Shown here: in pieces, positions 1 to 64,000 of the stretch
Position numbering within the stretch: position 1 is the stretch's first letter
Layout: every line of letters begins with the position of its first letter
From: Gavia stellata
Taxonomy: Eukaryota > Chordata > Aves > Gaviiformes > Gaviidae
NCBI RefSeq assembly: GCF_030936135.1
Contig: NC_082596.1
Location: forward strand, 310,001 to 374,000
Direction of reading: 5' to 3'
Length of the DNA stretch: 64,000 bases
Notes under the pieces: model-generated
Databases searched by the model: none
Told to the model about the DNA's origin: nothing
The model's input: only the letters and a program-made list of their open reading frames with translations
Translations under genes and position numbers: made by a program

Positions 1-300
1 CCCGGGGAACTGGTGGGGACCCGGTGAGATTGTGGGGACCCGGGGAGCCGGTGGGGACCTGGTGAGCTGGTGGGGACCCAGTGAGATTGTGGAGACCCCG
101 GGGAGCCGGTGGGGACCCGGTGAGATTGTGGGGACCCCAGGGAGTCGGTGGGGACCCGGTGAGATTGTGGGGACCCCAGGGAGTCGGTGGGGACCCCGGG
201 GAGCTGGTGGGGACCTGGGGAGCTGGTGGGGACCCAGTGAGATTGTGGGGACCCCGGGGAGCTGGCGGGACCCCGGGGAGCCCCGCACCCCTCCAGCTCC
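1..300. repeat. G-rich minisatellite in an OPLAH intron
   Basis: Degenerate tandem repeat built from blocks such as ggggacccggtgagattgt and ggggaccccagggagtcgg. It ends just before the acceptor of the first visible OPLAH exon at 326, so it is the 3' part of an OPLAH intron. Several copies contain ccggtgaga, which resembles a 5' splice site. No coding exon is seen here. Confidence 0.85.
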
Positions 301-325
301 CGGTGCCGCCGCCTGCCTCCCCCAG

Positions 326-3300
326 CACCATCGTGGTGGAGCCGGGCTGCACCGCCGGCCTCACCCGCTTCGGCGACGTCTGCATCGCCGTCGGCTCGGG
401 GTCCCCGCGCCCCGTTGGCTCCCAGCTCGACGCCGTCCAGCTCTCCATCTTCTCCCACCGCTTCATGAGCATCGCAGGTGGGGGGCTGCCCCCCAGCCGG
501 GCCTGCGGCGGGGGCACGCGGCGGCGCGGGGGGCCGGCTGGGGTCTGCCGGGGCCGGGGTACGGCTGGTGGGGCGGGGGGGTTCCCGAGAGCCCCCCGGC
601 AGCCAGGAGGAGGGGGGCTGTGTGGGGCGGGGGGGGCTGGTCCTGAGGGCCCGCCGTGCCCCCCCGCAGAGCAGATGGGCCGGATCCTGCAGCGGACGGC
701 CATCTCCACCAACATCAAGGAGCGGCTGGACTTCTCCTGCGCCCTTTTCGGGCCGGACGGGGGGCTGGTGTCCAACGCGCCCCACATCCCCGTCCACCTG
801 GGCGCCATGCAGGAGACCGTCCAGTTCCAGGTAGGAGGGTGTCCCCCCCGGGACCCCCCCCGGACCCCCCCGGGACCCCGCTCAGCCCTTCCCGGTGCCG
901 CCGCAGATCCGCAACCTTGGCGAGGACCTGCGGGAGGGGGACGTCATCCTCAGCAACCACCCCTGCGCGGGGGGCAGCCACCTGCCCGACCTCACCGTCA
1001 TCACCCCCGTGAGTGCGGGCGGGGGGCGCGGGGCCCCCCCGGGCACCCCGGGGCGCAGGACCCCCCACCCCGGGGCGGCGGCTCAGCGCGGGGCTCTCCC
1101 CAGGTCTTCTGGCCGGGCGTCCCCAAGCCCGTCTTCTTCGTGGCCAGCCGCGGGCACCACGCGGACATCGGCGGCATCACCCCCGGCTCCATGCCCCCCC
1201 ACTCCAAGGCGCTGCGGGAGGAGGGGGCCGTCTTCGTCTCCTTCAAGCTGGTGAAGGACGGCGTCTTCCAGGAGGAGGGTGGGTCTGCGCCGGGGCGGCG
1301 GGGACGCGGCGGGGACGGCGGGGATGCGGTGGGGATGCGACGGTGATGGCGGGGATGAGGTGGGGACGGTGGGGACGGTGGGGAGATGGTGGGGACAGTG
1401 GGGAGATGGTGGGGACGCGGCGGGGACGGTGGGGATGCGGTGGGGATGCGACGGTGATGGTGGGGATGAGGTGGGGACGGTGGGGATGCAACGGTGATGG
1501 CAGGGATGAGATGGGGACGGTGGGGACGGTGGGGAGATGGTGGGGGCGCGGCGGGGACGGTGGGGATGCGGTGGGGATGCGACGGTGATGGCGGGGATGA
1601 GGTGGGGACGGTGGGGATGCGACGGTGATGGCAGGGATGATGTGGGGACGGTGGGGAGATGGTGGGGATGCAGTGGGGGCGGTGGGGATGCAGGGGGATG
1701 GTGGGGATGCGACGGTGATGGCAGGGATGAGATGGGGACAGTGGGGATGGTGGGGAGATGGTGGGGATGCGGTGGGGGCGGTGGGGATGCAGGGGGATGG
1801 TGGGGATGCGACGGTGATGGCAGGGATGAGATGGGGACGGTGGGGACAGTGGGGAGATGGTGGGGACAGTGGGGAGATGGTGGGGACGCGGCAGGGATGG
1901 TGGGGATGCGGTGGGGATGGTGGGGACGCGGTGGTGGTGGCGGGGATGCAGTGGGGATGGTGGAGAGATGGTGGGGATGGTGGGGAGACAGTGGGGACGC
2001 AGTAGGGACGGCAGGGACAGCGGGGATGTGGTGGGCATGGTGAGGACAGTGGAGATGGTGGGGATGTGGTGCAGGCACGGCAGGGATGGCAGGGATGTGG
2101 TGGGGATGGGGGGGACAGTGGGGACACGGTGGGGATGGTGGGGATGCAGTAGGGATGGTGGGGATGTCGGGGATGTGGTGGGGATGGGGGGGACAGTGGG
2201 GACACGGTGGGGACGGTGGGGATGCAGTAGGGATGGTGGGGACGTCGGGGATGCGGTGGGGATGGGGGGGACGGTAGGGATGCGGTGGGGACGTCGGGGA
2301 TGCAGTGAGGATGTGGTGGGGATGCGGTGAGGATGTGGTGGGGCTGCAGTGGGGATGGCAGGGATGGTGGGGACGGGGTGGGGACACGGTGGGGACATGG
2401 TGAGGGTGGCGGGGACTCAGCGGGGATGGCAGGGGTGGCACAGATATGATGGGGACGGCAGGGGCACGGTGGGGATGTGGTGGGGATGGTGGGAATGTTA
2501 GGGATGTGGTAGGCATGGCGGGGACGATGGAGGCATGGTGGGGACACGGTAGGGATGGCAGGAATGTGATGGGGACATGGTGGGGACACGGTAGGGACAT
2601 GGTGAGGATGGTGGGGGTGCAGTGGAGATGGCAGGGCTGCGGTGGGGACGCAGCAGTGATGGCGGGGATGCGGTGGGGACATGGTAGGGATGGCAGGGAC
2701 GTGGTGGGGACGTGGTGGGGATGGCAGGGACGTGGTGGGGACACGGTGGGGACATGGTGAGGATGGTGGGGGTGCAGTGGAGATGGCAGAGCCACGGTGG
2801 GGATGTGGTGGGGATGGCACGGCCGCAATGGGGACGGGCACCCCCCGCCCCGCCGCCGCTCACTCGTCCCCCGCAGCGGTGACGGAGGCCCTGATGGCGC
2901 CGGGCCACGTCCCGGGCTGCAGCGGGACCCGGAACCTGCAGGACAACCTGTCGGACCTGCGGGCCCAGGTGGCCGCCAACCAGAAGGGGATCCAGCTGGT
3001 CACCGAGCTCATCCGCCTCCACGGCCTCCCCGTCGTCCAGGCGTACATGGCGCACATCCAGGTGGGACCTGCCGCCCCCCCGGCCCCCCCGGCCGCCCCC
3101 CCGGCCCCGCCGTGACGCCCGCCGTCCCCAGGCCAACGCCGAGGTGGCCGTGCGGGAGATGCTGAAGGGTTTTGCCGCGCGCTGGGGCACGGCGGTGGAG
3201 GCTGAGGACCACATGGACGACGGCTCGCCCATCCGGCTGCGGGTGCAGGTGGACCCCCAGGAGGTGAGCGGGCGGCCCCGGGCGGCGGGAGATCCCCCCC

Positions 3301-5528
3301 GAGATGGGCTTTGGGGGACCCCCCCCGGCGGGGGGGGACGCGGGACCACCCCTCGTCCGCGCTGTGCCGCAGGGCAGCGCCGTCTTCGACTTCTCGGGCT
3401 CGGGGCCGGAGGTGTACGGGAACTGCAACGCCCCCCGCGCCATCACCCTCTCCGCCCTCATCTACTGCCTGCGCTGCATGGTGGGCCAGGACATCCCCCT
3501 CAACCAGGTGGGCGCGGGACCCCCGCCTGCAGCACCCCCGGGCTGCCCGACCCCCGGATGCGGCACCTCCAGGCTGTGGGACCCCCCAGGCTGTGGGACC
3601 CCCCGAGCTGTGGGACCCCTCAGCTGCAGGACCACCTGGACATGGCACCCCCAGGCTGCAGGACCCCCCCAGGCTGCGGGACCCCTGGATGTGGGACCCC
3701 CCTGGGCTGCAGGACACCTGGATGTGGGACCCCCGGATGTGGGACCCCCGGATGTGGGACCCCCTGGGGCTGCGGGACCCCTGGATGTGGAACCCCTGGA
3801 TGTGGGACCCCCCCAGGCTGCAGGACCCCTGGATGTGGGACCCCCAGATGTGGGACCCCCGGGCTGCGGGACCCCTGGGGCTGCGGGACCCCTGGATGTG
3901 GAACCCCTGGATGTGGGACCCCCCCAGGCTGCAGGACCCCTGGATGTGGGACCCCCAGATGTGGGACCCCCGGGCTGCGGGACCCCTGGGCTGCAGGACC
4001 CCTGGATGTGGGACCCCTGGGCTGCAGAACTCCCATCTGTGGGACACTCTGGCTGCAGGACCCCCAGGCTGCAGGACCCCTGGATGTGGGACCCCCCCAG
4101 GCTGCGGGACCCCTGGATGTGGGACCCCCAGATGTGGGACCCCCCTGGGCTGCCGGACCCCTGGGCTGCGGGACCCCTGGATGTGGGACCCCGGATGTGG
4201 GACCCCCCTGGGCTGCGGGACCCTCTGGCTACAGCACCCCTGCCTCCGGACCCCCCGGGCTGCCCCCAGGACCCCCCCCCCCAAGCAGGACAGACCCCCC
4301 AGAGGAGCCCCGGGCAGGCACTGTCGGGGGGAGCTGCCGGGCCAGTGCTGGGGGGGCGAGGGGCTTGGGGCGGGGGGGTCTTGGGACCCCCATCCCCTGG
4401 GGTGGGGGGCTCCTGGGACCCCCTTCCCCCGGGGGGGTGGTCTGAGACCCCAATCCCCTGGGACAGGGGGGTCTGGGACCCCGATCTTTTGGGGTGGGGG
4501 GTCCTGGGACCCCCTTCCCCTGGCGTGGGGGTCCCGGGACCCTCCTCCCCCAGGGTGGGGGTCTGGGCACCTGCTCCCCCAGGGCAGGAAGGCGGGGGGG
4601 GCTCGGGGTGCTGCAGGTGTGGGGCAGGGTGCATGTGGGGCCGACGGGCCGCCTGCCCCCCCAGGGCTGCCTGGCCCCCGTGCGGGTGGTCATCCCCAAG
4701 GGCTCCATCCTGGACCCCTCGCCCGAGGCCGCCGTGGTGGGGGGCAACGTCCTGACCTCCCAGCGGGTGGTGGACGTCATCTTCAGAGCCTTCGGCGTCT
4801 GCGCCGCCTCCCAGGTAGGGACCAGGGTGACAGGGGTCCCAGGGGTCCCCGGGGTGCTGGGGGTCCTGGGGGTCCCAGGGGTTGGAGGTTCTGGGGTGCT
4901 GGGGGTCTCAGGGGTCCAGGGTGCTGGGGGTCCTGGGGGTTAGGGGTCCTGGGGTTCTGGGGGTCCCAGGGGTTGGGGGTCCCAGGGTGCCAGGGGTCCA
5001 GGATGCTGGGGGTCCTGGGGGATAGGGGTCCTGGGGTTCTGGGGGTCCCAGGGGTTGGGGGTCCCAGGGTGCCAGGGGTCCAGGGTGCTGGGGGTCCTGG
5101 GGGATAGGGGTCCTGGGATTCTGGGGGTCCCAGGGTTTGGGGGTCCCAGGGTGCTGGGGGTCCAGGGTGCTGGGGGTCCTGGGGGTTCGGGGTCCTGGGG
5201 GTCTGTGGTCCCGGGGCTGGGGATCCTGGGGTGCCCCAGGACGGGAGTCCCGGGGGTCTGGTGTTGCTGGAGGTCGGGTGTCCCGGGGGTCGGGGGTCCC
5301 GGCGCGCCGGGGGTGCCAGGGGTCCCAGGGGTCCGGGGTGCCGAGGGTCCCAGGGTTTGGAGTCCACGGCGGGGGTGTGGGCCCCCCGCCGCCCCCTGCC
5401 CTCCCCTGTGCCCTCAGGGCTGCATGAACAACGTCACCTTCGGCAACGAGCGGGTGGGCTACTACGAGACGGTGGCGGGGGGCGCGGGTGCCGGCCCGCG
5501 CTGGCACGGCCGCAGTGGGGTCCACACC

Positions 5529-5560
<32 letters not shown>

Positions 5561-6221
5561 GATCCTGGAGCAGCGGTGGGTGCCGGGGCCCCGGCGGGGA
5601 CGCGGGGGGCTGCCGGGGCCCCGCCGGGACTGACCCCGGCCCCCCGGCCCCCCCAGGTACCCCGTGGTCCTGCAGCGCTTCGAGCTGCGCCGGGGCTCGG
5701 GGGGCGCGGGGCGCTGCCGGGGGGGTGACGGGGTGATCCGGGAGCTGCTCTTCCGCGAGGACATGGTGCTGTCGGTGCTGAGCGAGCGCCGTGCCGTCCG
5801 CCCCTACGGCCTGCGAGGTGAGCGGGGACCCCCCCGGCCCCCCGTGGCCCCCCGTGGCCCCCCATCGCCCCCTGACCCCCACTTCGCCGGTTAGGGGGTG
5901 ACCCCGGCGCCCCGGGGCTCAACCTGCTGCTGCGCCGCGATGGCCGAACCGTCAACCTGGGTGCCAAGACATCGGTGCCGGTGGAGCCGGGGGTGAGCAC
6001 CACGTGGGACCCCCCACCCGCCCCAGCGCCCCGGCACCCCCCGACGCCCCATCTTCTCCCCGCCGCAGGACGTCTTCCGCCTGCAGACCCCCGGCGGGGG
6101 CGGCTTCGGCCGCCCCGGGGACGGGGGGGACCCCGAGGAGGCCGCGGAGCCGCCGGCGCCCCGGAGCTTCGCCGAGCGCGGGAGCCTCTTCGAGTACCGG
6201 CGGGCGCAGGAGGCCGTCTGA
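326..6221 (+). CDS. OPLAH: 5-oxoprolinase (OPLAH), 3' part of gene, 5' end outside window
   Basis: OPLAH is the cytosolic ATP-dependent 5-oxoprolinase of the gamma-glutamyl (glutathione) cycle; it opens 5-oxo-L-proline to glutamate. Twelve exons are read with consistent phases and GT-AG borders: 326-477, 670-830, 907-1008, 1104-1278, 2877-3061, 3132-3263, 3373-3507, 4665-4814, 5418-5575, 5657-5817, 5895-5992 and 6069-6221 (TGA). Together they give about 587 residues, the C-terminal HyuB-like half of a family protein of about 1290 residues. Typical segments are [68 protein letters not shown] and [16 protein letters not shown]. The ATPase-like N-terminal half must lie left of position 1. The glycine-rich tail [10 protein letters not shown] diverges from the mammalian GGGGYGDPED. 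It is convergent with SMPD5. Minisatellites fill three of the introns. Identification is by remembered similarity to the human protein. Confidence 0.97.
1279..2840. repeat. 1.5 kb G-rich minisatellite in OPLAH intron
   Basis: Long array of about 9-18 bp units of the type ggggatggtggggacggt with scattered ggcagggatg variants. It fills nearly the whole intron between the OPLAH exons ending at 1278 and starting at 2877. Units divisible by three leave long open frames on both strands; these are not genes. Confidence 0.93.
3540..4270. repeat. Minisatellite in OPLAH intron, unit about 18 bp
   Basis: Repeats of the type ctggatgtgggacccc with aggctgcgggacccc variants, in the intron between exons ending at 3507 and starting at 4665. 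From 4270 to 4600 the intron continues with a looser pattern of gggggtcctgggacccc blocks. Confidence 0.9.
4815..5400. repeat. Minisatellite in OPLAH intron (gggtcctggggtgctgg type)
   Basis: Array of ggggtcctggggtgctggg and gggtcccaggggttggg blocks that occupies the intron between OPLAH exons 4665-4814 and 5418-5575. Longer sub-blocks of roughly 90-110 bp are themselves duplicated between about 4930 and 5180. Confidence 0.88.
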
Positions 6222-7158
6222 GGGTCCCTGCCCCCCAGGCTGGCGGCCGTGGGGCAGCCCCGGCCCCGGCTACGCACGCCCCGTGGGGCAGCCCCCACCC
6301 TAGGTACGCACGCCCCGTGGGGCAGCCCCCCAACCCCAGACACGCACAGTCAGTGGGGCAGCCCCCCGATCCTAGATATGCACAGTCTATAGGGCAGCCC
6401 CCCAAGCTCAGATACGCACAGTCCATGGGGCAGCCCCCCAACCCAGCTATGCACACCCCAAGGGCCAGCCCCCCACCCCCAGCTATGCACACTCCGCGGG
6501 GCAGCCCCCCACCCCCAGCTATGCACACTCCGTGGGGCAGCCCCCCAACCCCAGCTATGCACACTCCGTGGGGCAGCCCCCCAACCCCAGCTATGCACAC
6601 CCCGAGGGCCAGCCCCCCAACCCAGCTATGCACACTCCGTGGGGCAGCCCCCCAACCCCAGCTATGCACACTCCGTGGGGCAGCCCCAATGCACACCCCG
6701 AGGAGCATCCCCCTGTCCCGGCTACGCACACGCTGTGGGGCAGCCCCCCATTCCTAGGTACGCACAGCCTATAGGGCAGCCCCCGACTCCCAGTATGCAC
6801 AGTCCGAGGGGAAGCCCCCCAACCCCAGATATGCCCAGTCCATGGGGCAGCCCCCCCCCCAGCTATGCACACCCCCATCTCGGCGCCTCGGGCTCCTGCC
6901 CCCCAACCCCAGGGCAGAGGGGACCGGAGGGTCACCCCGCCGTGGGGCAGGGCTCAGGCTCCCGCAGTGGGGCAGCCTCTCCTCCCCACGGCGCTGCCCA
7001 TGGGCTCCCATGCTTCTGCTTCACCGACCCCGCAGGGGGCTCGGCCCCTCCATCTGGGGGGCATGGGGCAGGGGTCCCCCCCACCCTGTGCCCCCCGGAT
7101 GGGGGGCTGAGCGCCGGGCACAGGGGGTCCCCCCCCCAGCTCAGTGCCTTCCAATAAA
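6222..7158 (+). other. OPLAH: OPLAH 3' UTR with minisatellite (6235-6880) and poly(A) signal
   Basis: After the stop at 6219-6221 comes an array of roughly 36-38 bp units (tatgcacactccgtggggca followed by a C-rich half), about 17 copies, ending near 6880. The next unique sequence reaches AATAAA at 7153-7158, which is the best poly(A) signal for OPLAH. If it is used, the array is transcribed in the mature 3' UTR. Confidence 0.7.
7153..7158 (+). terminator. OPLAH: Poly(A) signal AATAAA, OPLAH
   Basis: AATAAA in the context ttccaataaatgagcc, 932 bases after the OPLAH stop. It is the first canonical signal I see downstream on the + strand. Confidence 0.7.
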
Positions 7159-7539
7159 TGAGCCTTCGGGCCCTCCGGCGTGGCTGCGTGCGTGGCGGGG
7201 GGTGCTGGGGGTCCCCGCCAGGCAGCCCCCCGCCCCGGGGGTCCCCAGGGAGCAGAGCCCGGGGTCCTCGGGGGGTGGCCCCAGGGTTGTCCCCAGGGTC
7301 CCCGTGGAGTCGTCCCCAGGGTCCCCACCACACAGCTCCCGGGGTCCCCCCAGTTCCCCCCCAGTGCCGCCCCCCCCATCTCTCCGGGGCCCCTCTCGCT
7401 TTGGGGGCTGGCGTGGGGCTGGGATGGGGTCAGGGCATGTGTGGGGCTGGGCCTGGGTGTGGGGCTGGGCCTGGCTCCTGGGGGGCTGCGGAGGCCGTGC
7501 CCACCCCGGGGCCCGGGGGACCTGGTGCGCTCCCCCCCA

Positions 7540-8165
7540 CTGCAGCACCCAACACCCCATGCAGCACCCAGTGCCCTATGCAGCACCCAATGCTCCATGC
7601 AACACTCAGCACCCTGTGCAGCACCCAGTGCCCCATGCAGCACCCAATGCTCAGTGCAGCACCCAATGCCCCGTGCAGCACCCAATGCTCCATGCAACAC
7701 GCAGCACCCTGTGCAGCACCCAGCACCCCATGCAGCACCCAGTGCCCCATGCAGTACCCAATGCTCCGTGCAGCACCCTGTGCAGCACCCAGCGCCCCAC
7801 GCAACAACTAATGCTCCATGCAGCACTCCACACCCTGTGCAGCACCCAGTGGCCCGTGCAGCACCCAGTGCCCCATGCAGCACCCTTTGCAGCACCCAGT
7901 GCCCCATGCAGCACCCAATGCTTTGTGCAGCACTCCGCACCCTGTGCAGCACACAGTGCCTCATGTAGCACCCAATGCTCTGTGCAGCACCCAGCACCCC
8001 ATGCAGCACTCCGTGCCCCATGCAGCGCCCAGCACCCTGTGCAGCACCCAATGTCCCATGCAGCACCCCGTGCAGCATGCAGTGCCCCATGCAGCACGCG
8101 ATGCCCCATGCAGCACCCAATGCAGCACCCAGCACCCCGTGCAGCACCGAGGGCCCCAAATGGCT
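7540..8165. repeat. Minisatellite gcagcacccagtgcccca between OPLAH and SMPD5
   Basis: About 26 copies of a roughly 24 bp unit (two 12 bp halves such as gcagcacccaat and gccccat) in the spacer between the two convergent genes. The rest of 7159-8527 is GC-rich single-copy sequence in which I see no gene. Confidence 0.9.
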
Positions 8166-8527
8166 GGGGGGGCTCTGGGATGGGGTTGGGGGTGCCCGGC
8201 GTGGCCCAGGGGCTGTGGGGTGGGGTGGGGGTCCCGTCCCTGCGTGGGCCCAGGAGAGAGCGGCGGGGTGGGGGGCAGTGCCGGCTGTCACCGGTTGGTG
8301 GGTGCTGGGTGTCACCGTCCTCGCCCACCCCATGAGCATGGGTCGGCCCCACCGCCCCCACCCCTACAAATGCCCGGGGTGCAGGGGGGCTCCGGGCTGG
8401 GGACCCCCCGCCACTGCTGAAGGGCCCCACCGCTCCCCCCCGGTCCCTGTCCTGGTGACGGTGGGGGGCAGCCCCCACGCGCCGTGGGGCCGGTGCCGGC
8501 GCAGCACCACCCGCTGCGCTCGAGGCC

Positions 8528-8533
8528 TTTATT
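8528..8533 (-). terminator. SMPD5: Poly(A) signal (AATAAA on - strand), SMPD5
   Basis: TTTATT on the + strand, in ggcctttatttcgc, 421 bases beyond the SMPD5 stop codon. It is the first canonical signal downstream of that gene. Confidence 0.7.
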
Positions 8534-8569
8534 TCGCTCCGGTTGCTAAAAATGCAGCTGGCACCAGCC

Positions 8570-8700
8570 CTGCCGGACCGCTGCCGGACCGCTGCCAGAC
8601 CACTGCCGGACCGCTGCCGGACCACTGCCGGACCACTGCCCGACCGCTGCCGGACCACCGCCCAACCACTGCCCAACCGCTGCCGGACCACTGCCCCGCC
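8570..8700. repeat. Short minisatellite in SMPD5 3' UTR
   Basis: About eight copies of a roughly 17 bp unit (ccgctgccggaccactg). It lies between the SMPD5 stop (8954) and its poly(A) signal (8528), so it is predicted to be in the mature 3' UTR. Confidence 0.85.
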
Positions 8701-8953
8701 TCAGCACCCAGGGGCTGTGGCGGTGGGCACAGCCATGCACCGCGGAGGCTCCACCGCGTCCCACACCAGTCCCATGGGACGCCGGCACGTGGCGGTGCAG
8801 CCGACACACGTGGGCCCCGGGACCCGTCCCCCACGTCCCCATGGGGTGCCAGCACCCCACCTTGCATGCCAGTGGGCCCGGACCCCCTGCTGCGCCGGTG
8901 CCGGCTCCGGTGCTGGGAGGATGCGCCGGGCGGGTGCCCGCTGCAGCGGCGGC

Positions 8954-11900
8954 TCAGGGGGGCGCGGGGGCCACGTCGAGCCGCAGGGCCACGGGCAGGT
9001 GGTCGGAGCGGGTGGCCAGCTGGGTGATGACGGAGACCCCCGCCACCTCCTGCCGGGGAGAGGGGCCGTCAGGGCGGGGGACACGGAGGGGCACGGGCAC
9101 CCCCCGCTCCGCCGGCACTCACCGTCCGCAGCGGCTGGGCGCCGTGGTGCTGGCGGTAGAGGATGTAATCCACGCGCCGGCCCTGCCAGGGGCTGGGGGC
9201 CGCCGGGTCGGGCTGCCCGCTGGAGAGGATCGGGCCCGCCAGGTACCGCTGCCGCCCCGCCAGCTGCGAGAGGGTCCTGCGGAGCGGGGACGCGGTGGCA
9301 CCGGGATGCGGTGGCATGGGGATATGGTGGGACAGGGACATGGCATGGGGAGGTGGTGGCATGAGGGCATGGTGGCATGAGGACATGGTGGCACGGGGAC
9401 GTGGTCGCATGGGGACACGGTGGCACAGGGGACCTGGTGGCATGGGGACACACTGGCATGGGGACACAGTGACATGGGGACACAGTGACATGGGGACACG
9501 GTGGCATGGGGATGCAGTGGCATGGGGAGGTGGTAGCATGAGGAGATGGTGGTATGGGGACGTGGTGGCATGGGGACATGGTGGCATGGGGACACAGTGG
9601 CACAGGGGACCTGGTGGCATGGGGACACAGTGACATGGGGACAAAACGGCATGGGGATGTGGTGGCACAGGGACATGGTGGCATGTGGATGCAGTGGCAT
9701 GGGGACGCAGTGGCATGGGGATGTGGTGGCATGGGGACGCGGTGGCATGGGGATGCAGTGGCATGGGGACGCAGTGGCATGGGGATGTGGTGGCATGGGG
9801 ACGCGGTGGCATGGGGATGCAGTGACATGGGGACAAATTGGCATGGGGATGCAGTGGCACAGGGACGTGGTGGCATGGGGACATGGTGGCACGGGGATGC
9901 AGTGGCATGGGGACACGGTGGCATGGGGACACAGTGATATGGGGACATAGTGGCATGGGGACATGGTGGCAAGGGGACGTGGTGGTATGGGAACGTGGTG
10001 ACATGGGGACGCCGTGGCACGGGGACATGGCACGGGGATGCGGTGACATGGGGACACAGTGGCACAGGGACGTGGTGGCATGGGGACATGGTGGCATGGG
10101 GATACAGTGATATGGGGACATGGTGACATGGGGACATGGTGGCACGGGGACGTGGTGGCACGGGGAGGCGGTGGCACAAGGACATGGTGGCCCGGGGATG
10201 GAGGGACCCCGCCGCCGGCATCGCCCCCTCTCCGGGCAGTGGGGCGTGGCTGGAGCACCCCCCTTCCCCCACCCAGGGCTGCGGGTGGCCTTTCCCGCGG
10301 GACCCCAGCGCCGTCCCCCGCCGCGTCCCCCCGCCGCGTCCCCCCGCCGTGTCCCCACGTCACCTCTTCAGCTTCTCCGGGGTGGACACGGGCTCCTCGT
10401 AGATCTTCAGGTAGTTGAGCAGGGTGCCTGCGGGCGGGGAGGGGCCGTGAACGGGACCCACGTCGCGTCCCCCCGCCACGTCCCCCTCCCTCGGCGCTGC
10501 CGTGAGGGGAGGAGGGTGCCCCGGGGAGGGGCTGGGGAGGGGGCCAGGGTGGGGGAGGCTGGCTCCCACCTATGGCCCAGGGCGCGTCCTGCCCCGGCCC
10601 CCGGCGGCAGGGGTCCCGGTACACCTCGAAGATCCGGTGCCTCTGGTTGCGCTCGTCACCTGCGGGGAGGGGGACACGTCGCCGCCGTCACCCCCCCCCA
10701 GACCCCCCGTCCCCCCAAACCGCTGCCGCCCCCCGGCCCCGCAGCCCCCCGTGGCCCCCGCCCCGACCTCGGGAGCAGTTGTCGAAGTTGAGGTCCCCGC
10801 AGAGGACGTCGAAGGCCACCACGTCCCCGCGCTGCTCCTGCGCCTCCCGGAAGAGCTGCAGCCAGCGCAGCCCCAGCGTCAGCTGCGCGTCCCGGATGGC
10901 GCCGTCGGCTGCGATGGTGGGGGGACAGACGGCGTCACCGCCCGCCCCGGCACCGCCGGGACCCCCCCTCGGCAGCGGTGGGTGGGAGCGCGGCCGCCCC
11001 CCTCACCTGCGGGCGCCTGCAGGTGGGTGCAGCCGATGTAGCCCACGACCCTCTGCCCCTGCGCCGAGCCCAGCAGCACCTGCGGGGACGCAGCACCCTC
11101 AGCGGGGAAATGCGGCGGGAGCGGGCAGCGCCCTGCCCGCGGCGGGGCGGGGGTCCCGCTCACCTGGACGGCGAGCAGCCCCTTGGCGGCCAGGGCGTCC
11201 TCGCGGGCGCCGTTGGGGAAGCCGTGGTAGCACGCCGCCAGCAGCGGGTAGCGGCTGGCCAGGAGGAGCCCGCTGTCGAGCAGCTTCAGCCGGCCGCCCC
11301 GCAGCCCGCGGGCGCCCACCTCGGAGAGGACGTGCGGGAAGGTGCCACCCAGCCGCCGGCGCAGGCAGGCGGCAGCGCCCGCCTCGAAGACCTCCTGCAG
11401 GCAGATGAAGTCGGCGTCCGCCGGGAAATGCTCGGACAACACCGCCGGCACGGGCTCGGTCGCCTCGCCCGGCACCTCCACCGTCACGCTGCCGGGGGGC
11501 TGCCGCGGGGTGCAGAGGGTCCCGCCGTAGCTGTTGGCTCCGCCATGTCGTGGCTCAACCAGGCCGGCCCAGGCGCCGGGGGGGTCTGGTGGTGCCGGAG
11601 CGAGGTGGCGGGCGATGTAGGCGGCGCGCTGCGGCGTCTGCCCCAGGTTGCTGAACTTGGCCAGGCCGCTGGGCAGCAGGCAGAGGTTGGCGCTGACAAA
11701 GGTGAAGGTCCGGCGCTGCCGCAGGTCCCACGGCTCCGCCGGCGCCGTGCCCGCCGTGTACTGGTAGGCGAAGGGCCGCCGCACCGCCTGCACCGGCAGC
11801 CAGAGCAGCAGTCCCAGCACGGCCACGGGCAGCGTGAGCAGCAGCAGCGCGGTGTACGCCAGCCCAGCCAGCGCCTGCCCGGCGCAGCCGCGGCACCACC

Positions 11901-12057
11901 CGCACCGGCTCCGCTGCTGCCGGCTCCGCTCCGCCGTCGTTGGCCGCAGGTCGAGGAGGCGGTTGACGGCCCAGAAGCTGGGGGCGAGCAGCCCCCAGGC
12001 CAGGCTGTCCAGGGCCGCCAGCGCCCGGCTGGGGAAGGGGGACTCCGGCAGCAGCAT
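8954..12057 (-). CDS. SMPD5: Neutral sphingomyelinase SMPD5 (nSMase family, SMPD3-like)
   Basis: Predicted membrane-bound Mg-dependent neutral sphingomyelinase that hydrolyses sphingomyelin to ceramide and phosphocholine. Coding exons on the - strand: 12057-11164, 11079-11007, 10908-10768, 10659-10570, 10427-10364, 9276-9123 and 9049-8954 (stop). All phases agree and give 503 aa. The N-terminus (MLLPESPFPSRALAALDSLA) and the hydrophobic hairpin around residues 60-85 match the membrane-anchoring part of SMPD3. Catalytic-fold motifs are visible: LQEVF (metal-binding Glu), DALAAKG (the DxK-type switch region), GCTHLQAP, CGDLNFDNCS and the terminal SDHLPVALRL with the Asp-His pair. It lacks the long SMPD3 insert, and its length and position next to OPLAH and SPATC1 point to SMPD5 rather than SMPD3. 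The start at 12057 follows an acceptor-like site near 12159, so 5' UTR is spliced. No disabling change is seen, unlike the reported human pseudogene. Confidence 0.93.
9290..10205. repeat. 18 bp minisatellite in last-but-one SMPD5 intron
   Basis: About 50 copies of ggtggcatggggacatgg with few substitutions, filling the intron between SMPD5 exons 10427-10364 and 9276-9123. The G-rich strand is the + strand, opposite to the sense strand of the gene. Confidence 0.93.
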
Positions 12058-12658
12058 GTCGGGGGGGGGCCGGGGTGTCGGGGGGCCGGGCAGGGGGCTG
12101 AGGGGGAGCGCGGCGTCCCCCTGCTCCTGCCCGGGGGCTCCGGCAACGCCGGCGTGACCTGCGGGAGAGAGACCCCGGGTCAGGGGCAGCGGGGCCAACA
12201 CGGCTGGGAGCGGGACCCCCCCCGCCCCGTCCCGGCTGCTGCGGCCGAGCCGGCACCGTGGGAACTTCCCGCGGCCAGGACCGTCCCACGCGTCCCCAGA
12301 GACGTCCCACGCGTCCCCGGGCTCTGCCGGGAGCAGAGAGAAAGCACCTGCGGGGCGAAGGGGTGGCGCAGCCGGAGCGGGGCCATCAGCCCCCGCAGCC
12401 GTGTCCCTGCGGGGTCCCCGGGACCCCCAAAGCCGCCCCCGGGCGGGCACAGCTGGGGGGGCCACCCTAGAGCATCCCCGGGACCCCCGCAGCCACCCTC
12501 CCTCGGGGACGGGGAGACCCTGCAGAGGGACCCATGGGTGGGCTCGTCCCCTGGCTCCCCCTGGGACCCCCCCGCCGGCAGGTCGGACCCCCGGGGCGGT
12601 GGGAGCGGCTGCTGGCCCCTTCGCTCTGCTCCTCCGGCACCAGCCCTGCCCGGCATCA

Positions 12659-13575
<917 letters not shown>

Positions 13576-16556
13576 AGGGTCTCGGGGTGCCCTCAGCCTG
13601 GGGGACCGAGCTCCCCCCCCCGGCCGTGGGGCTGCCCCACACTCGCCCACTGGACCGGAGCTCTCGGCTGTGGCTGCTCCGGCTCTGTCCCACCCCGAGC
13701 GCCGGCCGTGGCACAGGGACCTGCTTGGGGCCGTGCTGGCCGGCGGCGTCCCTGGCTCAGCAGTGGGGCCTCGGCTCCGTGCCCTCTCCCGCCATGGGGT
13801 CCCCCGGGCAGGACCCCTGGGGGTCCCCCCGCTCCAGCGCACATCTGTGGGGCAGGGCGCCCACCGTGCCGGCCCCAGCTCAGCGTCTGGTTCTACTCCG
13901 TGGCGGCAGCCCGGCACGTTCCTCTGCCCCACGGCGCCGTGGGCGGCCCGGCGGCACGCGCGGCAGGGCGTGACTCAGCCCAGGTCCTGGCACTTCCCGG
14001 CCGCTCGTGCATCCCTGACTCCCACGGGAAGGTAATTTGCCATCATGAGAGCGTGAGTGTGTGGGGCACGGCTGGGAGTGGCACCGCCTGCGCGGCGGCA
14101 CCGGGGCTGTGCTGGCATCCCCGCACCCCCCCGGCCTTCACCCGGAGGGGGTCAGTGCAGGCGGCTGCCGTCTGTATCGACCCCGTGGCGCGGGCAGCGG
14201 GCATTGTTCTCGCAGAGTGATGTGGGCATCGTGCCCGCGGTGCTGGCAGCAGGCAGCAGCATTGCCCCACGGTGCCGGCAGCAGCAGCAGGCATTGCCCC
14301 ATGGCGCTGGCGGCTCTGCCTCGGCACACGGGGCCCCGAGGGCCATCTTTGCCCAGCAGCCGGCTCCAGTGGGTGCTGTGGCCAAGCCCTCCCTACTGCT
14401 GGGCGCTGCCTGTGCCGCGCTGCCGGGCAGCTCCGTGCCAGCCCTGCCTTCCGTGGTGGCCTTTGGTGGCCGGGGGGCGAGCGGCACCGTGCCCCCGTGC
14501 TGTCGGCGCTGCTCCCTTCCCCGAGGGCCAGGCACTCCCCGAGCGCCTGTGCTGGCTCCCTGCCGGTGCTGGCTCCCTGCCCGTGCCGGTTCCCTGCCTG
14601 TGCCGTCCCGCCACCACAGCCTGTGCCGCTCCCTGGGGCCACGCCACGTCCCGCGTCCAGAGGCACCCCCGGCTCACCTCCACGCCCCACGGCGCTGGGG
14701 GCCATCGCCGACGGCACCAACACCTCCGCCTCTCCGGAGGGGCAGCACCGCTGCCGCCGCTGTCAGCTCACAGCCACCGTCCGCTCGGGGCCACCGCTTG
14801 CTCGGCACGCCGCAGGCTCGGCACGCTGCTGCCGGTGCCGGGAGCTCAACAGGTCACAAACATCCGCTCACGGCCGGGCCGGACCGGGCTCTAATTAGCC
14901 GTAGCCCCGGCTGTGCCCGGCTGCCATCCGCCCTGGGCCAGCTGGCCGGCCGCATTCCTGCCGTGGGTGCGTGGCAAACGCCGCCCGCTGCCACTAACCG
15001 CAGCAGCCCCTGGCTCCCACCTCTGTGCCAGGCCGTGCCACCAGCCGCGTGCTGGGGACCGTGCAGGCAGGGGTCGGGCAGCGGCGGCGGGCAGGAGAGC
15101 CGGCGGCCGCCGAGCTGCTGGCGCTGCACCTTGCCCGGCCGGTGAACACCCACGACTGGTTTTCCCAGGGCTGTAACCCCTTGTCTGCCACGTCGAGCCG
15201 GCGCGGCCCGCGGGCATGCCAGGGGCCTGCCGAACCGGGCAGAAGGTGGTCACGGCCGGTGAGGATGAGGAGGGGAAGGCCGAGTGAGGAAGCACTCCGG
15301 AGGGGTCACAGCCACCTGCGCCGGCGCCTCGGGGCTGTCACCCTGCCTGAACCTGCCACGGCGCTGCCCGGCCACGGCATGGGGCGGGCAGACCCCAGCG
15401 GGAATGAGGGTGTCCGGGGGCCCCCAGACCCCACAGCCCCCCCACGCAGCAGCACCCACCCCTCTGCTCCGGGAGCCTTCGCCCACGCCGCCCTCCCAGC
15501 CACCGCCGTCACCTTCCGGCTGTGCCGGTGTTGGGGGGGGAGTGGCAGGGTGGTCCCCCCATTCTCCCACCCCCGGCACCATCCCCGGCGCCTTTGCAAT
15601 TCCCCCGCCCAGGGAAGGCAACGGCCTCAGCCCCAGCTCCAGCGCGGCGGCGGTGCCGGCTGCGCGGGGCCGTACGTGGTGGGGCAGGAGCGGCCGCGGC
15701 ACCTCCGGCATGACGGCTGTGACCCAGCTGGCCTGTGCAACTGCCCCCCCCATCCCCTCGCATTGCACAGACCCCGCATGGGTGTCAATACCCCCCAACA
15801 CCTACCCGGGTGCTGTCCCGTGCCCCCACCCGAGGGGCACCGGCTCTACCAGCACGGCACAGCCCAGCACGGCACCGCGGGTGGTTTCCCTCTGCAGCGG
15901 GTTGGCCCCGAGCTGCTCCGTTTCCTGCTGCCGCTTCCCCTTCCCGCCACCGGCAGCGAGTGGCCCCACGGCCGCAGGCAGGGAGGGGTGTTCCCCCCGG
16001 CACCCCGGCACCCCGGCACCCAGACCCGGGCCCCTGTGCTACGCCGCCGGGGGCTTCCTGGTCCCCGAATCCCCCAGCCCCTCCACTGGCACCCCGGCAC
16101 ACCCTGGTGCGAGGGTCCCGGCTGGCCACGGTGAGACTCCCGCCAAGGCCCTGACCCGGCTGTGCCGCGGGGTGGGGGGGACACCGGCGGCGCATCCCAG
16201 GCAGGGGCAGGACAGGACGAGACTTGCCCCACGCTCGGGGCTCCCCCCACCGCAGCACGACGGGCATCCCGGGTGCCAATTCCCGGCTTTCGCTTCCGCG
16301 TCCAACTGACTTCCCCTGCCCGCAACCGAAAGGAAAGACCGCGGCCTTGACCGCGGCGTGACCTCCTCCACCCCGGCACAGCTGCCTGCACCGCTGCCTG
16401 CAGCCGTACTCACCCTGCTGCACTGCTGCCTGCGCCCCAGCACTGCTGCCCGTCACGGGGGTGTCCCCGAGCAGGAGCTGCGGCGGTGACGGTGGCACTC
16501 CCGCGGTGCCCGCTGGAGCCACCGTGGCAGAACGAGGGTGAGGGCACTGGAGCAGG
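13576..16556. other. Gene-poor spacer between SMPD5 and SPATC1
   Basis: Single-copy GC-rich sequence with no exon I can recognise on either strand. It holds one AP-1 consensus (TGACTCA, 13971-13977) and a locally palindromic ccgcggccttgaccgcgg near 16339. Several open frames exist, but none has family-like content. Confidence 0.5.
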
Positions 16557-16562
16557 TTTATT
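16557..16562 (-). terminator. SPATC1: Poly(A) signal (AATAAA on - strand), SPATC1
   Basis: TTTATT on the + strand, only 84 bases beyond the SPATC1 stop, giving a very short 3' UTR. Confidence 0.8.
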
Positions 16563-16645
16563 GCACGGTGGGGGGCTCTGGCTGGCGGCAGCACGGCCAG
16601 CACGGGGGCCGGTGCCGGTGCCAGTGTGGGAGCCCACCCGGCCGC

Positions 16646-19358
16646 TCACCAGAGGAAGAGGGGCTGCCCGTCCTCCTGCGCCAGCGCCTGCAGGCACTTG
16701 AGCAGCACCATCGCATCTGGCTGTGCTGCCGGTGGCACCGTCTCGGTCACCACGCGGCGCAGGAAGGCCGGGCTGTGGTGGGCATGGGTGTCGGGGCCGG
16801 TCGGCTCCGGCAGGATGCCGTAGGTGTTGACAAGGGACTCGGCGAAGGCCGGGTGCACCGCGGGGCTGTAGCCCAGCGCCCGCAAATGCCGCATCAGGCC
16901 GACGTAGCGCCGGGCCGCAGTGGTGCAGCGCTGCTCGTCGAAGCCCCCCGGCACAGTGCCGAGGGCAGTCTGCAGGGAGAGATGGGGTGAGGTCGGCCCC
17001 CCGGCACCCATGGGTGCCCGAGCAGAAGGGGGACTGGGGTGCACATGGCCGCGGCCGGAGCCCGGCTCCCCGTCTCGGCCGCGCCAGCCTACCGCCATGA
17101 TCTTCTCGGGGATGTTGGCGACGGTGAAGCCGTAGAGGCGGGCGCGGTCAGGGAAGACACTGGCGAGGATGCGGCGGTCCAGCTGGAAGGCAATCTCTCC
17201 CACCAGCTGCTCCCGTGCCGGCTGCCGGCTGTCTGCAGGAACCGCCGGCGTCGGGATCTTATCCCTGCCCCAGGGTGGAACCTGCGCTGCTGCCCCTCCG
17301 ACGTCCCCGTGCCCCCCACCACCCCGGGGACCAGGCTGTGCCTCGCTGCTGCTGCCCGGTGCCAGGAGTCCCTGTGCCATGGACCCGCAGGGGGTTTCCA
17401 AACGCCAGCGTGCCGGTTTTGCCCACACCGAGATGCCACCGTGCCGGCTTTGCAGGGCGGAAAACCCGCGTGCCAGCTTTGCCCGTGCTGAGATGCCACG
17501 TGCCAGTTTTGCGGGACAGAAAAGCCAGCGTGCCAGTTCTGCCCGCGCAGAGGCGAACGGTGCCACGGCATCCCCAGCGGCTTTCCTGCGTGTCCCCTGG
17601 CACAGGGTGGCCAGAGCTGCTCGCCCAGGACCTCGCTGTCCCCTGCCAGCCGAGGAGCTGGTGGGAGCGGGAGGATGTGGGGGTCCAGCGCCCCGGGGGC
17701 ACCGCGCACCCCGCCAGTGCCATGCCCCAGCTCTCACCTCGCGGGCTGGAGCTCTGCGGCGGCTCCCGGCTGGAGGCGAGCCGGTCGGCGTCACGGGCCA
17801 CCTTCCGCCAGGGATCCTTGCGCCGAGCGTCCAGCAGCCGCAGGTCCAGCGGCTGCTGCTCCGCCGGGGCCGGGGGCGGCGGGAGGGGGGACGGGGGGAC
17901 CCCGGACCCCGGCCCCTGTGGGTCCGACGGCCGCAGGCTGGGGCCGCTCGGCTCCGGCACCGGGGGGTCCTGCGGCGGCTCGGGGGGCGGCTGGTGGCTG
18001 GGGGGGCGGCCGGTGGAGGCAAAGCGGTCGAGGGGGCAGGAGAGGCGGTGGCTGTCGGGGCCGGGGCTGCCGTGCATGGTCACCGGGAGGGCTGCCAGGG
18101 CAAGAGCGGCGGTCTCGGCCCCCGCAGTGCCGGGGGGGCCTCCACCATGCCCCCACCCTGCGCACTGCAGCCCCGCAGCGTGCGGCCGCGCCGGCCCCGG
18201 CCCCACAAACCCTCATGGGAGGCACGAGGCCACGGCGGGGGGTCAGGGATGGGATGGGATGGGATGGGATGGGGATGGGATGGGAATGGGATGGGGTGGG
18301 ATGGGGTGGGAGGGGGATGGGGATGGGGATGGGGATGGGATGGGATGGGATGGGATGGGGATGGGGATGGGGATGGGGATGGGATGGGATGGGATGGGAT
18401 GGGATGGGGATGGGATGGGGATGGGATGGGAATGGGATGGGATGGGATGGGGATGGGGATGGGGATGGGATGGGATGGGATGGGATGGGATGGGATGGGG
18501 ATGGGGATGGGGATGGGATGGGATGGGATGGGATGGGATGGGATGGGATGGGATGGGATGGGATGGGATGGGATGGGGATGGGGAGGAGAGGGGATGGGA
18601 ATGGGGATGGGAATGGGGATGGGATGGGATGGGATGGGATGGGATGGGGGTGGGACAGGATGGGATGGGGATGGGGATGGGATGGGGATGGGATGGGATG
18701 GGATGGGATGGGATGGGATGGGATGGGATGGGATGGGATGGGGGTGGGACAGGATGGGATGGGGATGAGACTTGGCCCACCACCCCTTCTCCCATGAGCT
18801 TTGGTGTCAGACCCCACCCAGATCTCCCCCTAATACTTCTGCTCTCGGTGATGGGTGAAAGCACTCCGGTGCTGACGTCGGTGCTGCTCGGCGTGGGCAG
18901 CGGCGTGGGCAGTGTGCCGTCCTGGGGCTGCTGGTTCCGGAGGGGTTCCCAGGGTGGGGTCTGGAAGATGGGGCTCTGCTCCAGGGGCGCCAGCTCCCAG
19001 TCCAGGGCGTTGGCTGCGGAAGGAGCGGGGGGGTGTTTGCAGCCGCGGCACCCACCGGCCCAGGACCACCGCGGGGCCACCCATGCCCCCCACCTGGGCT
19101 GGGGAAGGCAAAGCGTCCTCCGCCAGAGCGGGGTGCAGGGGCAAGGGGGGGCGCCGAGCCGGGTGCTGTGCCATGCACCGTGCCGGGCTGGCCGCGCAGG
19201 AGGTGCCGCAGGTGCTGCTGCTCCTTGAGCCGCCCCACCGCCCGTGTCAGCGCCTCGTTCTCCGCCAGCAGCGCCTGGATCTCACGCCGCAGCTGGTCGT
19301 AGCAGGCGAAGACCGTGAGCCCCGTGCGTGCGGGGCGGCCGCCGGGCACCGGCTCCAT
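16646..19358 (-). CDS. SPATC1: Speriolin (SPATC1), spermatogenesis and centriole associated 1
   Basis: Speriolin is a testis protein of the spermatid centrosome, reported to bind CDC20. Five coding exons on the - strand join in phase: 19358-19094, 19013-18837, 18091-17738, 17232-17093 and 16969-16646 (stop), giving 419 aa (human is about 590). The N-terminal exon has a short coiled-coil with leucine heptads ([20 protein letters not shown]). The conserved C-terminal domain contains [59 protein letters not shown] and the final DGQPLFLW, close to human speriolin. The middle is Pro/Ser-rich and poorly conserved. The donor of the second exon (AGAA followed by gtatta) is weak but is the one that keeps frame. 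The order GRINA-SPATC1-OPLAH matches mammals. A pentanucleotide array fills intron 2. Confidence 0.94.
18240..18768. repeat. (GGGAT)n pentanucleotide array in SPATC1 intron 2
   Basis: About 530 bp of tggga/tgggga repeats with few interruptions (one gaggagagggg block near 18590, and two tgggacaggat variants). It lies in the intron between exons 18837-19013 and 17738-18091. Confidence 0.95.
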
Positions 19359-20089
19359 GGCGGCCCCCGGTCCCGGCACCGGGCTGTGCTGCTCACGCCG
19401 ACACACGCCCTGCGCCAGGCGGCAGCGCCAGGGCCAGGGGCATGGGAAGGTCCCTGGCTTGCTGCGGGATGCCGGGAGCAGCCAGGGCGTCTCCAACGCG
19501 GGTGCCGGGGAGGGCTGGTTCCGAGGGGATGTCACAGAGGGACGCTCCCCGCCCCCGGCCCCACTATGTGGCTGCAGGACTTGGCCCCCCCCGGCACCAC
19601 GGTGCTCTGTCCCAGCAGGCACCCGTCTGACCGCCGCGAGGACGGTACCGGTGGCAGTGGGTGAGCAGGGCGGGGGGGCTGCACCCTTTTTCCTGCCGGA
19701 TTTTGGCTGACCCCAGCAGCTCCGGGCACCATGTCCCAGCCGCGCTCGGAGACGATGGGTGTTCTCACCGTGCTCCTGGGCTTTCGTGGTAGTGCCACCA
19801 GGCGTGAGCAATCACTGCGTGCCACCGCCATGGGGGACACGTGGTGGGGGACCTGTCTCCGTCCCCCTTCCGCGGTTGCAGGAACCCCCCAGCACCAGCC
19901 TGCTGGGCAGCCGGGACCGTGGTGCGGTGGGTGCCGGGCCAGCGGCACGCTGGCGCACGAGGGGCTGTTGTGAGGGACCTGACGCAGCCCCTCCTGCTGC
20001 TGGGACCCCCAGGAGGGCTGTGCCGGCAGCTCCTTGCCACACCCCTGCCACCCCAGGTGGCCCGGCAAGGCCCGGCGTGCCGGCACTCT
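19359..20089. other. SPATC1 upstream region
   Basis: 5' flank of SPATC1, GC-rich and single-copy. I see no TATA box and no further exon. The true transcription start of SPATC1 is not visible from sequence alone. Confidence 0.4.
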
Positions 20090-20790
20090 CCCCAGAGAGC
20101 CTGACCAGCTCCGTCTTCCCCGTGGTCATCTCATCTGCCAGCACCACCAGTCCACCAGCACCGTGCTGCCCTGGTGCCGAGGGGCCAGCAGAAGAGACAC
20201 TCAGCACCGTGCTGGCATCCTACCAGCTCAGCGCCGGAGCAGCCATCAACCGCCACTCCTTCATTGCCAGCGGCCTGGCCTCCCGGCTGCTGGAGGAGCT
20301 CCTGAGCCAGCAGCTGCCGGGGGCTGAGCCGGGGCCGGCTGAGGGCCCCAAGGAGCGGTGCCATGCCACCGCCGCCGCCTCCTCCTCTATGGAGAGGCTG
20401 TGCCGGCACGACCGCCACTTCCAGTGGGACAAGGAGTGCTTCCAGTAGCAGGGCTGGGTGCTGGCTGCCAGGATGGACCGCTGCATCAAGATGACACTGT
20501 GCAACGGCCAACCCTGGGCGAGCCGGCGCAAGGGGTGCCAGGACCAGGGGAACAGGGCGCAGCCGTGCCGCGAGGCCTGCGGGCACCTCTGCCGCAGCCC
20601 GGCCGGGCACGCCACCCATGGCTGCTGCACCCAGGTGGAGACACTGACCAGCGCCTGCCCATGGGACGTGTACCAGGGCGCCGTCTCCTACCCCTCCTGC
20701 AAGCCATGCGGCAAGCGTGGGCACAGCCAGGGACCAGCAGGCCAGCCCCCCCCGCCCTGGCCCGGTGCCTTGGCGCCAGCCTGGAGCTAG
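20090..20790 (+). other. Unrecognised cysteine-rich open segment, possibly a decayed gene
   Basis: On the + strand an open stretch reads through INRHSFIASGLASRLLEELL up to CRHDRHFQWDKECFQ, meets one TAG at 20446, and continues in the same frame with a Cys-rich stretch (CIKMTLCNG, CREACGHLC, GCCTQVETL, YPSCKPCGKR) to a stop at 20788. About 13 cysteines follow the TAG. I do not recognise the family. An acceptor-like ccccag sits near 20093. It could be a pseudogene, part of a spliced gene, or chance in GC-rich DNA. A 477-codon open frame on the opposite strand overlaps it and has no family-like content either. Confidence 0.2.
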
Positions 20791-21640
20791 CCCCCGCTGC
20801 GCCTGGCAGCGCACAGAGAAGTGCTGGTGCTCCCTGCGGGACACGCCAGCCGCCCGGCTAGCCCATGGCACCGCGAGCGTCCCCAGGCCCGACCAGCCCT
20901 CCTGCGCCGGCACCGCCTGTGCCATGCTGAGCCCCGAGCCATGGCACTGCCAGGGAGCTGCTGGCTCCCTGCCCAGGGTGGGCAAGGAGCCCCCCCGGGA
21001 GCCAGAGCTCACCCAGCAGCCCCGTGCCCACCAGGTGGGCATCGGTGTGCCGGCCCGGTGCAGACCCATCCATGGCCGGACACAACCCTCGCCCTCTGGT
21101 GCAGAGCCCCTTGCCACAGCGCCGCCAGTTCCCTGCCTCTTCCCTCCCAGCTGCAGGGCTCCACCGGGACGCTGCGCTGCCACAACGGGAGCCGGCACAC
21201 GGCTGCAGCTGTGGCGCGAACTGAGAGGGAGAGGCAGGACGAGTGCTGCCGGGGTCCAGGACTGCCAACAGCCCCCCCGGGACCCCCACGGCTGCTCCCG
21301 GGGCCAGGGCTGGCTGCCGGCAGAGGCCTCGGAGCGCAGCGCAGCCGGGGCACAGGCAGCAGCCCAGCTCTGCTGGGGCGGCAGAGCCAGGGGCCATGAC
21401 GGTGAGGGGGGCAGGCGGCGCAGCGGACGCAGCCGAGCTCCCCGTTGCTGAATATATCCCTGCCGGTGGCCAACCACGAGTGCCACACGCTGCCGCGGCT
21501 GAACCGGCCCAGGGATGTGGGGAGATGGGTGACGCGGGTCCCCAGCCCTAAAAGGCTGCAGCACCCTTGGCGGGTGCTTCTCCGCCCGGGCCCTGCCAGC
21601 GTCGGTGGGGAAAGGGGAGCCGGAGCCGGTGGAGGTGAAC
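20790..21640. other. Spacer between SPATC1 flank and GRINA 3' end
   Basis: GC-rich single-copy sequence with several Cys-rich but unrecognised open frames on both strands. No exon supported. Confidence 0.4.
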
Positions 21641-21650
21641 TAGACGGAGG

Positions 21651-21656
21651 TTTATT
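21651..21656 (-). terminator. GRINA: Poly(A) signal (AATAAA on - strand), GRINA
   Basis: TTTATT on the + strand within gaggtttattaacagc. It defines a GRINA 3' UTR of about 0.8 kb (21651-22468). Confidence 0.8.
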
Positions 21657-22217
21657 AACAGCAGGAGCTGGAGCCACAGAACGGGGGAAGAACGGAGCCG
21701 CGGCCGCGTGGGGAGGGGGCCAGGGCCGGGACCCCCACGCTGCCTGGGCGCGGACGGGCAGGGACGGGCAGGGACGGCGGCTCGGGCCCTGAGAGGGTGC
21801 CGGGTCCCCGCAGGGACGCTCTGGCCGTGACGGGTGCCCAGCGCGAGGACCCCCCCCGCCCGCCCGAGTGGCGGGACCCTGCCCTCAGCCCGAGGGGGGG
21901 CTGGGGAGCCGGGGGGGCCGCCGGCGCTGGCCCTGCCTGCGCGGCCGGGGGGGCGGCGAGGGGCGAGGGCAGCGCGTGCGCGGGGGGAGCGGGACGGAGG
22001 GGATGAGCTCCACCGCGGGCGGGGGGGAAAGTGCTTCCAGTCCTCGTTCAACGCAAGGGGGGGGAAGGCCGTATTCACAGCGGGGGGGAAGCAGAGGGCC
22101 AGGGCAGGGGGCTGCTGGGGGGGCAGGAGGGGCAGTGGGCGGCTGCGGCACACCGGCAGGCACCGGCAAGCGCCGCCTGCCTCGCACTTGCCTCCCGGCA
22201 AGGGGACAGAGCTGTCA

Positions 22218-25020
<2,803 letters not shown>

Positions 25021-25021
25021 T

Positions 25022-25770
25022 CAGACCTGGCGGCCATCACCCCCCGCGGCCATCACCCCCCCACGGCCATCACCCCCCCGATGGCCATCACCCCCCCCAT
25101 GGCCATCACCCCTCCGATGGCCATCACCCCCCCCCCGGCCATCACCCCCCCACGGCCATCACCCCCCCCCCCGATGGCCATCACCCCCCCCCATGGCCAT
25201 CACCCCCCCCCACGGCCATCACCCCCCCCATGGCCATCACCCCCCCACAGCCATCACCCCCCCGATGGCCATCACCCCCCACGGCCATCACCCCCCCCCA
25301 TGGCCATCACCCCCCCACATCACCCCCCCACGGCCATCACCCCCCCGATGGCCATCACCCCCCCCACACGGCCATCACCCCCCACGGCCATCACCCCCCC
25401 CCACGGCCATCACCCCCCCACGGCCATCACCCCCCTCACAGCCATCACCCCCCCCCACGGCCATCACCCCCCCACGGCCATCACCCCCCCACGGCCATCA
25501 CCCCCCCCCACGGCCATCACCCCCCCACACGGCCATCACCCCCCACGGCCATCACCCCCCCCCACGGCCATCACCCCCCCACGGCCATCACCCCCCCCCA
25601 CGGCCATCACCCCCCCACAGCCATCACCCCCCTCACAGCCATCACCCCCCCCCACGGCCATCACCCCCCCCGATGGCCATCACCCCCCCCATGGCCATCA
25701 CCCCCCCACAGCCATCACCCCCCCGATGGCTATCACCCCCCCCCCACGGCCATCACCCCCCGTGGCCATC
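25022..25770. repeat. C-rich minisatellite ggccatcacccccccac upstream of GRINA
   Basis: About 45 copies of a 15-19 bp unit (ggccatcacccccc with variable C-runs and ac/gat variants). It lies directly beyond the acceptor of the GRINA start-codon exon, so it is in the predicted GRINA first intron. On the GRINA sense strand it is G-rich with runs of six to eight G. Confidence 0.93.
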
Positions 25771-25904
25771 CCCCCCGGCCCCTCTCCCCCACGCCCGGGC
25801 AGTCCTGGGGGTCCCCGACCCGGTGCACCCCGTGGGGGGGTCCCCGTCCCCAGCGCTCCCCCGCCGTGGGGGGGCCCGGCCCCGCCGGCTCCCCGGGCCC
25901 GCAC

Positions 25905-25944
25905 AAGATGGCCGCCCCGGCGGCAGGGCCGTTGCCATGGCAAC
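25905..25944. promoter_or_regulatory. YY1-like motif and perfect RFX X-box palindrome
   Basis: AAGATGGCCGCC at 25905-25916 fits the YY1 consensus. GTTGCCATGGCAAC at 25931-25944 is a perfect 14 bp palindrome and matches the RFX X-box. They lie in a single-copy CpG-rich island (25780-26520) between two large minisatellites. This is the signature of a promoter or enhancer, in GRINA intron 1 or as an alternative start. An AATAAA is present at 26498-26503 on the + strand, but no transcript can be assigned. Confidence 0.55.
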
Positions 25945-26979
25945 CCCCCCGTGGCTGCCCCGGCCCGGGCCCTGCGGGGAAGGCCTCGGCCATGGCGGCG
26001 GCGGCCGGGGCCGGGGCCGGGGCCTCGCGGCGGCCACCGGCAGCGGAGACGGGAGCCCCGGCGCTGCCCGGCTGCCCCTTGTCACCAGCCTCGCTCCCTG
26101 CCCCACTTCCAGCCGCCGCCTCCCCCGGGACCGGCATGGCGGGCCGCCAGCGGCCCACCGCCGCACCGGGGTCCCACCAGACCCAGCACCCACCGCGCCA
26201 CGGGGCCCCCTCGCCGGAGGTGACCGCTGGCCAAGGAGCCGGACCGGCAGCGGTGCCGTTCCGTGGGCCACGGCCCTACCTACGGTGGCCAGCCGGCGAG
26301 CGGGCCGCCGCGGCGGCAGGGGTTCGCCGCAGGCACCGGGGCTGTCCCCGCTGCGGAGTGCCAGGCCCAGCCGCCGGCGGACGCCGGTTCTGCGTGGAGC
26401 CCGGGATTACAAAACCAGGCGGCTGTGGGAATGGCGGCTCCGGCTGCGGCCCTGCGCGGTGATCGCTCGCCGCCACTGCCGCTGCCGCTGCCGCCGCAAT
26501 AAATGCAGCCGGGCCCGCAGCGGGGACAGGCAGCGGCCCGCAGGGCTGGCAGCTGGCAGGCAGAGCCCCCGGCCAGCCCTGCGCAATCCCACGCCACGGC
26601 GGGCGGGACGTGCCGGAGCCGGTGCCGCAGCGAAGCACCGACGTCCCCGGGCACGAGGCCGCCCGCAGCCGGTGCCAACACCGGGGCCCGGCCAAGTGAC
26701 AGCCTGCCTGGCCGGTGGCGCAACCGAAGCCAGCCGCCCGCGTGACGCCCCGGCCCGGTGCCACGGGCCTCGGGGTGGGACGGGGGGGCTCTGCCCTGCG
26801 GCACCGCGCTGCAGGCACGTGCCCCCCGGCCCTGGCAAGAGGCCGCCAGCCCAGACCCCCGGCACGGGCAGCCCCGGGGAGGGCAGGGACCCCCTCCTGG
26901 GCAGCGCCGCAGGGGCGCGGAGGGTGGGCCGAGCACCCCGGGCTGCAGACGGCACCGGCACGGGGGGGCACACCGCCGG

Positions 26980-28610
26980 GGGGGCACCCTGCACGGGGGC
27001 ACAGGGTGCCTACGGCACGGGGGGCACCCCACGTGGGGGACACAGGGTGCACGGGGCACAAGCAGTACAGGGGGGCACGCGGCACAGGCTGCGTGCAGCA
27101 CCGGGGGCACGTGGTGCATGCGGCACGGGGCACACCCCATATGGGGGGCATACGGCATGGGGGGCATGGGGCACAGGTGGCATCGGGCGCACCTTGCATG
27201 GGGGGCGCAGGGTGCGTGCATCGCAGTGCGCGGGGCACAAGCGGTGTGGGGGGCACATGGGGGGCAGGCAGCGCATGGGGCATGGGGTGTGTGCAGCACC
27301 GGGCGCACGCGGCATGGGGGGCACAGGGTGCATGTGGCAGGGGGTGCACCCCACGTGGGGGGCACGGGGGGCACAGGGTGCATGTGGCAGGGGGTGCACC
27401 CCACGTGGGGGGGCACGGGGGGCACAGGGTGCCTATGGCACGGGGCGGCACACCGCAGGGGGTGCAGAAGGCATGGGGTGCGCCCTGCATGGGGGGCACC
27501 GGGCACAGGGTGCATGTTGCATGGGGTGCTCACTGCAGGGGCGGGTACAGGGCGCACGCAGCATGGGGTGCAGGTGAGATGGGGTGCACAGGACAGGGGG
27601 TGCAGGGGGTGCATGCAGCACGGGGTGCAGGTGAGATGGGGTGCACGCAGCACGGGGTGCAGGGGCTGCATGCAGCACGGGGCGCAGGTGAGATGGGGTG
27701 CACAGGACAAGGGGTGCAGGAGGTGCATGCAGCACGGGGTGCAGGTGACATAGGGTGCACGCAGCACAGGGTGCAGGGGATGCACGCAGCATGGGGTGCA
27801 GGTGAGATGGGGTGCACAGGACATGGGGTGCATGCAGCACAGGGCGCAGGTGAGATGGGGTGCACAGGACAGGGGTGCATGGGGTGCATGCAGCATGGGG
27901 TGCAGGTGAAATGGGGTGCACGCAGCACAGGGTGCAGGGGGTGCATGCAGCACGGGGCGCAGGTGAAATGGGGTGCACAGGACAGGGGTGCAGGGGGTGC
28001 ATGCAGCACGGGGCGCAGGTGAGATGGGGTGCACAGGACAGGGGGTGCAGGGGGTGCATGCAGCATGGGGCGCAGGTGAGATGGGGTGCACAGGACAGGG
28101 GGTGCAGGGGGTGCATGCAGCACGGGGTGCATGGGGTGCATGCAGCATGGGGTGCAGGTGAGGTGGGGTGCACGCAGCACGGGGTGCAGGGGGTGCATGC
28201 AGCATGGGGCGCAGGTGAGATGGGGTGCACAGGACAGGGGGTGCATGCAGCACGGGGAGCAGGTGAGATGGGGTGCACAGGACAGGGGGTGCATGCAGCA
28301 CAGGGCGCAGGTAAGATGGGGTGCACAGGACAGGGGTGCATGGGGTGCATGCAGCACGGGGTGCAGGTGAGATGGGGTGCACAGGACAGGGGTGCAGGGG
28401 GTGCATGCAGCACGGGGTGCAGGTGAGGTGGGGTGCATGCAGCACGGGGTGCAGGGGCTGCACGCAGCACGGGCTGCACACTGCACGGGGCAGACGCAGC
28501 AGGGGCTGCACAGGTGCATGCGGCACGGGGTGCATGCGGCACGGGCTGCACCCCGCAGGGGGCAGACGCAGCGGGGGTGCGGGGGGGACCCCGCCGGCCC
28601 CCCCCGGTTA
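26980..28610. repeat. Minisatellite with embedded 5' splice-site-like sequences
   Basis: The left part (26980-27530) is a loose ggcacggggggcacagggtg repeat. From about 27540 to 28450 the unit settles to about 55 bp (ggggtgcatgcagcacgggg followed by tgcaggtgagatggggtgca) with about 16 copies. Each ordered unit carries caggtgaga or a close variant on the + strand. It lies between GRINA and PLEC, in the predicted first intron of GRINA (antisense to it). Confidence 0.92.
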
Positions 28611-28975
28611 TTCCCGGGATCCCCCGTAAGCGGCTTTGCCCCGGCGCCCGGTAATGCCCGAGCGCGGCCTATTTACGGCAGCAGCAATCCTAATCCGTGA
28701 GCGCTGCCCCGCGGGGGGGGCCGTGGGCGGGGGGGACCCCCCCACACCGGGCCGGGGGGAGCGGGGTCCCGCTCGGGGCCCCGCTCCCCCCGGCCCGGTC
28801 GCCCCCCCCCCCCCCGCACCGGCCCCGTCGGCTGCGGAATGCGGCAGAGCGGTGCGGCGCGGGGGGGACGGCGCTCGGGGGCGGCGCCGGGGCCTCCGTG
28901 ACCCCCTCCCACCGCACCCCCCCCGCTCCGGTGCACCGGGACCCCCCCCCGCCCCGCCGGTCCCCCCACTCACCG

Positions 28976-29404
28976 GGCCGGGCCGTGCGGCAGCGCTGGC
29001 TCCGCTCCGCTGCGGGCGGGGCCTCGGGGAAGGGGCGGGGCTTAGCAGGGGCGGGGCTTCCCGCAAAGGGGCGGGGCCGCGCGGCAGGGCGGGGTCCGCT
29101 TCGCTCCGCCCTCTCCGGGGCGGGGCCTGCGGGGAGGGGCCGGGCGGCAGAGCGCCCCCGTGTGGCGGCAGCGCGGCCGCGGCCCCCGCCCGCCCCTCTG
29201 CCCCCCCCCCCCCGGGGAACGGGGCTTTCTCCGGCTCTCCCCGTGTCACGCGTGGGGCCCGTCCCGCTCACGCGTGGGGCCGGTCCCGTGTGGGTGTCCC
29301 CCACGAGGTCCCGCCCCCACACTTCCCGTTCCCGTCCCCCCCACGGCTCTTTCGGTTTCGTTTCTCGCCGGGGCGGAGCCGAGCAGCGCCCGGTGCGCCG
29401 GGGA
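28976..29404 (-). promoter_or_regulatory. GRINA: CpG-island promoter and probable first exon of GRINA
   Basis: Four GC boxes (ggggcggggc type, reading on the + strand) lie between about 29010 and 29085 in a dense CpG island. On the - strand a strong donor (cccg followed by gtgagt) is at 28975/28976, which would splice a non-coding first exon to the acceptor at about 25002. The island runs into the assembly gap and may be a bidirectional promoter shared with PLEC. Inferred from motifs, not from transcripts. Confidence 0.5.
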
Positions 29405-29604
29405 NNNNNNNNNNNNNNNNNNNNNNNNNNNNNNNNNNNNNNNNNNNNNNNNNNNNNNNNNNNNNNNNNNNNNNNNNNNNNNNNNNNNNNNNNNNNNNNN
29501 NNNNNNNNNNNNNNNNNNNNNNNNNNNNNNNNNNNNNNNNNNNNNNNNNNNNNNNNNNNNNNNNNNNNNNNNNNNNNNNNNNNNNNNNNNNNNNNNNNNN
29601 NNNN
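29405..29604. other. Assembly gap (200 N)
   Basis: Run of N between two very GC-rich flanks. The true missing length is unknown; 200 is likely to be a placeholder. Further PLEC first exons could be missing here. Confidence 0.99.
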
Positions 29605-29699
29605 TCGGCCGTTGACTCAGCCCCGCAGCCCCCGGGCAGCCGCCGCGGCCGCTCCAAGTTTCCAGCGCGAAGGCGCCGGGCCCGCTCGCTGCCAGCGCC
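29605..29699 (+). other. PLEC: Possible non-coding first exon upstream of PLEC
   Basis: Unique CpG-rich sequence that ends at a good donor (agcgcc followed by gtgagt) at 29700. TGACTCA lies at 29613 and TGAGTCA at 29701. No long open frame with a plausible start reaches the donor in the right phase. It could be a non-coding plectin first exon or a first exon of an unknown + strand transcript. Confidence 0.3.
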
Positions 29700-30492
29700 G
29701 TGAGTCACCGGGCCGGCGCGGGGGGGGCCGGGCCCTGCTGCGCCCGTGGGCTGCGCGTCCTGCGTGGGCCGGCCCCGCCACCGCATCCCCGTCCCGCTCG
29801 CCGCATCCCCCGCGCCGCGCATCCCTCTCCTCGCCCCCGGGGCTGCCCCGCTCGCCCCCTCCCACGGCCCCGGGGGCACCGTGCGCCCCACGTCCCGGGG
29901 GGCGTGGGGGGTGCCCCCCCAGCTCTGCCCCGGGGGTCGGCCGCTGCGCTGGGCTCCGGCCCCGCAGCCCCGCGGGGCTGGGTGCTGCGGCGCGGGGGGG
30001 ACCGGCCGTGGGGCTGGGTGCTGCCCCAGCCCCTGCCCGGCCCCGCGTGGGGGGGGGGGGGGGGATCCCCGTGGGGCGCGGCCGCGGAGCCCCGGCCCCT
30101 CCGGGAGCCGGCCGTCCCGCCGCTCCGGCGGATCCGGGTCCGGGTTTTCCCTCCGCTCCGGGAAGCCGCTGCGGGGAAAACCAGGCCTGGACTCGCGGGC
30201 TGGCGGGACGGGGTCGCGCCGGCGGCGGGGGGCGGCGGGGGTCTCCGCGGTGCGGAGCGGTCCCCGCAGCCCCCCCCCCCCCCAGCCCGACCCCCGGCCC
30301 GGCGGGGCGCGTTCCTCCGCCGGCGGGGCCCGTCTCCAGGCTTTAGTGCCGGTGTAATCAACCCCCCGAGGGGGCGGCCGGGTTAACCCCCCCGGCGCCG
30401 GGGGGTCCGGGGGGTCCCGGGGGGTGCCGCGTCCGCCGCGTCCCGCCCCCGCCCGTGTCATGTTCTAACTCGGGCTCGGTGACGGGCCCCGG

Positions 30493-30502
30493 TTATTTAT
30501 AT
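30493..30502 (+). promoter_or_regulatory. PLEC: TATA/MEF2-like element upstream of plectin exon 1d
   Basis: TTATTTATAT, an isolated AT-rich block in very GC-rich DNA, 142 bases before the 1d start codon. It matches nine of ten positions of the MEF2 consensus (YTAWWWWTAR) and also resembles a TATA box. Plectin 1d is known as the muscle isoform, which fits either reading. Confidence 0.45.
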
Positions 30503-30643
30503 CGGCGCCCGCTCCCTGCCCGCCCCCCCCTGCCCCCGCCGTCGCCGGCGGAGCCGCGCTGCGCCCTCGCTCCGCGCTAACTGCGCGCAAACTGCGCCCT
30601 GCCTGCGCCCCTGCCTGCGCGCTTAACTGCGCCCTGCCCGCCC

Positions 30644-30659
30644 ATGAAGGTCGTGCCGG
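30644..30659 (+). CDS. PLEC: Plectin alternative first exon 1d (muscle type)
   Basis: Coding part ATG AAG GTC GTG CCG G, then donor gtaggt at 30660. It encodes MKVVP plus the first base of the shared Asp codon, so joined to exon 2 it reads [16 protein letters not shown]. The mammalian 1d isoform starts MKIVPDERDR. In mammals 1d directs plectin to Z-disks in striated muscle. The 5' UTR is CpG-rich and preceded by the AT-rich element at 30493. Confidence 0.85.
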
Positions 30660-30950
30660 GTAGGTGAGACCCGCCGGGCCGGGGCGGGGGGGGGCCCGGG
30701 GCGGGGGGGGGCCGGCGCCGTCCGGACGGGGCGTCCCGGGATATAAAAAGCCGGGATGTGAGTGATGGGGGCGAGCGGACCGGGGGGGGGGGGGGGCCCG
30801 ATCCTGCCGGTACAGCGGGCGCGAAGGCGTCTCCCCGCCGCGGACCGGGAGGGGTTAAGGCGGAGCGGGAGCTGCCCCGGGGGGGCGGGCGCTGGGGCGT
30901 CCCTGCCCCGCCGTGCCGGGCCAGCCGTGGGCGAGCCGTGCCGTGTCCCC

Positions 30951-31056
30951 ATGGAGGACGCCGGTTCCCTCTTCCCCTCGCTGGTGGCCGTGGGACACGC
31001 AGCATCCCTCGCCCTGGTCTGGTTCTGGCGGCGGCGTGCCGAACCGGGGGGGGCAG
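30951..31056 (+). CDS. PLEC: Plectin alternative first exon 1b (mitochondrial type)
   Basis: Encodes MEDAGSLFPSLVAVGHAASL, then ALVWFWRRRAEPGGA and one extra G (phase 1), with donor gtgagt at 31057. The mammalian 1b exon begins MEPSGSLFPSLVVVGHVVTL and ends in a basic WRR segment; it targets plectin to the outer mitochondrial membrane. The hydrophobic stretch followed by WRRR, the signature of that signal anchor, is kept. Confidence 0.92.
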
Positions 31057-34000
31057 GTGAGTTGGCCCGGCCCCTCGCCCCGCCATCCCCGCCGGGGGGG
31101 GGCGTGGGGGGGGGAGGGGCCCTGCTGCCCGACGGGGCGGGAGGTGGAGGGGTGGCCCTGGGGGGCTTTGGGGGGACCCACCTGCCGTGGGGGAGCGTCC
31201 CGGGGGGAGGGATGCGGAGCATCGCGGTACCCGCGGTGACTCAGCACCGCCCCGGCGGGACCCCCCCACCCCGACACTCCTGGGAGTGGGGCCACGGCAG
31301 CGGCCCCCCCCCCGCGTCCCAGCGCCCTTCCCCATCGTTTTGGGGGATCCGGCGGCGAAATCTCCCTGCCGGGAAGCAGCAGGTGTCTTCCCCGGGCGGT
31401 GACAGTGCCACATACCTCTGGGGACAGGGATCTGGTGACAGGAGGGACGGCGAAGGGACACCGCCTCGGTGCGGATCCCGGTGCTGGCAGGGACGCCTGT
31501 CCTTGCGGGAACGGCGGGCAGGGCTGGCCGGCGTGCAGGCAGCTGCCGATGCGGGCAGGTTATTTTGTGGGTTCGCCGACACCCCCCCCTTGCCCACAGC
31601 GTTTCCTTCACCCCCTGTGCCGGCAGCTGCGATGGTGGGCACCGGCCCACCCGAAACTCGGGGCGAGCGATGGCTGCCGGGGCACCGTGCCCGGCGCAGG
31701 TGGCAGCGGAGGGGTGAGGCTGCCCGCTGCAGGGGTGTGGGCAGAGGCTGCCCGCGGTGCGGCACGCTTGTGCCGCAGAAGGGCTGGGCTGGCTGCGGCT
31801 GGGCTGGTCAGGGACTGCGGTCGGAGCGCGGCTGTGGCCAAGCGCCGGGGATCCCCACACAGCCCCCTTGGCGCTCGTCGCCAGCCCCGTGGGCAGAGCC
31901 GGGTCCCGGGGTCCCACGAGGCCCCTCGTGCGTGGAGCCGGTGTGGCCGCAGTCACGTGCGTCCCTCCTGCCAGGGGCCACGTTGCGTCCGCCGCGACGC
32001 TGGCAGCCATGGGCCAAGCCACAGTGGTCCCGGCCCCCTCCTGCTGCGGTCCTGGCCCCCCCCCGGCGCTTTCCAGGGCGTTGGCTGCGGTTTCCGTCGA
32101 TCTGTGCGCGGCACTGGGAGCTGTCACGCTGCCTGCTTCGTGATGCCAGCTCTGCGCTGCCCGCGCCGGGACGGCCCCGGTCCCCTCCGCCATGGCAGCC
32201 GAGCTCAGGAAACCACAGCCTCGCGCTCCCGCTCGCCGCGGGTGAGCTGCGCCGGTGGGAGATGCTGCAGCCGCCCCGGCGGCGAGCGGCCTGGCCTGCC
32301 TGCACCGCTGCCTGCAGCCAGCCCGGCCGCCAGATAAGGCGGGCAGGGCACCTTGACGGGGGCCCCGGGCTGCTCCCCGCCGGGGGGGGGCCCCCATCCC
32401 TGGCGCCTGCCCAGGGCTGTCCGAAGGGCACCCCCAAGGTCACACCTGCCGGGGCCCATCATCCTCGCCACGCCGTGCCGCGCCGTGCTGGCACTGTGCC
32501 GCACCGTGCCGTCACCCCCCTGAGCTGGGGGGGTCCCGGGGGGCTCCAGCAGTGCTGACCGCACTTTGCCGTGCCCGGTTCTGCGCCTCCTTGGTCCCTC
32601 CTGGGCCGGGGGGCGTTTTCCACCCGCGGTCCCCGTGCTGTGGTGGTGCGGCAGGCGGGCTGGGACGCGGTGCGGTGAGAGGGGTCTATTTCTGAGCATC
32701 GTTCCTGGAATACACGGGGCGGGGGGGGGGTGCCTCGGTGCCCGCGAGGGGCTGCCCGGCTCCGTGCCCGGCCGCTCTCGGTTGCAGTTTCGGCAGCGTT
32801 GGGGCGGGTGCTTACCCTGGGCACCGCGGCCCAGCTGGTGCTCGTGTCCGGTTTCTCCATCCCCATCCCTGGCTGGGCCTCCGGCGGTGCCAGCCGCAGC
32901 GGGGGGGGGGGCCCAGCCCCGTCCTGCAGCCGCTGCCACCCCGGCGAGAAGCCAGGGTCCCCGGGGGGGTGCTCCGGCAGAGCGCAGGGTGCTGCTGCAG
33001 GCTCGGTGCCCCCCGCTCCCCGTGCCCCAAGCAGGGACACCCGGGGGGGCAGCGTCGGGGGAGCCCCTGGCCCGTCCCCAGGCGAGGCCAGACCCCCCCA
33101 GTGCTGCCCCCCCGGGGGGTGTGGAGCAGGGGGTGGCCGGGGTGGAGCAGGGACCAGGAGCCGTGGCGGGTTTGGGGCTGCAGAGGGGTTGGGGACGGGC
33201 GGGGAGGGGAGATCAGGGGGCCGTGGCACGGCGGCCGCGGCAGAGCGCGGTGGGTTGGCATCGGCAGAGCCGGCTGGTTTTGGCGGCAGCAGTGGGCTGT
33301 TTCGGCAGCAGGATGCTGGCTGTTTGTTTGGGCCCCGCTCCGGTTTCCAAGGCTGCCAGAATCGTGGCCAGAGACGTGGCGGCGGCAGCGGTGGGCGGGG
33401 GAGGCCCCCAGAGGTTTGGGAACCCCCCCGTCCTCCCCCCATCCGCTCCACTCAGCTTTTCCACCGCGCTGGCGGTTCTGGCTGTGCCAGGCCGGGGGGG
33501 TCGGACACTGCGGCCGGCTGCAGCCAGGCTGGTGACTCACCGGCCTCGCGGGAAATGGTGGAGCTGCCGCTTCGGGCTGGGGCCGGCAGCAACCGGGCTC
33601 CCCGGCACAGCCCCCGGCCGGCGTGGGGAAGCTCTTCCCGGCGCTGCCCCACAGCCTCCATGATTCTGCCTGCGTTTGAGGGGCTCCCTCGGGCTGGGCT
33701 GCCCGGCGGCTGGGGGCCAGCCACGGCAAACGTGGCGGGGTCGTGGCAAGCGTGGCGGGAGTGGCACGCACATCCCGAAGGAAACGTGTCCCGGTTCCAG
33801 GCAGCGTTTCCTGCTCGCCGGGCGCTAATCGCCCCGTCCCGGCCCTCCCCGCTCCCCCCCGGTTCCTTATCTCTGCGGCACAGATGGGACGCGTTGTGGG
33901 GCAGAGCCGTGAGATGGCACCGTGCCGTGCCGTGCCGCGCCATGCTCAGCCCCCATGCCCAGGCGCTTGTGGCCGGCCTGGCGTGTCCCATCAGGGTTGC

Positions 34001-35295
34001 GCCATGGCTGGGTTTTGACGCAAGACCCCCCCACACCCCGGGGGGGGCGCAGGCTGACGGGGCTGTGCTGAGCTCCAGTACCCCCCCGGCACCCAGGGTG
34101 CTGCCAGGGGCTGCGGCACAGCCAAAACCACTCGGGCTTCTCCCCGTCTGGGGGTCCCGTGCCATGCCCATGCCCGTGCCCAGTGGTCCAAGCACCCCCG
34201 CCCCGGCTGCTCCTGCGTGGCCTGGCTGGCCGCCGCGCTCTGCCCACGGCCGCTCTGGGGCAGAGGGGTCCCAGCGGAGCGCCCCGGGGTGGGCTCCATC
34301 CCTGGCTGGGAGCGGGGCCGGGAGCGGGGCCGGGAGCAGGAAGAGCTGGGCCTGGCAGAGGCCGTGGGCTGTCTGAGTCACCGGCCGCGGCACTGCTCCC
34401 CTCCAGACGCGGCCGAACGCCGAGCAGAGCGGTGGGAGCCGGAGCCAGGGCCTTGCCGGGACGGCGTGATGCTCTTCGAGCTCTGCTGCTGCTGCTGCTG
34501 CTGCTGCGGGCGAGGAGGCAGGTGTCCGGCACGCGCCGGGGTGCCGGTGTGGGGTGCCCCTATGGTGGCATCCCTGGGACCACCGTCCCGGTGGGAGACT
34601 CCTTCCCGGCACAGCTCTGCTCGCCGGCACTTCTTGCCCTGCGCGTGCCGGGGGGCCGCAGCCGGGTGCCCGGAGCGGCACTGGGGCCGGGGGGGCTGTC
34701 GGACGTGGCGTGGGGTGCGAGCTGCCGCGTGGGTGCTGGCGCAGGGAGTCCCGGCCGCTCCCTGGGGGGGTCAGTGCGTGGGCACCCGCCAGAAAACACA
34801 CCGAGGGCTCCCCTCTGCGTGGGGACCCCGCGGGTGCCCCCCACCGTGGCTGCCCCGCTCCCCGGTGCGGCCTCGCTGGGTCTGCGGCACCCGTGGGACA
34901 CCGTGCGGGGGGGCGGGCGGCGGGGGGAGATGCCGGGGAGGGATGGGCGCTGGAGACGTTGGGGTGCCCCGAGGCTGCGGGGGGGCTGCGGGGGGCTCGG
35001 GGCGTTGTGGGGGGCTGCCCTGGGCCCGCAGGAGCGGGGTGCTGGGGGGGGGTGCCCCCGCCTCGCCCGGGCGGGGGGTGCGGGGGGTGCGGGGGGCGAG
35101 GCGCTGGGTGCTGGGGGGCGCGGAGCGGCGGGGGCGCTGGGGGAGAGGGGGTGCGGCCCGCGGGGGGTGCGGGGGGTGCGGGGGGTGCGGGGCAGGCGGG
35201 TGCCGCCCGGGGGCGGGGCGGGGCGGCGGCGCGGGGCGGGACCGACTCGGGCCCCGTCCGTCCGCGTCGCGCGTCCCGTCGGGTGCGGAGCGAGC
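31057..35295 (+). other. PLEC: PLEC 5' intron/intergenic region between exons 1b and 1c
   Basis: Single-copy GC-rich sequence. It holds AP-1 motifs at 31237, 33533 and 34374 and a cysteine-codon repeat at 34482-34505 (eight tgc triplets). I found no match to mammalian first exons 1, 1e, 1f or 1g here. No other gene is recognised. Confidence 0.5.
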
Positions 35296-35413
35296 ATGGC
35301 GGGCAGCCCCGCCGCCCCCCGCCCCGGCGGGGGCCCCCCCGGCGGGGACTGGCTGAGCGGCGGCTCCGGGCCCGAGAGGCGGCGGTACCTGAGCGCCCGG
35401 CTCTGCTGCGCCG
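35296..35413 (+). CDS. PLEC: Plectin alternative first exon 1c
   Basis: Encodes 39 residues starting [17 protein letters not shown], with the conserved tail DWLSGGSGPERRRYLSARLC then CAG, and ends in phase 1 at donor gtgcgt (35414). Mammalian 1c shares the pattern W-L-x-G-G-x-x-x-P-x-R-R-x-Y-L-x-x-x-L-C-C before the Asp of exon 2. In mammals 1c is the microtubule-associated isoform of keratinocytes and neurons. The exon sits in a strong CpG island with G-runs on both sides. The N-terminal third is poorly conserved, so the exact start codon is the less certain part. Confidence 0.82.
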
Positions 35414-38400
35414 GTGCGTGGGGGGGGCACCGGCACCGGCACCGGCACCGGGGCGGGAGGGACGGGAGGGACGGGGCGGGACGGGACGGGACGGGGCGGG
35501 AGCGCGGCGGGGCCGGGGGGGGGGGAGCGGTGGGGCGGGGCGGGGGGAGCCCCGCGGGGACTCGCTGCGGGGGGGACGGGGACCCCGGGGGCGGGCGGGA
35601 GCCCCGGGAGGGGCGGGGCGGGGCGGGGCGGGGCCCCCAGAGCCCCGCCCCCGGGAGCCGCGCCCGGCGGGGGGCGGGGCCGTGCGGGGGGGAGGGGGGG
35701 CCGCGCGTGTGCCCGCGTGGGCACGTGCCCGCGTGAGTGTGCGGGTGCGCGCGTGCGGGTGTGCCCCCCCCCCCCCCCGCGCGTGGGTGCGCACCCCACG
35801 CGCGCGCCTCTCCCTGCGCGGGGCGGGGGGGGGGCGCGTCCCCGTGCGCGCGCACTTGCGCCCACGCGTGTGTGTGTGTGTGTGTGTGCGCGTGTACCTG
35901 CGCCCGCGCACCCCACGCGTGTGCCTGCCCGCGCGTCTGCCCCTGTCCGTGGGTCCGTGTCTGCGTGCGCGGGGAGTGCCGGCCCGTGGGTACGGGCGCG
36001 CGCGTGGGGGGTGCGCGTGTCCGTCTGCGTGCACGCGTGGCCGCCCGGGCCCCCCCCCCCCCCCCCGCACCGAGGGGGGTCCTGCGCTGCGCCTCGCCGT
36101 GCACGTGGGCCCACCCCGATCCCTGCGGCCGCCCCGTCCGCCGTCGGTGGCCCACGGGGGTGCCCGTGGCCGGGCCGGCCGATGTGAGGCCGCCCCACGG
36201 GTGTCACCGCAGGGTGACGCCGGCAGTGTCACCGAGACCCCGGTGCCGGGCGCCCGTGGCCCTCAGCGCCATGCCGGCATCGCCCAGCGCGGCCGTGGCT
36301 TCCCCGGCGAGCGGGAGGCTCCTGGTGGCACCGGCTCGGGGTCCCCCCGGCCCCGAGGTGCAGCCCTGGGTTCCCCTGAGCCGGCGGCGGGAAGGACCCA
36401 CGGCATTCCGCGGCGCTTTCATTGCCTCCGCGCGCCCGACCTCGTCGTCCCGGTCGGGGCGCGTCGCGTGGGTTCAGCGGGGCGCGGAGCTGCTTCCCGC
36501 CAGCTGCCTGTGCCAAACGTGCGTGTGGCAGCGGGTGCAGGGCCCCGGGGCTGGCAGGGGCTTCCCGCCCTCGGCCGCGCTGGTAATCCCCCCGCGGCAT
36601 TGGGTGCTGGCACCCATCTTGTGGCAGCACCCGTTTCCTGCCCACAGGCAGCTGGTGCAGGCAGGGGAGCTGCCCAGTCATGGTGCACGGGGGGGGGACG
36701 TGGCTCTGGTGCAGGGGCAGGGGGGCTCTGGGTGCAGCAGGGACGGGGGGGCCTGCGGTGCCTGGGTGCGGTGGGGAGAAAGGCAATGGGTCTGGGGGGC
36801 ATGGGTGCCGAGGGGAGGGCATGCATGGGTGCAGGGGCACTGGGTGCAGAGGGGAAGAAGTCAGCTCGGTCGGAGCGCGTGTGCGGGTGCTTGGCGGGGT
36901 CCCTGGGTGCTCCCGCGGAGCCCCTCGCTGTCCCGTCGCCCGCAGAGGGTGGCGGTGCCGGCATGCTCTGGGGGCCGGAGGTTTGGGGGGGCAGCCTGGG
37001 GTCGTGTCGCTGGGACGGGCGGTGAGGGCAGCCGGCCCTGGTGGGTGCCGCAGCCCCTGCCTGCTCCCGGCTGGCGGGGAGATGCCGTGGGAGGGAGCTG
37101 GGCCGGCCCGGCTGGGTGCCGGCACCCACGGGGCCTCGGAGCCGAAGGCTGAGGCAGCTCCTGCCCGTCCGGCCCGGCCGGGCTGGCAGCTGCGACGGGA
37201 GCCCTGCCTGTCCCAGGGGCTGCGCCGGGCCTTCCGCCGCCTCAGATCTTCAAAGCGCCCACGCCGCCGCCTGCCGCGTCGCCTGCCGCGTCCCCTCCTG
37301 CGCTGCCCGTGGCCAGCCCGCGGGCCCCAGGTACCTCCTGCCTGCGGCGGCGTGGAGAGGAGCCCGCGTCCCTGTGCTGAGCGCGGTGGCTGTCCCTGGG
37401 GACCCCGGCCAGGGTCCAGCAACCAGGGTGGCTCGGCTGTGCCAGGAGCTGCGGCAGCCCCGGGGACACGGGTGGGGCTGGTGCGAGCCGCGAGGCTGCG
37501 GGGCTGTCGCTGGTTTGGGGACGCGGGTGCCAGGGCTGTGGGCTGGGGCGTGCGGCGGCAGTGGGGTAGGGGCGACACCGGCAGCCGCTGCGTGAGCGAG
37601 CGCGGGCGGGGGGTCCACCCCGGTGTCTCATCCTGGGAAGCGCTGGCTGTGCCGGGGCGTGCCGGAGCCGGCAGTGCCTCCTGCCTCTTGTCCGGTCCTC
37701 GCCGGCAGCCTGCGTTGCGCAGGTCTTGCTGCTCTGCCTCCGTGCAGTGCCCGGGCTGTCGGTGTCACGCTGGAGGGGGCCACGATGGGGACGGTGCCGG
37801 CGGCTGTCGTGGCCCACAGCGTTCATTGCCACAGCCGGGAGACCTTGGCCGCGCTGTCCGGATCTTTCCGGAGCCGGCATGTCGGTCTGCGCTGGCATAA
37901 GCGGAGCGTCTCACCTGGTAGTGTGTGAGTGTGGTGCCAGCCCCGGCCCCGCCGTGCCAGCGCCCGGGCACAGGTGGAAGAGCACGAGGGAGTGCGAGGC
38001 GCTGCCGGCTCGGCACGGTGCCACCGTACGTCGCTGCCCCGGGAGTGCCGTCGCCCCTTGTGCCAGTGGCCACGTGCTGGCCGCAGCGTGGTGAGCTGTA
38101 GCTCCGGTATGTCCCTGCCCTCTGACGTGTGCTGGCGTCAGCCGGGCTCCCACCGCCGCCGCGGCTCCATGTGCCAGATGTGCTCTGCGCCAGATGTGCT
38201 CTCGGTGGAAAATGTGCGTGTGGAGCCCGTTGCCGCCCGCATTCCTCAGTGGCCGCCCTGGCCCTGCCCCAGCAGGCAGCGGGCCGGCAGAGCGGCGTTG
38301 CCTGTGCCGGGCTGCCTCCTCCCCGGCAGCGGGCAGCCCCTGCTGCAGCCCGGCCCCTGCCAGGCCTGCCCGTCCGCAACCCCCGCGCTGCCGCCCGGAT

Positions 38401-40870
38401 GCCTCTGCCTGCGCCGTCCCCGGCAAAGGGGCGCGGGAGTGAGGGGGGGGTCTCCTGCCGCCCAGCAAACCCTGGAGGGGCTGCGGCATCAGCACCCCCT
38501 GTCTGGGGAGCGGGACCCCCTCTGCCCTGGCCTTGCCGTGCACCCCAAACCCTGCCAGACCCCCCTGTCTGGGGAGCGGGACCCCCTGTGCCCGGGGCTC
38601 GCTGCGCACCCCAAACCCTGCCGGCCCCCTGTGCCACCCAGCTCTTCGGCCCCGTGCCCTGGCTCCCACAGCCCGGCCACTCGCTGCCGGCATGGCCGAG
38701 GCCGGGCAGGGCTGAGCCCCCAGCAGCCCCCGCTGTCTGCGGAGGTGGGTGCCGGTGGGCGCTCCCCATGGCGCCGCTGGCTGCACCGGAGCCTTGGGCA
38801 GGGCACGCCGATCGGGCCGTGAGTCATGGCAAGACGATGCGCCAGCCCCCGTGTCCCTTGGACTCCATGCAAGGGTCGGGCTGCGCCCGCCGGCGTTGGT
38901 ATTGGCACTGGCACTGTGTGTGCGGGATGTGGGCGCTGGCCTCTGCGCCGGGCTGCGCCGGGCTGGCAGCACTCGGGGTGCCTGCGGCTGCACTTTCCCC
39001 TGCTGCCTGCACCCCTGTGACGGATGACATGGGTGCCGCGGGTGCCACAGGCAGGGCTGCCAGCTCAGTGCCGCCCCGAGGTCCCCGTGCCACCCCGAGG
39101 TCCCCGTGTGGTGGTGTGCGGAGGGCAGGGAGCGGAGCGGCCATGGGCTCCCACCCTGTGCCACGTCCCGGCTCGAGGGTCCCCGGAGCCGTGCTCCCCA
39201 AGGAGGGACATGCAGCCGGGCTGGGTCCTGCATGGTCCCGGGTGGGACGTGGCACCTGGTGGGGCGCGAACCCTGAATCCCTCCTGCGGTCCCCAACGCT
39301 GGCGGTGTCACCAGTCGGCATGGCGTCGCAGGAGATGCTCCGTGGTGCGTCCCTGGGGCGGGGGGTTCCTCCTGGCACCCCACACCGGCGCTGCCTGTGT
39401 CCCCCATCCATGCGAGCACCCCATGGGTGCCTGTGGGGCGCAGGGGTGAGGTGCCGGGGGCTCGGCCGCCCCCGGGGCGTGGGGCGCTCTCCCGGGGTGC
39501 TCGGACGGGAGCAGACCCACTGGCGGGGGGCGTGGGCCCCGCGGTGCAGGACGCAGCACAGGAGCGCCCGGAATGCGTCGCCGACAGCGCCGGCTGGGGC
39601 GGAGGAGTCTGGCCTGGCTCCCCGAGCCGGCGTAGGCGTGGGGACGGCACCTCCCTGCCCGGGGGGTCTGTGGGTCTCAGCCCCCAGCCTGGGGGTCCTG
39701 CAGCCCTGGGGATCCAGAACCCGAACTCCCCAGGAGGGGCGCTGGAGCTCTGAGCCCCCCAAGTGTGGGACCTGGGACCAGGGCTCCTCCTGCAGCTCTG
39801 GGGTGTGGGGCTGGGGGTCCCAGACCCCCTGGACTTGCAGACCTGGGGGGCCTGAGGCCCCAGGGTGTGGGGACCAGGGGTCCTGCAGCTCTGGGACATG
39901 GGGCTGGGGGTCTCAGACCCCCAGGGCTTGCAGGGCTGGGGGTCCTGAGGCCCTGGGGTGTGGGGATCAGGGGTCTGGCAGCTCCAGGGCATGGGGCTGG
40001 GGGTCCCAGACCCCCTGGGCTTGCAGACCTGGGGGTCCCGAGACCCCCGGGTGTGGGGACCAGGGGTCCTGCAGCTCTGGGACATGGGCTTGGGGGTCCC
40101 AGACCCCCTGGGCTTGCAGACCTGGGGGTCCTGAGGCCCCAGGCTGTGGGGACCAGGGGTCCTGCAGCTCTGGGGCATGGGGCTGGGGGTCTCAGACCCC
40201 CAGGGCTTGCAGACCTGGGGGTCCTGAGGCTCTGGGGTGCGGACCATAGGTCCTGCAGCCCCAGGGCATGGGGCTGGGGGTTTCTGAGTATCCCGGGCAT
40301 CAGGACTGGGGGTCCCGAGCCTCCCGCGCTTGCAGACCTGGGGGTCCCGAGGCCCTGGGGTGGGGGGACCAGGGGTCCTGCAGCTCTGGGACATGGGCTT
40401 GGGGGTCCCAGACCCCCTGGGCTTGCAGGGCTGGGGGTCCCGAGACCCCCGGGTGTGGGGACCAGGGGTCCTGCAGCTCTGGGACATGGGCTTGGGGGTC
40501 CCAGACCCCCTGGGCTTGCAGGGCTGGGGGTCCCGAGGCCCTGGGGTGGGGGGCCGGAGGGTGCTGGCTCCCCGGGGTGCACTGTGGGGTCCCCCCGGGC
40601 GGGCGGGTGGGGTCCCTGCCCCATCCCTGCGGCCCCCGAGCGGCTCCCGGGGCGTGGGGAGGAAACAGTTAAGCAGAGCCGTGGGCTCGGGGAGGTTTCC
40701 TGTGGGCAGGATCTGTGCCCGGGCGTGGGGAGGGAGGGAGGGGAACCCCAGTCTCCTCCCTGGGGCCGCCCCACACCTCAGCAGGAGGAGGCATCGGGCA
40801 GGGACCGGGCTGGCAGAGCGGGAGGCGAGCCGAGCTGCGTCGGTGCTCAGCGCGGGCGGTGGCGGCCACC
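35414..40870 (+). other. PLEC: PLEC region between first exons 1c and 1a
   Basis: 35430-35660 is a CpG island with short G-rich repeats. 35700-36050 is rich in alternating gtgcgc/gcgtgt steps, including a pure (TG)n of 21 bases at 35868-35888. From 36200 to 39750 the sequence is single-copy with an AP-1 motif at 38820. A minisatellite occupies 39770-40560. No exon other than possible unannotated first exons was found. Confidence 0.5.
39770..40560. repeat. Minisatellite with about 93 bp unit upstream of plectin exon 1a
   Basis: About eight copies of a long unit that contains ggggtcctgcagctctggga, ttgggggtcccagaccccct and gggcttgcagacctgggggt. It ends about 300 bases before the plectin 1a start codon, so it flanks the 1a promoter. 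Confidence 0.9.
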
Positions 40871-40982
40871 ATGTCCCGGCAGTGGCTGCGCAGCCAGGAG
40901 GAGGGTCTGTGTGCGGGGCAGAGGACGGGCTCGGAGGACAACCTCTACCTGGCCGTGCTGAGGGCCTCCGAGGGCAAGAAAG
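40871..40982 (+). CDS. PLEC: Plectin alternative first exon 1a (epithelial type)
   Basis: The start ATG is in a perfect Kozak context (gccaccatg). It encodes MSRQWLRSQEEGLCAGQRTG followed by SEDNLYLAVLRASEGKK and one G, with donor gtagcg at 40983. The mammalian 1a isoform has the same SEDNLYLAVLRASEGKK end; it is the hemidesmosomal isoform of basal keratinocytes and binds integrin beta-4. The mammalian RTSSED phosphorylation segment reads RTGSED here: one of the two serines is replaced by glycine, while the other keeps Arg at -3. This is the best reference start for the gene in this window. Confidence 0.97.
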
Positions 40983-41109
40983 GTAGCGGGAGCCCGCGGC
41001 GGTGGGGACGGCGTGGGGCGCGGCAGATGCCCTCCATGAGACCACCCCGCCATCGCATCGGTGTGGGCCCCATCCTGCAGCGTGGGGGACTCGTCCCTGC
41101 ACTCCGCAC

Positions 41110-41650
41110 TAGGGTGGACTCCCACACTGGGGCGGTGTCCCCGGGAAGGCTGTGGGGCAGACCGCCACACTGGGGCAGTGTCTGTGGCCAGGCTATGGGG
41201 CAGACCCACACACTGGGGTGGTGTCCCTGCACAGGCTATGGGGCAGACCCCCCCCCATGCTGGGGCGGTGTCCCCTGGGCAGACTGTGGGGCAGACTCCC
41301 ACGCTGGGGCGGTGTCCCATGGGAGGCTATGGGGCAGACCCCCATGGTAGGGGGGTGTGTCCCCCAAGCAGGATATGGGGGAGACCCCCATGCTGGGGCG
41401 GTGTCCCCTGGGCAGACTGTGGGGCAGACCCCCATGCTGGGGCAGTGTCTGTGGCCAGGCTATGGGGCAGACCCCCACGCTGGGGTGGTGACCCTGCGCA
41501 GGCTATGGGACAGACCCCCCCCATGCTGGGGTGGTGTCCCCTGGGCAGACAGTGGGGCAGACCCCCACGCTGGGGCGGTGTCTGTGGCCAGGCTATGGGG
41601 CAGACCCCCATGCTGGGGCGGTGTCCCTGCGCAGGCTATGGGGAGCACCG
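41110..41650. repeat. Minisatellite with about 43 bp unit in PLEC intron 1
   Basis: About 13 copies of a unit that contains ctatggggcagacccccatg and ctggggcggtgtcccctgg. It lies in the intron between exon 1a and exon 2. Confidence 0.9.
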
Positions 41651-42819
41651 TGGGGCTGGAGCTGGTCACGGGCACAGGGTCCCGTGTCCCACGCTGGCGC
41701 CTGTCCCCGTCCACGCCGTGCCAGCGCTGGGCGCGGGTGCTGCCCGCCAGCCCTGCCCGCGGCGGGCGCGAGCACTTCCTCCCACGCCCTGCTCGGCCTG
41801 CCTGCGGCATGGCCACGGCCAGTCCCTCGGCGTGCCGCGGGGTGCGCGCTGCCGACCGGGGCTCATCTGGGTGTCGAGGACTTTTCGGGTGCGGGTCCTG
41901 CCGGGGCGCACGGCGTGGGAGCGCTCCCCCCTTGGAGCGCATGTACCTGCCGGCCGAGCGTGCCCCACGCTTCCTTCCTTCCTTCCGTGCCGCTGCCGCT
42001 CCCCGGCCCTCGCTTCCCCGCTCGTCGCGCCCCGGCCCTGCCGCCGAGCCACCTGTGGGCTCCTGCCACCGGCGTCCCACGGGGACGGGGTGCCCGCTGT
42101 CCCTGGGTGCTGGTGCACTCCGCTGGGAAGAGTGGGTGTCGCTGGGCGCCGTGGGGGCAGATCCCAGCATGCTCCGGCGGGGCGAGACTGGGCACGCGCC
42201 ACCCCGGCCCCACCGGATCGCTGCGGCCATGGGGCAGGGGGGTGTTGCGGAGGGGCGGCCATGGTGCCAGTGGCGTTGCCCCACGTGCCCAGGGCATCCC
42301 CTCCCGCCACCAAACCCTCCTCGGCGCGGCGCTGGGTCCAGCACTGGCCGCCCCGGCCTCAGCGGTGATGCTGAGGGGGCGAGGAGGGCGAGCTGCTCCC
42401 CGTAGGGAGCTGGGGTGGGTGCTCCTTAGCGGGATGCACAGGATGGGTGCTCGCTAGCGGGGGGACCGGGCCGTGGGGTGTGGCAGCGCCAGCCCGGCCG
42501 TGTCAGCCATCCTGGTCCCTAATGACAGGGCAGCGGGCAGGGAGTGCCCGTGAGTCACGGCCCCGCAGCCCTGCCTGCCGCAGGGGACACCCTGCCCGCC
42601 CCGCGGGGACTCCCGGGGCTCTGCCCGCAGGAGAGCCACCGCGGCCATCGCCCTGGGCCGGGGCCTGGGGGGTCCCTGTGGGTGCCCCCGGAGGAGCCGA
42701 CCCAGGGCCGAGGCTCGACAGCCCCCGGGCATCTCCCCACCCCACAGGGCAGCGTCCGACCATCCGTCTCTGCCCCGGAGCTCCGCTGGGACTGGGCAGG
42801 CGGCACCGGGGCTGTGCCA

Positions 42820-43280
42820 GGGCAGGCACCCCGTGGGCTCAGCCCCAGCCGTACCCATCCCACTCGGGCCGTGCGCACAGCGCCGGCGGCTGCGCCGGTG
42901 CAGACGCCCCATGGGCTCATCCCGATCCCGTACCGTCCCACTCGGGGCGAATGCGGCGTGCCTGGGGCGGTGTTGGTGCAGACTCTCCGTGGGCTCAGCC
43001 CCACCCCAGACACCCGTGGGCTCAGCCCCACCCCAGACAGCCACGGCTGGGGCTGCGCAGGCGGCGCTCGGGGCTGTGTCGGTGCAGGCTCGCCGTGGGC
43101 TCATCCTGATCCCGTACCTGTGTTGCGTGGGGCGAACGTGCCGTGCCTGGGGCTGCGCCGGGGCAGACGCCCCGTGGGCTCGACCCCACCCCAGACACAT
43201 CCACTGGGGTGAATGCGCAGCGCCTGCGGCCGTGCTGGGGCAGAACCCCGTGGGTTCGTCCCTCTCCTGTACGCATCCCA
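42820..43280. repeat. Degenerate repeat in PLEC intron 1
   Basis: About seven diverged copies of a roughly 60-65 bp unit with the shared core gctcagccccaccccagaca or ccgtgggctcatcccgatcc. Much more diverged than the neighbouring arrays. AP-1 motifs flank it at 42551 and 43478. Confidence 0.7.
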
Positions 43281-43633
43281 CTCAGCCGTGCACACAGCGC
43301 CGGGGGTCACCGGTGCGGCCCCCTGGGCTGCCCGCTGTGGTTCGGGGGCTCAGGGCAGGGCTGGGCACCCCCCGGCATTGCTCCTCGCAGGCATTGCTCA
43401 GCATTGCTCAGGCTGCGGTGGTGCAGGCACGCAGGGCCCGATCCACGTTAACTGTTTCCTTCCCCTTGCACGCCCCGTGACTCACCGCGGCTCCCCAGAG
43501 CGGTTGGCTCATCATTTCCTCCACCGGTGCTCCTGCCAGCCGTGCCGCCGGCGGGGCCCCGTTCCTGATGGCAGCACCCCTGCGCTGGGAACCCCTGTGC
43601 CGCCGGCTCACCTCGCCTTCTCCTCTCTTGCAG

Positions 43634-46600
43634 ATGAGCGAGACCGGGTCCAGAAGAAAACCTTCACCAAATGGGTCAACAAGCACCTCATCAAGGTACG
43701 GGCACGCGCCGCCTCCTGCAGACCCTGACTGTCCCGGCGGAAAGTCCCGGGGAGGCTGTGCCGGCTGTGCCGCTGGCAGCGCCCAGCTCCTGGCACTGGA
43801 GCATCCCCAGCCGCATCCCCACCATGGCAGCACAGCAGAGCACCACAGGATGTGGGCGGCGGAGGCCCCCGGCAGCGCTGTGCCGGCACAGCCTCTCCGG
43901 CTGCCTGTACACCAGTGCTCCTGCCGCCACGGCAGCAGGCAGGCAGCGGTCGAGGCCGCTCGGCTGCCTCCGTGGGGAGGCTCTGCTCCGGCCTGCAGCG
44001 GGGCTAGCGGCAGCACCGGGGCCCTCGCGGGCAGGAGCTGCTTGCCCTGCCTCCCCGCTTCCCCTGCCCGGCTGTGCCGGGGGGCTGTGCCGTCCCGTGG
44101 CTGTGCCGGGCGTTGGGCCAGGCCGGGAGTTGCCAGCCGCCCCCTCCCACGCACGCCGGCAAGCGCTGTGCCAGCTGCAGGAGGGGATGGTGCTCTGGCC
44201 CCGGGCACGAAGGGACCTTTCCTGGGCTTTGATGCAGAGTTTGGCATCTCTGCCGGGCTCCCTGCCTGCGCCCCCTCTGCCCCGCACCGGGGTGCCCACG
44301 CCCTTCCTGCCTGTCCCGGGGCGGCCATGCCCACGGTGCTGCCTGTGCTCGGCAGCGCCTGCACCGCGTCCTCCCGTCCTGCCCCGCGCTCCTGTCTCCG
44401 GTGGTGCCTCTCTCCCCACTCCTTCCCTGGGCCGCCCAGCTGAACCCCGCCAGGGCCCCGCCAGCGTGCCGGTGCCTGTCCCGGCCGCACGGCGGGCAGA
44501 GCCCCACGTCAGCGCCTGGCACGCGCCGAGACGTCTCCGCAGCCCCCGCGCGCGGACGTGTCCCCGCATGCTGGGCACCCACCCCCGCGGCATCCATGCT
44601 GCGGCAGTGGTGCTGGCGCAGGGTGCCGCTGCCCGGGGCGGGTCCTGGCCGCCCCCTGCCCACCCCGGGGCTGTCTCCTCTCCGCTGCCTCTCCTAACCT
44701 CTCTCTCTTCTCTCTGCCTCTCCCCGCGCAGCACTGGCGAGCAGAGGTAGGTCTCTCCCTCTCCGGCTGCCCCTGCCATGCTCTTTCTCTTCTCACACCG
44801 ACCCCTCCCCGTGCCGGGGCCGGACCCCGCGGCTGCCGGCATGGTGGGCAGCGGGTCTGACCCCTGAGGCTGCCGGCATGGTGGGCAGCGCGTCCCTGTG
44901 CATGGCAGAGCGACGCCGGATCCTGCCCGACTGTTGCTCCGCGGGGCACGGGGGGGGGGGATCCGCTGGTGTGTGCTGGTGGGACACGGGGTTGGGGACA
45001 CCGGGCTGTGCTTGGGGACGTGTGTGAGCACCCGCTGCACAGGGGGACGACGACGCTGGGCTCCCACCCTGGCTGCCCCATTTCGGTGCCAGCTGGCATG
45101 GGGCCAGGGGGGCAGGAGAGCGGGGGGTTCTGGGGCTCTGCAGGGCTCGGCTGCCCCCCGGCACCCCCATAACGCCATCCCCGTCCCCACAGGCGCAGCG
45201 TCACGTCAACGACCTCTACGAGGACCTGCGGGATGGACACAATCTCATCTCGCTGCTGGAGGTGCTCTCGGGGGACACACTGGTAGGTGTCGCGCCGACC
45301 CTGCTGCCGCACCGCTGCCGCCCCGCTCCCCCGCGCCGGCTCCGCGTGCCGGGACCCTCCGGCTGCCGGCCGTCCCATCCTCTGCTTCCTGCATCTGCCT
45401 CCCACCCCTCTCCCGCTTGGCCTCTCCCCCGGCTTTGGTCCCATCCCAGAGAGCTGCCCGGCACCCTGCCGGAGCGCCCCGAGCCCCGCTGGCACAGCCG
45501 CCCCCCTCCGTCCCGCAGCCCCTCCGGCCCCACCGCGGCTTCTAACGCCCGGACGTCTCTTTGCTTTGGTGAACTCTCTGCTTCTCTGCGCTGGGCTCCT
45601 GTTGGCGGGTCTGCCCTGACCGTCCCCCTCCGGCCTTTGCCTCCTTCCTCTCTTTGCACTGCTCTGGCCGGGCAGCCGAGGGAGCGCGACGTGATCAGGA
45701 ACTTGCGGTTGGTGAGTGGTTCTGCCGTTTGCTCTCCGCATGGCCCCGCATGGTGAGCGCCCGCCGCGGCGACCGGGAGATGCTCCACCACCGGCGCGGC
45801 TGCACCGTTCCGTCCCGGTGCGGGTGCGGAGGAGAGGTGTCACCGCGTGCTGTGCCGGGGGAGGCGCGTAGGCACCCCAGGGTGCTCTGGCAGCGGGGTC
45901 AGCCGGGGCGCCCGCAGCTGAGCGCCGGCTAGGGCGGGTTTTGCTGGGCTGGGCCTCGCCTGCAGTGGCAAGATAGGAGCGCGGCATGGCGGGGAGCCGT
46001 GCCGCAGGGCTAGAACTCCCACGGGGCCGTAGCTGGGCTGTGGCTTCTGGCACTGCGGCGAGATGTGCCGCCCGGCTCCCTGCTCCTCGGGGCTGCCGGA
46101 GGTCCCGGGACACTCGGCAAGGGGGATGGCGCTGCGGCCGCTGACCCCCCTGGGTCTGCCAGGGCCAGACCCTGCCCTGACCGGCTGGGTTTCCCTCGTG
46201 CCCCATAGCCATGGGGCGTGGGGCGGAAGAGACCCTGGGCCATCGCTGCACGGCATGTGGGGGGCTCAGCGGCTCCCCGGCCCCTCCTGCAGCCAGGTTG
46301 GGCGCAGCCGCTGCCGGTGGAGGTCGGGCCTCGCCGCGGGGCCGGTGGGTGTGGGGGGATCTGTCCGGGCAGGAGCGGCCCCGCGGGGGCTGCCCAGGGG
46401 ACCCCAGCCGGGGACCCGCAGGGGTGGGGAGGTTCCTGCTGGGGGGGTCACCCAGCATGGTGACACCTGGTCTCTGCCGCCGGGCAAAACCGGAGCGTGC
46501 TGGGGAGCCGTGTGCTGCCTCCAGCATGGCCGCGAGGAGCTGGCGAGGGCAGGGACAGCGGTGCCGCCGGGATGCCGCAGGCAGGGGCAGAGCAGGGCTG

Positions 46601-49600
46601 GGCTGCGCGGTGTGGCCAGCTGTGCCTGCGCCGCGGGGCCGGCGCTGCTGCGTGGCGGAGGAAGCGCAGGTGCAGGGTCTGGCGGCGAGGCTGGCCGTGC
46701 TCGCCATTGTTCGGGCGGGCAGCGCTTCCTGCCCGCAGCCCCGTGGGACGGGCAGAGGATTTCCTGGCGGGTCCGCGCTGCCCGCTCCCTTCTGCGCGGG
46801 CGCTGCCTGGACAGGGGCGTGGGGCGCGGTGGCACCTTGGCCGGGACCGTCTCGGCGGGGGGGGGGCACAGGCCCCCATCCTGGCACCAGCTCCCTGCGG
46901 CGATGGGGTGCCCGGTGCCTGCATTCCTCCTGCCTGTCCCGCCTGCGCAGGCAGCTGCCGCATTTCGGGCAGGGGCTGGTGCTCGGCGCGGTGGCCTGGG
47001 GAGGGGCTGGGGCCCCGGGACGGATGCCGTGGGGAGCAGGGCTGCCGCACAGGGGTGCAGCAGGCACCGCTCTCGCACCGCGCCTGGCGCTTGGCTTCCC
47101 TTGGCGTGGCAGCCGGTGGCCCCGGCGCTGCAGGGCGGCGTGGCCCTGCCGGGGCCGGGGGCAGTTTGGGCTAGGCTGGCCCCGGCCGATGGCTTTGCGG
47201 GGGGAGAGGCGGGGGCTGTCCCCTTCCTGGCGGGAGCAAAGTGCGGAGGGCGTGTGACATCGGCATGTGCAGTGCCGGGAGGGGCTGGGCTGGCGCACGG
47301 GGTGGGCCGTGGCGCTCGGTGCCGAGCATCGCTCGAGTGCGCGGGTGAGCCAGGGGGTGGCGGGGCCGGGTCCCGGCGGGGCTGTGCCGGGTGGGGGCCG
47401 CGGCTCATCGCCCCTCGCTCTCCCCGCAGCCCCGGGAGAAGGGCAGGATGCGCTTCCACAAGCTGCAGAACGTGCAGATCGCTCTCAACTACCTGAAGCA
47501 TCGCCAGGTGAGGAGGGGTCGCGGGGCTGCCGGGCTGGCGGGACCCCCCGGGGACCCCCGGGGCTGGGGCACGCTCTCCACCCTCCCTGCAGCACCGTGT
47601 GCCTTGGCCTCACAGGTGAAGCTGGTCAACATCCGCAACGATGACATTGCCGATGGCAACCCCAAGCTGACGCTGGGGCTCATCTGGACCATCATCCTCC
47701 ACTTCCAGGTGAGCCCAGAGCCCCGGGGCCCGGCACAGGCACACGCCGTGCCGCGGCCTGGGGGGAATGTGGCGGTGGCGGGGCTGGGGGCGGTGGTGGC
47801 GGTGCCGGCAGGCCGGGGCTCTGCAGCGCTCCTGGTGCCGGTTTGGTCCCCGTGTCGGGCAGGAGCGGAGCAGTGGTGGGGCCGGGGCATCACCGGCAGA
47901 GGCTGCGGTGGAGAAGGTGGCAGCCGCCACGGAGCGAGCGCGCCCGTGCACGGTGGGAGCCGGCGGATGGGCCGGTGTAACTCCCCTGTCCCGGCAGATC
48001 TCGGACATCCAGGTGACGGGGCAGTCGGAGGACATGACGGCCAAGGAGAAGCTGCTGCTCTGGTCCCAGCGGATGGTGGAGGACTACCAGGGCCTGCGCT
48101 GCGACAACTTCACCACCAGCTGGCGGGACGGGCGCCTCTTCAACGCCATCATCCACCGGCACAAGTAGGTAGAGCGGAGCCGGGTCTGCCCCTCGACACC
48201 GCCTGTGGGTGCAGCGCGCCGGGCTGGCCGGGGCGGGCAGTGCTGTACCCCGCTGCGGGCACGGAGCGGGCGGCAGGGACCCGGCACCCCCAGCCCCGTC
48301 CCCGTGGCACCAAGCCTCCCTTGGCACAACCGTCCCTGGCTCAGGCTCCTGGGGGAGCCGGGGCTGCCGGCCCCCGTGGTGGGGAGAGCAGCCCCGGGGG
48401 CTGCGGAGGACCCGGCTCTGGTGCTGGCAGGATTTGGCCCCTTGCAGCAGCCGGCGGTGCAGGGTGATGCCATGCGTGGGGCAGGCGCGTGCTCACTGGG
48501 ACCAGCCGCCGGTGGGGCCAGCCGCGCTGATCCCGTTTTGGGGTGACGCAGGCACGTGCTCCTGACAAATCCCAGCCCATCGGCCTGTGCTGGCAGCACC
48601 GTGGCGGCACGGGGAGCCGCGGCGGCTTAGCCACCTTCCCACGCTCCCACCCGACCTGCCGACCCGTTGCCTGCGTGGGCAGGCGGGTGCTGACCCCCCC
48701 AGGCGGTGGGCACTGTGCCTTCCGCAGCGTGCCGGGGCGCAGGCGGGCAGGCCCCCGCGGGCTCTGCCAGGTCTGCTGCGCGCCTTTGGGGAGCGCAAGT
48801 ACGTGCAGGCGTGCCGCGCCCGTGCAGGGTGGGAGGAGGCACCCGTGCCGTGCCGCGCCTCGCCGTGCCGCACTCTGCACCAAGTCGCCACCGCGGCAGG
48901 AGCTCACCAACCGCTGCACCGAGCTCGGTCCCACCATGGAGCGGAGCGGGCGGCATCGGGCCAGGAAGCAGCCGCGGCAGCGTGGCGCAGGGAGCTTGGC
49001 GCGGGCTCTGCTGGGGGCGGAGGATGGGGTGGTGATGGTCTGCGAAGACGTTCCTGAGTGCCCGGTGGCCCCCGGCATCAGCGGCTCCTTCTACTCCGTC
49101 CAGCACAGCCTGCGCCTCAGGGAGCTGTAGGCACCGGGCTGGGACCCCCCGCCGGGCTGGGGGGCTGGGGCTGCTGCCTGCCCCACGGGGACATGGGGCA
49201 CTGCCCGCTCCCGGGGTCGGCACAGGGACACGGGGGGCACTGCCTGCTCCGGGGTCTGTCCGTGCTCAGGGCCGTCGGGGCGTCCCTGGCTCCCGGCGCC
49301 CGTGGCCGGGTGTGGGGGTCTCGCCAGCCACCGGTGCCCCTGGAGCACGGTGTGGGTGTGCAGGGCGTGGGGTGGCTCGGCAGAGGTGCAGGCAGCGCAG
49401 GCAGCCCCTGGGGGGGTTGGACGCGCCGTCTCCGGGGTTTCTCCAAACAGCCGGCGCCCACGCCTGCTGGAAACCTGCGCCGTGGGGCAGGGCAGGCGGA
49501 GGGTGCTGCCTGCGGTCCCCGGCCCCACCGTCTGCCTGGCTCGGCGGGAGAGCGGCCGCCGGCGCGGCCCCTGCCCCCAGCTGCTGCGGGGTCCCTGGCG

Positions 49601-50175
49601 GGACCCCCGCTGACCCGTCCCCGCTGCCCGCAGGCCCATGCTGATCGACATGAACCGGGTGTACCGCCAGAGCAACCTGGAGAACCTGGACCAGGCCTTC
49701 ACCGTGGCCGAGCGGGACCTGGGGGTGACGCGCCTGCTGGACCCCGAAGGTATGGGCAGAGGGACGCAGCTGCGAGGGGACAGCGTCCCAGGGGGGCCCA
49801 CGCCGCAGAGCCCCCATCCCTCCCCGCCCCGGGGTCCCGCGTCCCCCCACCCGACCGCCCTCCCTCTCCGCAGACGTGGACGTGCCCCAGCCGGACGAGA
49901 AGTCCATCATCACCTACGTCTCCTCGCTCTACGACGCCATGCCCCGCGTGCCCGAGGTGCAGGACGGTGTCAAGGCCAACGTGAGTATGGGGGCCGGGGA
50001 GCATCGGCGTCCCCCCACGGCGGGCGCCCGGCCCCACGCGCTTCCCTCCGCCCAGGAGCTGCAGCTGCGCTGGCAGGAGTACTACGAGGTGGTGACGCTG
50101 CTGCTGCAGTGGATCCGCCAGCACACCGTCCTCTTCGAGGAGCGCCGCTTCCCCGCCAGCTACGAGGAGATCGAG
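43634..50175 (+). CDS. PLEC: Plectin actin-binding domain (CH1-CH2), exons 2 to 8
   Basis: Plectin is a giant cytolinker that ties intermediate filaments to actin, hemidesmosomes and organelles. Constitutive exons: 43634-43695, 45193-45282, 47430-47507, 47616-47708, 47998-48164, 49634-49749, 49874-49980 and 50056-50175. In isoform 1a numbering CH1 spans about residues 40-145 ([58 protein letters not shown]) and CH2 about 158-262 ([54 protein letters not shown]). All borders are GT-AG and phases agree. The exon ending at 48164 splits the Lys codon (AA then G), and the donor gtaggt keeps the reading. Near-identical to the mammalian protein, as expected for this domain. The two optional micro-exons are listed separately. 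Confidence 0.98.
44732..44746 (+). CDS. PLEC: Plectin alternative micro-exon 2-alpha (15 nt)
   Basis: CAC TGG CGA GCA GAG, encoding HWRAE, between a pyrimidine-rich acceptor (ctctccccgcag) and a consensus donor (gtaggt). It is in frame between exon 2 (phase 0 end) and exon 3. In mammals exon 2-alpha encodes the same five residues, is included mainly in heart, muscle and brain, and raises the affinity of the domain for F-actin. Confidence 0.93.
45676..45711 (+). CDS. PLEC: Plectin alternative exon 3-alpha (36 nt)
   Basis: Encodes [12 protein letters not shown], with acceptor gccgggcag and donor gtgagt, in frame between exon 3 (ends GDTL) and exon 4 (starts PREKGRMR). Mammalian 3-alpha encodes a 12-residue insert starting PRERDV and is neural. 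The insert begins with PRE, like the following constitutive exon, which suggests an old exon duplication. The upstream intron is pyrimidine-rich with many tctct/ctctgc stretches. Confidence 0.9.
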
Positions 50176-50613
50176 GTGAGGGAGCCGGGACGGTGCTGTG
50201 GCACTGGCAGGGGATGAAAGGCCCCGGTGAGCTGTGCCGGTGCCCGGGGAGATGCTTGGCGGTGGCCCAGCTGGCTGGTGGCCCGGCCGTGGGCTGGCTC
50301 ATGCCGTGGCGAGTCCTCCTGGTGTGGGCAACCCCGGGCCGGCACGCACCCAGCCCTGCCGTGCTGCAAGCTCATGCCGGCCTCGGGGCTGCGTGGCTCT
50401 GCAGGGAACGGGGAGACCCGGCTGCGGCCGCGGCACTGCCTGTCCCTGAGCCCGCCACCGGTCCCAGCCCCAGCTGGGTCCACGCAGCCTGGCCCTGGGG
50501 GGCTGTGGGGCAGGGAGGGCTTGGTGCCGGTGCCGGTGCCGGCTGAGAGGGGCTGGGGAGCAGGCAGCTGTGCCGCGGCAGAGCCGGGGCGCCCCGGGCA
50601 GGGAGGGCCTCTC

Positions 50614-50645
50614 TGACTCACTCTTTCCAGGCTCCGCGTGAGTCA
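50614..50645. promoter_or_regulatory. PLEC: Paired AP-1 motifs in PLEC intron
   Basis: TGACTCA at 50614-50620 and TGAGTCA at 50639-50645, 25 bp apart, in a short single-copy intron segment (50600-50730) that also has an AT-richer ggcaaacaccagctcc stretch. Resembles an intronic AP-1 enhancer. Not proven. Confidence 0.4.
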
Positions 50646-50935
50646 CCAGTGGCAAACACCAGCTCCCCGCCCGGCCCTTTCCTTCCCGCCAGCTCCACAC
50701 GCATGGAAAATGGAGGGGGGGGAATTGCTCGAGCTGCCCCCTCCCACCCCTAGCCCCTGCTCAGCTGGCCCCGGCTGCACCCCCACGGCCCACGCGCCGC
50801 CGGCGGCTGGGACGGACTGCCGGCAGCGCCAGCCTGGCAGGCAGAGGGGTCCCAGCCCCTGGCCCGTGCCCGCAGCGGGGTGTCGTGCTGCCCGGGGGTC
50901 CGTGCTGCCCGCCTCAGCCGCCCCCCTCTCGGCAG

Positions 50936-53900
50936 ATCCTCTGGCGCCAGTTCCTGAAGTTCAAGGAGACGGAGCTCCCGGCCAAGGAGGCCGACAAGAA
51001 CCGCTCCAAGGCCATCTTCCAGTCCCTGGAGGTGAGCGGTACCTGCCGCCGGCCGTGCCTGGGGGGCCGGGGTGCTGGGGTCCCAAGGGGCTGGGGGTCC
51101 TGGGGGTCCCAGGGGTCCGGGGTCCTGGGCACTGGGGGGTACTGGGGAGCTGGGGGTCCCGCAGCAGTCCTTGGCACGCCCCGCCGTCTCCGTGCCGGGG
51201 TGGAGGCTGTCCCGCGCCTCTCCCATCTCACGGCTCCGGCGTGGAGCAGCCGAGACGTGGCACCCGCGGCCGGGGTCCCCCCCGCCCGCCCCTGCCCGGG
51301 GGTGCCGGGGCCGCTGGTCTGACGAGCCCGGGGGGGCGCAGGGCGCGGTGCAGTCCGGGCAGCTGAAGGTGCCCCCCGGGTACCACCCGCTGGACGTGGA
51401 GAAGGAATGGGGGAAGCTGCACGTGGCCGTGCTGGAGCGGGAGAAGCTGCTGCGGGCCGAGTTCGAGAGGCGAGTTCGGGGGGGGGGTGCGGCTGGGGGG
51501 GGCTGGGGGGGGCTGGAGAGGGGGGCTGGGGGGGGCTGGAGGGGGGGGGATTGGGGGGGCTGAAGAGGGGGGCTGGGGGGGGTGAAGGGGGCTGGAAGGG
51601 GGGACTGGGGGGGGCTGGGGGGGGCTGGCACCCGCTTCCCCGTCCGCGCAGCCGAGCCGCTGGGCCGGGCCGGGTGGGGTGGGGTGTCCCGGCCCCCCCG
51701 TCCCGCGGTGCGTGAGTCACCGACCGCCTCCGGGAAGCCAGCGCGGCCGCCGGCCCCGGGCGCGGTTCGGCACGGCACGGCACGGCACGGCTCGGGTCGG
51801 CTCGGCACGGCACGGCACGGCACGGCACGGCTCGGCACGTCGGGGCAGCCAGGAGCCGGTGGCCGTCCCGCGGCCCGGGGTCCGCTGTGCCTCCGGCTCC
51901 GCGCCCCGTCCCAGCCCGGCAGCGCGGGCGGGAGAGGGCGGGGCGTGGCGGGGCGTGGCCGGGCGGGGCGTGGCCGGGCGGGGCGTGGCGGGGCGTGGCG
52001 TGGCGTGGCCGGGCGGGGCGGGGCGAGCGGCGGTGGGACGGGGCCGGGGAGCGGGACCGGGAGCAGGGGCGGGATCCGGGTCTGCGGGTGGGGGTCCGAG
52101 CTGGGCCGGCACAGGGTGTCTGCGGGGCGGGCGGGAATGGGGTGGGTGCTGTGCGGGAATGGGATGGGTGCTGTGCGGGAATGGGGTGGGTGCTGTGCGG
52201 GAATGGGGTGGGTGCTGTGCGGGAATGGGATGGGTGCTGTGCAGGAATGGGGTGGGTGCTGTGCGGGAATGGGATGGGTGCTGTGCGGGAATGGGGTGGG
52301 TGCTGTGTGGGAATGGGATGGGTGCTGTGCGGGAATGGGGTCGGTGCTGTGCGGGAATGGGATCGGTGCTGTGCAGAGAATGGGATGGGTGCTGTGCGGG
52401 AATGGGGTCGGTGCTGTGTGGGAATGGGATGGGTGCTGTGCAGGGAATGAGATGGGTGCTGTGCGGGAATGGGGTCGGTGCTGTGTGGGAATGGGATGGG
52501 TGCTGTGCAGGGAATGAGATGGGTGCTGTGCGGGAATGGGGTCGGTGCTGTGTGGGAATGGGATCGGTGCTGTGCAGGGAATGGGATGGGTGCTGTGCGG
52601 GAATGGAGTCGGTGCTGTGCGGGAATGGAGTCGGTGCTGTGTGGGAATGGGGTCGGTGCTGTGTGGGAATGGGATCGGTGCTGTGCGGGAATGGGATTGG
52701 TGCTGTGCAGGGAATGGGGTCGGTACTGTGCGGGAATGGGGTCCATGCTGTGTGGGAATGGGATCGGTGCTGTGCAGGAATGGGGTCCATGCTGTGTGGG
52801 AATGGGATGGGTGCTGTGCGGGAATGGGATGGGTGCTGTGCGGGAATGGGGTCCATGCTGTGTGGGAATGGGATCGGTGCTGTGCAGGGAATGGGATCAG
52901 TGCTGTGCGGGAATGGGGCCGGTGCTGTGCGGGAATGGGATCAGTGCTGTGCGGGAATGGGAGGGTCCATGCTGCATGGGAATAGGATCGGTGCTGTGCG
53001 GGTTGGGAGCTGGGCTGTGCAGGGACAGGATCGGTGCTGTGCGGGAATGGGGTCCGTGCTGTGCAGGAATGGGATCGGTGCTATGCGGGGAATGGGATCG
53101 GTGCTGTGCGGGGTGCGAGCTGGGCTGTGCAAGGACAGGATCTGTGCTGTGTGGGGACAGGATCTGTGCTGTGAAGGGAATGGGATCGGTGCTGTGCAGG
53201 GACAGGATCCATGCTGTGTGGGGTGGGATCCGTGCTGTGTGGGGCAGGAGCTGGGCTGTGCGGGGACAGGATCCGTGCTGTGTGGAGCGGGATCCGTGCT
53301 GTGCAGGGAATGGGATTTGTGCTGTGCAGGGACGGGATCCGTGCTGCGTGATGGCGGGATCCGTGCTGTGCAGGGACTGGGATCCATGCTGTTCAGGGGA
53401 CAGGATCCATGCTGTGCAGGGACAGGATCCATGCTGTTCAGGGGACGGGATCCATGCTGTGCAGGGACAGGATCCATGCTGTGAGGGACGGGATCCTTGC
53501 TGCGTGGGGCTTGATCCGTGCTGTGCAGGGACGGGATCCGTGCTGCATGATGGCGGGATGATGCATGTTGTGCAGGGACAGGATCCATGCTGTGCAGGGA
53601 CAGGATCCATGCCATGCATGGACAGGATCGGTGCCCCATGGGGCAGGATCTGTGCCGTGCATGGATGGGGTCGGTGCCTGCGTGCCGACCCCAGCCCTGC
53701 CGTCTCCCTGCGCAGGCTGGAGCGGCTGCAGCGCATCGTCAGCAAGCTGCAGATGGAGTCGGGGCTCTGCGAGGAGCAGCTCAACCAGGCTGACACCCTG
53801 CTCCAGTCGGTGAGCGGCTGCTCCGGGGCCACGGTGGGGGGGACCGGTGGGGCGCGGGGCCCTGACCGTGCCCCTAACCGTGCTCTTGACTGTCCTCCGT

Positions 53901-56900
53901 CCCCAGGATGTGCGGCTGCTGAACGCGGGGAAGCCGCCTCAGAAGGCGGCCGAGATCGAGCGGGACCTGGACAAGGCAGACGCCATGATCCGGCTGCTCT
54001 TCAACGACGTGCAGACCCTCAAGGATGGCCGGCACCCGCAGGGGGAGCAGATGTACCGCAGGTACGGCCGCGCTGGGGGCCGGTGCCACCGTGGCATGCC
54101 CCGCGCAGGGCACCCTGGCGCTCGCCTGGCTGTGGCAGCAGCCCACGTCCTGTGCCCACCATGTCCCCCACGCCTGCCACATCTCCTGCGCTCCCCAAGC
54201 CCCCCATGCCCACCATGTCCCCCATGCTCCCCAAGCCTCCCGTGCCCCCCATGTCCCCCAAGCGCCCCACGCTCTCCGTGCCCCCTGTGCCAACGCACCG
54301 CCTGCCCGCAGGGTGTACCGCCTGCACGAGCGCCTGGTGGCCATCCGCACAGAGTACAACCTGCGGCTCAAGTCGGGCGCGCCGGCGGCGGCGGTGACAG
54401 TGCCACTGGGGCAGCGGCCGCGGCAGGAGCTGGACGAGGCCACGCTGCGGTACCTGCAGGACCTGCTGGCCTGGGTGGAGGAGAACCAGCGGCGGCTGGA
54501 GGCGGCCGAGTGGGGCGTGGACCTGCCCACCGTGGAGTCCCACCTGGGCAGCCACCGTGGCCTCCACCACTCCATCGAGGAGTTCCGCACCAAGATCGAG
54601 CGGGCGCGGGCCGACGAGGTGAGCCGCCCACTGTGGAGTCCCCCGGGGCTGCCCCCACTCCTGCTCCTGGGGGTCCCCGAGGCCCCTGGGGCTGCCCCCA
54701 CCCCTGCTCCTTGGGGTCCCCGAGGCACGCAGGGCTGTCCCTGCCCTGTTCCCGGGGGTCTCCGAGGTGCCGTGGCTGCACGCAGGCTGGCGGGGGGCTC
54801 TGGGAAGAGCAACCCAGCCCAGGCCCCCTCGGCCCGCCCCGGCTCCAGCTCTGCCCCACCGGAGCCCACTCTGGAGCCCCTCTGTGCCCTGGGACGTCCT
54901 GGACGGTTAGGGGTCACGGTGCCCCAAGGGCACCCTGCTGCCCCCCCCCGCACCTCATGCCCCAGGGCTGCCCCCCAACTGCCTGCTGCCCTCCCCTGTG
55001 CCCCACCTTCAGCCCCCTGGCGCTCCGGGCGGGGGGATCGGCAATGGGAGCGGGCACTGCCCCCGGTGCAGAGGGGCTGCCGGGGCTGGCGCTGGTCCGT
55101 CCTGCACCCTGCGGAGACCCGCACGGCTCTGGGCGCTGCCACGGTGCTCCCTGGTGTTAGCATCCCTCCCCAGACCCTGCTGTCGGGAGACCGGGGTGCT
55201 CTGGGGAGGCCGGGGAGCTGCTGTCCCCAGGGGGTGCGTCAGGAGGTCCCTGCGCTCACGGCATGTCTCCCCCAGGCACAGCTCTCCCCCGGCCCCCGAA
55301 ATGCCTACCGGGAGTGCCTGGGCAAGCTGGACCTGCAGTACGCCAAGCTGCTGGTGAGGATCCGGGCTGAGGTGGGGGGTGACGGGGGGGCACGGGACAG
55401 GAGACCTGCAGGGGCAAGGATGTATGACACTGCGGAGATGTGCAGGGAGGAGGATGCAGGACATGGGGGAGATGTGCAGGGAGGAGGATGCAGGACATGG
55501 GGGAGATGTGCAGGGAGGAGGATGCAGGACATGGGGGAGATGTGCAGGGAGGAGGATGCAGGACATGGGGGAGATGTGCAGGGAGGAGGATGCAGGACAT
55601 GGGGGAGATGTGCAGGGAGGAGGATGCAGGACACGGGGGAGATGTGCGGGGATGAGGATGCAGGACATGGGGGGCGATGTGCAGGGAGATGTGCAGGGAA
55701 GAGGATGCAGGACACGGGGGAGATGTGCGGGGAGGAGGATGCAGGACATGGGGGAGATGTGCAGGGAGGAGGATGCAGGACATGGGGGAGACAGCGGGGA
55801 GGAGGATGCAGGACATGGGGGAGATGTGCAGGGAGGAGGATGCAGGACACGGGGGAGATGTGCGGGGATGAGGATGCAGGACATGGGGGGCGATGTGCAG
55901 GGAGATGTGCAGGGAAGAGGATGCAGGACACGGGGGAGATGTGCGGGGAGGAGGATGCAGGACATGGGGGAGATGTGCAGGGAGGAGGATGCAGGACATG
56001 GGGGAGACAGCGGGGAGGAGGATGCAGGACATGGGGGAGATGTGCAGGGAGGAGGATGCAGGACATGGGGGAGATGTGCAGGGAGGAGGATGCAGGACAT
56101 GGGGGAGATGTGCAGGGAGGAGGATGCAGGACATGGGGGAGACAGCGGGGAGGAGGATGCAGGACATGGGGGAGATGTGCAGGGAGGAGGATGCAGGACA
56201 TGGGGGAAATGTGCGGGGAGGAGGATGCAGGACATGGGGGAGATGTGTGGAGAGGAGGATGCAGAGGAGGATGCAGGAGGATGCCTGTCCCTGTGCCTGT
56301 CCCCAGAACTCCTCCAAGTCCCGGCTACGGCACCTGGAGAGCCTCCACAGCTTCGTCAGCGCCGCCACCAAGGAGCTGATGTGGCTGAACGAGAAGGAGG
56401 AGGAGGAGGTGAACTTCGACTGGAGCGACCGCAACCCCAACATGACGGCCAAGAAGGAGAACTACTCGGTACGGAGAGAGCCCGGGACGTGCTGTCCTGC
56501 CCGCTCCCCGTCCCTGCATGCGGCTGTCCTGCCCACTTCCTGTCCCCGCATGTGGCTGTCCTGCATGGTCCCTGTCCCTCCCTGTCCCTGCACGTGGCTG
56601 TCCTCACACAGTCCCCATCCCTCTGGCCTGGCGGTGACAGATTTTTGGAGGTGCCTCCTGCACCCTGTGGCAGAGGATGCTCTTTGGCCACCCCAGCCTT
56701 GCTGTGCCGTGCCGCCCCAGCCCCGCTGTGCCGTGCTGCTTGCCGAGGCTCCAGCCCTGCTTTTATCTCCTTCTCGTGCCAGTTCTGTTCGTTATCTCTT
56801 CGCTGTCTGATCTGGGGCTGGAGTCGCTCTTCCCCTCTGGTTATCGCTATCGATTGACTGAAACCACATCTGTGCTCTGCAGCTGAGCACCCCCAGCCCC

Positions 56901-58524
56901 TTAACCCTGCCTCTGCCGCATCTTCTGCCACATCTGCTGCACTTGCACACCTATTGACGGTCACACGTCCCCCAAACCGGACTTGGGGTGTCGCAAACCT
57001 CTGCACCCTTGTCCCACCTCACAGCCTCTGAGCCCCCTCAGCCCTGTCCCTCAGCCCCCAGGCCCCGTGTCCCCCTCCCTGAGAACCCCCAGCCCCCATA
57101 TCCCAACCCTGAGCACCCACAGCACCAGTATCCCATCCCTGAGCACCCCCAGCCCCATATCCCACCCCTGAGCACCCCTCAGTCCTGTGTCCCAACCCTG
57201 AGCACCCCTCAGTCCTGTATCCCGTCCCTGAGCACCCCCAGCACCAGTATCCCACCCTGAGCACCCCCAGCCCCCATATCCCAACCCTGAGCACCCCTCA
57301 CTCCTGTATCCCATCCCTGAGCACCCCCAGCACCAGTATCTCATCCCTGAGCACCCCCAGCCCCGTCCCTCAGCCCCCTGCAGCCCTGTCCCCCAGTGCC
57401 CCTACCCCTGCCCTCCCATTCGGCGTGCCCCCAGCTCCCCTGGGGTGGTTGGTTCCTGTGGTGGGTGCTGGACCCAACACCCCCCCGCAGAGCATCCCGC
57501 TCCGGCTTGTCCCCGACGGCCCCCGGGAGCCGCAGCGTGCCCAGGGTGGGGGCAGGAGGGTGCGCACAGACACACAGACGTGCACACACGCGTGTCCTGG
57601 CTCTGCCGGGGGCCCGGGCGCTCACCCCCCACCCCGGGGCTGTGCCAGGGGCTGATGCGGGAGCTGGAGCTGCGGGAGCGCAGAATCAAAGAGCTGCAGA
57701 GCACCGGGGACCGGCTGCTGCGGGAGGAGCACCCGGGCAGGCAGACCCTGGAGGTGAGGGGGGCGGCGGGGAGACCTGGGGGGGTCTGAGCTCTGTGGGT
57801 CACTGGTGTGGGGCACAGTGCGTGGGGCAGTGGGCACTGCAGGTTGCTGGTGTGGGGCGCAGCACGTGGGGTGGTGGGCACTGCGGGTCACTGGTGTGGG
57901 GCACAGTGCATGGGGTGATGGGCACTGCGGGTTGCTGGTGTGGGGCACAGCGCGTGGGGCAGTGGGCAGTGCGGGTCGCTGGTGTGGGGCGCAGCGCGTG
58001 GGGCAGTGTGCAGTGCGGGTCGCTGGTGTGGGGCGCAGCGCGTGGGGCGGTGGGCGGTGCATGGCAGGGCACAGTGCAGGTGGCTGCCTGGGCCGGGTGG
58101 GGGCTGGCAGCGGGCAGAAGCAGCAGGGCCGGGGCTGGCCGGTGCTGGTGCCGGTGCCGGTGCAGGCGACGGTGCCGGCGCGGGCAGGGCAGGGTGACGC
58201 GTCCCCGTTTCAGGCCTTCCAGGCGGCCCTGCAGACCCAGTGGAGCTGGATGCTCCAGCTGTGCTGCTGCATCGAAGCCCACCTGAAGGAGAACAGCGCC
58301 TACTTCCAGGTAGGGTGGGGTGGGACGGGGGTGCCCCCACCCGCGCACCCACCGCCGGGCGGGTGCCCACCCCGGCTGACCCCCCCCTGCCCCCCCAGTT
58401 CTTTGCCGACGTGAAGGAGGCTGAGGAGTTCCTGAGGAAGACGCAGGAGAACATGAAGAAGAAATACTCGTGCGATCGCAGCATCACAGTCACGCGCCTG
58501 GAGGACCTGCTGCAGGACTGCGTG
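50936..58524 (+). CDS. PLEC: Plectin plakin domain, first spectrin repeats
   Basis: Exons 50936-51031, 51342-51469, 53716-53809, 53907-54061, 54312-54618, 55276-55353, 56307-56468, 57649-57753, 58214-58309 and 58399-58524 encode residues about 316-764 of isoform 1a. They form the start of the plakin domain, an array of spectrin repeats. Recognised segments include [91 protein letters not shown] and [20 protein letters not shown]. In mammals this region binds integrin beta-4 and other junction proteins. All introns are GT-AG except the one after 51469, which needs a GC donor. Large minisatellites fill four of these introns. The exon 54312-54618 is a little shorter than in human, in the variable Ala/Thr-rich linker ([13 protein letters not shown]). 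Confidence 0.97.
51480..51645. repeat. G-run repeat in the PLEC GC-AG intron
   Basis: Repeats of ggggggctgg/aggggggg with runs of up to nine G, directly after the GC donor. Strong G-quadruplex potential on the sense strand. Confidence 0.85.
51700..52135. promoter_or_regulatory. PLEC: Internal CpG island with GC-box array in PLEC intron
   Basis: Contains an AP-1 motif at 51713, a cggca/cggct array at about 51765-51838, and about eight ggggcgtggc/cgggcggggc boxes at 51935-52030 (Sp1/KLF-type). It has the composition of a promoter island but lies well inside the coding gene. Could mark an internal promoter. No start site can be proven from sequence. Confidence 0.35.
52130..53665. repeat. 1.5 kb minisatellite in the PLEC GC-AG intron
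   Basis: About 60 copies of a 23-24 bp unit (gggaatgggatcggtgctgtg) in two phases: cgggaatggg units to about 53110, then gggacaggatccatgctgtg units to about 53660. The long open frames across it come from the 24 bp period and are not genes. Confidence 0.93.
55430..56290. repeat. 30 bp minisatellite with higher-order period in PLEC intron
   Basis: About 28 copies of ggaggatgcaggacatgggg/gagatgtgca, in the intron between exons ending at 55353 and starting at 56307. A block at about 55664-55879 is repeated almost exactly at 55880-56095, a 216 bp higher-order duplication. The units are multiples of three and stay open in two frames. Confidence 0.93.
56469..57648 (+). other. PLEC: PLEC intron with C-rich minisatellite at 57060-57370
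   Basis: The intron between exons 56307-56468 and 57649-57753. The first half is single-copy. 57060-57370 holds about ten copies of a roughly 32 bp unit (cctgagcacccccagcccca with tatccca variants). No exon seen. Confidence 0.8.
57785..58065. repeat. 33 bp minisatellite in PLEC intron
   Basis: About eight copies of a unit that contains gggtcgctggtgtggggcgc and agcgcgtggggcagtg, in the intron before exon 58214-58309. Confidence 0.9.
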
Positions 58525-58559
58525 GTGAGTCACCCCCGCCCGCTGCAGCCCCCGGGGTG

Positions 58560-59170
58560 AGCCCCCCCGATGTGTGAGCCCCGCTGCAACCCCGGCGGTG
58601 ACCCCCAGCCTCGCTGCAGCCCCCAGGGCAACCCCCCAATGCATGAGCCCTGCTGCAGCCCCAGGGGGGACCCCCAGTGCATGAACTGCACTGCAGCCCC
58701 AGGGGTGACCCCCAATGCGTGAACCGCACTGCAGCCCCAGGGGTGAACCCCAATGCATGAGCCCTGCTGCAGCCCTTGGGGGTGACCCCCAACACGTGAG
58801 CCCCGCTGCAGACCCAGGGGTGACACCCCAGGGGTGACCCGCAATGCATGAACCGCACTGCAGCCCCAGGGGTGACCCCCAATGCGTGAATCGCACTGCA
58901 GCCCCAGGGGTGAACCCCCAATGTGTGAGCCCCACTGCAGCCCCAGGGGTGAACCCCCAATGCACGAGCCCTGCTGCAGCCCTTGGGGGTGACCCCCAAC
59001 ACGTGAGCCCCGCTGCAGACCCAGGGGTGACACCCCAGGGGTGAACCCCACTGTGTGTCCAGCTGCAGGGTGCCGGGGTGACATCCCCATATGTGCACCC
59101 CACTGCAGAGCCTCAGGGGCAGCCCCCAACATGTGCACCTCACTGCAGCCCCCCAGGGTGACACCCCCCA
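58560..59170. repeat. Minisatellite gctgcagccccaggggtgac in PLEC intron
   Basis: About 17 copies of a roughly 35 bp unit, with a longer duplicated block (58750-58850 and 58970-59050), in the intron between exons ending at 58524 and starting at 59472. Confidence 0.9.
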
Positions 59171-59471
59171 CCCGCTGCAGTGACCTCCCCCCAACATGCA
59201 GACCCCGCTGCAGGAGTGAACCCCTCCACGCTCCCCTCCGGTGACCCCCCAATAATCCCCCACTGCAGACCCTCCCACTGTTCCCCTCCGCAATGACCCC
59301 CCCTCGGCACCCCAGGGTGCCCGTGGGAGTGGGCGAGCCTCCCACGGAGCCTCCCACCCCCACCGTGCCACCCGCTCCCCGGACCCCCGCCCCTCCGCAG
59401 GGCTCCCCCACCCAGCACGGCGCAGTGGGGGGGAGCCCCCCCGTGTCCCCCTGACCCCGCTGTGCCCGCAG

Positions 59472-61941
59472 GAGCAGAAGGACCAGCTGGCGGAGTACGG
59501 GGGGCAGCTGGCGGGGCTGGCCCGCCGCGCCAAGGCCATCGTCCAGCTGAAGCCCCGCAGCCCCGGCACCCCCCTCCAGGGCCGCCCACCCATCCAGGCC
59601 GTCTGCGACTACAAGCAAATGGAGGTGCGAGGGGGAGCGGAGAGCAGGGCGGGGTGGGGGGGACGCGCGGGGACCCCCGCCCCAGGCTGACGCCGCCTTG
59701 GCCCCGCAGATCACGGTGCACAAGAACGACGAGTGCGCCCTGCTCAGCAACGCCCAGCCCTACAAGTGGAAGGTGGTGAGCGCCGCTGGCAGCGAGGCCA
59801 TCGTTCCCTCCGTCTGCTTCCTCGTGCCGCCCCCCAACAAGGAGGCGTTGGATGCCGTGCACAGGTGAGCGACGGCCCCCCCCGTTCCCGGGCCACGCCG
59901 GCAGCTCCGTGGCCCCGTCCTCGGCTCCCCGCTCTGCCGCGGGGTCCCCGCCGCTCTCCTCCCTCGCCCCTCCCGCTCACTCACACCACCTCTCCCCAGG
60001 CTGGAGGCCGCCCACCAGCACCTCCTCGTGCTCTGGCACCAGCTGCACCTGGACATGAGGAGCCTCCTGTCCTGGCAGTACCTGATCCGCGACATCCAGC
60101 AGATCCAGTCCTGGTCCCACCTGACGGTGAGTCCCCCCCGGGTGCCAGCACGGGGCGGCGCACAGCCCGGCGGGGGTCCCGCTCCGGCGGCGGGGGCTGA
60201 CGGCGCCCTTTGTCCCCCCAGTTCCGCACGATGCAGGTGGAGGAGTGCCGGCAGGTCCTGCGCAGCCTGGAGATCCACTACCAGGAGTTCCTGCGGGACA
60301 GCCAGGACTCGCAGAGCTTCCAGCCCGACGACCGGCTGCACGTGGAGCGCGAGTACAACGCCTGCACCCAAAAGTACGAGCTGCTGCTGCGCAGCCAGGA
60401 GAAAGGTGAGCCCCCTCCTCCCCGTTGCCCTGTGCTCCCTGGGGTGTCCCCTCCGTCCCCAGGGACACGGACGGGGTGAACAGAGCAGGAAGGTGCTAAC
60501 CCATCCCCGGTGTCCCCACAGGAGAGCAGGACGAGTCCCTGTGCAAGAACTACATCTCCCAGCTGAAGGACATCCGCCTGCAGCTGGAGGGTTGCGAGAC
60601 CCGCACCATCCACAAGATCCGCCTGCCCCTCGACAAGGACCCGGTCAAGGAGTGCGCCCAGCGCATCACCGAACAACAGGTATGCGTGCACACACGTGCA
60701 ACGCAGGCGGACAGGGACCTCTGCGCCCAGAACAGGGCTGGTGTCTGCCCACCCGCACTGGTGGGATGCAGGCCCCTTCCCCTTCCCTGCTCTGCTCCTT
60801 CTCCTCCGCGGTCGGGGCTGGCCGGGGGCCCTGCAGGCTGGGATCTGGCTGGCAGGACACAGCGTTTGGCACGGTGTTATGTGGGGGATCAGCCACGGGC
60901 AGGGCTCAGCACCAAGCTGCAGCTGGCAGGAACCAGGCAGGGAGTGAGGGACCCTCCTCTTCCTGCAGCAAATCCACCTGGAGCTGGAGGGCATCAAGAA
61001 GAACCTGGACAAGGTCAGCGAGAAGACGGAGAAGGTGCTGGCCCAGCCAGAGCAGGCCAGCTCGGCCCCCGTCTTGCGCTCGGAGCTGGAGATCACCCTG
61101 CAGAAGATGGACCAGGTGTACAGCCTCTCCAGCATCTACCTGGAGAAGTGAGTGCCCAGCTCCTGCGCAGCTCTAAGCTGCGGCCCTTGGTCATCCCGGG
61201 CCAGGGAAAACCGCTGTATCAGCTGCCGTGAGCCTGGTCTGGCCAGGGGTGGGCTGATGGGGTCTGGGGGAAGCTGGCTGTGCCAGCGTGTCCTTCCCTT
61301 CCCGTCAGCCGTGTGCCAACCGTCGCTGGCGTCCGCCCGGCTGAGCCCGTCTCCTCTCTCCGCAGGCTGAAGACCATCAACCTGGTGATCCGCAGCACTC
61401 AGGGGGCAGAGGAGCTGGTCAAGAAGTACGAGGATCAGCTGAAGGACGTGCAGACCGTGCCGGCTGACCTCAAAGAGCTGGAGGCCAGCAAGACCGAGCT
61501 GAAGGTAACAGCTGGGGCAGCACCGTGCCGGGGGGGAGCCGGCGGGGCCAGGACTGGGGCTGACCCATGCTCTGTCTGCCGCAGCGGCTGCGTGCGCAGG
61601 CAGAGGGCCACCAGCCCTTCTTCAGCACGCTGGAGACCGACCTGAGCAAGGCCAAAGATGTCAATGAGCGGATGGTCAGGGGCCACAGTGAGCGCGACGT
61701 GGACCTGGACCGCTACCGGGAGAGAGTCCAGCAGCTGCTGGAGCGCTGGCAGGCCGTCCTGACCCAGACGGACCTGCGCCAGCGCGAGCTGGACCAGCTG
61801 GGCCGCCAGCTGCGGTACTACCGCGAGAGCTGCGACGGGCTGCTCCAGTGGATCCAGGACGCAAAGGAGCGGCAGGAGAAAATCCAGGCGGTGCCCATCA
61901 CCGACAGCAAGACCGTGCGGGAGCAGCTGCTGCAGGAGAAG
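59472..61941 (+). CDS. PLEC: Plectin plakin domain with embedded SH3
   Basis: Exons 59472-59624, 59710-59864, 60000-60126, 60222-60405, 60522-60679, 60969-61147, 61366-61504 and 61585-61941 encode residues about 765-1248 of isoform 1a. The SH3 domain lies at about residues 807-862 ([40 protein letters not shown]) inside a spectrin repeat, the plakin-family arrangement. The following repeats include [60 protein letters not shown] and [14 protein letters not shown]. All junctions are GT-AG and in phase. Sequence is clearly plectin throughout, with the family's usual moderate divergence in the linker segments. Confidence 0.97.
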
Positions 61942-62051
61942 GTAGTGCCCGCGGCGGGGTGAGCGGGGCCGGCCCAGCCGGCGCTCCTGGCAGTCCCTGG
62001 CTGCAGCGGGGCGGCCACGGGGCGCCTGAGCTCACCCCTGCCTTTCCCCAG

Positions 62052-62745
62052 AAACTCCTGGAAGAGTGCGACCGCAATAAGGAGAAGGTGGAGGAGTGCC
62101 AGCGCTACGCCAAGCAGTACATTGATGCCATCAAGGTGTGCCCGATGGCCGTGCCAGCCCGCTCCAGGCTGGCCTCCCTGGGGGTGCCGGGGCAGACGTG
62201 TGGCTGGGGAGGGGCGGCCCGGTGCCTGGCGGCCCCGAAGGGCCTGGGGGGCTTGCCGGGGATGCTGGCCAGCGTGCTGAGGACCCCTCTCCCCGGCAGG
62301 ATTATGAGCTGCAGCTGGTGAGCTTCAAGGCGCAGGTGGAGCCAATGGCCTCTCCGGCCAAAAAGCCCAAAGTACAGTCTGCATCCGACAGCATCATCCA
62401 GGAGGTGAGGGGGGGCCCCTCCGCGCGCAGGCCTGGGGCGCCCCACGGGTCCTGGCATGCGGCTGAGCCCGGGCAGCTCCTTCCCCAGGAGCGGAAGGCT
62501 GCAGGCCTTTGCCGAAGGGGTGGGCACGGGGGGCTGGGGTGCAGGCTTGCCTCCGTCCGGCCCTGCCGCCGCTGGGCTGTGGGGCAGCTGGGCAGGGGGG
62601 TGCCATGGGCCCGCACCGCCCCGCTGACCCCTGCCGTCTGCCACAGTACGTGGACTTGCGGACGCGGTACAGCGAGCTGACCACACTCACGAGCCAGTAC
62701 ATCAAGTTCATCACGGAGACGCTGCGGCGGCTGGAGGAGGAGGAG
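62052..62745 (+). CDS. PLEC: Plectin end of plakin domain, exons before the rod
   Basis: Exons 62052-62135, 62300-62404 and 62647-62745 encode residues about 1249-1344 of isoform 1a: KVEECQRYAKQYIDAIKDYE, SPAKKPKVQSASDSIIQEYV and SELTTLTSQYIKFITETLRR followed by LEEEE. The exon ends in phase 0 at donor gtaggg (62746). In mammals this exon joins the single 3.3 kb rod exon, or skips it in the rodless isoform. That exon is not in the window, so the coding region is truncated by the right edge. Confidence 0.97.
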
Positions 62746-64000
62746 GTAGGGGAGCGGCGTGCGGGCACGTGGGGTGGCATGACTCCGACTGCATTGTCTC
62801 TCCTGCATAACAACGGGGAACATGGTTCATGATGACTGCCGGCCCCCCATCACTAACGCTGGCCCACGGCCTCTAACCCCGCTCTGATCTGGGCTCCTGG
62901 GACCGAAGCTGCTGGCTCTGGGTGCAGCGGGTCTCCGAGCTGAGAGGGCCGGCCGGGGCGGCGTGCAGAGCCGGCTCCGGGCACCGCCGGGCTCTGGTGT
63001 GACTGGTGGTAGGAGGCACTTCCCAGATACACGTAGCGCAGTCAGCATCTGCCTTCCGCATGAACGCTGTGCTCGGGCGCCGCGGGACCGGAGCCCTCGG
63101 GTGTTCTGTCTTGGTAACCTTTCTAACTCTTGGTTTCTGCCCTTGGAAGTCGAGCCGCTTTGCCAGTGCTTTGTCTTGGGGGATGTTTGTGTTGGTGGGG
63201 ATCTAATGGAGGGTAAAAAACCAGGATGACTCTGGCACCCCTGCACCAGGTACTCACTCCGCGCATGTCCCCCTCCCCACGGCACCCCTCCGCCTCACCT
63301 CATGGCTGCCAGCAGCGTGCGCGCCCCTCCTGCCCGCTGCACCCCCGCCCTCCGGAGAGCCACTCACCCCCGCGCTCCTTGCCCTCCTCTGCCTTTGCCT
63401 CTGCTCCCGGGCCCTCGCTGCACCCCTTGGGGTGGTGCGAGGGGACCCACCCCACGGCACGGGGGTCCGGCTCACCCGCATGTGTGCTGCCCAAGCCCGG
63501 GCCCTGCACGGAGCGCGCGCCTGCCTCGCTCACGGTGCATGCGGCACGAGCGCTCTGCGGCACGGCCCCGAGCCACGCGCAAGCAGACAACTGGCTGGCC
63601 GGGTTGCCTGGAGTGGGCCAGTGAGGGGGGGTTCGGACCAGCTGGGGCAGCATGGGCCAGAGCTTGGATTGCTTTCCACGTCGTTGAGGCTTTCCCGGCG
63701 GGGAAAGCTCTGCTGGCACCTCCCTCGGCACCCACTCCCCTCTGTCCTGCTCGCCCCGGTGCTCTGGCTGGGTCTCTCATTCCCCCAAGGTGGTGGCTCT
63801 CCGCGCCGGCCCCTCTCGCACGGGGAGCCCCGGCGAGAGCGGGAGGAGGCTCCCCTCTGCGGGGGGCTGGGGCAGGGCTCTCCCCGGAGGACAGTGGGCA
63901 CGGTGGTGGTGTGCAAGCTGCTCGCATCCGTCTCCATCGCCTCTGGCTTTGCTCGCGCTCCATTCCTTCTCCGTGGTACGTGGGCCATCCCGCTTCCTGC
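62746..64000 (+). other. PLEC: PLEC intron before the rod exon, to window end
   Basis: No coding exon found. The expected start of the rod (RLAEQQRAEERERLAE-like) is not present in any frame. The sequence is less GC-rich than the rest (for example ttggtaacctttctaactct near 63110) and has no tandem repeat. Confidence 0.75.

Follow-up and report, generated by a model that had tools for sequence, protein, structure and literature searches.

Organization of the Locus

The window analyzed here is a 64-kb stretch of DNA, and its plus strand carries part of the plectin gene. Exon 2 (43634..43695, 62 nt) encodes the start of the first calponin-homology domain (CH1); its protein matches plectin chains, and its end, which precedes exon 2-alpha, is at a codon boundary. 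Exon 3 (45193..45282, 90 nt), exon 4 (47430..47507, 78 nt), exon 5 (47616-47708), and exon 6 (47998-48164) follow on the same strand, and more plectin exons are located downstream of exon 6. When exons 2 to 5 together with the two inserts described below were used as a query against the PDB, 51 distinct sequences were obtained at E values up to 0.001. The best matches were the plectin chains 1mb8 (4.1e-65) and 1sh5 (4.4e-65), which we take to be human and mouse plectin, respectively. The exon 6 peptide was also compared with bacterial/archaeal contigs (61 pattern stretches) and with viral contigs (24 pattern stretches); none of these stretches was confirmed, a result that is uninformative on vertebrates. 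Two minisatellites are apparently within plectin introns: one is at 52131-53545 (22-nt units, about 64 copies) and the other at 55434-56264 (34-nt units, about 25 copies). PMC8782857, a paper on plakin genes, includes birds among the tetrapods in which it treats the PLEC-EPPK1 locus.

Upstream of exon 2, candidates for alternative first exons were found by comparison with mammalian peptides. The coding part of the likely first exon 1d is at 30644..30659 on the plus strand; it encodes MKVVP and ends in a phase-1 donor. The likely first exon 1b (30951-31034) is about 300 nt downstream of the 1d-like exon, and its peptide, MEDAGSLFPSLVAVGHAASLALVWFWRR, gave a 71% match over 28 residues to the mammalian one. 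The likely first exon 1a (40871-40982) also gave a 71% match and has a phase-1 donor; its segment DNLYLAVLRASEGKK is identical to the mammalian tail. Exons 1c, 1, 1e, and 1f gave no convincing match in the window, but these negatives are weak with the query peptides used. It should be mentioned that 1c, the neural partner in mouse, is among these exons. The assembly has a gap, a run of 200 N (29405-29604), a short distance upstream of the 1d-like and 1b-like exons, and this gap could hide a first exon.

Two Short Exons in the Actin-Binding Domain

Exon 2-alpha (44732..44746, plus strand) is located between exons 2 and 3. It is 15 nt long, has the sequence CAC TGG CGA GCA GAG, and encodes HWRAE in phase 0, with AG immediately before it and GT immediately after it. 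Exon 3-alpha (45676..45711, plus strand) is located between exons 3 and 4, is 36 nt long, and encodes 12 residues, likewise in phase 0 and between AG and GT. Its 12-codon frame is open, and a stop codon is present in one of the other two frames. All four inclusion patterns of the two exons stay open; in other words, the frame is kept when they are spliced in alone or together. The first-pass annotation had placed two micro-exons at these coordinates, with these lengths, peptides, and phase and in the right introns. All of these features were confirmed, including the neighboring exon ends at 43695, 45193, 45282, and 47430.

According to passages of PMC7891324, PMC8464768, and PMC8391331, plectin has two optional exons: 2-alpha, which lies between exons 2 and 3 and encodes 5 residues, and 3-alpha, which lies between exons 3 and 4 and encodes 12. 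The earlier identification of the micro-exons as these two is supported by the agreement in place and size. For 2-alpha, a comparison of residues is also available. Both 1mb8 and 1sh5 have HWRAE at the identical position, aligned without a gap, and the residues of 2-alpha are confirmed against these two chains. The remaining three of the five plectin chains with alignments (4q58, 4q57, and 3f7p) are without HWRAE, as is expected of an optional exon. The residues of 3-alpha are absent from all five chains, and a literature search with fragments of its peptide gave no matching title on plectin. Exon 3-alpha agrees with its mammalian counterpart in place and length, and its 12 residues presumably resemble the mammalian ones.

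Splice Sites and Alternative Readings

The splice sites were scored with matrices of textbook frequencies, rather than with a published scoring program. The donor of 2-alpha (GTAGGT) ranks first among the 62 internal GTs of intron 2, and that of 3-alpha (GTGAGT) first among the 96 internal GTs of intron 3. The acceptor of 2-alpha is second among 66 AGs in intron 2. The acceptor of 3-alpha is weak: with a score of -2.2, it is placed 24th among the 103 AGs of intron 3, and it is the weakest of ten acceptors scored, the remaining nine ranging from 3.4 to 15.5. The statement in the first-pass annotation that both exons have consensus splice sites is therefore correct for both donors and the 2-alpha acceptor, but overstated for the 3-alpha acceptor. 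Neither intron contains another stop-free candidate, 3-51 nt long and a multiple of three in length, in which both sites are as strong as those of the exon described; because both donors rank first, this comparison rests mainly on the donors.

The region upstream of 2-alpha (44694..44731, plus strand) contains a branch-point-like CTAAC at -38, a CU-rich tract with PTB-like words, and the AG, which closes a 108-nt AG-free stretch. Upstream of 3-alpha (45616..45675, plus strand), the tract near the AG is weak and a branch-point-like CTGAC is present at -60. This region is part of a 155-nt AG-free stretch of 70% pyrimidine, closed by the 3-alpha acceptor, with a second branch-point-like word, CTAAC, at -134. 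Of the 3445 AGs examined in the window, 24 have an AG-free stretch of at least 108 nt and 11 have one of at least 155 nt; the stretches of the eight ordinary exons scored are 21 to 74 nt long. A stretch longer than the exon's own precedes two AGs in intron 2 and one AG in intron 3. Branch-point-like words also precede four of the eight ordinary exons (2, 4, 5, and 7).

Short frames between AG and GT are common in GC-rich introns, and one or both micro-exons might accordingly be splice-bounded frames that arose by chance and have no function. For 2-alpha, this is contradicted by the presence of HWRAE in 1mb8 and 1sh5. Furthermore, HWRAE is encoded at a single place when all N-free positions on the two strands of the 64 kb are considered, and its expected number in intron 2 is 3.6e-4 from base composition and about 1e-6 when a flanking AG and GT are required. 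The lack of any rival short candidate with both sites as strong, judged mainly by donors, points in the same direction. A chance origin is thus extremely improbable. The weak acceptor leads to a different reading, in which 2-alpha works and 3-alpha is decaying in this genome, being spliced rarely or never. Its rank among the AGs of intron 3 and its last place among the scored acceptors agree with such decay. However, the phase 0 frame is open over all 12 codons, while a stop occurs in one of the two other frames; the donor is the best in the intron; and the acceptor is preceded by the long AG-free, pyrimidine-rich stretch. In addition, weak acceptors are common among regulated exons. Decay of 3-alpha seems improbable on these grounds, though not to the same degree as a chance origin.

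The two segments are very probably the known plectin exons 2-alpha and 3-alpha, both intact. Both inserts and their frame-keeping arrangement occur in this genome, and gene models should thus take in the two exons. Both exons are already known from mammals, in which they modulate the binding of plectin, a cytoskeletal linker, to actin and microtubules in muscle and nerve; their presence here is expected and ordinary rather than new. Among the matches listed in literature searches on 2-alpha/3-alpha in chicken, birds, zebrafish, and Xenopus, no title concerned these exons outside mammals. The microexon passage found in the literature on plectin and microexons concerns DAAM1, not plectin, and PMC5979291 mentions neither 2-alpha nor 3-alpha.

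Sequence Words in the Flanking Introns

The flanks were examined for PTB-like and GCATG words, which were chosen after the sequence was seen; counts were compared with those in 2000 dinucleotide shuffles of the respective intron. The 100 nt upstream of 2-alpha contain six PTB-like words, a number reached there by none of the 2000 shuffles of intron 2. Only 24 of 12,780 overlapping 100-nt windows have at least six such words, and 19 of these 24 form one cluster at 2-alpha. The downstream flank (44747..44846, plus strand) begins with the donor GTAGGT, is CU-rich, and contains four PTB-like words (4 of 2000 shuffles). For 3-alpha, three PTB-like words are upstream (17 of 2000 shuffles; the ordinary exon 2 also has three) and one is downstream (459 of 2000).

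GCATG words, which are possible RBFOX sites, are found at 45738 and 45748 in the downstream flank of 3-alpha (45712..45752, plus strand, beginning with the donor GTGAGT). Two such words within 41 nt were reached by 17 of 2000 shuffles, and neither is part of a full TGCATG. One GCATG is in the 100 nt downstream of 2-alpha (312 of 2000 shuffles), and a TGCATG is at 44899, 153 nt downstream of this exon. At least two GCATG words are present in 564 of the 12,780 100-nt windows overall and in 42 of 841 nearby. This means that such a pair is not rare in the window, and the RBFOX part of the argument is weaker than the PTB part. A further minisatellite, at 27550-28478 (57-nt units, about 16 copies), contains many TGCATG words; TGCATG-rich arrays of this kind inflate the counts of RBFOX motifs in this window. 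UGC words of the SRRM4 type near both micro-exon acceptors were dropped as evidence, because they are also present at exons 2, 5, and 7.

The clustering of PTB-like words around 2-alpha suggests control by PTBP1 and RBFOX. Judged from sequence words, the micro-exons are rather probably under the control by these proteins that is usual for such exons. In mammals, as described in sections of PMC4317164, knockdown of Ptbp1 raises the inclusion of most responding micro-exons, and many micro-exons are enhanced by RBFOX; RBFOX can also repress them, as predicted for 111 of 521. The main text of PMC4317164 contains no word beginning with PLEC. In the proposed model, PTBP1 bound to the CU-rich tracts would exclude 2-alpha in most cells, and the weak acceptor would keep 3-alpha skipped in most cells. 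In muscle and nerve, the level of PTBP1 would fall and RBFOX proteins would act at the downstream GCAUG sites, so that both exons might be spliced in.

Similarity between 3-alpha and the Start of Exon 4

When 3-alpha was compared with all 12-residue windows of the spliced exons 2-6, the best match was the start of exon 4, with a BLOSUM62 score of 21; the next score was 10. Among 100,000 residue shuffles, a score of 21 was reached by 59 and five identities by 156. The similarity is mostly due to PRE; with PRE removed, a match at least as good is given by 7,257 of 100,000 shuffles. At the DNA level, 3-alpha and the initial 36 nt of exon 4 are identical at 17 of 36 positions, a value reached by 171 of 20,000 shuffles. 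If 3-alpha had been copied from the start of exon 4, its inclusion would repeat the L/PRE junction, and the local context would be kept. An insert that merely preserves the L/PRE junction explains the similarity equally well. The broader proposal, that an old tandem duplication of the start of exon 4 (36 nt) gave rise to 3-alpha and that this exon, with its PTB/RBFOX-like flanks, would make a conserved tissue switch of plectin from actin to microtubules, is a speculative one and seems doubtful.

Effects on the CH1 Domain and Expected Isoforms

Both inserts fall inside CH1, adding 5 and 12 residues. The Pfam CH score of the whole protein is 114.8 bits with no insert, 108.2 bits with 2-alpha, and 105.3 bits with both, and the domain is still recognized. 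The first CH stretch changes from 6-108 to 6-113 with 2-alpha and to 6-125 with both inserts.

The portions of PMC10177080 dealing with isoforms describe 2-alpha in the rodent muscle isoform 1d, which is the muscle partner of 2-alpha in mouse. Enhancement of actin binding by 2-alpha is stated in a passage of PMC8464768, a review that cites earlier work. As reported in parts of PMC7891324, a rodent nerve variant of 1c carries both 2-alpha and 3-alpha, and 52.0% of the mouse fragment P1c(2-alpha,3-alpha)-8 sediments with microtubules, as compared with 36.5% without the 1c part. The same parts describe the binding to microtubules as relatively weak without the inserts, 1c still binding at reduced levels. 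By analogy with mouse, 2-alpha would strengthen actin binding in muscle, and 2-alpha and 3-alpha combined with exon 1c would favor microtubule binding in neurons. The role of 2-alpha/3-alpha splicing in tubulin binding will probably need structural analysis to be solved, as stated in a passage of a 2021 essay (PMC8391331). An additional orthologue of 3-alpha helps in choosing residues for such testing.

Comparison with Known Systems

The actin-binding domain of MACF1 (4z6g) has a homologous CH1 region. However, this protein is a plakin paralogue, not plectin, and its match is lower (179.9 bits, as compared with 220.6 bits for 1mb8). The mammalian brain micro-exons under PTBP1/RBFOX control, as far as they are described in sections of PMC4317164, share with the exons described here a length of up to 51 nt, preservation of the frame, and, less clearly, a pyrimidine-rich upstream flank and GCATG downstream. 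The regulation proposed here differs in that it is drawn from sequence words only. With 2-alpha and 3-alpha of mammalian plectin, as presented in the available passages on those exons, the two exons agree in length (5 and 12 residues), in the introns that contain them, and in their presumed optional status.
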